The notes beneath the pieces were generated by a model. It had not been told where the DNA came from, ran no database searches, and saw only the letters and a list, made by a program, of their open reading frames with translations. DNA of 64,000 nucleotides, from assembly GCA_034687125.1 (NCBI GenBank), contig JAQGBZ010000222.1, positions 1-64,000 on the forward strand. Direction: 5' to 3'. The position numbers and the translations under genes were made by a program. Source of the stretch: Neelides folsomi (Eukaryota > Arthropoda > Collembola > Neelipleona > Neelidae). The first letter of the stretch is position 1; the number at the start of each line of letters is the position of its first letter. Below are positions 1 to 64,000 of the stretch, in pieces.

Positions 1-153
1 AACTGACCTAACTTGCACGTTTCAGTTGTTATATTACATCATATTTAAAATTGCCCACATGACCCCCCTCTCGTCTACACCATAATTCTTATAAAATGTA
101 AAAAATGGTTGATTTAAATTACATAACAGCAATATATTTATTTATAATTTAAG

Positions 154-1153
154 GATGGTATAAGTCGCCAAAGTCTGTTCATTTAAGAATCGTATTCATC
201 ATTGGGTATTTATTTGGAGTTGTCATCTACATTGCTTTCTCGGGCTCTTTGGTTTCTGTCCTGACTACGGAAGTAGTGCCCATCAGGGATTACAACGATC
301 TCGTTCAAAGCCAACTTGAAATCGTTGGAGATTTTTATGCTCCTTTTACAAACTACTTGGTTGAGGTAAAGTTGAAAATGTCCCAAAATCATTAAATACG
401 AGTATATAAAATATCTGTACTAACATTAAGTATAATAAGGTAATTGGTTTTATAAACTATTAATTTAGAACGTTTATCATTTGAGAAAAAAGTCATATAA
501 TGGGAAATTTACGAATTCTACTGCAGCAGTAAATGAAGTTCTTAGGAATCCAACGGCCTTTTTCTCATATGCCGATTCTTTTCTTGCAGTCTTTAAACGC
601 TTTTTCAGCGAACCTCAAATGTATTGTGAAATGATTTCAACTGTTTCGATTCCGCATGGAAATTTACCTGCATCCATGTTTTTCAAAAAAGGATCGATCT
701 TCAAAAGAATATTCAATTTAAAGTTAGTTTACAACAGCAATACCATATATAGTATAATAATATTTTATCATCAAAGTATTATGCTTATAAAAATATTGAT
801 AATTATCATTATTCTAGATTGGCCGAAATGATTGAAAGCGGAATAATGAGGCGACTTGACATTCAATATGAAATCGATTCAAGCGCTAGTTGTGTTAAAC
901 GGAAAATCAATTATATTGAAGGTTCTACACGTTACACAATTAAAATTTTATTTTAATATAATTTCAATGAATATTACAGAACTTGAATTTAATATTTATA
1001 GGAATGAGATATTCGGATATCTCTACCGCTTACTTCATTTTAATAGGTGGATTTATATTAAGCTATTGTATTTGCTGGATTGAAAAATTATTTTACTTGA
1101 ACAATAAAATTGAAATCAAACACAGTGATTTCAAAATCCAATTAGTAAAATAA
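154..1153 (+). CDS. Ionotropic receptor-like (IR) gene, 3' part only
   Basis: Last four exons of an IR-type chemoreceptor: 154-365, 469-722, 818-921 and 1002-1153. Splice phases agree throughout and the stop is TAA at 1151-1153. The first visible exon opens with W-Y-K and encodes membrane helix M3 followed by SVLTTEVVP, the position of the SYTANLAAF motif of classical glutamate receptors. Exons 2 and 3 supply lobe S2 of the ligand-binding domain, with ASMFFKKGSIF, then LAEMIESGIM. The last exon carries the terminal helix M4 (about FILIGGFILSYCICW) and a short basic tail. The amino-terminal region, S1, M1 and pore loop lie upstream of the window. Exon boundaries match those of the two IR genes at 2.3-5.1 and 10.1-12.9 kb, which points to a family grown by local duplication. 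The gene is convergent with the IR at 2260. Ligand unknown; divergent IRs of this type are known as chemosensory cation channels. Confidence 0.85.
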
Positions 1154-1354
1154 AATTGCAAAATAATTAATTCTAATACTACTAACATTGAAGAAATAGT
1201 AAATAAACCTTATTCTGAATTAAGTAAAGAACGTTCGTCAATTTAACTATTATATTTATTTTAATTCACATCAAATTGCGATATTTATATGAAGTATACG
1301 CGTACATATCTCTGCTCTGCTTTGCTCCGTACTAATACTTCTAAAAAACAGGTA

Positions 1355-1985
1355 TCCGGTCAAAGTTGCTACAACAATAGTTGCTATAGGTCAAAGTTGC
1401 TACTACAATAGTTGCTATGTAAATAGTTGTTCTGGTAAAAATTGCTCTGGAAATAATTGCTCCTGGCCAAAAGTTGCTCCTACCCTACATACTCAATATA
1501 TACATACCTACATAATTATTATAAAGATTATTAATTTAATATACCTAGCTGTAACAGTAACCCTATTTAAAAAATTTCTACAAAATGGTCTATATTTGTT
1601 ATGCCAGACCCAATAACTGTTAACAATAACCATATTACCCGACTTGATCATGTATTGAATTGATCCCGAGTCGGGGAATATGCATTACATTATCGAAATT
1701 ATATTATTTGATCAGGTCAGGTTCTAATCTGACGATGAATAAGCTTGGTAATTGTTATTAGTTAAACAAGTTATAACTATAAAGATTACACATTAAAAAT
1801 TATTTAGGAGTAATGTTATTTCTTAAAGATCAACTATTGTTTAGTAGCAACTTTTGGCCAGGAGCAATTATTTTCATAGCAATTTTGACCAGAGCAACTA
1901 TTTACATAGAAACTATTGTAGTAGCAACTTTGACCAATAGCAACTATTGTTGTAGCAACATTGACATAGAATCTAAAAAATAATA
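1355..1985. repeat. Imperfect fold-back (inverted-repeat) element
   Basis: Two arms of about 115-130 nt (about 1360-1475 and 1848-1975) are inverted copies at high but imperfect identity. Both contain runs such as CAAAGTTGCTAC and GCTCCTGGCCAAAAGTTGC. Each arm is itself built from short repeated GTTGCTA..ATAGTTGCTAT units. The spacer of about 370 nt has no convincing ORF and holds a small hairpin with CCCGACT and AGTCGGG. Open reading frames in the arms are low-complexity translations of the repeat. It resembles a fold-back or MITE-like non-autonomous DNA element; I could not define a target-site duplication. It lies between the convergent ends of two IR genes. Confidence 0.6.
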
Positions 1986-2259
1986 TGTTGGGGTAAGGTA
2001 GTACTATTCCCACCACCATCTATCAGATCCATTAGAGACTTTATGTTTATTTTTTAGACTTTATGTTAATGAGATGGTGTTGTAAAATTTTTTGATATTG
2101 CCCCAATTCAATTCTGTTTGTATACAAAATGCTTGTACTTGAACCGTTTTTTTTATTTTACGTATTCAGTATTTAAGCATGAATCTTGGTCTATAAGTTA
2201 ATGAAAGTACTCTTGTAATAATTTAAAAGTGAGATGTTAAATTTTAAATTTTATTTATA

Positions 2260-5074
2260 TTAATAAATGAACCAGAATTTTAATTTATTTTCTGCATTTG
2301 TCCGTTTAAAGTTGAAATAAGCAGCATATATAAGTTCAATTAATAACATGATAAGGCTTCCAAAATATCCGATAAAAAGAATAAGGAATGAAGTGATGAG
2401 GTCCGAAAAGCCGAGAAGGGCTCGGAATTGCGGTTCTCTCTTTTTAGGACAACGGATAGTTTCACTCATCATTTGCTTCTCAGAACGATCTTTTAATCCC
2501 CGTTCCAAAGTCACCAAAATCCTTCAATGTAAAGAAAAGATACATGGGATTATTAGCATTTAACTTGATTGTCATTTTCATAACTTATCGGTAAACGGTA
2601 TACAGAAAGTCAATTTCATATTGAAATACTCGAGTAAAGTTAAAAAGAATATAAACATATGAAATAGAAATACGAATCAATATTTTGAGCATGTAATAAA
2701 AATCATTGATATGACTAACTTTATATTAAATAATTCTTTGAATGGTGATCCTTTTCTAATGAAGAGAGAACTTGGAGTCATCATACCAAGTTTGAAATGA
2801 GAAATTCCACAAACAAATGTTTCGTCAATTTTGGAATCATTCAAAATCGTTGCAGTCGTGTAAAAATTGTCTCTGGTGCAAAAATAAATATGCTTTCCTT
2901 GGAATACCAATTTAATGGCATAGACATCTTGACCCTTTTCCAATGAAGAAATCACTTTGACGTGTTTGCTAATCTTGTTCATGTCATAAGGCTAAATAAT
3001 CAAAAACACGTTGATATGAAATAAAAGCAATCTACGGTTAACTAATATTCGTACAAAGTAATAATGATCTTACAGGAAAGAGCATATTGACATATGCGAC
3101 ATTATTAACATCAGCCAAAAATATGAAATCATTTTCAACCAAGTCATTTATAGTTTTAACAGGAACGAATTCGGTTGTTAAAGATGAAATGATCGAGTCA
3201 CAGTAGGCGATGAATAACAGACTTCCCCATAAAAAACTCCCAAAAACCACTATTTTGAACAGATCCCAATCTTTCTTGCAATGCCATCCTATATATTGTA
3301 AATATAAAATAATTTTATTATAAAGATAATTTTATTAAACAGGTTGGAGTAATTTTAATTATATTGACTTTATGGAATTATAACGATTTTCATTTGGTTT
3401 GGGGAAATAAATGAAAACTCCCCTTGCTGACTTAAAATTCCAACAATCCAAAACATGTCATCCATAGGAAATACATTCTCCTGCCATTGGTTTCTCTTAG
3501 CCATCAAAACAGAGACAGTGAATCCAAAAATGAGGAAAAACACGCCAGAGATGGTCAACCAAAGCTCATTCCTGAAAGGTTGTCTAAAAACGTCTCTTGC
3601 TCTGATCACATCTGGTTGGCGAAAGAAGCCATTTAACCTAAATTGCATTGTGACATAAAATATAATACCAGGTAGTACTCGTACATACTAATGTGATAAA
3701 ATCATATATATGATTTTAATATTTGTGTTGTACTTTGCATCGGAAACCGGATGAAGAAAAGTGAGATGTTCAATTCTGTAAGTTGCATGATATGATAATG
3801 GAAGGCCAATGTCAACGAGCCCTTCCTGAACATCCCTTCCAATCCCCCCCAATGATCCATTTTCACCTTTGGAGATATATCCTTCACCTGCAAATGCTCT
3901 CTCACTGTAAAATCATTAAAATGAACTTAATTTAGTATACTTCTGTGTGCATTTAATATTTAGCCTATTAAGATTTTTAACAAGCTCAACGATTATACAC
4001 ACGCACTTTAAAATTGTTTAGAAAACAATGATAAAATGCAATCGACCTAAAATTCAAAGTGTCACGCAAATTTCTGAATATTGTCACTGCATAGCCTCCA
4101 ACGAGCTTTGTGCCATCGTCGCTCATTTGAACAATCCTCATATAGTCACGATCAATCTGGATATTATAGTTAAGTACTTATTTCAAGCATTTTAGTATTT
4201 TAGTATTTTTAAATCATCTGTTTCGTAATTTTGTTTATTTATGATACTGGAGAAATTGCAGTGATAACAGTTTGCCGTAGATTCGATCTTCTTTCCCCAA
4301 TTGGTCCCAATGGAAATGTCACTGGTTGAATTATAGGCATTTCCTTCAAAGAGTAAATCTCCACAAAACTCAATTGCCGTTCTGCTTTGGAAGAGTTTGA
4401 GATATAGCCAATAATTATATTAGAATTTAATGGAATCATCTTTGTCAACTTTTTCAAACGATTTTTGTTCATATTGTCAAATTGAAATGGTTCTGGGTAA
4501 AAGATGAAGATATTCAATTCATGGACAAGTTTATTTTCTCCCTTTTGGCTTTGAAATATTTTCCCAATCTATTAAATGTTGAATACCTGATTTTAATTAT
4601 TGGGCAAAAATTTGACTTGCCTTATTTTACCTTGTATTTAATATAGCTTGTGCTTACCAAGACCAAAAATTCGTAAAATTCAGTTTGATTTGTAGGAGCT
4701 GATAGAATTCTCAATCGCTCATTTGACCTTTCTTTAATGTTTTCAAAAATTTCGTTAAATGATTTTGAAATGTTTAAAACTTTAGCAAAGGGAAGATAAC
4801 CATTTCGTTTCCATTTGCAGAAGATTCTTGCAAAAAGATCTATTTGGAATCAAATGCTTTCTTTATTTAATGTTTGAATAAGGAAATCCTAATTGAAAAT
4901 TACACTCAATTTACCATTAATCTCATGTCCCCAAAATAAAAACTCGTAATTGTTACCCAAAGAATATTCCTTCAAAATCATTTCTTCAACCAGGTCTTTA
5001 TGATTCAACAAGGAACATTGGCCCATTCCAATAAAAGTTAAATTGATAACCAGATACGAAATTATGGCTCTCAT
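2260..5074 (-). CDS. Ionotropic receptor-like (IR) gene with a GG donor in the pore region
   Basis: Nine exons give a consistent 635-residue IR: 4915-5074, 4658-4839, 4248-4568, 4047-4156, 3734-3904, 3423-3637, 3074-3288, 2720-2991 and 2260-2521. It starts MRAIISYLVINL, a probable signal peptide. The S1 lobe (GGYAVTIF, NGSLGGIGRDVQ), helix M1 (LTISGVFFLIFGF), pore loop (FWIVGILSQQG), helix M3 (VVFGSFLWGSLLFIAY), S2 (SSLFIRKGSPF) and helix M4 (LITSFLILFIGYF) occur in the usual order. Every junction has GT-AG and correct phase except the one after SQQ-G, where the donor reads AAG|GGGAGT instead of the expected GTGAGT. Without splicing there the frame runs into a stop just after the pore loop. 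So the gene is either a recently damaged receptor, a GG-AG intron, or carries a one-base sequence error. Its M3-S2-M4 intron positions match the neighbouring IR genes. Confidence 0.82.
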
Positions 5075-6189
5075 GATAATGTGACAATGAGTGATGGAAT
5101 AAAACAGAGAAATTGTCAAATTAACATTTTATTATTTAAATTCTGATTGTACCTATCTGAAATAAAATTTAAAATAAGGTTGTATTTTATAATAATGCGA
5201 CATCAAGTACAATATTTGTGTAAGACAAATAATAAGCGTCAATTCGTTACAATGAAAAACAAACTAAAACAATCGTTTAAAATCTAAAAGTAGCTAAAAA
5301 TATGAAGACAAGTCCGAAGTACTTGAATTATACTTCAAATATGAATTTATGTACCAAACACTTTTCTAAAGGTTTGCTATTTATTTGGTTAGTTTTAGTG
5401 GTAAATATAAGAAGAGTATTTCTCCATTTGTTCTCTATCACCTCTCACTCTCATATTATTGCTTTCAGGTTATTAAAAATTATATACCATACTTTTAGTT
5501 AGGATCTAGCCTAAAATATTCGTACAAGTGAATATACAGATATATTAAATCATATTTGAAATAAAATAACTTTGTCATATATATTTATGAACAGGAGACA
5601 TTTAATTATAATCGTAATTTTTAATTCTATACACAATATAAAAGTCATTTCTAAACTCTGTATATTTACCATTAAAATATCGAGTGGTATAACCTTATTT
5701 ACATTGACTAACAACAACTGTAGAAAATAAATGAAAAGTGAGTTCAGGTTTTTTTATTTAAACAATGCGAAATTCGAATACGAAATTTATACTTTCCTCC
5801 CATTCCTCCATTTGTTTAGGATTCTGAGAATTCTGACTCTTCTCGAAAATAAAGGGGGGCTATCATAGTCTGAATAAAAATATTATATAACTACCATGAA
5901 AGGTATCATACAAAGGTAAATTCTATTTTAATAATTCATTGTAAAATGTACTGTAATAGGAAGACCGGAGGGAAATCTAACATAATAATAATAAGACCGA
6001 AACATCCGGTGTCAACAAGATTGCCGTCCTTCGAAAATTCGATTTAAACTTTCAACTGATAATGAGTTCCCATCAGGTGATTTAGGCGAGTTTCTCATAA
6101 CTGGACGGCAGAGCTAATGAGATCTCTTTGGGGGGGAATCTCTCTCATACCAAGATTATTTTGAGGGGAATTGGAGCGGATTATTTGTG
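5075..6189. other. Intergenic stretch, no gene seen
   Basis: AT-rich sequence between the 5' end of the IR gene and the 3' end of cytohesin. A 66-codon ATG reading frame at 5302-5502 has no recognisable domain and is probably chance. The part nearest 6190 has somewhat higher GC and is likely the 3' UTR of cytohesin. Confidence 0.5.
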
Positions 6190-8943
6190 TCAGAAGGACT
6201 CTTGACCCTGAGCTCCATGAGAAGTTCCACCGTGAGCCGTCCGTTTCCGTTTCTCCAAAAGCTCATAGAAGGGAGAATGACTAATGCTCGCTTCTAAGCA
6301 TTTCACCCACTCGACTCGTTCTTCGGCCGAAGAAGCGGACATCCGATACACGGAGTGTTTCCCTTCCACTACCCGTCCATGTCCGTCCGTCTTGCACGCC
6401 TTGATGACTCGATTCTCGGCCGAGTAGATCTCGAACGTAAACGGTTTCTTCTCATTATTCACTTCTCGAACGTTGACGTTCTCCAGTGGGATGATTCCCC
6501 TCGGCTCTTTGTCAGTTGTAAATTCAAAGTAATAGAGGCAGTTGTCGTTTAAAATAAACCACCGTCGCTTCCAGGTCTTGTATCGTCCCCCTTGCTTCCA
6601 AAGCCAGCCTTGAAATATAAAAAATCATTATTTTTCATTATGAATTTCTTTTAGATTTTACATAATTCTGGCTAGCTTCAACCGCATTGTTTGTTTATGT
6701 AGAGTAATAAGTTAATAAAGGGAAGAGATAAGGTGGGCATTGGAGCAACCGCAATGTGGTTTCTTAACATAACCTTCATTTGAACCGCATTGGTCTCTAA
6801 TATGAAGATTGTGCATTTGGGAAATTTTGGCAAAGTTCATTTTCGTAGATTATTTGCAGTTGGCATGCTTGTGTTATCTTTAATCAACGTACCTTCTTTG
6901 TCAGGGTTAAAGAAAGTGTGCATGAGATCGTTCCCATCGTCTTCAGGAATCTTGAAAGGTTCTGCTTGGATCGAGTCGTAGAGAGATTCAAGGAGTTCTT
7001 TTGGCAAATCACCACCGTTATTGATCCCACGGTTCATACTTATAAACTGTTCAACCGTTGGCTTTTCCTATAAAGAAAAAGTAATCAGTGAATAAAGAAT
7101 TACAAACAAGAGTAAACATTAAAAATACAAAGCAATTCTAATATTTATAAACTACCTAGGTATTGGGTATCATAGGGTCATACAGTTTAAATATTTAATA
7201 CAATGATAGATACAATGTGAATCTTAAATGAAAAATAGAAAGGCAATTAAATTGTTTTCATATGATTGAAAGATTGTGACGTCAAGGTCAATCGATCAGT
7301 CTGAATTATACAAAACTAATAGAAAAAAGCAATTCATCTGACAATCAAGTTCTTTTGAATAAAATAGGGTTTCCGTTTTGATAATATTACAGATTGCGTA
7401 CAAAGAGTCTTGAATTTTGTGTCGCATTATTACATTGACGTGAAGTAAAATCGATTGAGCCCGATTTTGCCAACTAATGGGAAAGCATAATGGTCAAATA
7501 AAGTGAATAATGGAAATTACTTTCACACTCGGATTGTGTAAACTCGTGTTTAGCATAATAATTGCGAAACTGAGAACGTAGCATGTGTCTGTATGATTAA
7601 AAATATCAGGGTTCAAATGACAATAACGTTGAGCGAAACACTCCATCATTCGGTCGATCTTTTGAGCCTCCCCTGGCAAGCGAAACGACCAGAGAAACTG
7701 TCGCAGAGCCTATTGAATAAACAAACCCAATTTATTATCATTTTATGATAATCACACAGGTTTTACCAACTTTTACCGATGATGGTACAATGACTCGATC
7801 CAATTTAATGAATATAATAATGAATTATGCATTTCAATTAATAATGAAAGAAATAATATTGATATCCGTACCTGAACAAGAATGAGATCAGTAAAGTCGT
7901 GTAGAGAAACGAAGCATTTTAAAACTTTTTCATTAAAATCATTTTTCTCTCCGAGATAGTCTCCTATCGCTGTTTTATTTAGGCCTTCTCCCCGGTATAA
8001 AAACTGTAACAAATTGGATTATAAATTAAAATTAATCTACTATGTAAATAATAAAAAGAAATGACAAGCGAGAAGGGCCACGTTTCAATTCAATTCATTC
8101 TTCCATTAAAATTTATAACACGAAAGTAGAGCAGCAAATGGTAAATGATTAATGAGGCGACTTATCAAAAAAGAAAAACCTCAAATGTGGAAATATAAAA
8201 AATTGAAGAATAAATAAATCCTACCTGAGCAACTTCTTCCTCTTCAGTCCTCAAGCAGCCGTTGAGAATGAGAAATTCAATGCCTTTCTTGGGGTCCATG
8301 TTGAACTTCTTGCATCCAAGACTCATCAATTTTGCATCGAGATTATCATTTGAATGTGTGTCTTGCTTATTCGATGAAGAAGTGTTGGTGGAGTTTGAAC
8401 TAGAACTAAGGGCTGCTACAGTCGTTGTCATCATCCCGTGCTGCGGGACGATGTCGATCTCTTTTGACACTGCATCGATCTCATGTTGGAGCTGTTCAAT
8501 TTCAATGATGAGCTCGTACTTTCGCTTTCTTATATTGTTGAGTTCCTCCATTTCAATAGGGGTCAGATCTGAGGAATGAATAAACCACATAATTAATCCA
8601 AATTAAATATTCCAATTTGATGATTTGACTAATCGTGCAAAAGCTACAAGGTCTAAGGATAGGAAAATAGTTGAAAATATCTCGGAAAATAATTAAAATT
8701 TTACATTCTAAATCCATAGCTATGGCTAGGTTAATCATTTTGTAACGAATGACTGTGGAGGCGAGGGCTGCATGGAGGAAGTTGGATTTATTCAATGGTC
8801 GAGATTAGAATAAAAGGAGGGTCGGGAGAGTCGGGCGGGTGAGTGGGTTCGGGAAAACATCTGCCTACGTCTGCCAACATCTGCTCCACTTCCGACTTAC
8901 CTCGGATGCTCTTCAAATAGGGCTTCTCCATGCTCGTGGCCAT
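6190..8943 (-). CDS. Cytohesin (Sec7-PH ARF guanine nucleotide exchange factor)
   Basis: Six exons (8901-8943, 8225-8568, 7872-8003, 7521-7709, 6893-7058, 6190-6608) encode 430 residues; vertebrate cytohesins have about 400. Order: a short N-terminus, a coiled coil at about residues 15-56 ([17 protein letters not shown], the cytohesin signature), a Ser/Thr/Asn-rich insert at about 60-95, the Sec7 domain, a PH domain from about 292 and a basic tail ([10 protein letters not shown]). The Sec7 domain holds [15 protein letters not shown] with the catalytic glutamate at about residue 187. The PH domain begins [18 protein letters not shown]. It has two glycines, the diglycine form that in mammals binds PI(3,4,5)P3 selectively. 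The protein should activate ARF GTPases at the plasma membrane; Drosophila steppke is the family member linked to insulin signalling. The start is the first ATG after an in-frame stop ([11 protein letters not shown]); an upstream alternative first exon is possible. Confidence 0.95.
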
Positions 8944-10100
8944 CTCCGAGTCACAGTCCGGCCCTTGACATGGCAAGAGGTCTCAGGGTCGTCTCCACCA
9001 GCTCATCGTCTCTCTTGAGGAGGAAGTTGAGGAATCTCGCAATTCTCTCACACAGGAATATTCCTATCTGCGTCTCGCGGGAAGGTTGGAAGTTTGGGGA
9101 GCCCAAAAGGCCTTCACCCTTTCTCTCAATTCCCCCAACTCCCTCAGCCCAAATCCCATCAACCATCCCATGAATCCCATCTTACATCCCATCAGCATCC
9201 AATGCCAGGATCTCAGAAGTTGAAGCCAAGCTTCAACCAAAGCTTCAACCATCAACCAACATCAACAAGATAGAGGTAGACCATTAAAATATCACCAGAG
9301 GAGAAAGAATGAAATGATGGAATGAGCCCTTTCCACAAACGACCCTCGGGCCCAAAGGCCCAAACACTTTCAACAAAGGACAATGAAATATGAACCCTCT
9401 TTTAACTCTCCTTTTTATATCATTCAATTTCATTTAGACCTAATATCCAACACTAGACACGTACAAAGTAATGGGGGTTTACGAGGAAGAAGCGAAAAGA
9501 ATGCACAACACCATGATAGATCATAGATATGGTCATTTTTATCATTTTTCTACTAGGATACTAGGAAGGTATGCTCATTTACAAAAACACTTTACCTGTA
9601 CAAATTGAATAAGGTTAACCTTTCCGTTATGTTGGACGTTTCAATTTCTGCTTTGGTTTATTCTGTGTACGCTGTGAGCTTATTTAAGAAGATTACATTG
9701 CTTTGCACGCTTAAGTTTTTAAGTGTAGGTAAGATATATTTAAGAATTCAACTTGCGATATACTATTCTTATCTTCTTAAACTGTCTTTGACAAGATATT
9801 TAAGATATAAGATATCGTATAAATATAACATATACGCTAAAAATGAATTGTTATTTAGCATAAAAGGTTCAATTGATCATGCACAGACAGCTGACAATCT
9901 AATTTATCTAGGCATATGGGTATTTCACTGGAGTCGACTCATATTTATGTATATAGTAAATACTTAGTAAGAGAGCAACCGATATCTATAGGTGCGTATA
10001 CCATATATTAAAATACAATTATACAAATGAGTCAAATAACAGATATTATCTTAATCAATAATTGTCATTAAATCATGTTTATTAAGTCTGAAATTCATAT
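8944..10100. other. Cytohesin upstream region, no clear gene
   Basis: About 8944-9360 is clearly richer in GC than its surroundings and contains simple CATCCCAT and CTTCAACCA iterations; it is probably the 5' UTR or promoter area of the minus-strand cytohesin gene. Several open frames there overlap on both strands and look like by-products of composition. From 9400 to 10100 the sequence is AT-rich. A long frame at 9605-9967 lacks an ATG start, homology or codon bias, so I do not call it. Confidence 0.45.
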
Positions 10101-12890
10101 TTATTCAATGAAATTACTTGTCTTGTTAATTCGAATACACTCAGTACATATGGAAAGAAGTGATAAGACATTTCCGAACACGAAAATAATGATCGGGATG
10201 TAAATATCTCTGAGGCTCACTTCTTCCAGTCTCGTTTTCTTTATGCATTGAATAAATGTTTCTTTCTGGTAATTTCCAATTAACCTTGCAAGAATTCCAC
10301 TTTCCATCATAGCCACAATTCTGTAAAATTGCCATATTAGTTATTGTAAAAGTCGTTAAATTATAAACCCACAATTAAATATTTTTATTAACCTGTAATT
10401 AAAGAATTCTTTTAATTCTGAGTCTTTTTTCAAAAACATTGCACTTTTCAGTGGGTTTTTATTTAGCGGAAATGAGGAGAAATGGTCGCAAAGATCACTT
10501 TCCATATAGCCTGATCCTAAAGCACCCAAATAAAAGCCTTCTGGAAATGTAACGAAGGATTTCTTCCTTGTTAAAACTTCTTCAACAGATTCCAGTCCCG
10601 TGATGTTGACAGATTCAAAAGATATATTTTCCTAAATTAGAAAAACTTAATTATTATAAAATTTATAATCAATTAACTCACTTGGGGTATACTATGTGTA
10701 TCCTATTTACACTCACAGTATACATATAGTCTTATACAATCATATAATTCGTTTATTATTTAAATGAAGAAATAAATAATCCGAATACTTACCCTAGGGA
10801 AATAAACGGCTGGCACATCTTCAGGTCTTACAAAAAATGAGTATGATGAATCCGCTAAAAGATCTTCTAATGAATTAAACGGATCTTGGATGTTAACTAA
10901 ATTGGTAACAAGGGCTGCTCCATAAGAAACATAAATGATTAAACCAAGTATCGTTCCAGTTGTAATGATAATTTTAAGGGATGTTGAAACCGGTGTCAAA
11001 TACCACCCTGCAATATTAAAGTATTATTGTCATAATTATCATTATCATTTAAGCTCATTTGTTGGATTGGGATATTAAGCATATATTCGGATATTACATG
11101 ACATTGTTCAATTAAGCATTATTTTTAATGCATTTTACCTTGTTGAGCATTGGCAGCAAATGACCAAATGACGGCTTCATTATTAAAACTGTCATCAATT
11201 TCATTTTTCCTTTTGATCCATTTCTTCTTCACATAATGTATGAATTTAATTGAGAGCACAAGAATGATCCAAGTTCCAAATACTGCAAGCCAAACGTCAA
11301 GTTGAAGCGGAGTTAAAAAAATATTTCGGAAAGAACTCCCATCAGGTTGAACAAACACAGCATGGACTCTTTTAAATATAGCGACATTTGTATTAAAGCA
11401 TTTTATAAGAATATTATTTATTAACATAACAGAGGCTTCTTTTAACTTTGCGTGTTTTTAACTCTTTTTACTTTTAACATTTAACCCATTTAACTACCCG
11501 TCATTATACGTTGGTTGCATGAACGACAATTCTTCCACTTTCCTTTTTGAGAGCAAAGTATGGGAGATTGAAAAATCCGCAGTGTCATTCATTACTTGAA
11601 TGGCCATTCCATTGAGAGGAGCATCAGTTCCATCGTCAGTTACCCAATTGCCTTTTATTACGGAATCACTATATTAATTAAATGTTAAATTAATGTCAGT
11701 TTGATTCATTGAATGAGAAACGGAGGAAGCTAAATCTTTTCTATTAACATGAAATTAATCAATTAAACATAAAGTCACATACCTAAGATAAGTACTTAAG
11801 AGTATAATTGTATAATATGGTAAAAAATATCTGTATATGGGTCTATGGGTAAAAGAGATATTTAATAAATGTTTTAAGCTTACGTAAAATTGAAATAATC
11901 TTGAATGTTCCAATACATGTTTACAACAGAACCTCGTTGAAAACGGTTTTCTCCGTCAATTTCTGTGAAAGCGCATTCGCTTATGTAATCTTCATCATCC
12001 TATATTCGAATAACTGATTTTGTATTCATAAAAGGTTATAGTTTAATGTATGGTTAATACACTTTTAAAAAATTAATACTACCGCAGCTACGACGCCAAT
12101 TTTAATTCCTTCAAAATCTCGTCGACGCTGAATGGCTCCAAATGCAAAATAGTTGAAATCTATTTCTTCGGTTATATTTTGAACTCTAATCTTGGTTATA
12201 TTTTTAATGGAATAAAGCTCCATGAGGTAATGGAGAGGTTGAGATGCTGCTGTTGAAAATATAAAGTAAATGTGATTCATTAAATTCAAACAATTTCTGA
12301 AGTATATTGAAACACTTTGTGTAATGTTTTGAGCTTCCTCTTCGTTTTTGATTATTTCAGACCAAAAGTTAATCCAAATAGAGCTTCGGGAACTTAATTT
12401 CTTGCATACTGTACTAAAGATCTATGTATTAATAATAAAAGAATGATTTCATCAATATGTTACATACGTAAATGAGAGATTTTATGAAAGTACAAGTTTG
12501 TAGTATTTTATTTTAATAATTTAGTATTATGTAATATAGCATTATTTATGTCTTAAGACACTTACATCCTTATTAAATGAAGATAAAAAAGTATAATTGG
12601 AAATGTTGATATTGATAATCCTGTTGAAATTGGCAAACTCTGAATAAGATTCTTTTATTTGTATTTGACTCCAAATATTAAGCATTGAGTTTTTAATGTG
12701 TATGGTTTCTAAATTAAAAATCAAGGTATTCGAAATTTAAAACCAATTTGGAAGAAAATTGTCATTAAATTATATTTTTACCAATTGTTGTGTCTTCGGC
12801 ATTTAAACTTAATTGATTGAGTAAATATTGTATATCAATTTTATGAGATTTAAAGTAGAAGTCATTTGTATTTATTTGAATCAACGACAT
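10101..12890 (-). CDS. Ionotropic receptor-like (IR) gene
   Basis: Nine exons join in phase to 589 residues: 12782-12890, 12566-12708, 12083-12421, 11884-11999, 11510-11668, 11139-11368, 10793-11007, 10393-10631 and 10101-10320. The S1 lobe includes DDGTDAPLNGMAIQV. Helix M1 is LDVWLAVFGTWIILVLSIKF, the pore loop is VIWSFAANAQQG, helix M3 is IIITTGTILGLIIYVSYG followed by AALVTNLVN, S2 has SAMFLKKDSEL and AMMESGILARL, and M4 is IYIPIIIFVFGNVLSLLSI. AALVTNLVN sits where classical receptors have SYTANLAAF. All donors are GT. The chosen start lacks an obvious signal peptide, so a further 5' exon may have been missed. The gene lies in the same orientation as the IR at 2.3-5.1 kb, separated from it by cytohesin. 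The reading frame appears intact; ligand unknown. Confidence 0.87.
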
Positions 12891-14124
12891 AAATAAAATT
12901 ACCAATTATAAAATTAATAATTTTTAATTAATTGTAACGACAATAGTAACTATACTTAAGAATTTTATTTTTAAAATTAATTGAATTATTTATTGATTTA
13001 TGTTAATATTTGAAGATAATTTTGATAGAAATTTGATGGTACTTTTATAAATAACATTGCAAATAATAAATTGGATTATTCCCTGTTTTACAGCTAGCAT
13101 ATATTCGTAATTTTTATTTTCTTATAAAAAGAGATGCACAAAAATATTTCTTCCCGTTTACGAAACCCTTATCATCCATTAACTTCATTAGAAATTCAAC
13201 ATTACTTGACACGTGTTGTCCGACAACTTATCATTTAGCCCTCAATGTTTTTTGTGTAAAGATTTAGCAATTTGTCATACTCGTGAGAATTGTTCAAAAT
13301 TTCTTTATTTTTCCCCTATTCTATATTTTTTATGTCATTTTGTATTGCATTAGTAAAGTGTCTAATACAATTCAAATCATTGAATTGATGAATGCGTTTA
13401 GTCAAGGTTTACACTTTGTCAGAATTTGATTGAAGAATAAAAGGACTGTTTCATCATCACACCATTCAATATAATTTGTTATACCTTTATAAATAAATTA
13501 TTAAAACATATTTGTATGTATCTGTATTTATTATAGCATTAAGAAACTTAAGCTAAATAGATTTAATAAAGTTCACCATGATGCTAATTTACCATGATTG
13601 AATATTTGCCCTTAACGTTTGTAATCTAAATTTATTATAAGGTATTTATGATTTATTGATTAACTAAATGGTAAATGTAAATCCCTAACTTTGCTGTCCT
13701 TTGTATCATATCTTTTTTACAAAATAATTTTTTGGTTTGCCAAAATATAATAAAATCCTCATTTTTAATATGTAAATTGGAAGTTAATACAAGTTTCATT
13801 ATATGGTGAATTACTAGATTCCTAAATGCCCATACAGATTAACGATGTGGTGCCTTGTGCTTGTGCCATCCTGAAAATGAAGTAGTTAATGCATGCTTGA
13901 TACCCTCGGTTGCTTTATAGGGTTCCTAAGTTTCAATTCCACAACAAATAATAACTTCACTTGCTCTCACTTTCATTGGATGGTGCTTTTCACCTTCCCT
14001 TCAAATTCTGCTTCCTTTCACTCTATCATTTATCTCCAATTTCTTGATATTGTGATATTTTAATTATTCATTTATTACTTTCATTAATTAATTTTATTTC
14101 ATTAATTTTACCTTAATCTAAACC
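12891..14124. other. Intergenic, AT-rich, no gene seen
   Basis: No coding signal on either strand. It separates the divergent IR (minus) and WDR35 (plus) genes and must carry the promoters of both. I found no convincing RFX X-box upstream of WDR35, although many ciliary genes have one. Confidence 0.5.
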
Positions 14125-15843
14125 ATGTACGCATATTTGAGCAAGAAGGTAATAAAATACATATACTGTAATTTTAAATTGTTAAAATCTTTACTTATAC
14201 TTTTTTTAATAAATATGTTCATTAATTAATTTTAATTAATAGCTTGAGATGCCTGCGGGGGCTACAGTCAAGTGTGTTTCATGGAGTGGAGAAGAAGGAT
14301 ATTTAGCCGCTGGGTGTGAAAACGGTCTGCTCAAAGTTCTCAAGATCGAAAATTCCAAGAGCAAGGATGAAGAGAAATCGCCTCCACCGAGAGGATTCCT
14401 CTCGGCTCCCACAAACATCTCCATGAATCAAAATCTTGATGGCCATTCTTCAAATGTTCAAGTCATTGCTTGGAACAGAATCCATCAGAAGTTGACAACG
14501 AGTGACTCTAAAGGTTTATACTTTTATAGCAAACTTTCTCCTTGCAAAATCATCATTTATATAATTTACAATAATTAATATTTTGTTTGTTATAGGACTC
14601 ATAATTGTCTGGATGTTGTACAAAGGAACATGGTATGAGGAAATGGTGAACAATAGAAATAAATCAACAGTAAAAGGACTCGCGTGGTCACATGATGGAA
14701 GCAAAATTTGTATTGTTTATGAAGACGGTATTTAAAAGAACCAATTAAATTAATTTTAATTGGAGGTCGTGTAATTTAATTCGTGTATTTTAACAAAGGT
14801 GGAATAATTGTTGGTTCTTCTGACGGAAATCGGCTCTGGGGTCGGGATTTAAAAGGTCCTCAGTTAACCGGAGTGAGTTGGTCACCTGAAGCTAAACAGA
14901 TTTTGTTCACGTTCAATTCGGGAGAAATTCACATTTATGATCTCAACGGCATTTACATGGTACAATAACAATGTTCAGATCCAGAGAAAAGAGAAATCAA
15001 TCTCATTTCACCGTTACAATTTGATTATTTAAACAATAATAACAAAGGCATTATCAAAATTGAATATATTTACAGTCGAAACTCTTTGTTGAGAAAGTGA
15101 GCAGTCAAAATAGTGAGGACGAGGCCTTTGATCCGATTGTCAATGCTCGATGGCAAAATTCAAAACTTCAGTCGGACCAAAACCCATTAGTGGTAATATG
15201 GCGGAATGCTTGCCTCCACCTTTTTAAAACGACTGGAGACGAAAGTATGTAATTGATCCTAAAATCCTAAGAGTTGAATATAAAATGCAAAATATGTTTG
15301 TTAAAGTTAAATGCATACCTTGATGTTTTTAATGTTTTAAGCCATGTCCTATTTAATGATGATATTTCTTAGATCCTTTGCGTGTTGAGACAAATCTGAT
15401 TACACTTTGTGGAGATGCAAGCCCCAATGGCGATTATATTGCCATTGGAGGTCGAGAACTTCGAGGAGTTGACGAGAAAACCGACCAAGTGAAGATTTTT
15501 AGTTGGGAAGGAAAAGTAAGACTAGGTTCATAATTCATTAAAGTTATTCATATTTTACACTATAACATAATTACTTTCTCTATTTTCACTCAGTTTCTCC
15601 AAGTAGTGAAAATTCCAGCCGCGAACTCAATGTCTCTGTCATGGGATTGCTGGTCATTGCGACTTGCCATTGGTTCTGGATCTCATATTTACTTTGCAAA
15701 CCTTCGACCTCGTTACAAATACACCATGTACGGTGATGGAATCTTTGCTTATTGTGTCCCGAAAAACTTCACGGCTACCCACGTGACCTTTTTCGACCAA
15801 AACAAAGTAAAAATCAAAAAAATTAGCAACTTCATAATGATTA

Positions 15844-15901
<58 letters not shown>

Positions 15902-18900
15902 GTTATTTATTATTATTATTACATACATTTGAAAGATCCTACTATTTTATTACATTACTTTGCTATAATTAATAAAACTTTTCACAGCACACAACACAAG
16001 AAATAGCAGGAAAGTTGTTGGAGTTGAAGGGAAAGTACGAGCATTGTGCTGCTCTGACCAAAGTGAAAGATTCTCATCTTGTCACAATCTTCGATGGAGT
16101 TGGAGCGACGGTGAACAGTAAGAAACTCTTCCCTCTTATTCTCTATAACATTACTATTTTTCTCCCCTTTAAGCTCTCCAAGTCCTGACTCTTCGACCGT
16201 TTTCGATTGCTGTCACAAACACATGCCTCGTTTGCCTTGCATCAAATGCCGTTCTCATTTGGAGATTCAAAGTCATCACAACTCATCTCATGAAGAGAGA
16301 AAAAATGTTTCACATTGACGAAAGTCAAACCCCAATGAATGAAACCAACAACGTTGATAACATAAAAGAGGTTTATTGATATATTTATTTATTATTTTAG
16401 TGATTACCTATACACTATTCCACTACCTAAATCGAAATAACAATTATTAAATCAAATGATCAAATTCAAATAACAAAATTCCTTAAAACTTAAAACACAC
16501 CAAATTAAATACCAATATATTCAATTGATTTCTAACATCGGATTTTTATAATTAACGCATTACTTAGCCAGTGGATTTGAGCAAGGTCACTTTTAAAATT
16601 ATTTTTCAATTTTTATTTAATTGATTCAAATGAAGCTCATATTAGTAAATTGATAAGGGAACGAGGGATCCAATTGTGTGCGGAGATGCAGTCAACCATC
16701 TGCTTGCCATTGGGCGAGAATCGGGAAAAATTCTTGTTTTCTCTTTACCTCATGGTTCTATTATAACTACCATTTCAGTACCACTTGAGGTGAATTTTGA
16801 TTAACTTTTTACTTCATATTTTTTAATTTCCGAAATTGACTTAAAAAGTTTTCCGATTTCCGAAATTGATAGATGGGAGGGATTTTGGAAGAGATGAGTG
16901 TGAAAAATGATGGTAAGGATGTGGCAGTGATCGATTCTTTTGGGCGTCTTTATACTGGATCTCTCGAGACAATGAGGATCGGTCCTCCTGAACGAAAAGA
17001 TGTTTGGAATCTCTGTTGGTCAAAAGACTCCTCAGGGCTCTTGGCATTCATGGAGAAAACAAGAATGCAAGACTTTTCATTCACCCTCTATATCAAAATC
17101 AAAGTTTTTTTAGTTTCGATCAAAATTTGTAATATCTTTTAATTCCTAATGCAGGTATGTGATGAAAGGAGGGGAAGTTGAAGAACCAGAAATCACATCA
17201 GCTTACATTGCTGGATTCAAAGTAAATCAATTTCCCCAAATTATCAAATTATTTTATATTTTTATACATAAAAACATAAACTGTATGTTATTGTTTAAAA
17301 CTTTTAAAGGATCTTCGAGTTACAATGGTTCTTATGGATGAATTGATGCAAAATCCCGAATCTCCCTCTCCAAACCATTTCTTCACATTAGAGACGAGGA
17401 GCTTGAGAGATACGCGAGCGTTGATTGAGAACGGAGCCCCACTCCGATCAGTCATTGAGTTTGTGGAAATGAACAGTCACGATACTCTATGGAAGATTCT
17501 TGCACAAGCTGCCCTTGAGGCCAAAGACTATGGAGTCGTTGAGACCAGCTTTGTTCGATGTCTTGAATATCCAGGAATTCTCCTTGCTAAAAAGATCTCC
17601 AACACTCCGAATGAAAATGTAAGGAGAGGAGAAATTCTTGCCTTTTTTGGACAGTTTCAAGAAGCAGAGGAAGCTTACATTGAAGCAGATAGAAAGTATT
17701 TAAATCTAAACATCAATTTAATTATCGTTAATTTTTGATTTAATAAATTCAAAAAATTTTAATTTTGTTAATTTTGAAGAGATCTGGCGAGCGAAATGTG
17801 GAGGCTTTTAGGAGATTGGAAAAAAGTCGAGGTCCTTTCTCAAGTGATGATCACTCAAAAGCCTTCGGATCGGATCATGAGGGAAGTGAACAAGTCAATG
17901 GGAGATTTTCATGCTGAAAGTCAGAATTGGGCCAAAGCGGCTCATTACTATGAAAAAGCTGATGATGAAGAGCGTCTTGTGGAAGTTTATACCTTTTTGG
18001 AGGATTATGCAAGACTTGAAAAGCTTGCAGGGACTTTAATGGACAGAAATCCTCTTCTCATTATCATTGGGGATATTTTCGCGTCCGTCGGCCTTGCACC
18101 ACAAGCAGTAAAATTTAAAACAAACCGATTTGGAAACTTTTGGAAATAATTTCCTTTTTATGTATTAAATATGATTAGAATTATTAATTAAACAATACGG
18201 GAAAAACTCATGTTTTGTTCTTTATTTTTATAGGTCAAGGCATACTTGGCTGGAGGAAATAAAGAAAAAGCGGTTGAGGCTTCAATCAAACTCCACCATT
18301 GGCATTTGGCTCTTGAAGTTGGACGAAAGGAAGCTCTTGTCACTCCTGTATTGGTCAGATATGGAAAGTATGATTTCAGTTAAATCTTTTTTAATATCAC
18401 TATATTTTTAATTTGTACTCGCACTCTCATTTGCACGCTTTACAAATAAGGGGAGATGGTGATATGAAGGACTTTGTTGATATCACTGATCCAATGTCAT
18501 TGTATCGAATCACAAGGCATCTCTTGGAGAAAGGAGACGTCTTTAAAGCAGTTGAACTCTTCGTCAAATCTGGAAATCCTCGGCCAGCAGCTCAAATTCT
18601 AGGAATGGTAATTTATAACAAAACAAATGTTAAAATTTTTTGAACAAACATGTTCGAACAACATCATTAATGTTTCATTACATTTATAAAACCATTTTTG
18701 GCTCTTTCAACAATAGTTAGGAATTCATGAGCTTGAGAAGCGAAAATGTCGACCTGTGGTTGCAAAAAAGCTCTTTGTGATGTCCGCAATGCTTTTTGAG
18801 GAAAAGAAGAAGAAGAAGGAAGAAGACAGTTTATTCGAAAGTCACATCCCAGCTTATTACCGACCATCACCCATCGTCCTCAATTGGATGGAAGAAAAAC

Positions 18901-19595
18901 CTTGGAGAGGAGCCGAAGCCGCCCATTTCTTCATTCTCCAACAACGGGCATTGCATTTGGGAAAATTCGTGAGAGCTTCAAAAGCAGCCCTTCATTTGTT
19001 GTATAAAAATTCTTCAATATAATTTATGTATATTTATCAAATTAAATTGATCCTCATCTTTATTTATTATAAATATTGTAATTGCAGACAGTACAAAGAC
19101 TTGTTGGGATACGAACGAATTAATGCAGTTCTCGTGTTGGCTGCCGTCCATGCTAATCTCTTTGGAATTGCTTCCCTCGGCCTGATGAGCTTAGAAGGGC
19201 TGGGAGAGGGACATGAAAAGATAAGTGCAGGGATTTTCAGAGACAGATTTCCTAGAGATGTTTTACCGATGAAGACCACATGTCCAAAGTAAAAAATGTT
19301 TTATTACATTACAATACACATTCAATTGTTATGTTATATTATAATTTTGTTGAATTTTTGAAGATGTGCGACAATCGTGCCAGAAGGAACTTTGACATGC
19401 CAATCTTGTTCTTTCGTTCTCTCCCTGTGTTTGCGAAAAGGGACGCCTATTCACAATATTCGACTCCCTTGGTCGTGTTCAAAATGCTGTCGATATGTTG
19501 ACCCAACTGTCATGGACCGGGTCCTTATTAATAATTGTCCTCTTTGCAAACATCCAGTAATAAGAGCTCAGCCTCAATCACAATTTAAAAAATAA
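14125..19595 (+). CDS. WDR35: WDR35 / IFT121, intraflagellar transport A subunit
   Basis: Nineteen exons join in phase to 1184 residues; human WDR35 has about 1181. The first exon (14125-14148) encodes MYAYLSKK, matching the family start; the last is 19364-19595. N-terminal WD40 propellers include [21 protein letters not shown], then [10 protein letters not shown] and [18 protein letters not shown]. The junction ending FMEKTRM leads into a TPR-rich solenoid ([49 protein letters not shown]). A cysteine-rich C-terminus has CQSC, CSKCC and CPLC pairs, probably zinc-binding. IFT121 is part of the IFT-A complex for retrograde ciliary transport and import of membrane proteins. The intron at 17067-17154 uses a GC donor (AAT|GCAAGA); only this restores the conserved KTRMYV junction. 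Intron 7 contains an (ATT)n tract. CPSF1 follows 370 nt downstream on the same strand. Confidence 0.97.
15845..15921. repeat. (ATT)n trinucleotide microsatellite
   Basis: About 55 nt of nearly pure ATT/TTA repeat, followed by about 20 nt of interrupted repeat, inside a WDR35 intron between exons 15594-15806 and 15988-16117. Likely length-polymorphic and without coding effect. Confidence 0.9.
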
Positions 19596-19965
19596 TTCAA
19601 TTATCATCGTTTTGTATTTTGTTAATCTTGTTAATCTAGCGTTAATATTAGGCAATCTTGGTTTTAAATATATCCATGATTTGTGTATAATAAAGTATAG
19701 AATCGTGAAGATAATTGATCCGAAATTATTTAATTCGACAACGTTTAATTGAATTCGAAATCGCAGCACGAAGCATTCATGGTTTATATACCAAGCACGC
19801 TAAAGAAGCTAGAGCCTAGGCCCTGCTCTATAAATTCATAATTCAATTCCTTCCACTTGCACTTTCTTTCAGACAATTTTCATAACAAGAGAAGTTTACA
19901 CTTTAACTTAAATGTTATTAAATACTTAAAGCAGTTTAAGTTTTTAAATATTGAACATAAAAGCC
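19596..19965. other. Short WDR35-CPSF1 spacer
   Basis: 370 nt hold the 3' UTR of WDR35 and the promoter and 5' UTR of CPSF1. No coding potential seen. The CPSF1 start was placed at ATG 19966 ([13 protein letters not shown]) because the conserved family start follows directly. Confidence 0.5.
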
Positions 19966-22900
19966 ATGTTTTCCATCGCTCGAGAACTCCATCCCCCAAC
20001 AGGGGTGGAAATAAGTTGTTATTGTTATTTCTTCGATCGGCGAGAGAAAAACTTGGTCATTGCCGGGGTGGATTTCATCCGAGTTTTCAGATTTGTTCCT
20101 GATCCATATGAAAATGTCACAGGTGTTGATTATGAAAATTTACTGACCTTGATTTAATTAACAATTAAGTATTTATTGCATTTGTGTAAAATAAACTTTT
20201 AATGTATTTATAATTAATTTATTTGTAAGATTTAATTTAAAGATTTAATCGAATGTAAACTATTTTAATAGATGAGAGCAAACCTCCTAAAATGAAATTG
20301 GAATGCTTGGGAGAATATCGTTTTCATGGGACATTGATGGCGATGGAAAGCATGCCCTTAAGTTTGGCCAGAGATGCTCTGCTTCTTGCTTTCAGAGATG
20401 CAAAACTATCAATTGTTGAATACGACCCTGACACACACGACCTCAGAACAATCTCACTCCATTATTTTGAAACAGAAGATCTAAAGGCAATTTTTAATCT
20501 ATTGACTAAAATAAAATATATATTATTAATAGTTGCTTTATTTTGTCTTATTTTATTAAAGGGAGGATGTACGATGAAGATGAACAGTACTCTTCGAGTT
20601 GATCCTGAAGGCAGATGTGCTTCTTTACTTATTTATGGGCGACAATTGGTCATAATTCCTTTTCTGAGAAAAGATGCAATTTTTGATGAGCAGTTTATGG
20701 AGACGAACGACGTAAAGGTATTGTATATCTGAATAAATAAGATAAAATCGCTATTAAATTAATGATGTATACTTATATTATAAATTAAACATCAAAATTA
20801 TAATTTTATTTTAGCCAAACATTGCCAGCTTAAACCGAATTCCAGCCCTTCGTTCCTACACAATTGATTTAAGGGAACTTGACGAGAAGGTTGACAATGT
20901 TGTTGATTTTCAATTCTTACACGGCTACTATGAACCAACATTAGTCTTCGTTTATGAACCAATTAAAACATACGTTGGGTAATTTGAATTTATTTTAATT
21001 CTTATAACATATTTAAAGATTCTAACATATCAATTTAACTTCATTTAGACGTTTATCTGCTCGTCAAGATACATGCTCACTCGTAGCTGTATCTTTAAAC
21101 GTGTCTCAGAAAGTCCATCCTTGCATTTGGACTGTAAATCAATTGCCGTTCGACTGTTGTAAAATAATGGCCGTTCCCAAGCCCATTGGTGGAGTTTTGG
21201 TTCTTGCACAAAATTCTTTAATTTATCTCAATCAAAGTATTCCTCCTTATTCCGTTGCTCTCAATTCCGTGGCCCAGAAATCTACCAATTTTCCAATGAG
21301 TATGGATAAAATAACAATAACCAAAAAAATATATTTAACAAATTCTTAAATTGACAATCAAATATTATTGTGATTTTGTTTTATGAAATATAATATTATT
21401 ATATAACTTGTTTTATTTTTAGAACTTCAAGAAGCAGTTGTAATAACGCTCGATTGCGCTCAAGCTGATTTTTTATCTCATGATAAAGTCATTCTTTCAT
21501 TGCGAGGAGGTGAACTTTATGTTCTTACCTTATTATGCGATGCCATGCGGAGCGTTAGAGGATTTCATTTTGACAAAACCGCTTCGTCTGTATTAACCAC
21601 TTGTGTAAGTTAATTTTTTACAAATCTAAATTCAATTTAATCAAATTGATATACTAATAGTATACCTACAGTATGATTAAATAAATCAGATCAAATCAGA
21701 CCAAATTAAATCGATGAATAAAATATTAAATTTCAGATGTGCATATGCGACAAAGATTACGTTTTTCTTGGCTCAAGACTTGGAAATTCTCTCTTGCTAA
21801 GATTAAGTGAGAAAGGGTTTGTCAAGGAAATGATCGAAGAGCCGCAAGGCGTGACAAACGGTAATGGAGTGGAAGTATTGGATCTTGAAACATTCCCAGA
21901 AGTTGACGACGATGTCATTAGAGTCAAAAAGTCTCGATTAACTCTTGATCAAGAAGAAGTGGAAGTTTATGGAAACGAGAAAAAATCTCATTTTACCATC
22001 ATCACTTATACATTTGAGGTAACTACTTACAAATCAGGGGTTCGTTGCATCAGTCACTTTTTACTTTTAACTTTTTACTTTGCAAAGTAATAAGTACAAA
22101 GTAAAAGTGACAAAGTGAACGTTTTCGTTACACCGAAACGCTTACTTTTAATTACTTTTTACTTTTTCATTTATTTTGCAAAGTATAATCTATACTTTGC
22201 AATACTTATAAAAGTGCTATTTATTGACTTTACGAACATAATTATTTAAAATGTTCACAATTCTCACATCTATATTAACGATACCAACCTAGGGAGTATA
22301 AAACTTGAAGGTGTAAGAGGTCTACAAATCCATCAGGGTAATCTCTTCATAGGTGATTGTGAAAATATTTTAGTACCTTTAAGTTTCGAGGTTTAATTAA
22401 ATCAAAACGATTAATGATGTGAATTGTGAATCATAAATCAAAATATTGTTTAATTAAATGAATTTAAATAATCCGCCAATGAAATCAACAATTAGCTTTC
22501 AAACAAGATAAAAAAGTAAAAAGTTACTTTGAAAAATGTACAAAGCAACATGTTGGTTGTTGTGCAATGATATTACTTTTTACTTTTTACATTTTGCAAA
22601 GTAAAAAGAAAAAAGTAAAAAGTTGATTCGGTGCAATGGGCTCCAGGTTTCTTATGCGCTCACAAACTTTTATTTAAATATCAAGATTTTTTTCATTATC
22701 AAATGATTTGTACTGGAACAGATGGAACTCCAAATTAAACTGAAGTATTTTTTGTTAAAAAGGTTTGCGACAGTCTACTCAATGTTGGTCCTTGTGGAAA
22801 TATGACTATGGGCGAGCCAGCTTTTTTGTCTGATGATTTCACAGCCCTCGAAGATCCAGATTTGGAAATTGTGGCAACTTCAGGACAAGGAAAGAACGGA

Positions 22901-25900
22901 GCACTTTGCGTTCTTCAACGATCAATTCGACCTCAAATTGTCACAAGTAACTTGAATTTTTATCATTGATTTTTACATAAAATTATCTTTATTATTAACC
23001 ATTTTAAAATTTTCAGCTATTCATTTACCTGGACTTAAAGATTTGTGGACTTTATATTTACCCGATGGATCTTCCAACCATGGTCTCATTGTCGTGGCTC
23101 AAGAAACTAAAACAATTGTAAGATTTAAAGATCTATACTCTACAGTTATTTAAAAAATAAGAAAACGAAAACGTATTACATTACTGCCATTTAAAATATA
23201 AACAATACCTTATTTTTAATTGTTTAATTTTCAAGGTTTTACAAACTGGAGAAGATATTAATCAACTCCATGAAACTGGATTTGTAACAGAAACTGAAAC
23301 AATATTTGTATCAAATATTGGAGGAGTTCGATTTATTGTTCAAGTAAGCTATAATTTGAAACTATTCGGATATATCATAAATAGCAATTTTAATCTTTAA
23401 ATGTTACGGCCTTCAGTGCTCATTCAATTTCCAAATACAACTTTCTTTCTATTAAACAGGTTCATAAAGACGGTGTTAAGTTGCTTACGGGTCTTGAGGA
23501 AGTTCAAACTTTGGATCTTGAACTTTCATCAGAAATCATTTTCGCTTCTATAGCCGATCCATTCCTTGCACTTTTGACCGAAGATGGGCAATGCATTATC
23601 TGTACACTAGTTGGTGAACGACTTGTAGTTAACCACACTGGAATCCATAAGGTGAAAAATTTCAAAGATGAACTCTTGATGATTCTCCAATAGGTATAAT
23701 TTAACATAATTTTGATTAAATTTCCCATTTTTTGTTCAAAGAAAGGAAAGGTGAGCACACTTTGCTGCTATTGCGATTTCAGTGGGTTGTTCACCACAAA
23801 TCTACCATCGGATGATTCGCCTGAAGAGCAAATCGTAAAATTGGCCAAATTGAAAAAGTAACTTCAATTTTTCTAAAAATCAATGCTAATTCAATGTTTT
23901 TTCTTTGAGATAAATTACAATTTATTATTCACTATTAAATAGGGAATTGCAAAACGAGGATGAACTTCTTTACGGGAATCCAGACGCTGCGGACGCAAAT
24001 TTTAAAAAACAACAATCGGCGAATACTTCAAGATGGTGGAAAAGGAATCGTCAAAAGCATCAAAATTTCTCAGTCACACATTGGTTAATTGTTACTCGAG
24101 AGTCAGGAGCTTTGGAGATTTTTACCCTTCCGGACCTCAATTCAAGAATGAGTGTTGTGGATTTTGCATCATCTCCTAAAATCCTTGGCCACACTTCGAC
24201 TCAACAACAGACAACGTAGGAATTAATTGCTGATTTCAATTTACCTAATTTAAGTAATTAAGAGTTACTGCAAGTGCGGTATGTTAACGGCTCAGGATTT
24301 ATCGAATTTACCTTTTCCTCTAGTTAATTAATAAATAAATATAATTTTAGACCAAACGTTAATGAAGCTGAATTGCCACAAGTAAATGAAGTTTTTCTGG
24401 TTGGACTTGGACATTTGAATAAAAGGCCTATGCTCTTCAGTCGCATTGGGGAAGAATTTTGTCTTTATGAAGCTTATCCCTACTATGAGGATACTTATGA
24501 GGACGTGATTAAGATGCGATTTGCCAAAGTTCATCAACCACTTATATTAAGAGAAAGAAAATCGTGAGTTTTTTAAATAGAGCAAATCATGTAAAATTGA
24601 ATTCTCATATTATGTTTAAATACCAATATGTTTTGTTTTTATTTATGTTTTCAATATTTCAGAGCAAAGTCGAAAGGAATATCAACCGCCGTCCCATTTC
24701 ATCTATCAATTCGTTCTCATTTCCGATATTTCCCCTTTCTCGGTGGTTATTCGGGGGTAAATATTAAACCAAATTTAATTTATTATCGAAGATTACACAA
24801 AAATCAATCATTATAATATTATGTTTAATTTGGAAATCATTTATTTAATAATGAACTGAATTTAGGTTTTTATCTGTGGTCCATATCCTCATTGGGCATT
24901 TATGACAACTGCTGGGCAAATTCGGTTACATCCGATGGGAATTGACTCAAAAATAGTCGCGTTTTCCTCCTTTAACAATCCCAATTGCCCACAAGGTGGA
25001 TTTTTATATTGTAATGCTGACTACGACTTCAGGATATGTATGCTCCCAAAGCATTTGTCATACGATGCTCCATGGCCAGTCAGAAAAGTCCCTTTGCGAT
25101 GCACGCCGCATTTCATTGCGTATCATCTGGAATCAAAGACTTATTGCGTAGCTCTTAGCGTCGGAGAACATTCGGCCAAAATTTGCCGAGTCACTGGAGA
25201 TGAAAAGGTTGGTATATTTTATCCTTATATTATCAATCGCTAATATCGATTCTTTATTGGCTTTATTGCTTAATTTTTTTATATGATCAATGTGATAAGA
25301 TAGTTATGTTTTTTGTTCTTGATTTTTGATTATTTATTAAATGAAGATATTTCTTTTTAGGAATTCATTGAAGAACAAAAAGATGAAAGATTTCCTTTAC
25401 CTGTTAGAGAAAGATTTAGTTTGAACATATTTTCTCCTGCAACTTGGGAGGTATTTTATTTTTAATTTACAAATAAATTCATTTTTTAAAATAATTACGG
25501 TGTCTTTTCCTAAAAATATAAAGGATTTTAAAATAAACTTTGCTTTTATAGGTCATTCCTAATACAGCTCAAGATATGGAAGTATTTGAAAACATTTTGT
25601 GTTTAAAAATAGTAAATTTACAATACGAAGGCGCTCGCAGTGGTTTAAGAGGTTATGTTGGTAAGAATCATAATCATCAGAATCTTATTTAAGTTTGTTA
25701 TTTAATTTAATTAAATGTTGCCTTTACTTAAATTAAATAATAGGAGTTTTTTTCTTTATATAGCCGTAGGTTCAAATTACTCTTATGGGGAAGATACGAC
25801 TAGTAGAGGAAGAATAATGGTAATGGACATTATCGATGTCGTTCCTGAGCCAGGCCAACCTCTGACTAAAAACAAATTCAAGATACTTTACTCTAAAGAA

Positions 25901-27120
25901 CATAAAAGTCCAGTGACGGCCATCGATAGTGTTGTAGGATTCATCTGTGCTGCTGTTGGACAAAAGGTTTTATCCAATTTATTATTAACCCTAAACTTTA
26001 TTAAGTAACATACCTTTAACATAGTTATTATTTATAATGGGTCTGATATCCCTTTTGATTTTCTCAGCTCTATTTATGGCAGCTCAAAGACAACGATCTT
26101 GTCGGAATTGCTTTTATTGACACTCAAATTTACATTCATCAAATGATTACCGTGAAGAATTTGATATTTATTGCTGATATTTACAAGTCCGTATCATTGT
26201 ATAGATTCCAAGATTCTCACAGGACTCTAGCCGTTGTTTCGAGGGTATGAATTTTTTAATTCATTTTTCTAAGAGGATTTCAATCAAAATGGAACATTTT
26301 TATAATAAATCTTGTTTATTTTTATATAGGATTTTAGACCTCTGGAGGTGTATGGAATATCATTTTTAGTTGACAACACTCAGTTAGGCCTTATTGCAAC
26401 AGATCGGGAGAAAAATGGAATTGTGTTCATGTTCCAACCTCAAGCTAGAGAAAGTTGTGGAGGTTTGTCAATTTTAATAAATTCTCTTATAAATAATTTT
26501 ATTTTTAATTATTTAAATTATAATTTTATTTATTAATTAGGACAAAAATTAATAAGAAAAGCTGATTTTCACATGGGCCAACAAGTACTTTCTTTTGTTC
26601 GAGTGAAATGCAAAGTGTTGGATCCATCGACTACGAAAAGAAATTCTGTGGCGGTTGAAAAACGCCAAGTGACCTTTTATTGCACTTTGGACGGCGCTCT
26701 CGGTTACTTTCTTCCAATTTCCGAGAGAACCTATCGACGACTTCTGATGCTCCAAAATGTTCTGAACAATATTCTCCTTCATCGAGCTGCTCTCAATCCT
26801 AAAGCTTTTCGGTAATATATTATATGTACAACATATATTTTATGGCTTATAATAACATATGTTATGGCATATAAGATAAATATGAATGAAACATGAATAT
26901 CTTTTGGATAACTTATAATTTGTTTCTTTATAGAACAATTTCCTCTCCTGATCGCATGGTTGGAAATCCTGCCAAAGGAATCATTGACGGAAGCCTTGTG
27001 TGGGACTATCTTCATCTTTCTTGGGGAGAAAAGTGCGATGTGGCTAAAAAGATTGGGAGCAAAGTGGAAGAAATTATTGAAGACTTAATGGAGATTGATA
27101 GGATCTCTGCACATTTTTAA
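19966..27120 (+). CDS. CPSF1: CPSF1 / CPSF160, cleavage and polyadenylation specificity factor subunit 1
   Basis: Twenty-three exons total 4200 nt, 1399 residues (human 1443). Family motifs follow in order: [180 protein letters not shown], and the terminal ISAHF. CPSF160 is the scaffold of the mammalian polyadenylation specificity module, three beta-propellers related to DDB1 and SF3B3, which holds WDR33 and CPSF30 for AAUAAA recognition in the nucleus. The intron 20487-20561 has a GC donor (AAG|GCAATT). Reading through it would stay open but would insert about 25 hydrophobic residues into a conserved region, so splicing is favoured. The intron at 22019-22762 carries a TIR-bounded repeat. Confidence 0.97.
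22035..22646. mobile_element. Non-autonomous TIR element (MITE-like) in a CPSF1 intron
   Basis: The ends are inverted copies over roughly 50 nt. Left is GGGGTTCGTTGCATCAGTCA then CTTTTTACTTTT; the right end, reverse-complemented, is GGAGCCCATTGCACCGAATC then AACTTTTTACTTTT. Both continue into TTTACTTTGCAAA subterminal repeats that recur inward. The interior of about 500 nt has no transposase frame. A target-site duplication is not evident. CAGGGG/CTGGAG-type tips would fit hAT, but I cannot assign the superfamily. It lies wholly within the intron between exons 21737-22018 and 22763-22946. Confidence 0.65.
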
Positions 27121-27972
27121 CATATTATTTTTTCTATCCTGTTAATTGTTTATTTAATTACAACAATGATTTAATAATTACGATTCAGAAGTTTAGTTAT
27201 GAATGTAATTAGTAAGTAGGGAGTTTTGGGACGTTATCTTTTAAATTTCGTTGTCAATAAGTGCGTGGATTCTAGAATTATATTGTATTAATCCCTAAAA
27301 TGATTTTATTATCTTAAAAATATAAATGTTAAATAAGTGTAATGATTATGTTTTATCATGCAATTTTAAACAGAAATTAACATTTCATTATGAAATAACG
27401 TCAATTTTAAATGTTTGTAAAATATTTATTATTAATATTTATATAGAAAAAATAAATTACAAATACATTATTAAATATGTAATTGTCCAAGCATTCGTAT
27501 AACTCGTCACTGCTAAAAACTCATCTGATACCTCTCTCATTTCTTACGGTACTTTTTCTCTTTATGGATAACGAGACTCATCATCGAATCTGTATACATA
27601 GCCCATTAAAATTAAACGGTCTCAACATTCTCAACAAAATAACTTTATTATATTTCACTTCTCTCACAACACGATGTTAACTTGTCAGATAATTAAGCAT
27701 TACATTTCGGCGAGTCATATGGCAATAGCAGTTCTATAGTTTCGATTTTCTATCTTATACTTTCTTGTCAGTTTTGCAGGTACTAAAATTTGAAGAATAT
27801 AATCTTATAATAAATAAATAATTAATAATTACGTTAAAGTAAGTAATAATAATTAATTATCTTTCTCTTCTATAAATATTAGTGAATTATAGTTGTTTTT
27901 GTTCCAAGTCTTTTCATTTAATCCCGGTTTACATGGTTTGCCACATCGAGCATTATCTTTTCTCTTATAAAA
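27121..27972. other. Intergenic, no gene seen
   Basis: CPSF1 3' UTR and AT-rich spacer before the MsrA-like gene. A frame at 27483-27680 lacks an ATG start and recognisable sequence; not called. Confidence 0.5.
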
Positions 27973-29402
27973 ATGAGAAATTCACTCGTTCAAGATAAAG
28001 GAGCTCCTCAAAGAATACACCCTCAAGCTAACGAAAAGTATAATATAAATTCAACTAATTTATCAAAATCTAAATATCTAATCATATATACTTTAAATGA
28101 CATATTAAATGTTCAAAACTTTTTTTAAACCAAACATAAAATTTTTTCTTTGTAGCATAAGTGAAGCGGTGCATGAATGGAATATAAGGACAACTGAATC
28201 TAAATGGGATCGGTTTAAGTTTGAAACAACAGTGCTTCAATTTTCTTCTTTTAAAGTTGGTGAAGCTCAAATGGACTCTTTGTCAGCAGTAGTTAGAACC
28301 CGAGTGGGATACGATAGAATTAACTTTCTACCTTGGCAAGATTTCCAATCTTTATAATCAATTACCATTTAATTCCGCTAATTAATGATTTGATTCATTG
28401 TTGATTTGAACCTAATAAATAATTGACAATATTATTTTTAGTTGTGTAAAAAGAAAAGAATTAGTTGAAGCTGAGTTCGACCCCCTCAAGACTTCCTATA
28501 AAGAAATCCTATCCTCTTATATGAAATTTATTAAAAATGAGCCAAAAGTATAGTCCTTAAGTTTGTACTATTTTTAATTGTGATTCCTATTACACAGTCT
28601 TCCAACATTAACTTGTTATTTTATTAACTTTTAAAATAAATCAAGGAAATATGATTTTAATATTTCGCTTTATGTAATAGAAAGTAGGGAAAGTCCACAT
28701 CTTTGTAATGGATGAATACCAGTCCGAAATCGCTGAGGAATTTAAGAAGAATCTCAAGAATACCTGGGATGGAAATTTTGTCATTCACGAGGACTATTTA
28801 TTTCACAAGGCCAATGCGTAATTCTAATGTTTCATATTCATGTTCAATATCAATTGCTCTATATTTACTCTATGTACTTACATTTAGTTACTTCGCTCTT
28901 AATCTAACTACATACCAACTTAACTACTGTACTTACAAGCTTATAACTGATACTTACAATTTATAAATGGAAAAATATGTAGATATCTGAATAAGTTTAG
29001 ATCATAAAATCTCATTGTCTCAAATCAGTATATATTTATATATGATTTAGAACGAAGCAAAAATATTTTCTTCAAAAGAGTCCAACTCTGTTCAATTTGC
29101 TGAAAATTGATCCGAGTGATGATGAGTTTCTGTTTAAATCCCACATTGCTTGCCGATTAAACGCTTACTGTTATGGGCTCGGAAGTATCAACAAATTCAC
29201 GAAAGAACTGAATGCTAAAGGGGATCTACCAAAAGAAATCGTCAACGAAGTGATCATGATTTTTAGAACTTTCGAAAATCATGGCCAGGTCAGTGACGTT
29301 GTTGTTTCAAGTAGCGGCTCTTCCGGAAGTCTATATGGATCTAAAAAGACTTCAGCCGCCTCAGCTCATCAGGACATTCTCAAAGATTCCAATTACCATT
29401 GA
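27973..29402 (+). CDS. MsrA-family protein without the catalytic cysteine (putative pseudoenzyme)
   Basis: Five exons (27973-28037, 28156-28335, 28442-28547, 28681-28817, 29051-29402) give 279 residues. The protein aligns through its length with the selenocysteine MsrA at 36.8 kb: GEAQ...VVRTRVGY against PEAQ...VIRTKVGY, VEAEFDPLKTSYKE against VEIEFNPEKTSYGK, and HIACRLNAYCYGLGS against FVAARLNGYVGGYGS. Where MsrA has G-C-F-W (here S-U-F-W) it reads S-S-F-K: Ser53 replaces the catalytic residue and Lys55 the tryptophan. The GDHTE segment holding the family's active-site glutamate is replaced by CVKRKE. About 40 Ser-rich residues are added at the C-terminus. Methionine sulfoxide reduction is therefore unlikely; substrate binding or regulation is possible. 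The second intron uses a GC donor (TTG|GCAAGA) since no GT gives a usable junction. The intact frame over 840 nt argues for a functional gene, not a decaying copy. Confidence 0.82.
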
Positions 29403-30888
29403 AAGGAATGCAAGAGTAATATTTCCAGTATCGACTTTTTAATTCCCTCACCCTCTCTAACGACTATTATAAGTAATTTTTTCATATATTATATTATATG
29501 TTAACTTCGTTCGTAATTTCCTAATTGGATAGCCGATATTGACTTTTTAACCCACTGATAATATTCTACTTGTGAAAAATATCTCTTCAAGCTTTATATT
29601 TGTGTACTCTAATTATAATATTATGTTACAGAATAAATACTTTTGCCGTATTATTATTTAACATATACCTATTTTTACAATATAATTTATATACATTATA
29701 TTAATATAAACAGTAAACACTTTAAACTGTTTATTTTCATAATTACTCTATTTTAAACATTTATTTACTCATTTATTTCACTGGCATAGCTCATTGCATT
29801 GAAGGGAGTAAGAATATTTTTGATAAAGTTGGTTAACGAATGTCAAAGAATGAAAACATTCAAAGAAGAAATATTCAAAATAACATCAAATTCGTGCAAT
29901 ATAATGAAAATTAACGGTGAAATTATTAGCTTCTAGCTTGTATTCGGATTGAGGCCTTTGAGGTAGTTTTTTCAACCCGAATGAAGTAGATTGGCGTTGA
30001 TGCTTCAAAAACGTTTATTTAAACTGCTCGCATCTCAACTGGTGAGATATTTAACGCACATTAAGCTAAATGCTGATAAAGTGCAGATTGTTTGGATCCA
30101 CCTGGCGGGGATTTGTGATCAATCTTTCCACTACACAATAGTCTGCGAATGGCGTGTGGAAGGATTGAGCCAATGAAGTTCATTTCCCCTTAGCGCGTCT
30201 TCTCCCTCCCTCCAAATACACTTTGAAAGATTTGCCCTTCTCGCACCTCTTATCTCATTCAGTGCGTTTGGGTCGCTTGACGGAAACATTCTGACGGCCA
30301 TCTTTAATTTCACATCCGTTAATTGAAGAATTTAATTGGGCTTGTTCTTCTCATTCGTCGGATCTTCTTTAATTGGAAGTGACAGTTTAAACTCGTGTTG
30401 AAATACATGTGTTTTAAATAGGAAAGAGGGGAAAGGTGAAAAGATTTTTCATACTTTTCTTGCACACTTCGACACCGCATAGGAATATTATTTTAATTCA
30501 ATTACTACGATTTAATACTTCTTTAAAATTCTAAATTAAATATATTAATGTTTATATTGTACTAATTATGTTAATTACTAGTATTATATGATATAAATAA
30601 CTTAAAATATATTTTTTCATATATAAATATTTAAAAATTAATGACAAATGCTTTATTGATATATTACTTATATTATTTAAAATGCCGATTAATTTTATAA
30701 TAAAATTACAACACTAATGTACTATATTACTATATATAATATGCAATTGATATTAGATTATTACATAATATGATTCTGTATTTATTAATTCTTAAATAAG
30801 TATAATATAAACCCAAACACACTAAAAATTCATTTAATTTGTTAATTTAATTTATTTTAGAGTATCGGAGGAAGAGAGTCTGCTAAAT
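29403..30888. other. Intergenic with probable TIF1 promoter
   Basis: AT-rich, except about 30090-30310, which is relatively GC-rich. That segment includes a CCAAT box (GAGCCAATGAAG near 30165) and GACGGCCATCTTTAAT near 30295, resembling a YY1 site (GCCATCTT) as found at many metazoan start sites. A splice acceptor immediately before 30861 suggests that a 5' noncoding exon lies upstream. Promoter assignment is inference. No coding exon recognised here. Confidence 0.4.
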
Positions 30889-33800
30889 ATGGAACCACAT
30901 TTCCTCTATCCAAACGCTGTTCCAAATCAGACAATTAAACTAATCAACATTACTTCCGGCCCTTCTGGTCTTCATAAAGGAAAAGAAATCAAAGTTGAAA
31001 AATTTTGGCCTGAATGGGCGAAATGTGTTTCATGTAACACGTCGGAATCGTCGGCTGATTATATCTCTCTTCCTTGTCTCCACGTTTTGTGTTCTGGATC
31101 TTGCGTAAAAAGAATAGTATCTGGTAATAAAATAACCACTTGTATTTAATATTGATTGGATATATACATAAATACAGTTATAATTTATTATAAGGTAATA
31201 AAATAACGATTTTTTTCAATTTCCAATAAAATTTTATTCAATTCAATTTTAGTGTCTGATTGCTGCCCACTTTGCAATGCGACGTTTAAAAAGGGCGATT
31301 TGACTCCGAATAAATATTTATTAGAGGCGTTTGAGAAGGAATTGGAAGCCCAGAAGAAGGCCAATTTACGTTGTACTTATTGTTATGGAGGAGACCCAGC
31401 TTTATCATGGTGCGCTACCTGTACCAATTACCTCTGCGAATGGTGCGATAAGGTAATTCTTAATTCATTCCTTCTGTTTTAATAATTGTTCATTTTGAAA
31501 ATATCAAAAACAAGAGTAAATTATTCATTTTTATAGAATCATCGGAGAATGAAAATCACATGTGATCATGATTTGAGATCTAAAGAGGAAGGGGAAAAAT
31601 CTCATTTGGATGGGCCTGGATCGAATAACCATTGTGCTGCCCATCCTGAAAATCCCTTGACCTGTTATTGTACAACTTGTGATTTGTGTCTTTGTCAAAA
31701 ATGTATCGAGACTCCTTGTTACGAAGGAAATTATCATACAGTTGTGGAAATGGAAAGGCTAGCAATGAAATTGAAAGAAGAAATTCAATCTGCTCAAAAT
31801 CAAATTTCGTAATTTTTCAATTGATTAACTTTTTATAATCCTCGATCTTCATATTCTTTATAATACTATATTCCGTTTTTAGCTCTTATATCGAGGAATG
31901 CAGAATTCGAGAGGGAAGATATGGAGAACTGGCTCAGAGTGTAATTGAGGTTCATAGGAAACGACTTTATAATGAATTTAAAGATCAACTCAACAAGTAA
32001 CCTATAATATTAATTTGGATACCAAATAAAATTATTAGATTAAATATCATATTAAAATATTTTGAACGATTTTAAATAGGTTTTATGTGATTCTCATGAA
32101 GAAAGAAGCTGAATTAAGAACGACGATTCTGAAAGAAATTCGAGTAAGGAATAAACGATTCAATCTAAAAAAGTCGCTATACCACAAAATGGCAATTCAA
32201 GGAGAACATTTTGTTGAAATTACAAAAGATTTAATCAAGAACGGATCAGACATCACATTATTCAATTCAAAAGAGTATTTTTTTCATAATCAAAACACTC
32301 AATTTTAATGTATTTTAATGAGATATTATTTACAGAGAGATTTATATTTACAAATTAATGTGTAAATTTATTTTTAGCCGACTCATCGAAAATAAAAATA
32401 TGCTTCTAGAAAATTTTGAGTTAATAACGATTGATGATAAATCCCAAGATTTCAACAAAGAAGCAATGGTTGTTCCTGATCCAAATGTCTTCCACTCCAT
32501 CAGTGCAGGTATTTATTTTAGTCTCAAAATATAATATGTAAAATTCAATGAAAAGATTAAAAAAACAATTTGTAAAATTGAACTTATTAAATATTAACAT
32601 ATTATACATCGTTTATTTTTTTAAATAATATATTATCTTCATTTTTTAATTTAGCTTTGGACAAGTTTGGGATAATGTCTGCAGCAACTGATAGGAAAAA
32701 TAAAGACGGTGGGAATAGTCTTGATCCAAAAACAAAGGCCGCGGAATTGGAGCTTTTAAAAATTAAAAATCAAAAACTTACTGTACAAAGAGAAAATAGC
32801 ATTGCTAAATTAACTGCTTTATATGGCGTGCCTCTCAAATTGCCATTGAGTCATAATTCATCTCCACTTCAAGCTAAAAGATCAGTATTGACCAAACATC
32901 TGGTAAAAAACCTCGTCTTTTAAAAATATTTTCATTCACCTATACAGATATTTTTATGACTTTATAATAATGAATCTGCATTTTATAACTGTTTAAGCAA
33001 GAATTTTAATTTTATGTAGAATTTTAATCCTGCCACTGCTGGAAAATCGAACAACATTGTAGATAAAACTAAAATAATAAACATACCATCATCGGTTATG
33101 GTTTTACCTTCAAACAGCAAAGAAGGAAGAACAAGAGCATCAATTTCAAAAAATCCCCAAATGCTTAAAGTCACTGATTTAATCGACGCGAACAAACGAG
33201 GAAGTCAAGCTGAAACAGCATCAAAAATGAGTCAAAATCAAGAATTGATAAATACAAATTCCAATTACAAAATTCGTGTTCTTTCCGAAAATTCAATGAG
33301 GGCAATAAATAAAGGTTTGATTGCCCAAGGAATCAAATCTAGTGAACCTGAAACCCCTCGAAGTGAATTCATTGCTCCACAAATACCCAAAGACAAAACG
33401 AAGAGTTGTTCAATTTCTCCAAGTTCTGTACATGAAATCACTCCACCAAAACAAATTGTTGGTCCAGCGCGATTTAAAAATGGGCCAGTCAATGAAAATA
33501 CTTCAGTTGCATCTCGGACTAGAATGCTTTTATCCAATTGTATGATTGACGATGTTGAGGAAGGGAACAAGGAAAGACCCGTTTCTCCAAGAAAGAGCAT
33601 CGGCCTTTCCTCACTCCTCGCCACTCCTGTCAAACAAAGTAGATCGGATGAACTTTACAAAATTGCTCCAAGTCCTGGGGGGTTGAAGATGAATTTTAAG
33701 AAAATTGACTCTGAAATCACAGACGATCCGCCTTCGCCGGATGATGGCAAACCACGAATTCGTGAAGGGTAAGTAAAGTATAATTTGGAAATTGTGATAT

Positions 33801-35480
33801 TAATGACTTGTCTTTTCTTAATGAATGATTGATTTTTTATTGATTGATTCATTATTAATATTTTATTCTAAAATGTATTCAGGAGGAGGAAGCAAAACTT
33901 TACTGCCAATGAATCGAGAACGACGATTGACAATTCTGAGCCAGTTATCGAGATTACTTCACTTGAACAAGAAGAACAACTTGACATGGTCGAAACTGAA
34001 AATATAAATAAGAAGCAGGGGAGAAAGAGCAAGTCGCAGAGTAGAAGAATCTCGTTAGGACCTTCGTCCCCTTCAGCCACACCAATTAAAAAGACCCAGC
34101 GAACGAGTAAATCTCGTTATAGATCATACGAGTCGTGAGTTCTTTTTTAAATTATTTTATGAAATCTGGGTTTCATTTAGATAATGGATTATTAATTTAA
34201 TTTGAATATAATAAAATTTTAGTTTACGTTTGTAGTAAATAAATATAACAACTAATTTTTAATTGTAAGGGATCGAGAAGAAACACCACCACCAATTTTG
34301 GACAAAGAGGGCTCATTTGAAGAGTCACCAACGAATAGGAAATCGATGAAAAGGGTGAGGGATTATGAATCAGATGACGCGACGGGCAAACGACGATCGA
34401 CAAAATCAAAGAAGAAGAAAATTCAGTCAAAACCAGAAGTGTTGGCTGGTTAGAAATGTTACCAATTTAAAAGTATTTTAATGTAGAAAAGAATTATTTT
34501 TTGATATTTAATGATATAAAACATTCCTGGAAATAACTGAGTTTTTATTTTCGCGTTTCTAAATATCTAATTTAATATACTTTTATTTTTATTTAGATCT
34601 CGATGTGACATTGGAGTTCCAAATATTCCAAGAAGAGCAAATGAAGATAACACACATCGATCAAAATGAAGATTATTGTGCTGTCTGTCGTGATGGATGT
34701 CGTAATATAGGAAATGAAGTTTTGATTTGCTGCGATTTCTGCCCAAAAGTATTTCATACGAAATGTCATATGCCCATTGTTGATATTGTTCCCAACGATG
34801 ACTGGCAGTGTATGTATTGTCGGAAAAAGGAAGATATTTTCGCTGAAGCTGCAGCTGAGGCTCCTTCTGCAATTAAAATTACAAGGCGAATTAATGGATA
34901 TAATTTACTCAAAGCCTGCAAGTTTCTTTCTGAAATTTATAAACAAAAAGAAAGTCTCATTCTTCGTGGTCCCTATGAACTTTATTATTTTGTAAGCATT
35001 TTTATTAAATTATTTAATCACATTATTTGAAATAAATATGGTGAATTTATGTTCTTATTTTCTTAGAACAAAACTGGTGAGAAGCCTTATTCATTGGATT
35101 TTGTCCGAACCTGTCTAACAACTGCCAGACCAAAAAGCGTTTCCGATATTGAGTCATTGATACAAATGATGAGAAAGATGATTTTCCAAGCTAAAGAATT
35201 GTTCACGGTAATATTTAAATACTTATTTCAAATGTACGGCCATCTGTATACATAAGTATTTTAAAGAAAAGATACGATAAATATATAATATTAATGAATT
35301 ATTTATTTCCAGAATCAACCGCAAAACTTGTCTTATACTACTGACTTGGAAAGAGTTTTTCAAGTGACCCTCCAAGACTTTTTCCCGGAATTTGCCGATT
35401 CAAAGTATTTGGAAGAAGAAACTTCTATTGAGGAAGAAGATAAAGAAAGGGCCGAATTATCAATTGAACCATCCGAATAG
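30889..35480 (+). CDS. TIF1-family protein (RING, two B-boxes, coiled coil, PHD, bromodomain-like), Bonus/TRIM24-33-like
   Basis: Thirteen exons join in phase to 1092 residues. A RING finger at about residues 44-95 (CVSC, CLHVLCSGSC, CPLC) is followed by B-box 1 (CTYC...CATC...CEWC), B-box 2 (HCAAHPENPLTCYCTTC) and a coiled coil. A long Ser/Lys/Pro-rich linker lies in exons 33020-33768, 33883-34134 and 34270-34448. A PHD finger follows (CAVCRDGC, LICCDFCPKVFHTKC, DDWQCMYC), then a weak bromodomain-like helical end with DFVRTCL and ETSIEEEDKE. This order defines TIF1 proteins (TRIM24/28/33, Drosophila Bonus), which are chromatin-bound transcriptional co-regulators with possible SUMO or ubiquitin ligase activity. 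The bromodomain lacks a clear acetyl-lysine asparagine, as in some TIF1 members. The start is the ATG soon after a splice acceptor (MEPHFLYPN); upstream sequence is open after the acceptor, so a further 5' coding exon is possible. The gene lies between two MsrA paralogs. Confidence 0.9.
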
Positions 35481-36834
35481 AATTAAGTTTAAACTATTTG
35501 ACGTTTTATATGAATTAATATTATAAACTCATAATTAATATACACAATTTATATCGTTAGTTTCAAAATTAATGATGAATACATTCTATGAACTTTAAGT
35601 TTACTATTTCTAAATTAGTAAATTGTTCGAAAATATTTTGATGGCGGAAAAGATTTGCTCAAATCATTAATCTTTATTCTAAGGAATTTCAATAAGTTAA
35701 ATTGTTATCCTTTTGCGAATGAAATATTAAGATTATTTTTGTGTTCCAATTAATATTAAATTATAATTAAATTAAATTTGATTAATAAATTGTCTGTAAA
35801 AATCAATAATTCTAATTTAACAAAAGTTCATGTACGAATATAAAATACCCAAACATATTTTATATAATTATAAATTATGCAAATATTGACAAAATATTTA
35901 ATGAATTTGTTATAAATATTTATTTATATTATGTAAGGCGATACGAAAAGCTAAAATAAATACAATTGACGTTTTATTATTGTAAATGTTCAAATTGCGG
36001 TTAATTAATGATCATAAATTGACCTTCTCATTCATGATTTGGTATGTCTCTTCATAGATATTATATACCATATATTAGGCAGTTTCTCATTAAAGGCAAG
36101 TTGATTATTATTAAGATGAAAATTATGCATACCTAATTTATTTATTAATATTAGAATTGAAATTATATTTTAAAATTTAATTAAAAAATAATTTAATTTT
36201 TACGTTAGACTTGATTATATAGTTAGTAATTAGTTAATAAAGCTTAACAGATTCGAACCAGAAATTATAATACTATAGAAAATAATGTTATTTTGACGTA
36301 AAAACCAACAAACACCAAATTCATTCATCCATTTCATTTCAATTCAGATGAACCAAAAAAATCATGTTAATAAGACTATTAACATAATATATAAAATTCT
36401 ATTATTATGATGTTATAATTAACAGCACAAACATTATCTAATATCATTTATAAGATAAATGACAAAGATTTATGAGTTCAATGTTCAATCTGAATGAACT
36501 TTTAATGAGTTTTATATAAAAGTAAACAAAATATTAAATCATTATACATCTGACTTTGACTTTTGTTTATTAGGTAAGGCGCATGAACGAGTTGATAAAA
36601 AGCACAAGGCCAAGATTTGTTCTTGAGATTTCATTAGCAATGCAAGTCAAGTTAAGGACATCATATATTAATTTTTTGCTGCTAGTTTAAGATAGTAAAA
36701 GTATTATTGTAATTCGCATCATATCCTTCTACACGAACTACCTTTATACGAGTGCATTAAATATAAAGATACAAAATCTTATACTTATAAATGTATGTAT
36801 AGGTAGGATCAACTTTCACTTGCGTAATTCATTT
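35481..36834. other. Intergenic, AT-rich, no gene seen
   Basis: Very AT-rich sequence with no coding potential; contains the TIF1 3' UTR and the promoter of the selenocysteine MsrA gene. Confidence 0.5.
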
Positions 36835-38153
36835 ATGCTAGCTGCGTTGAGGACACTGCTTTGCACTTCTCCCAAGTCCATCTTATCAAGTTCATCAGTA
36901 AGTAAAAATTATTAAAATTAAATGAAAATTTTCCATATTATGAAATATTTATTTTATCTTAAATACTTGGTTTTTGCTTTACTACAAATACACGAATCGT
37001 ATCTTTTGCATTAAGTTAATTTAATATCTTATAAGTGCATTTAAATATAAAATATTGAACAATCTCGGATTTAATTTTGTTTGTTTAGGTATATCCCTCG
37101 AATCTTCCAAATTTGAGAATGTCAATGTTGGAAGGAGACGAACAATTCGACGGATGGGTCGGAGAAAAGGCGACCTTCGGAATGTCCTGATTTTGGTTTC
37201 CCGAGGCGCAATTCGGTTGTGCCCCGGGGGTAATCCGCACCAAAGTCGGATATGCAGGAGGATCAACTGTGAACCCAACATACAAAAGAATGTTCGTTAT
37301 TTATGATAAATAATATACCCAACTTTTAAATGCACTAAAATTAAAGATGGGTATAAATTGTAATCCTATTTTCATCAGGGGCGATCATACAGAAAGTGTG
37401 GAAATCGAGTTCAACCCCGAGAAAACATCTTATGGTAAAATGTTGGACATGTTTTGGAAGAACCATAATCCATCTTCAAAATGTTCACGACAGGTAAATA
37501 TATTTATATATAATTATTTACACCTTCTACATTAAGTTCATTGAATTTGATAAGTTGTAATCTTGTATGTAAAATACAAGTGTGCAAACAGTGCGTTTTA
37601 CAGAATTTAATTTTGAGTATATTAGATAATGGATAATTGATAAAATTTATTTAATTTTAGTATATGTCAGCAATTTTCTATCACACTCCAGAGCAGAAAA
37701 AACAAGCTGAAGAATCCTTAAAAATTGAATCAAAGAAACGGAGTCAAAAGATAGAAACGAAAATACTTCCAATTGGCATATTCACCGATGCTGAAGAGTA
37801 AGTTGAACAAAACCCAACGTCAAATGCTATAACATTATCAGTAATTTATCATTATTATTCTACCAATTGGATTGATTTGGTATAAGTATAATCATAATGT
37901 TAATATTTCTATTTAAAGTTACCATCAAAAGTATCTTCTTCAACGTTATCCCTACATCTTGAACGAATTGGACGTTGAACCAGGGGATCAACTTAACAAC
38001 TCTTTTGTGGCAGCAAGACTCAATGGCTATGTTGGTGGTTACGGAAGTGTGAAAGCGTTTGAAACAGAAGTGGAGAATTTTCATCTTTCTACAAAGTTGG
38101 AACAATACGTGAAAAATATTGTTGTGAAAAAGAAACCCGACATTGATTGCTAA
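36835..38153 (+). CDS. MsrA: Peptide methionine sulfoxide reductase A, selenoprotein (in-frame TGA = Sec)
   Basis: Five exons (36835-36897, 37089-37291, 37379-37493, 37661-37797, 37919-38153) give 250 residues with one in-frame TGA at 37188-37190, codon 55. It falls exactly at the catalytic position: ATFGMS-[Sec]-FWFPEAQFG, where other MsrA proteins have GCFWG. Downstream sequence remains conserved: VIRTKVGYAGGS, NPTYKRMGDHTE (active-site glutamate), FWKNHNPS, YMSAIFYH, DAEDYHQKYLLQ, ARLNGYVGGYGS and a C-terminal Cys that could act as resolving residue. MsrA reduces methionine-S-sulfoxide in proteins, using thioredoxin; selenocysteine forms are known from green algae and some invertebrates and react faster. 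A start at MLAALRTLLCTSPKS gives a basic, Ser-rich presequence that could target mitochondria. A SECIS-like element lies at 38321-38400. A plain nonsense mutation cannot be excluded from DNA alone, but position, intact frame and SECIS make Sec much likelier. Confidence 0.9.
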
Positions 38154-38320
38154 CTTTAAGATCAAAAAGTTCAACAATTTATTCAAAACGAAAATGAAAA
38201 GCAAAAGCGTGATAAATCATTGTACGTCCAATCTGCTAAATCATCTTTAACAATATAGCATTATATCATAGTTTTAAAAAGTTTATCAATAGATAATAAT
38301 TTGCATCTCAATTCTTTTAA

Positions 38321-38400
38321 CATTGAAAGTTGTATTGTGACGCTTAAAAGGATAAACTTATAATGAGCCCCAATTGAGCTGATTTTGTTACACTTTCATG
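38321..38400 (+). promoter_or_regulatory. SECIS element (candidate, type II-like) in MsrA 3' UTR
   Basis: About 170 nt after the stop. Helix I pairs CATTGAAAGTTGTA (38321-38334) with TTACACTTTCATG (38388-38400) with small bulges. The core quartet is GTGA (38337-38340) opposite TGAT (38380-38383). Helix II pairs GCTTAA with TTGAGC, then GG with CC. An AAA (38354-38356) sits 13 nt after the quartet, and a mini-stem CTTA/TGAG above it would make this form II. GTGA rather than ATGA is a known minor variant. Spacing from quartet to AAA and from AAA to the 3' quartet fits eukaryotic SECIS geometry. I folded it by eye only. Confidence 0.75.
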
Positions 38401-38638
38401 TGAGCAACGAGATGATGATAAGATTCATTATATCTACCTTTTAATTTCTTATAATTTATATTGTATATGTACTATCATAAAAAATTTAAAATTATATGCA
38501 AACACTATGTGATTTATTAGTGATTTGTAGTATTTTAATTGAATTAACATTAACATATTATACATATAATGTAAGATATTAAAATGGATGCCATCAACTG
38601 TAAGCAATTTATCAATATATTTTATTAAATCAAATATA

Positions 38639-38714
38639 CAGGTTGGGCCATAAGTATCTTTCTTTTTTATACAATTGTTTATTTAAAAAATAAAGATACT
38701 TATGGTCCACTCTG
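38639..38714. mobile_element. 76-bp TIR pair (minimal Tc1/mariner-type MITE)
   Basis: The ends are inverted repeats: CAGGTTGGGCCATAAGTATC then TTT on the left; the reverse complement of the right end is CAGAGTGGACCATAAGTATC then TTT. TA dinucleotides flank both sides, as for Tc1/mariner insertions. Between the TIRs lie only about 30 nt, so this is an extreme internal deletion, or two TIRs that have come together. It follows the SECIS by about 240 nt and may lie in the MsrA 3' flank. Confidence 0.7.
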
Positions 38715-38808
38715 TAAATACTGACCAGCCTTTGTTGTTTGAAGATTCATTGCATTCTTTATCCATTTCTATCATGAAATGGCATACCTATTTATTATTA
38801 CTTATTAT

Positions 38809-39844
38809 CAGGCTTGTGAAGTTCATGCACGATAAACCGAGAAAATATGCACGAAAAAACCACGAAATATGCATACAAATATACGCTATCAAAATGTGGA
38901 ATTATATACAATATTTAATGAATATACATACATAAACTGATATTTACGTATGACTATATGTATACTGATAGTTAAATTCATATATGATAAATATAGAGTA
39001 CATTTCGCATCATCTATATGTAGGTATGTTTTTTAAAATGGATTGATCTAGCACAATTTTATTTGTATATTTTTCCAAAAGATTGCTTATTTTATTCCAA
39101 TCTTCGCTACTATAACATGGCTTCGAAAAATATCTTGATTAAATTGTTTTAGTTTTGTTTGTACATCTTTTTACAAGTTTTTAATATGAACATTAGTTTT
39201 AAGATAATCGAATAAATTTTTTTTGAAACTATACTGCTTGACATATAGGAATAAATAATAAAAAATTAATAATTAAAAATATTAAAGCCATATTCCACTC
39301 AACATTAGTATTTTATAATCTTGTATCAAAAATATTTTTTATTCATCATATGAAAAATGGCTTACCTCACAAAATATTAAATCTTTGTCAACTCTGAAAT
39401 ATTTTTTTATCTAATATTTTTGGAATCCAAGCTGTTAATGGACTAGATAGGTGTCATAATACTTAAAAGTTAAATTAAGACTCAAGAGATAATAATATCA
39501 ATTTATCAATAATATGTGAATTACGAGTAATCTTGACAAAGATAAGAGATAAAAATTATGATTTGTTTCATTATTTAAGTCAGTCCTTAGTTTTATTTAA
39601 AAAAATTTATTCGGAATTATACTATTATTGTTCGGAAATTGTTAAAAATACAAGAAATTGTTCGATAAAACTCTAAAATATGCAGATATATGCAAAATAT
39701 GCACAGAAACCCAAAATATGACAAAATATGCAAAAAAACTATGCGGATTTGAGGTCCTTGGGTCATGAAAGATGCCTAGCCAAAACCCGAGAGATCAATT
39801 CCTTATAATAAAAAACATGCAAATGCATGAACTTCACAAGCCTG
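38809..39844. mobile_element. Non-autonomous hAT-like DNA transposon with perfect 8-bp TSD
   Basis: Terminal inverted repeats CAGGCTTGTGAAGTTCATGC (left) and the matching reverse complement at 39824-39844 are flanked on both sides by CTTATTAT (38801-38808 and 39845-39852), an exact 8-bp target-site duplication. An 8-bp TSD with CAGG-type tips is the hAT signature. Subterminal AAATATGCA motifs are repeated near both ends, as expected for transposase-binding sites. The 1036-bp interior is AT-rich without transposase coding, so movement would need a helper element. The perfect TSD suggests a relatively recent insertion. Confidence 0.88.
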
Positions 39845-40166
39845 CTTATTATCCTACAATCACACAAATTATACAATTACATTACCTTTATCCGTACATG
39901 CCGTTATAATTATTGCATTACCTAAAGGGGTGCTGCTTTACATCAACCCTATAACTACCTTGACTAAATACAAAATAGTTAGGCAATTTATCATGAATCA
40001 ATTGTCAGTCTAAATTGCGCCCGCCAACTGCACTTTTACTCAAAGTCAATTCTCAATAATCAATTCAATTTCAACAACTTTGAAGTTTACAAAGTTCGGC
40101 TTCGGCTTCAGCCTGGTCTTCGGAGAATTCAATAATTTGAGTTCAAGACATTTCACATTATTTAAA

Positions 40167-41811
40167 ATGGATCTAGCTTCGATTAAACTTCAAATTACCA
40201 ATGCGGCCGGCAACTTATCAGGATCCCATAAAGATCAAGCTGAAAGATATAAATCCTTAATTGAGCAAATTGAGAATATTCCAAACCAAAATGACATTGC
40301 CGAGTGCCTTCAAAGTTTGGTTGATCAAAGTAAAAAAATACTAATTATACTTTTAATATTTATCATTTTGAAATCATCGTTTCTTAACAGGAAACTAATA
40401 TCAAAATATCTTAATATTTTAGTGGTCAATGAAAATGTTTCGCTCGTTGTGTCACGGATCATCCTTTCAGAAGTTGCAACTGTCCTTACGAAACTCTCAG
40501 ATGAAATTTCGAAAGCTGTTGCCCACTACACTCTGGATAAGGTAATGTCCAAATAAATACATAAAATTAGCTAAATGCTATTTTATGGGATAGTTAATTT
40601 TTAAACTTTGCTTTGCTAGGTCCAACCCAGAGTGATTTCCTTCGAAGAGCAAGTTGCAACAATTCGTCAGCACTTGTCAACTATTTATGAAAACCAACAA
40701 GCTTGGAAAGACGCAGCTGCCGTGTTAACTGGCATTCCTCTTGAAACCGGACAAAAGTATTAATAATACGAATTTTAAACATCGATTAATTAAATAATTT
40801 AAAGTCACCCTATATTAATATCATTCTTTAAGACAATATTCCGTTGATTACAAACTTGAGACTTATCTGAAGATTGCTCGCTTATATTTGGAAGATGACG
40901 ATGCAATCCAGGCAGAAGCGTATATTAACAGAGCTTCCTTGCTACAAGTAAGTCTTTAAAAGTATAAAACATCATCGTTCAATCTGAATTTTAATATTTT
41001 TTTAATTCAAAAGAACGAATCGAAAAATGAAAACTTGCAAGTTGTGTATAAAGTTTGCTATGCACGAGTGTTGGACAACAGAAGGAAATTCATTGAAGCT
41101 GCTCAGCGATACAACGAATTATCATACCGCCCAATTATCGCCGAAGAAGAAAGATTGACAGCTCTCAAAAACGCTCTCATTTGCACTGTCTTGGCTTCTG
41201 CTGGTCAGCAAAGAAGTCGAATGCTTGGAACTTTATTCAAAGATGAAAGGTGTCAAACTTTACCTGCGTTCAATATATTAGAGAAAATGTATTTAGAGAG
41301 AATCATCAGAAAATCAGAGCTGAAAGATTTTGAAAATATCCTCGTCTCCCATCAAAAGGCTAAAACTGCAGATGGTATATATTGATTAAATATCAATAAA
41401 AAATATGTTTATGAAATATAATATCATGAAATCAGCTATTTGTTTTTATTATATAGTCAAAAATTTTATTATCTTGTAGGTTCAACAATATTGGAAAGGG
41501 CCGTTGTTGAACACAATCTCCTTGCTGCGAGTAAACTGTATAACAATATTTTGTTCTCTGAACTTGGAGCTCTCCTCGAAATTCCCCAGACGAAAGCAGA
41601 AAAGATCGCATCACAGATGATAACAGAAGAAAGGATGTCAGGGCACATTGATCAAATTAAATCAATTGTTTACTTTGAAGCAAGGGAATGCCTTCCTTAT
41701 TGGGACAAGCAAATTCAATCTCTTTGCTACGACGTCAATAAAATTATCGAGAAAATTTCAGTCGTTGCTCCGGATTGGATTGCCAAATACAACGATGAAC
41801 AAATGAATTGA
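40167..41811 (+). CDS. COPS4: COP9 signalosome complex subunit 4
   Basis: Six exons (40167-40329, 40423-40542 region, 40620-40756, 40833-40947, 41014-41374, 41480-41811) join to 408 residues; human CSN4 has 406. Conservation is high: [50 protein letters not shown] read across a junction, [60 protein letters not shown], then [20 protein letters not shown] in the PCI domain, and [12 protein letters not shown]4 is a PCI scaffold subunit of the COP9 signalosome; it helps position CSN5/CSN6 and senses neddylated cullins, so the gene belongs to ubiquitin-ligase control. The start ATG gives [12 protein letters not shown]; no upstream in-frame ATG. Confidence 0.97.
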
Positions 41812-43236
41812 TCTTCAGACTCGCCCGAAATTCTCATTTAAGTAATAATAATGTTAATTATAAATTGATAAAGAGATAACTATGTCAAAAATTAATTATT
41901 AGAACTTTGGATAATCAATTTTATACATTTTCATTATTCATTCGAGTTGTTATCTGACTTTTTCAAGATTTAACTTTATACAACTACATATTGAAATAAT
42001 ATAACATAATAATAAAAACATTGGATTATCTTTATGTCTATATACTACAATAAGTTTGTCAATAAATGTCAACCCTTTAATATTAACTATCTATTCTGCG
42101 TTTTATAAATAATTTTTTCCTTTTGTCTGTTTATTCTTATTGTGAAATGAAATAAGGTTCGATTATTAATTTTAGGAATCTAATATACCTATATTTATTT
42201 ATGTATATAATTAGTAAAATTAACATTAAGTAATAAAAATATCAATGATTAAGATTTCTTGATTATTAAAAATAAAGTTACATTTTGTCTTCTTCAACAA
42301 TTGGCCCTTCAAATTGATAAACTCGAAAATCTTATACTGCTACCAAAAATTAATTTGATACAATTAACTATATGTTATATAATAGATTTTCAAAAGCTTT
42401 GCATTTTCTAGACAATTCGCATTGTGAGTTTTCAATTTTACAAACCAATAAATAATGTTTTTGTATAATCCTGTTTATTTTTTCTGGTTTCCTAAATGCA
42501 TGATAATAAAAGTCAGGGATTTGAAATAAAAAAATTGAAAAAATCAAACTTGTAAATTCTCCAAAATTATAATTGAACTTTTATGATTAATACCTTTTTG
42601 TATAGATATATTAATGTTTACAGTGTTTTATGGTCTGTAGCGCAAGGGTATTTAATAGGCCTGTTCAATTTCATTTTATCACTTTACCCCCATTAAATTC
42701 CTACAACTAAAGCGTAAGATAATTTTTATAAAATTCAAATTTGATTTTCAGTAAAAAATAAAATTTATATGTTAAAATTTAAGTATTTAATTTTGTAGAG
42801 TTAAAATTGTAAATTACAATTTAAATTGAAGTTAACATAATTATATTATAGTTAATAGGATTAAAAAATTATTATAAATACTAATTTTATTCATTGCAAT
42901 AAGTAAGTCAATAAATTAAAATTTATATTTTACATTACATTTTATATTTCCAGTAATTCAATTAGCAAAATTTAATTTTAAATATAAATAATATACGTCG
43001 AAATTAACATTATTTAATATAAAGTTTTCAAAACTAGACATTTATTTAATTACTAACACAAAGACAATTATAATAAAACTTTAAAGAGTGAGATTATATA
43101 GATAAATATTTATATTCCAATATTTTCATAAGATTTAAAAAAAATCGAAATTATAATTATGATAGCATATTTTAAATAAATATTAAAAACATCTCAATAT
43201 ATATTTTTAAAATGGTTTATTTTTTAGATCGAAACA
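41812..43236. other. Intergenic, very AT-rich, no gene seen
   Basis: CSN4 3' UTR and spacer. A splice acceptor (TTTTTTAG at about 43221-43228) just before the next start codon implies a noncoding 5' exon for the NCBP2AS2-like gene somewhere in this stretch; I could not locate its donor. Confidence 0.5.
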
Positions 43237-43473
43237 ATGGTTTTCCGGTATCTCTTCCGCTGGTTGGCAAATAATGAACAGTTAATTGAGAAAATGGCAA
43301 ATTCGTATCCAATGAAAAGAGCAGCACAGATGACTATTTATTTGTTTCAACGTTCAAAAATATCGATGAATGAAATTAAGCCAAAAGAAAAGGCAATTAG
43401 ATTCAAGGAGAAATTTGTAACTGAAATGAAAAAAGAATTCGAAGAAGCCAGAGATGGAAAAAAATTTAAGTGA
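43237..43473 (+). CDS. NCBP2AS2: NCBP2AS2-like mitochondrial microprotein
   Basis: A 78-residue protein, MVFRYLFRWLANNEQLIEKM continuing with PMKRAAQMTIYLFQRSK. It matches the human NCBP2AS2 pattern [20 protein letters not shown] ... PIRRAAQLTA in spacing and key residues (M-V-x-R, a QL[IV]E[KR] segment, P-[MI]-[KR]-RAAQ-[ML]-T). The N-terminus forms a basic amphipathic helix, and the C-terminal half is Lys/Glu-rich and probably helical. The human protein is a small mitochondrial and secreted microprotein with reported roles in angiogenic and KRAS signalling; its basic biochemical role is not settled. ATG at 43237 follows a splice acceptor and has CAACAATGG context. Single coding exon. Identification rests on my memory of the human sequence. 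Confidence 0.72.
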   Translation: MVFRYLFRWLANNEQLIEKMANSYPMKRAAQMTIYLFQRSKISMNEIKPKEKAIRFKEKFVTEMKKEFEEARDGKKFK

Positions 43474-45057
43474 AAGCGTTTGGAAACGAGATCTTCAGAC
43501 ATGATGATCTTCAGACTAAATAGTAAAATAAGACTGCTGTAAATAATGTTATTTCTGAATTGAATTTTAGAAATCGGTGAACTTGTCATAACTTAAATAT
43601 TATATATGCTTTAATAAATAAATATTAAAAATATAATAAATTGTTTACTAAATTGAAAACCTATACTAGGTATATTGTATATATAATAAATCGTTTCCAA
43701 AAACCATATTGCATTTTTTGCTTTTTTTTCTTTGGTTTTTCCGAAACAGCTTTATATTTTGAATTATGTATACTTTAGAATATGATTACTGATAAATTCA
43801 TAAGTCTAAAAGCTATTATTAAAAATACTAATTAAAAATATCATTTAAAATACTCTTCATTATTTTCTTTTATTCAAAAATGTCAAATGTATGAATGCAA
43901 GTAAATAGTATAAATAATTTACAAACATGCATTTGCTCATTTACAATGATTGTTCTTCATTGATCACTTCTAATATGCTAAAAGGATATTTTATATATTT
44001 CAGAATATAAGAGACATAAATGGTAGGTCAAGGCTTAATATAATATAAAATGTAGAATTAAATATGTATACATACTATAATATATGTCATACTTAAACTA
44101 GGTATTAAGTTTAAACTTATTTAATTGAATACATGGCCATTGAAGTTTTTCATTGTAATACTTAATTTCTATATAAAATCATTACGTAGTCAAAATGTAA
44201 TAATTACATATTTAATGTCTAAGGATAAGTGAAATTGATAAACAAGAATGACTCATTTGAAAAGATACACTTTGAAATATAAATAGCATCTTCCATTATT
44301 CAAGGCAGTAACTGTATGAACTCTCAAGTTTACTTTATCTGAAATCTTAATTTTAAATGTCAAGATTTAATTTTGTTATTGCAAAATACGTTTTAAAATA
44401 AGTTAAACAAAAACATTAAAAACAATAAGTAAAAAATTAGAAAATCTTATATAATTAATATTTTACAGTACATATAATATTTATAATAATGTAGTTTATT
44501 TGATAATGTATTTTATCAGATACATTAATTTATAAAAACTCTTTAATTAAATGATGTTCCAAATATAGTCATACCTATTATACATACGAAATCCACACAT
44601 GACCACTTGTTACACGAATGCAGTTGTCATTTCATATATAAATAGCTTATATACAATCAATAAGGACCAAAACCGTTTAAATTAACAATCAATCGAAAAT
44701 GTATATATAACAAGATTAAAACAACATAATAAATACGGTATTACGTTACATTATATATAGACATAGTTTAGATTTCATCAATCTATTAATCAAACAAAAA
44801 ACTTTCCTAATGATATTATACAATAAAAATAAGTACAATTTAACATTTGTTATTTTATAAAAGAAGCCAATGTCAAAATTTACACGGGCAACTTTTTAAA
44901 TGAGTGAAAAAGTAATTAGATTACTCAAAATTATGCGCGGGGGTCATGAACCATACACAACTAAAAATGGGGATTATCACAGAACAATTGAGATTTGAAG
45001 AGGAAATAATAATTTGAACAAGTCATTTAAGCTGCCACAATTATCACTTCAACAGGG
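43474..45057. other. Intergenic between convergent genes, no gene seen
   Basis: AT-rich; holds the 3' UTRs of the NCBP2AS2-like gene (plus strand) and Sidekick (minus strand). No coding signal. Confidence 0.5.
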
Positions 45058-48000
45058 TTAAATAAAAGACGAGAATCCCGGGAGGGGAGCTCTCGATCTC
45101 GCCATGTTGTTCAATACAATTCGTCCTTGTCCACTGAGACTCGCCGTGGCTTCGGGTTCCGAGTCCGTGTAACTTGAATAGTTCATTGGAGCTGTGCGAA
45201 CGGGTTTTTGCTTCTGCCATGACTGCTTCAGAGTATCATTCACATTCGCATAATGATTCACAAAAGAGTGAGGACCAACTGACCCGTCAACTTCGTCCTC
45301 AACTTCCGTTTCGCTCCCCTAAAATCAATATGATCAAATATTATTTACAATCCTCTTTGTTATAATTATAATTATTATTCAATCCACATAATTCACTAAA
45401 TTCAAAGTTGGTAAACAAATCCTAATATTGATATATCGGTAATAGTATCGGTAATATTTTCATGTACTATGTTAGAGAATTGATAATATAGCAAAAGCTT
45501 TAAAAATAAGAAGTATTATAATATTTATATTCTACTTATTATTATATCAATACATAGATGACAATTGTTACGTACCGAAGAAGCATTACAGAATGTAGAA
45601 GTTTTAACTTATAATAAAGTTTTGAGTTAGTAACAGATCCTTCGAAGGTTAAGAAGCAGTTAATATAAAGTTAGCATTTGACACAAGAAGACAATACAGA
45701 TTCTCATTGTTTTAACAAGTTTTGAATCGTATAATTATACTACAGAACGACAAATAATCTCAATTCTTTTGGACATTATTCAACAAGCACATACAGAATT
45801 TTTCAGATACAATTTGTAAATATAGAGTAACTTAAATTTATACTATTTTTATTACTATTTTATTATTGTAATGTGTTAATAATGATAGAAATATTATAAG
45901 TATTGTATGGTAAAGAAGGAATGCAATTAAAATATTAATTTAGTAAACAGAGCTAATGATATATCTTATTGTTAGAAGAACTTAAAGATATTTATATTAT
46001 TTAAATAAAAACATGTTATTTAGAAATACGTGCGTAGAGTATGGTAGGTATAATGCTTTGAAGAAAGATTGTGATATGTTGAATTAGAAAACGATAAAGC
46101 AAAATAGCTATAGGGCAGCTAAAGACATATGTCCGTATTTGAAGAAGGAAAAATGCGGCCCTTTGAAGATTTCATACTAAAGCTACATGAAGATTTTGGG
46201 CGAGGCTGTGTGTTAATAGCTTTCCCAAATGTGTTCATTGTCCTCACTTGAGAATCCGTAGAACTAATCTCGGAAGGCTTTTCTGTCAAACTGCTCTCGT
46301 CCGGATTGTTGTCATATGCCTTGTCGCTCTCGTCATCTGTGTAAGTGACGGAACCAGGAGTTGGACGCGGTGGAGCTTTCACCCCGCCGTTTTTCCTCTT
46401 AAGGGTTGTGATCTTCTTTTGGGATTGGCGGAGTTCAACTGAAGAACCGTACAAGACGCCTTCTTCAATGCTCGCAGTCTCCGCTAGACTACGTTCTGAC
46501 TCATCTGAAAATTGATCAATAATTAAAATTAATAAATATAATTAAAATTAATTAATTATTAATCTAACTATAATTGTTACTCACGTTTGTATTTGTATGA
46601 CTTAGTTTTGACACATAAATAAGCTACAAGAGCAATGATGAGTATCACGGAAACTGAAGCGATCACAACGAGGAACCATGTTTGGCGATAAAATGGACTT
46701 TGTTGCAAATACCCATATTCAAGATACAGTTTTGAAGGAGTAAACACCTAAAATTAAAGATTCGTTTAAAATAAATATATTTTATCTTTATCAAAACTTT
46801 AGAGTGATAAAGATTTCAAAGAATATGGTGGATATGATTTTGGCTTTACGGTCTCATCTGAAGAAGTTGGAAAGCTAATTCCATGCTGATTGTACGCAAT
46901 AATTCGGAAATTGTAGGAAGTTGAAGGAAGTAAATTCTGATATGAAAGCGTAAATTCATTTGCAGCTCCTCCTTCAGTTTTAAAAACTGTCTGCCAGCGA
47001 CTTTCGTCTGAAATTGATTGAACAAGCTCATTAAACAATTGTTAACATTATCAAAAGTTATATAAACGTATTCCACAAAGCGCCCATATAAAAATATAAT
47101 AATTATAGTTATTATATTTTATACATAAATTTCCCATATTTTATGTAAATACTATAAGTACACAATACATATAAAAATGTCATTATAATTGTAATATTCA
47201 TTCATCCGTTACTTTCTTAATTTAAGTTATTCCCCTTAAACGCATTTAATATATCTGCCGTGCACAATCAGTTAACCATTTTAATTAATAAAAAACGAAC
47301 CGTTATTATTTCCCTCGGAATCATAAATTAAAGACATCCAAATGCACGTACAAACAAATTTAACCATTGGCATTATTTTACGACAAACCACTTTAAGAAG
47401 CTATGTAGTTTTTAGCACAGTTATATAATATGCTTTTTACGTATAATAACGAAACAAATTGTACATACATAGCTCCCCTCCCAAATGTCCCAAATAAACT
47501 TTGCCAATTAATAAATTATTACAATAATGCATACAAAAGACAAAAGTATGCAAACAAAGAAAATTGAAATAAAATTTTACAACTCTCCGCTTAATCTTTG
47601 GAACTTACACGCTTCCCACTCATGTTGCACTGTAAATAATAATTCGTGATAATACAACGCATCAAAATATGTACAAAATTATTTTTCCACTCAAAGTATA
47701 TATTCCAAATTGCCATTTACATATTTGTGTATTTAAAAAATGTAAAAAGTTACCTTTTCGCTTAGCTTCAAAATAATATCCATTTATTTTTGATTTGTCA
47801 TCATTTGCCCATTTGAAAAGGACTGAACTGAACATTTTGACCAGCGAGAGATCTTTCGGACTTCTTGGAGATCCGGCCTGTGGCCCTGTGCTCACATTCT
47901 TCCAAATTGCTGGTCCAACTTCGTTCAAAATCGTATTCTTTGCACGGACAGAAAAACTATAGCTGGTTTCTTCTTCCAAATTCTCAACCAACAAAGAACA

Positions 48001-51000
48001 GCAAGACACTTTTTGTCTTACTTGTTTTGAAATTACGTGGTCTTCCCCGCTCAAAGCTCCACTTTGTTCCAAAACCGTTTCATACGTCACGAGATAATGA
48101 GCAATTTCTCCATTGGGTTTCAAAGGCTTTTCCCATGTAAGTTTCAAACTTGTCATAGTAATATCATAGAAAGTGATATTTGAAACTGGGCCAGGGGGTC
48201 CTTGGGCTGTTCGAACTCTCAATGATTTGGAAAATGGGCCATCACCAGCTGGATTAAAGGCGGCCATTCGAATTGAGTAATTCGTGTACATTTCAAGGAA
48301 AAAGAGAGAATGTTGGATGCACCAAGCTGGAACAACTTCCAATTCTTCTTCTTCTGACCCATCCGACTGATAAAAGATTTTGTATCCAAGAAGGTCGCCA
48401 TTTTGCTGATTTTGGAAAGGCGGAATCCAAAATATCTGAATTTCGGTAGAGGAAACAGCTTTGACTTTCACTTCACGTGGTTCGCCAGTTGGAACAGCTT
48501 CCCCAACATAAACAGTGATAGGTTTCGATGGCTCGCCTTCTCCTCGCGAGTTAAATGGAACAATTGTAATTTCGTAATTTTTATCTCTGGTTAAATCTGT
48601 TAGAACGACACTTGAGGATTCTGTTCCTCTCACTTCCTCTTTAGGGCTGGATTGAACCGACGCTAAAGGATAATCAACAACTTGGCGATATTCAACTCGA
48701 TATCCTCCGGTCTTAGAATCACCGTTCCATTTCTCAGATCCGATTGGTTTCCAGCTTACTCGCACACTCGTCGTTGTAATCGGAACAACTTGGGCTTCTG
48801 TGATGGTCCCACTTGGTGCAGCAGGAAGTGTCCAGGTAATATTCGACTCCGGAGAAAATCCACTTGATCCGATGTCATTCGTAGCTTGGATTCTGAACTT
48901 ATAAGGAGTATGGGGTTTCAAATTGGAGGCTGTGTATGAAGTCCCAGCTGAAGAAACCCGTTCTTTGATTCGCTGCCAGTGAGATGAGGATTCGCTATAT
49001 TCGACCGTATAATATCTAATTGGAGCAAATCCATCTCGTCCGGGAGTCCAAAGGAAGGTGATTTGATTGGATTGAACTTGCGAAGGAGAAATTCGGGGTG
49101 TGTGGGGAGATTGTGGGAGTTCTCGGTTATTTGTTGTAAAAACCATCAACCTGGCAGTTTCTCCCCATCCGAGACGAGTTTTGGCTGTGATGGAAAACCA
49201 GTAATATTTTTCTCGGTCCAATTCTGTGGCTCTGAACGTTCGAGTTTCAGGAGAAAATTCCATTGAGAATCCAGCAGCTGAACTTCCATCTAAAGAGTAT
49301 GTTATGCGATATGCAAGAATGACGCCATTGGGATCTTCAGGAACGTCCCAGATCATTCGAGCCATTGTGGTGGAAACGTCAGGGAAAGAAACATTGCTTG
49401 GAGCTCCAGGAACGTCGTCCCATGTTTGAACAAGAATCGGCGGTTCGCTCAAAATCCCATCACCAACTCGGGTATAGGCAAGAATTTGAATGTGATATTG
49501 TGTAAACTTTTTCAATTGAGTTAACGTGGTTTTGAATGTCGAGTTCGAGGGAATTTGTTTATATTGGAAAGGAACATTCTTGGCGCCGTAATACAATTTG
49601 TATCCTTCGATAATTCCATTACAATGTTCTTCTGGTACTTGTGCCCAACGGACAACAATCGTTGTTGAGGATGTTGCATTTGAATCCAATATTTGTGGTC
49701 CAATTCCCGGCACTATAATTTTTTAATTGTCATTACTTTATTTATTTTCTCATTGAATCATCATTAATCATTTATTTGAAAAATTGAGAGGAAAAACCAT
49801 CATGATTAAAGATTAAATATAATTTACCTGATTCTCTCGTTCTTTCCACGGCTGGAGCAGAAGTTTCAGAAGTTCCAACATCATTTACAGCAGACATTGC
49901 AACCTCATAAAGCGAATGCTCCTCAAGATGACTCAAAATAAACGAATTCCCGGTCGGATTGGAGATCAACTCAAAATTAGGAGATTTGAATTGAGAATTT
50001 GGTCCAGATTGCTTGTAAGTTATGTTATATCCTTTGGGATTTCCGTACCATTCACTTTGTTGAAGAGGCTAGAAATATAAAATATAAGTTATATGAACGT
50101 TAATTAAATTATTGATTTAACGAAATTTTTCTAATTTACTTATTTATAAGAATAATAATGATTTCTAATAACTTACAATCCATCTAACTCTGAGTTGAGT
50201 TGCTGACATTGCCCGAACTGTGACATTTCTTGGTGCATGAGCAGGTGGAGCTTGAAGACTTTGAAAAAGTTGTGTTGGCTCCGAGGGTTGACTTGGCCCC
50301 ACCACATTGTGTGCAATTAGACGAAGTTTATATTGAACAAATGGAGTGAGCGAAGGAACGCTGATTGATTCCATCGTAGCAACTCCATTTCCGGTTCCGC
50401 TTATTCCATTGCTGGACACTTCGGGCTCTTCACAATGTTCAAAAATGTTGTGCCATGAGGAATTCCTATTGGTTTGGGCTTGGATCGTCCACTTGGCAAT
50501 TGAGCTATTCCCATCGAATCCAGGAGTGAATTGAAGAACAACAGAAAATGGCTGAATGTTTGAAACAGCCAAATTAAACGGCGGTTTGGGAAGCACTGGC
50601 TCAACTCCAGATTTCATACTAGCAGATTTGCACATCCCACGTCCTACTTGAGTATACCCGCAAACTTCAAAAGCATAATAAGTGCTGGCCTTCAATTGGG
50701 TCACTTTCGCATTGGTGATGTTTGGACTGGTGAAATTGATTGATTTGAAACTTGAAGCAACATCCCGGACTCCGTATCGAAGATTGTAGCCCAAAAGAAT
50801 TCCATTTACTTTTCCAGGTTGAGACCAAACAACTTTAACAGAGCGATCAGATATTTCTTCAAAATGAAGAGATTTCACTTCGTTTGGAACATCTTCTAAT
50901 GTTTTGGCTAAAATGGGAATGCTTTTCTTTCCATCTCCGGGATTGGTAAAACAAAGGATGGTCACATTGTATTCAACGAATTTGTCAAGATCGCAAATTG

Positions 51001-54000
51001 TTCCAGTTTGTTCAGCAAGAGGATCGAAAGGACTTGGAGGAACTGAAATGGTCCCTTTGAGTTCGGTTCCAATCCATGCTTGGATTTTGTATCCTTGATT
51101 GATTCCATTAATTTGTTGGGGATCTGGAGGCTTCCATGTTGCATGAAGGCATGTTGAATTGGTTGGGGAAGCTCGCACATTAGTTGGAGGTGAATTGGGA
51201 GTTCCTTCTCTGGTTTTGATTTTAATTCCAGGGGAATAAATTCCTATTCCTTTGTTGTTGTAGGCAGAGAGTTGAATTTCGTAATCCTTCCACGTAATAA
51301 GCTCTTGGATCAAATAATTCCTTTGAGCCTAGAAAAATATAATCAAAATAAATTATCTTTACGTATCTACAGAAGAAATTGTAATCGTAGTACAATAGTT
51401 TATTAACGATTATTTATACTACAAGGGTGTATTAAAAGGTTATGGATACATATTTTTTTTCTTTCCTGCTTGCATTAAAAATCTAGCTACACAATATTTT
51501 GATAATAGGTCCTCTATAAAAAATTCACAAAAAGTTTGGTGATCGTAAGTATCACCGAACCGAAATGGCAGACGAATTTGTCCGAAAAGAGCAGTTCAGG
51601 TTATAACTTTTTCGATAAACATAGCGTTTAATAGGGAAGTGTTGAGAAATGAAATTCGCGCGGTTTATCGAAATAGGTATAAACTGAACTGCTCTTTTCG
51701 GACAAATTCGTCTGCCATTTCGGTTCGGCGATACTTACGATCACCAAACTTTTTGTGAATTTTTTACAGAGGACCTATTATCAAAATATTGTGTAGCTAG
51801 ATTTTTAATGCAAGCAGGAAAGAAAAAATATGTATCCATATCATTTAATACGTCCTCATATAAATAAGAAAATCAAATGGGAATAAAGGGAAATGCATAA
51901 ATATTTATTGAATAATTACCTCATTAGTGATATTCCTGTAAGACCAAGGGCTATCGCCATAACCATGAAGCCTGTAGCGGATGATATATCCCAGAATCAT
52001 TCCATTTTTATGTTCATCTTGTGGAGGATGCCATTGGATTATAATTTGAGAAGGTGAACGAGCTGATCCAACTAATCCGATTGGAGGTCCAGAAGGCGCT
52101 AATATAAAAAAACAACTCATTGAACAAATTGACTTTGATGATGAACATGGAATTAAAAGATATTAAAATCTTAAAGTGTAGTATTTGCAAAGTGGGGCTT
52201 ACGTTCTTGTGGGAGTGTGACGATATTTGAGGGCTGGGAAGGTTCTCCCTCACCCACAGAATTCACAGCACTCACTCGAAATTGATAAGAAGCTGCCGGC
52301 TTGAGCCCATTAACAATAATTGATCTGAAATCAGAAGAGACGTTGGCAAGCAGAGTTTCCCAACCAGCCGGGCCCAAGTCCACTTGAATGCCTGAATCTG
52401 GAGTGACTGTTCGCTTCTGGATAATGTATTTGATAATCCCGCTATTCCCATCAAACCCGCTGGTCCAAGAAATATTCACAGCTTTTGAATTGGCTCCAGG
52501 GGCCAATGTCGGAAGCTTTTCTGAGCGAACATTTGTTGGCGGATATGGAAGCTCGATGATTTTCAACATAGCGACTCTTTCGTCGTGGCCGCCTTGGGAT
52601 TTAACAATACATTTGTATTGGCCAACATCGCTAGCTCGCACTTCCCTTATTTCCAACGTCCCATCAAGATGGATCAAAATTCTGCTCGAAACACCAGCAA
52701 CAATCATTCTGAAAATTATATTCGTTTTAGTGGCATTATCCATCATTATAATTAGTCAATTACTTTTAATATAAAAATTTATATTAAAAGTATATTTAAT
52801 ACTACTATTATAAGATTAGCAAAATTTACATAAGCTTAAATCCTTACTCATTATCATGTTCCCATTCAATATCATATTGCAAAGCGGGATCGCTGGAAAC
52901 TTTGCATTGGAGAGTTGCAACTTGTCCAAGAATGACTTGTGTATCCGCAGGTGGTTGAATAATTTGGGTTCGTACAAGGATTGTAATATGACCGGACCCA
53001 ATGACAGTCCCAGCAATATTTGCTCTAATGCAGGTGTAATGCCCAGCGTCTCTTGCTCGAACAGCAGCAATTAGCAAACTCCCTGTGTCAAGTATTTGGA
53101 ACCGACCGGATGAAAGCACTTCTTCAGTTTCTGTATTTCCAATATAAAAATTAGCACTTTCTGGTTAATTGCAAAACCCCACGACTTTGACTTACCATTT
53201 CTGTACCAAGTTATGTTTGGCAGCGGAGCTCCGCCGACTTCACAAAAGATTGTAACGTCGTTGCCTTCCAAGACAGTTTTATTCTCAGGCCCTTTGACCA
53301 TAATTGGTGCAGAAGCTAAGGATAAATTAAGTTCAATTAATTAAAAGTATTTGAACAGGTGTGATTCTTCCGGGGTGCATTGAAGGCAATAAATCAAGTA
53401 GTGTTGTAAAGTGGACAAAAATGCGTGCAAACATTGAAATATGATTTCAATATACTTGGTGAGTTCAATTTCGAACATAATTCATTAATAATTACATTTA
53501 AAATTTTAAATACCCATTTAGTGAAATTATCTGTGCAAATACAATACTAGTTCATCCAATACTGTTTGATGTGTTTTTGATAAAAATCAAAATTAACAAC
53601 TTCTATCATTAATTAATGAGGATTAAAATTCTTAGTCAAAAATTCACAAACTTGTACGTGAGAAAGATTAAAAGCGCAAAAACAAAAAAAAACTTTTTGT
53701 ACTAGAGACGTTGTGCTTATCATACAATTCTAGAGTTTACCATTAACAGGTTTGGCCATTAGAAGATCGTTTAATGTAATTTTGCCAACTTTAGTCAGAT
53801 TGGAGCTGAAATTGGCATTCCTCTTTCTTTGAAAAAGTAGATCTGAAATGTTCATTACTTTCATATATTCAATTTTACATGAAATGCCTCCGAATGCCGT
53901 ATACGTAAACAATGTTGGAAAATGAACATGCCTTTCAATTTCAGCAAACAATGCTTTTGTTTTACATTTACTGCTAATAAGGAAATTATTTTTGTATATG

Positions 54001-57000
54001 TTGAAAAATCCTTTATCCCATAAATCCCCGATTTAAATATGTACATTGTAATAAATGAAGTTAATAATTGCATTGTTATAAAGTTATTAAAAACATATGA
54101 AATAGACAATTAGCTAATATTTGACAAAAATATTTACAACATGAATATTAACAAATTCGACAAGTAAGCATTTTACCTACATATACTAAATTATTTACAA
54201 TATTTACAGTTTTCTCATTTATAAAATATTTTTCAATGAATAAATTTGCCATTGAAGATCAATTTATTATAAAGTTGAAGATTGAATTTTAATCAATCTG
54301 AACATATTTTGATTTATAGACAACGTAAAGTTAAGGAAGAAATTGAAATTCACTTACTTTTCACGCGAAGCCAGGTGTAAATGTTGGATTCGCCAGCGGT
54401 GTTTGAGGCCCAGCATTGATACATTCCAGCATCTTGAGCACGAAGGTATTGAATAGTAATTGATCCAGTCTCTTTATCAAATATATATCCTGGAAGTCCA
54501 TCGATCCCTGTTGTATCCTTGTACCAAGTTACATTGGGTTTCGGGACTCCGCTGACTTGACAATTTATCGTTATCTCTTTCCCAAATTCTCCAAATGTTT
54601 CAACTGGAAGCGTTTGTTGAAAGTGCGGTTTTTCTATACAAGTTAAAAGGATATTTAGATTCCCAAATTCTTAAATACTAATTCACGAAATTCACGATGA
54701 CATTCTTGCTACTTACTTACATTTACTTAACTTATAGACTTTATCAAAGCCAATTGGCTATGACATTAACATTGATGTCTAAGTCTATGAACATTTATAG
54801 TAAAAAAAATAGAAAAAAGTGTAAAAACTTCCAAGAGCTCTTTAAATGTAAATTAAATATATAAAAAATTATTAATTAAAATATGTAATTACCAAAAACG
54901 GTGATTTTGGCCGACGCGGATTGAACAGGATAAATTGAATTTCTGAGCCTCGCTTGGCAAGTGTATTCTCCAGCATAATTTGAATCCACTTTAAGAAGAG
55001 AAAGCGTCCGATTCCAAAGGTCATTAAAAGACGTGTGAATTCCCGAAGTCTCGACCGGAATTCCATCCTTCAGCCAAATCGTCTCAAGTTCATGCAGTGG
55101 CCTGGCATTGGCAATACATTGAAGCTCATATTCATTCTGTCCCTTGACAATTTGAGCATCTTTGGGCGGGATGATGATTGAAGGTGCAAGTTGTTCAGGC
55201 GGATTTTCCCCAGCATTTGCCACCACCACGTGGATGTAGCCAGAATTCTCCTCGATGGCCAGTTGAGTGTTGGTGGCTCGGGCTCGATACGCCTTCTGGT
55301 CACCCGCATTCACGTCCAAAATAATTTGCTTATGGTCAGACGTGGTGGCGAATTTGCTTCCATACAAAATGGATTGGTCTCTCGCTTGCCAAAGGACGGA
55401 GGGACTCGGATAGCTTTGAATTGGCGGAAGGTCCAACACGGCCGCTTCCCCCATTCTCACAACGACAGTTTTATCGTTCTGGTTTTCAAACGGTGTCATG
55501 ACTGAAACAATGATTCATTTAAACTTTTAATTCAATTTCACCGCAAACTTATCCACAAATAATTATAAGATAAATTATTTGCTCGTTCGAGAAGAAATGT
55601 TTGATTGAGTATTGTATTGTGTACTCTACATAAGTATGTATTGTTCTAATTGCATTATACAGGATGGGAACTTGATATAAACTCAATTCTATAAATCGTC
55701 TAGGTGGTCCTTCTATGGGGAATAGCAGGAAAGTAATTAGCCGGGATGTCTTTCATAAACACATATACACGTTGATACTTTCAATTTTTTCAAATTAACA
55801 AAATGGGGCCTAAAATTGATTCGAAAGTCGAAGGGTTAGTTTTAGGATTTGACAAATCTGGCTAGTCATAGGGGAATAGTTGAGTTACTACAATTGAGAG
55901 GGTGTAAGAGTGAATTTGCAGTCACAATAGATAAGGCTCTTTTTGGAATGCAGGATTATGAAGGTGAGAGGCGAGTGTGCTATTGCGAAATTGGCAAAAA
56001 ATTGCCAGAAGATTGGGTTTATTTCAAAAAAGAACGGTTAGGGAAAACATTTATGATTGTAGGCGCAATGAACGGAAGAGGACCGCTTCCACTCATTAAA
56101 GTCCCTATGAAGACAAAAGTGAATCAGGACTTTTACATTGATTTTGTTTTGAAACCATTGTTGGAAGCTTAAACTCTATACGAGAAATGAGATGAAGAGA
56201 ATTTTTGTCCACCATGATGCAGCAACATCACATACAGGTTCAAAAACTCAAGCTTACTCTAAAGACCTGAAACGAAGATTGGGAATTACAATCATCCCAA
56301 ATAATGAAATCCCAATCAAATCTCCTGACATCTCACCACTTGATTTCTTTGGTTTCGGATTCCTTAAGCAGCGGTTGTGGAAACGGCGGGCAAAATCTCT
56401 CGACGGAGTTTGGAAATGCCTCAAACAAAAATGGGCCAAACTTGATATAAATATGGCAAAAAGACTGTATGAATCTTGGAAACGGAGGTGTCAAATGGTC
56501 ACTCGTATGAAAGGACAACATTGAAAATCTACGCGACATTCATTCACGTCCAATTCGATTAAAACAATCAAATAAAAAATGAGTTTATATGAAGTTCCCG
56601 GCTTTTGTAGTTCATTATACTTATGTAAATGAAATGTTTCTAAAATGTTTCTAAAAGATTAAAAAAAATTACTAAAGTTAAATAAAAAAGAAATTACGTA
56701 ACAATCTTAACGGATACAAAATCTATTTTTAAAGTAAAAATAAAGGTTTCTCCGACTAGAATGGAGGGATTTAAACTGAATTTTCTAACAACGTTCTTCA
56801 CTTCAATATTATGTATTAAGTGGACCGAAATGGACCCCGATAAGTTAATCCCTGAAGGTTTTCTCTAAAATATTCTACAATATGAATTTTATTTACATTG
56901 AAAACTTTTAAATCTATTCTAAAATACTTAAATCTCCATTCTTAAATTGAATTGATAGCTCAAATGTCAAAGGATGCTTACACAATATGGTTCAACGAAC

Positions 57001-58501
57001 AAAATAAAAAAGAAAATGTAGATGTAAGTAATATCTCTATTTAATACCATGCATAGAGCACATTTCATATTAAATGCACAGCTTTCTTAAATCCAATTAC
57101 TTACTATTTATGATACTTTTGAGTTTTATTTTAGGTTGCAGATGCAATTAATAGTATCAAAATATCTCCGAGAGAATATTTAAGAAAAAATTTCGAAGAT
57201 GGGGGAAATCCACAATGGATTTACGCAGTTCCGGTCATTGGTTTTGAAAACTTTCTGTTTTGGATTCCTGGCGTTTTATTTGCATGGGCCTTCAGTCGCT
57301 TCATGCGCCGTTACAAGCCAGAATTTCCAGTGGAAGCAGCTAAAAACCGCGAAGTTCCACTCGCTTACTATCAACAGTCACGTACTGAAATTCTGGGATC
57401 ATTTGAAGAACGACGTGACACCATCGTCCGTCTGGCCAAATACTGTTTGATCGACATTGACGAAGTCGAAGAATCCGACTTTGACTATTTGTTCCAACAC
57501 AAATACAAAACTCATCTTACAAAGTATCAGAAATATCCATGGGATATTCTCAGAATGATCCGGAAGATTCACAACATGTACAGAGAAGCCCGATGGCGTC
57601 ACATGGTAGCTTTGGACAATCCAGAAAAGGCAAAAATCCTCGCAAAGGTAAAATTCTCTTTTATTTTGTAAATTCTTTCAACTAAACTTGTTTAAACATT
57701 TTGAATTAATTCCATTTTTCCATTTTAGAAACTCGATATAATTGCTCAAAAGAAGGCAAAAGCTAAAGTGTTAAGAGATGCGTATTTTGCCAATATCGAA
57801 GTGGACGAGAAACTTCTGACAACTCAGCCAATTCCAAGAACAATGCGAGGATTCCCCAAACGACCACACATCACTAAAGAAGAAATGGAATTCTTTGCAG
57901 AAAAAACGAAGGCGGCGACCGCCCTCGTCCTCGCCCCACCCGAATATAAAAGGAGATTCCCTCTTGTCAAGAAACGCCTTTACATTTAAACTTATAATAA
58001 GATCCTCAATAATAATCTTAATTATTTTCAATGACAATTAGTGTTTTGATGCATCATCACATATACCAAATCTAGCCTTTTTAGTGAACCTATCCTACTT
58101 CATTGTAAAATAAATAACATACACCTTACAATTTTTACTATGAAATATCAATTATTGTCTTGTGTGAATAAAATATCGAACAACGAATTATAAAAACATC
58201 ATTTTGGGCTGTTGTATAATATGTGCACAAAGGTACTTAAAAAGTATTTATCAAAAGTATTTATGTATTTTTATTTATAAGGACGGTTGTAAAAGAAAGT
58301 GAAAGTTGAAAATGGTTTACTTACAAGCAACAGAGACTTTAATTTTCTCAGAGAAAATGGCACCAGCTTCATTGTGAGCGACACATTGATAGTCTCCCGA
58401 ATCGTCCAACTTCGCTGATTGGATTTTGTAGAAAACTTCTGAAGTAAATTCTCCGAGGTAGCGTCCATTTCTCAACCATCTGTATTCGGGCTGAGGAATT
58501 C
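45058..58501 (-). CDS. sdk: Sidekick, Ig/FN3 homophilic adhesion protein (5' end outside window)
   Basis: Exons from 58325-58501 down to 45058-45318 encode about 2110 residues; human SDK1 has 2213, so only the signal peptide and start of Ig1 are missing. Six Ig domains (58501 to about 52600) precede 13 FN3 domains. The largest exons are 50177-51328 and 47754-49712. A membrane helix (TWFLVVIASVSVILIIALV) is encoded by 46585-46747. The cytoplasmic tail keeps PPRPTPGSVTYTDDESDKAY, SSLTEKPSEISSTDSQ, HSFVNHY and the terminal GFSSFI, the PDZ-binding end equivalent to vertebrate GFSSFV that binds MAGI proteins. Sidekick mediates homophilic adhesion at synapses and, in Drosophila, at tricellular epithelial junctions. 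The Ig2 strand lacks the second disulfide cysteine (QKAYRARATNT), as in vertebrates. Intron content: a palindromic MITE, a mariner relic, an antisense gene and a possible 21-nt microexon. Confidence 0.96.
47609..47629 (-). other. Candidate 21-nt alternative microexon of sidekick
   Basis: On the minus strand, TTATTTACAG precedes and GTAAGTTC follows a 21-nt segment TGCAACATGAGTGGGAAGCG plus T. In the phase set by the upstream exon (ending at 47754, one base over), it adds V-Q-H-E-W-E-A and preserves the frame into the next exon (47007-46850). Skipping it also keeps the frame and gives EAKRKDESRWQTV, close to human EARPSDEGLWDIL. So it would be a cassette insert of seven residues in the last FN3 domain. 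Evidence is splice-site quality and frame only. Confidence 0.5.
51424..51856. mobile_element. Long palindromic MITE in a sidekick intron
   Basis: Two arms of about 195 bp (51424 to about 51622 and about 51660 to 51856) are nearly perfect inverted copies, including GGATACATA, TGCAAGCAGGAAAG, CAAAATATTGTGTAGCTAG, TTCACAAAAAGTTTGGTGAT and CGAATTTGTCCGAAAAGAGC. The spacer is about 40 nt. No ORF. The transcript of either strand would form a long hairpin. High arm identity suggests recent insertion or gene conversion between arms. Superfamily not determined; no clear target duplication found. Confidence 0.85.
55660..56607 (+). mobile_element. Broken mariner-type (IS630/Tc1) transposon, 948 bp
   Basis: TA-flanked ends carry TIRs: left CAGGATGGGAACTTGATATAA then ACTCA; right, reverse-complemented, CAAAAGCCGGGAACTTCATA then TAAACTCA. 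A transposase remnant on + begins MGPKIDSKVEGLV near 55803, with an early frame change, and continues SHRGIVELLQL (helix-turn-helix). The C-terminal catalytic part has FVHHDAATSHTGSK (second Asp) and SPDISPLDFFGFGFLKQRL (third Asp), about 36 residues apart, near the maT (DD37D) pattern. The segment with the first catalytic Asp is missing, so this is an inactive deletion copy. It lies inside a sidekick intron, antisense to that gene. Confidence 0.88.
56964..57989 (+). CDS. Single-pass membrane protein of unknown function, nested in a sidekick intron
   Basis: Three exons (56964-57023, 57135-57647, 57729-57989) with clean GT-AG junctions give 277 residues. I do not recognise the family. After a short polar N-terminus (MSKDAYTIWFNEQNKKENVD), one hydrophobic segment spans FENFLFWIPGVLFAWAFSRF at about residues 62-81, followed at once by MRRYKP (positive-inside). 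The rest is charged and helical with many Tyr, Arg and Lys (LTKYQKYPWDILRMIRKIHN), ending PPEYKRRFPLVKKRLYI. No signal peptide or known catalytic motif. Size, basic character and single helix would suit a mitochondrial inner-membrane accessory subunit, but this is a guess. Exon GC is higher than in surrounding intron sequence, which supports real coding. It is transcribed antisense to sidekick. Confidence 0.85.
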
Positions 58502-61500
58502 CTGTTAAAACATAAATAAATCAACGTCAAGATCATATTATTATTATAAAGTAGAATGATTTTTGTAAAATCTATTGTATTCATCAGCAAGTCTAGGTAA
58601 AATTGCTAAATCCATGTAATCTATCAGAAGGATGAAAATGAAGTTTAAAATTGTTTAAAATTGAATCATGATCTTCAATGATTCGTGAAATTCAGATCCG
58701 CGTCCAAAACCTTGAACTCTTCATCAAAGTTTATCTTGAAAGACATTGGAAATACTTTGTGTATAGAAATTGCCACTTCTGACATGCCGACATTTGGGGG
58801 GTTCAGCAGGTAGTCTTTTTGCATTATACTTTGAAACTACCTGAGGTTCTTTTTTGATTGTAAGTTTGGGCTATAAGTAAACGCAGAAGTAAAACCACAA
58901 TTGAAATTCTCAAACATGAGATGAATTTCCAGGATCCAATCTTCCTTACTGATTAGCCTGACTCACTTACATTCAAAGAAAATCGTTTTACCTAACATTG
59001 CTCTTAACAATGCCAAAATGGAATGAACTACCCATGTGACAAATTCATGAACCCCTGTGAAAGGATTCGATTCGGTTTGGCCAATTTTCATCTGGTGGAA
59101 AATCCCGAACAAGCCTTTTCTTTAACAACATGAAGGGTGAAAAAAGTTGAAAAGTAAAGTAGATTAAATTGTAATTAAAATATTTAACCTTATTTATTAT
59201 TATTGTGTAAAAATATCATTGGTTAACTATGCCGTGCAATTTATAAACCAAGATTAAATTAAGAATGACTGTGTGAAATGGATTTTAAAGGAAACGTGGT
59301 TCTTAGCTCTTGCATGCGAGTTCTTTGAATTTTCAACCTTTTGACTTTTATTGTTAACTCCACAAAAGATGTGAACGAAACTTTTTCTTTCAATTTGCAG
59401 GCTTTTGGCTGAATGGATGAATTCACGGTTCCCAAGTTGGGATCCAAAATTGAGCTTATTCAACAATTTTCCACCTTTCCTTTACATTTTTGAAAAGCGT
59501 ATGAAAATCAATTAATCACAATCTATAAAGCTATTTACAAAGGAGGAAAGTTCAGCATTCACAATCCGTCGTTTTTCTTAAGCAACAATCTTCCCGTCAT
59601 TCACAATATCAAAAATAACCAATATTTGTACATCATCAAATCATCATTAAGATTTCGAAATCCATTACACCCATCTGTATATTGCTATAATTATTGGTAT
59701 TTATTATCTATAATAATTTTTGTAGTTCTTGTGAAATAAAAATGACATTTGTGTTCACTGTATCTATATTAGTGCAACCTGCATGAAATCGTTAAAAATG
59801 CAGAAGATAGTGACAGTGACACAAAAGATAAAATAGATAAACAAGAGAAAGGAAAAGACTACTAATTGAATTAACTTTATCAGCTCACGAATGGGTCTTA
59901 AATTGTGAAGCGATAATTCCGGAACTGCCACTGTCAGTTGTCCAATTTACGTCGTGTCATGGTCATGTCCAAGTCATTCCACTATGGAACTTATGGAAGT
60001 CGCAAGGATATTTACTGGTTGTAAATGAGGAATCAAAAGACCCCCAGAACCTGCTCGAGGTTCCCTGCCGACAGTCAACGAATTTGGTTAAGGATCGGAA
60101 CTGATCTCCGATGCCTTCTTCCTCCACTTCGTCAAAAATATGATCAGATAATGCAGAAAAACCCTTCACTGCGGTGTCAAATTGCCATGAAGGAGCAAAA
60201 AACCTTTCTTTCCATTTCACTTGCTCGTTTGCTCTTGAACTCTCCATCCCCACATTTTATATATCCATCTTACATCCTCTTAAAGCCTCTGAGGAATTGT
60301 TATTCACAGAGAGCTAAAGACCCTTGAGCTAGTCATATTCTTCAGTTTTTATAACTCAAGTTGATGGAAAAAACTTACGATTTTGTTTACACATTACTTA
60401 TCTTTTTAAAGCGAGAAATTGAGCCTGTGTGTAACTGGAGACATGGAACAAGAATAAACATTCGAAATGGAATGAAATTGAAATGCATAAATAATATCTT
60501 TATCCTTTTGCTATATCACTCAATCTTTACACCATTCACCATATACCATACATAAGTAAATACATAAACAGATAGATACAGTAGATACAATTGCGATTGT
60601 TTCTTGGAGTAAAACTTGTAACTCACTCAATAAGATTATAAAATTAAACTTTCAATAGTTGTACTCGATAAAATAAATGATGAAGTTTCATAAGTTGGTT
60701 GTAAGTTGGTCATACCTACATATTATATTGTAGTTATCAATTTACAACTTCTTGCTTGAATTAAAAAATTTAATGAATCATATTAGCCTGGAGCCTTCCA
60801 AATTTACGGCTTTTATAAAACATAGATTTCACTCCAATGCTAACGATATGAATCAGACCCAACTTCTCAATATTCTTCCAAATAAACCCATGCCCACTTG
60901 TCATTTTTGAACAAGGTGAGTTTGAGCTTCTTTTTTGCTTCCTCAAACCCCGAGGAGAGATCTTTATATTACAAAGCATAAGGAGGATCCAAAAAGAATC
61001 GTAATATTAAATTGAGCTGAGAATAAAAATGGAGTGAGTCACTCCGAACAAATGATGACAAAGGAGGCATCGAAATGGAAAAGGATACCTAATTCCATCA
61101 TAATACATCCTCTACACAACTTACACATCTTCACTTCTCCACATATCAAAAAAGCGAAGCGACTTGAAAAGAAGTCATGAAAAGACTCTTTGGTACAAAT
61201 TAACACCTTGAAAATTTTATATCTCACAATTCCATTTCCACATTTCCACATATCTCGGTCAATCTTTCAGTTCATATCATTCCAATTTTTAATCCATTAT
61301 TATAACCAATTTGGAATTTTGATGAAAGAAATTTGCGGATCATTTTGTCCACTTCATTTTATCTGCTAAATGTAGCAAATCAAATTGTAATATTTTTCCC
61401 AAATAGAGACATAAAATTTCATGCCTCCTCACCCAAATCTTTTTTCCTTCAACATTCCGTCAAATTGCCGAATTTGAAACTCCTTCTTTCTCATAGTTTG

Positions 61501-62393
61501 GTTCAAGGAAGAGCTCATTATTTAAATGATTTAAATCCTAGCCGGTTCTATGAGAATTATTCGGTTCTTCTTTCCCTTTACTGCAATTAACTTCTCGTTT
61601 TCGTGTTGAACCTCCAACATAATGAGTAGGGAAATCTTCGTTGTATTGGTAAATAAAGTCTCTATGTCTCAAGTGTACGGTCAAAACTGTACCAGACTAC
61701 TTAAGTACACGCATTTACGTGAGAAGGAGTCGTAGAGTCAATTTGCTTCATGGACCATTTTCCTAAACTTTTGTTCCAAAAGATAAAGAGGTTTCAAATA
61801 TTCGTGGTCCCTATAAATTCTCTAAAGAGTTAAGTCGTCCCAAAAAGGAAAATGAAGTTGACTTCTTTCGAGAATGAACTTTGGTCAAAGAATGAATGTT
61901 GTCCAAATTGTAGCGTGAAATTAAAAATGCAGTCCTGGAGAAGTTGAAGGTTGGGTGGAACGGAGGAGGTACACTGTGAGAGCTGTGGGACGCAGAGGGG
62001 GCCCTTTATTTCTCCCACAATGAGAGTTCCGAACGAGAATCTCCTTTGTTTGGAGAACTCCAAATGGCTACGTGAAGCAGATCCGGCCAGGGTTTATTAT
62101 GTAGATGCGACTACATATATTTATATGCGAGAAGTGCATGGGGCTGTCAATATACAGCAAAGTCATCGAGACACTCAGCAGGTACATTTTACATCTACTC
62201 CACTAATCTACTACTTTCAGCTACTTCTTTCTTGCAACAGTAGTTGGGTGGAGAAGACTCCGATAATACGCACTTCAATTCAAATAGCCAGGCTTGTACT
62301 TACCTACATGCATATTTGTATTTTTAACTACATACATACATCATATTATTCTTATATTCTTATATACCTACTAGGTACATTATTCTTAATCTA
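58502..62393. other. Probable sidekick 5' intron, no exon identified
   Basis: No Ig-like or signal-peptide exon is recognisable on the minus strand, and no gene on the plus strand. A GC-richer stretch at about 61930-62170 has an open + frame (CESCGTQRGPF, WLREADPARVYYVDATTYIY) that ends near a GTACAT donor-like site; I cannot link it to any gene. Another moderately GC-rich piece lies at about 59960-60280. Confidence 0.4.
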
Positions 62394-63178
62394 CAGCGTG
62401 ACTTTTTTATCGTGCAATGGGGGAAAAGCGCATGTAATGCATTAAGATAGGAAACGCTTAAAATCAACTTTCAATGTTGTAATTCTTCGTTAACGTTTAA
62501 CAAAAACCCTCAAATTCATGTAATTAATATTTTAACCAAAAATAGCTTCCGATAAATTCAATCTTAATCAAAGAGTTTTCATTGTAGAAATTTATATTTC
62601 TACAAAAAACTATCAACGCACAATTGATGCGTTTAGAGACGTCTTTCCCAACAAATCACCCCCTCATAAAGTGACAATTTACAGATTGTACAAGTTCAAA
62701 CTTAAAGGAAATCTTGATAATTTGAATAAAAGATCACGAATGGTTCGAACCGAAGAAAACATTACCAACGTCAAGGCGGCGATGGTCGTTAGTCGTTAGT
62801 CCGGGTAAGTCAGTCCGAAGATTGGTTTTTCAAAGTGAATTTAGTCTTGAAACTGCACGAAAGATTGATTTTAAAGTTTGATCTCAAATTAAAGCCATAT
62901 AAAATTCACATGTGCCACCAGCTTCTCCCGATTGATTATCCGAGAAGGGTTGAATTTTGTGAGTGGTTTTTAAACCACATCTCTCCAAGTGGTGAAGAAT
63001 TGGACGATACCTACTGGACCGATGAGTGTTGGTTTCATCTAAACGGTTAGGTTAAATGGAGGCCACTTTGAACATCTTCTATGAAGCCATATGAATTATA
63101 TTTAAAGATATTAAATGATTAATGAATTACTTATACTATTGGTCTTTTCCCCCATTGCACGATAAAAAAGTCACCCTG
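62394..63178 (+). mobile_element. Broken Tc1/mariner transposon, 785 bp
   Basis: TIRs of about 35 bp, TA-flanked: left CAGCGTGACTTTTTTATCGT then GCAATGGGGGAAAAG; the right end, reverse-complemented, is CAGGGTGACTTTTTTATCGT then GCAATGGGGGAAAAG, with one difference. The plus strand holds transposase fragments: helix-turn-helix region YQRTIDAFRDVFPNKSPP, then in another frame LKPYKIHMCHQLLPIDYPRR and TDECWFHLNG, which contains the first catalytic Asp. Everything beyond that (second and third acidic residues) is absent. The TIRs remain nearly identical, so it may still be mobilised in trans. Family: mariner/Tc1 type with PYKI...DYPRR and DE.WFHL motifs, common in arthropods. Confidence 0.88.
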
Positions 63179-64000
63179 TATTACTCGCACTTGGGCCCAG
63201 GTCTCACTTTGAAAAATTCTCCCATCACTCCCATTTATATACATAGAGTATTTTCTTATTGAATAGCTTGCGACTTTTTGAATGTTTGCTCAAAAAGCAT
63301 CTTAGCAAAGCAAAGTAGGAGCAAAATTAAGCTTTCCTTGCTCCTTGATAAACTTGAAATCGTTAAACTTCAACTCATTATTTGATCTTATAAGTCATGT
63401 GCTTAACACAGGCTGGAGAATTGTGTAGATATCTTATAAGATTTGAAGAGTTGGTGCAAAGGATGGAGGTTATTGCAATAACTCTCCTCCTCCAGTTCCC
63501 ACATCTTGTAAATTGAGATGAAGAAGGATGATTGTGCTCATTGTTGGTACAAAACACGTAGAAGCTTCAGAGCACTAACATTAGAATCCTCGTTATAAAT
63601 GCACAAAAGTGAAGGCCCTCTTGCCCTAATGACTCCTCGTTGGCTCATGAAGGGAGCCAAATGAATTCTCCTAAGTATACAATAGTATAAGGTCCAACGT
63701 ATAAAATCCATCAAGTTTTCATTTCATGGAGAAGGTTCAATTCTTGTCGAAGGTTTATGTATAGGAAAAGAACATTTCATGGCAGCTTTCATTTATTCAT
63801 GCGAAGGGTTTCTTTCTATATTGAGTATTGGAGAAGGCTCAACAACAACCCCTTATGTGTACACGCTGTACACATCACAAACATATTGTAATAACTACAT
63901 AGACTGCCTACCTATTCGATATAATTAAGAAACGTACCACAGCACAAACCCCTGCGCTGTACTGTAGGTCTATGCCACTAGGTTTATGCCACTCGGTATT
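63179..64000. other. No feature seen
   Basis: Non-coding sequence up to the window edge, probably still within the sidekick 5' intron or upstream region. No repeats with defined ends noticed. Confidence 0.4.

Follow-up and report, generated by a model that had tools for sequence, protein, structure and literature searches.

Does the single in-frame TGA within a gene for methionine sulfoxide reductase A (MsrA), located at 36835-38153 (+), end the protein prematurely, or does it specify selenocysteine (Sec) at the catalytic position? The gene lies in a window of 64,000 nucleotides, i.e., the whole stretch of DNA that was analysed, and its initial annotation had proposed a functional selenoprotein. 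On the evidence assembled here, drawn from sequence comparison, this reading is very probably correct, with Sec predicted at codon 55. The coordinates of the features discussed are collected in Table 1.

Table 1. Positions of the Sec-MsrA gene model, its candidate SECIS element, and the MsrA-like paralogue in the window.
Feature	Position	Strand	Remarks
MsrA exon 1	36835-36897	+	ATG start, GT donor, phase compatible with exon 2
MsrA exon 2	37089-37291	+	Active site, predicted FGMS-U-FWFPE
MsrA exon 3	37379-37493	+	
MsrA exon 4	37661-37797	+	
MsrA exon 5	37919-38153	+	C-terminal helical domain (PF20939) and TAA stop
In-frame TGA, codon 55	37188-37190	+	Predicted selenocysteine at the catalytic position
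Candidate SECIS	38322-38402	+	Presumed 3' UTR; own scan, folding, shuffles
MsrA-like paralogue	27973-29402	+	Exons 27973-28037, 28156-28335, 28442-28547, 28681-28817, 29051-29402

Gene Structure and Catalytic Position

The initial annotation described one TGA in an otherwise intact five-exon MsrA frame, followed by 195 codons, and both statements are borne out by the gene model. The coding sequence of 753 nt (251 codons including the stop) is interrupted only at codon 55, by the TGA, before it closes with TAA at codon 251, and a count of the codons between the two stops gives 195; all four introns are GT-AG, with the donor of intron 2, GTTCGTTA, being weak beyond its GT. Apart from the TGA, which stands in the context FGMS-TGA-FWFPE, the frame is free of lesions such as a frameshift or a second premature stop. 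In Pfam, the predicted protein matches PMSR at residues 48-181 (1.5e-37, 129.6 bits; curated cut-off, 23.7) and MsrA_helical at residues 197-241 (3.8e-15, 55.9 bits; curated cut-off, 23.7), the latter family being described there as 'Selenoprotein methionine sulfoxide reductase A, helical domain'. The N-terminus is basic and Ser-rich and, by this composition, could be a mitochondrial presequence.

The best PDB matches of the protein are chains of Clostridium oremlandii MsrA (CoMsrA; 4lwk, 3.4e-43), in which residue 16 is the catalytic residue according to the excerpted text of PMC4333827. Codon 55 aligns with this residue, so that the earlier placement of the TGA at the codon of the catalytic Cys stands. 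Among eleven active-site positions of CoMsrA, eight are kept by the gene, TGA occupies position 16, and two glycines are changed; the pocket residues F17, W18, Y47, E55, Q89, Y90, H137, and Y140 (CoMsrA numbering) are retained without exception (8/8). In the GCFWG motif, Ser54 and Phe58 take the place of the two glycines, which is a point against the reading; in 12 bacterial relatives, the first is Gly throughout, and the second is Gly in nine and Thr in three, and because the second one varies inside the branch, these glycines are not treated as branch-defining. The odds that a random stop would fall on codon 55 can be put at about 1 in 250, and these odds, together with the lack of any other lesion and the presence of TGA in all 12 readable relatives, make the position of the TGA more than a matter of chance.

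CoMsrA (PDB 4lwj, 4lwk, 4lwm) is described in the literature excerpts consulted as a native selenoprotein of Clostridium (Alkaliphilus) oremlandii, with a Sec form 20-fold more active than the Cys form. It resembles the gene under study in its catalytic and helical domains, in Sec at the aligned position, as predicted here, and in its pocket residues. However, it is a bacterial protein, characterized in the excerpt of PMC4333827 as being without any Cys residue, whereas the gene in the window is split by introns, contains four Cys codons, and encodes a protein extended at its N-terminus; furthermore, the motif GCFWG of the Cys-version proteins contrasts with S-U-FWF here.

The remainder of the window contains Pfam neighbours that include IFT121/WDR35, CSN4, a PHD finger, a PH domain, and Ig/FN3 exons, a set that would fit an animal but is no more specific than that. 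Two long inverted repeats were also recorded: one at 51452-51831 (169-nt arms, 96% complementary, 42 nt between them), where the Ig/FN3 exons lie, and the other at 1359-1965 (124-nt arms, 94% complementary), whose arms overlap 15- and 30/31-nt tandem units. At 55846-56524 (+), a stretch resembles, by eye, a mariner transposase broken across two frames, neither piece of which has a match in Pfam.

The Catalytic Codon in Related Loci

Relatives of the gene were gathered from one scan of prokaryote genomes, which yielded 32 loci, and one scan of viral contigs, which yielded a single locus (a Cys-MsrA). Searches with PF20939 covered 391, 71, 22, 289, and 377 genomes in overlapping sets, which were taken from the classes, order, and phylum to which hand-picked genomes belong and thus form an uneven prokaryote sample; nine different loci exceeded the cut-off (L034, L035, L043-L049). 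In a first reading of the codon aligned with codon 55, covering 35 loci, 30 loci had TGT or TGC and five had TGA, these five being loci of the branch to which the gene belongs. A second reading took in 13 loci, one of which (L042) is under the PF20939 cut-off and has no MsrA match; the codon was TGA in each of the 12 loci with such a match. The 12 TGA loci, all of which are bacterial, consist of the nine loci over the PF20939 cut-off plus L003, L013, and L030. Since the stretch selected by PF20939 sits far downstream of the codon, these searches should not favour TGA. In the genomes of L020, L003, L013, and L030, PF20939 was found in none of the four; hence, L003, L013, and L030 are TGA-bearing MsrAs without a match to PF20939 at the C-terminus. 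The latter three loci derive from MAGs titled Deltaproteobacteria, Polyangia, and uncultured proteobacterium, and their TGA is set in G-U-FWGPD.

The ordinary Cys-MsrAs (29 prokaryote loci and the viral-contig locus) share the PMSR domain and the FW motif with the protein of the window but differ from it in the TGT or TGC at the catalytic codon, and their alignment to it stops at residues 178-184, short of the helical domain. As for the decoding apparatus, tRNA-Sec was found over the Rfam cut-off in all five genomes tested among the 12 that hold TGA loci, and also in five of 14 control genomes; only matches over the cut-off are counted, because weaker ones occur in all 14 controls.

An unrooted tree was built from 44 rows (45 were given, and L035_Cys, an artefact row of 14 residues taken from the wrong strand, was left out, whereas the true L035 row, with TGA, was included), with the column of the catalytic codon masked; its rows are bacterial loci, the viral-contig locus, and the two MsrA-type genes of the window, the only eukaryotic entries. 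A split supported at 100/99 separates 30 Cys rows from 13 TGA rows, the protein of the window included, together with a Ser paralogue described below. By path length, the nearest rows to the protein of the window are the bacterial Sec-MsrAs with PF20939, and the fork uniting both genes of the window with these rows has weaker support (84/84). L003, L013, and L030 form a sub-branch of their own (100/100) and have an odd letter make-up. In plain identity, the best single match of the protein is a Cys form, L001 (47% over 139 columns), which the tree nevertheless puts on the opposite side.

The comparison bears most directly on the rival that survives best, namely, that the gene is a Cys-MsrA whose TGC or TGT reads as TGA through erroneous sequencing or a new nonsense mutation. 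The analysis covered a single record of the locus, and TGA is only one base away from either Cys codon; yet the tree, with the codon itself masked, groups the protein with TGA-bearing relatives and not with Cys forms, the codon is TGA in 12/12 readable relatives, and a SECIS-like hairpin follows downstream, such that an error or a new mutation is very improbable.

The Candidate SECIS Element

The core of this hairpin starts 184 nt beyond the MsrA stop codon and comprises GTGA (38337-38340), AAA (38354-38356, 13 nt after GTGA), and TGAT (38380-38383). The core is flanked by a lower and an upper helix, and a further small helix at the apex gives the element a form-2-like shape. Folding without constraints yields the same main helices. 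The score of the upper and lower helix, -16.8, was reached in 0/1000 dinucleotide shuffles of 38154-38640 and in 0/1000 of 38154-39154, in a post hoc test whose threshold was the candidate's own score; against the candidate, the total energy of the hairpin is ordinary (z -1.03), with 33 of 200 shuffles folding at least as well.

A scan of our own over the whole window and both strands gave 55 SECIS-like candidates, four of which score above that at 38337, and a stricter scan of the window gave 18, with one better; simple arithmetic from these scans leads to a chance expectation of about 0.008 to 0.02 such candidates per 487 nt. Rfam reported no SECIS in the whole window, in the MsrA gene region with permissive filters, or in the hairpin alone. 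In the first scan downstream of the gene (38154-40100), eight rows fell on two sites, 38337 and 39718, and the latter was dropped with its much weaker upper helix (-1.6 vs -6.0 at 38337). A relaxed scan extended to 41900 gave 13 candidates, among which those at 40632 and 41155 outscore 38337; both fall where the CSN4-like gene lies downstream (by Pfam, with the coding nature of 40632 judged by eye), which leaves the hairpin at 38337 as the top candidate of the presumed UTR. Past the candidate, a near-palindrome occupies 38634-38719 (41-nt arms, 83% complementary, 4 nt between them), which by eye resembles a small mariner-type MITE and has sub-threshold microRNA matches in Rfam.

The core patterns AUGA_AA and GUGA_AA are used as described in the excerpt of PMC3473315, according to which GUGA_AA cores are common in some green algae and make up 12 of 21 sponge SECIS elements, while the other invertebrate elements are almost all AUGA. 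The hairpin is, therefore, either an unusual animal SECIS or the wrong element.

The Serine Paralogue

About 7.4 kb upstream of the Sec-MsrA gene lies an MsrA-like paralogue that matches MsrA_helical (5.2e-06) and falls just below the cut-off for PMSR (9.8e-05; 23.1 vs 23.7 bits). The two proteins are identical at 62 of 195 aligned residues, and the genes share three of four intron phases (2, 0, 2), the first intron being the one that differs; intron 2 of the paralogue was modelled as GC-AG, which was picked to preserve frame and phase. In the paralogue, Ser stands at the catalytic position, and the pocket residues W18, Y47, Q89, Y90, and H137 have become K, V, V, H, and K, respectively, with F17, E55, and Y140 retained. 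Because of this Ser and the loss of five of the eight pocket residues, the paralogue is probably non-catalytic; the best reading makes it either a paralogue without catalytic function or a duplicate that is ageing. Its place in the tree is unsure because its branch is very long (2.12). A plant MsrA5-like Ser form may be a parallel; among the papers listed by a literature search for a non-catalytic MsrA paralogue, none dealt with one, as judged by titles and the first lines of abstracts, a result that does not prove absence. About 700 nt past the stop of the paralogue, at 30115 (+), there is a strong GTGA...TGAG hairpin with a SECIS-like score, in which CC replaces AA and which could be a remnant or a product of chance.

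A degenerate relative in the same window would accord with a second rival, in which the Sec-MsrA gene itself only recently turned into a pseudogene, in a lineage where Sec decoding is already gone or is on its way out, and the excerpt of PMC5330540 does report the loss of selenoproteins in some arthropods. Such decay is at odds with a gene that has no frameshift and no second premature stop, with splice dinucleotides that are all intact, and with the retained pocket residues; this rival is accordingly rated as still more improbable than an error. The weakest proposal, that UGA encodes an ordinary amino acid in a variant genetic code or is a plain stop that is read through, is scarcely credible, for although a code with TGA = Cys could equally account for one TGA at a Cys position, Cys is otherwise written as TGT or TGC (two and two in the MsrA gene; 18 and 15 in the 2161 codons of nine other stretches, which were chosen stop-free, for which reason their lack of TGA carries no weight), and the model of the paralogue terminates in TGA.

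Proposed Mechanism

The reading as a functional selenoprotein is thus upheld by the intact spliced frame, the full set of pocket residues, the TGA of the readable relatives, and the candidate SECIS. The mechanism that it would entail, from SECIS recoding to selenolate chemistry, is taken from established knowledge. The hairpin, acting as a SECIS, would recruit SBP2, eEFSec, and Sec-tRNA, and the ribosome would insert Sec at the UGA of codon 55. The selenolate at this position would then attack the S-sulfoxide of an oxidised methionine to give a selenenic acid, which may be recycled via glutaredoxin, thioredoxin, or the protein's own Cys residues, with C65, C124, and C250 being candidates by position only. 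In a wider sense, established knowledge suggests that the lineage would keep the full Sec machinery, as the initial annotation had also supposed; ARAGORN found no tRNA gene in the 64-kb window. A bolder combination, which is conceivable but rather doubtful, holds that the SECIS truly has a GUGA core, with an SBP2 that accepts the algal or sponge type, and that the duplicate 7.4 kb away has exchanged Sec for Ser and become a non-catalytic partner or regulator.

Relation to Known Sec-MsrAs

Sec-MsrAs are reported for the centipede Strigamia maritima, Daphnia pulex, Ixodes scapularis, and Branchiostoma floridae in the excerpt of PMC4244043, and for five of six marine invertebrates in that of PMC3473315. 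These MsrAs with Sec from non-insect arthropods and other invertebrates, including those of Amphimedon, Trichoplax, Nematostella, and Capitella (PMC4244043, PMC3473315, in the parts consulted), are among the closest known counterparts of the present gene, which would be their ortholog; in Strigamia, a SECIS is described downstream of every selenoprotein gene (PMC4244043, PMC3473315). The difference lies in the SECIS, which outside sponges is nearly always AUGA in the account of PMC3473315, as opposed to the GUGA candidate here. Among other eukaryotes, the excerpt of PMC2375036 places Sec-MsrA in two Ostreococcus species and a diatom, and the Sec-MsrAs of Chlamydomonas and Ostreococcus are likened to the gene by description, as eukaryotic forms from organisms in which the GUGA_AA SECIS is common (PMC2375036, PMC3473315). 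By eye, the putative mariner relic and the base composition (32% G+C) are reminiscent of caligid copepods, at the level of a guess; for Lepeophtheirus salmonis, two tRNA-Sec candidates and 17 selenoproteins are listed in the excerpt of PMC5330540.

Since Sec-MsrA has been published for invertebrates and algae, the gene is a further case of a known kind, to which it adds a member; what is new is the SECIS-like hairpin as a candidate element. The finding would be less expected in an insect. Annotation pipelines that treat every TGA as a stop would either break off the translation at codon 54 or report a pseudogene. The Ser paralogue, for its part, may be a duplicate of a selenoenzyme that lost Sec without keeping the activity of a Cys form. 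For the family as a whole, the Sec-MsrA branch gains a eukaryotic and very probably animal member, for which a complete gene model and a candidate SECIS are given, and the association of the helical-type branch with the Sec codon (12/12 readable loci, vs 0/30 on the opposite side) suggests a cheap rule by which Sec-MsrAs may be spotted.
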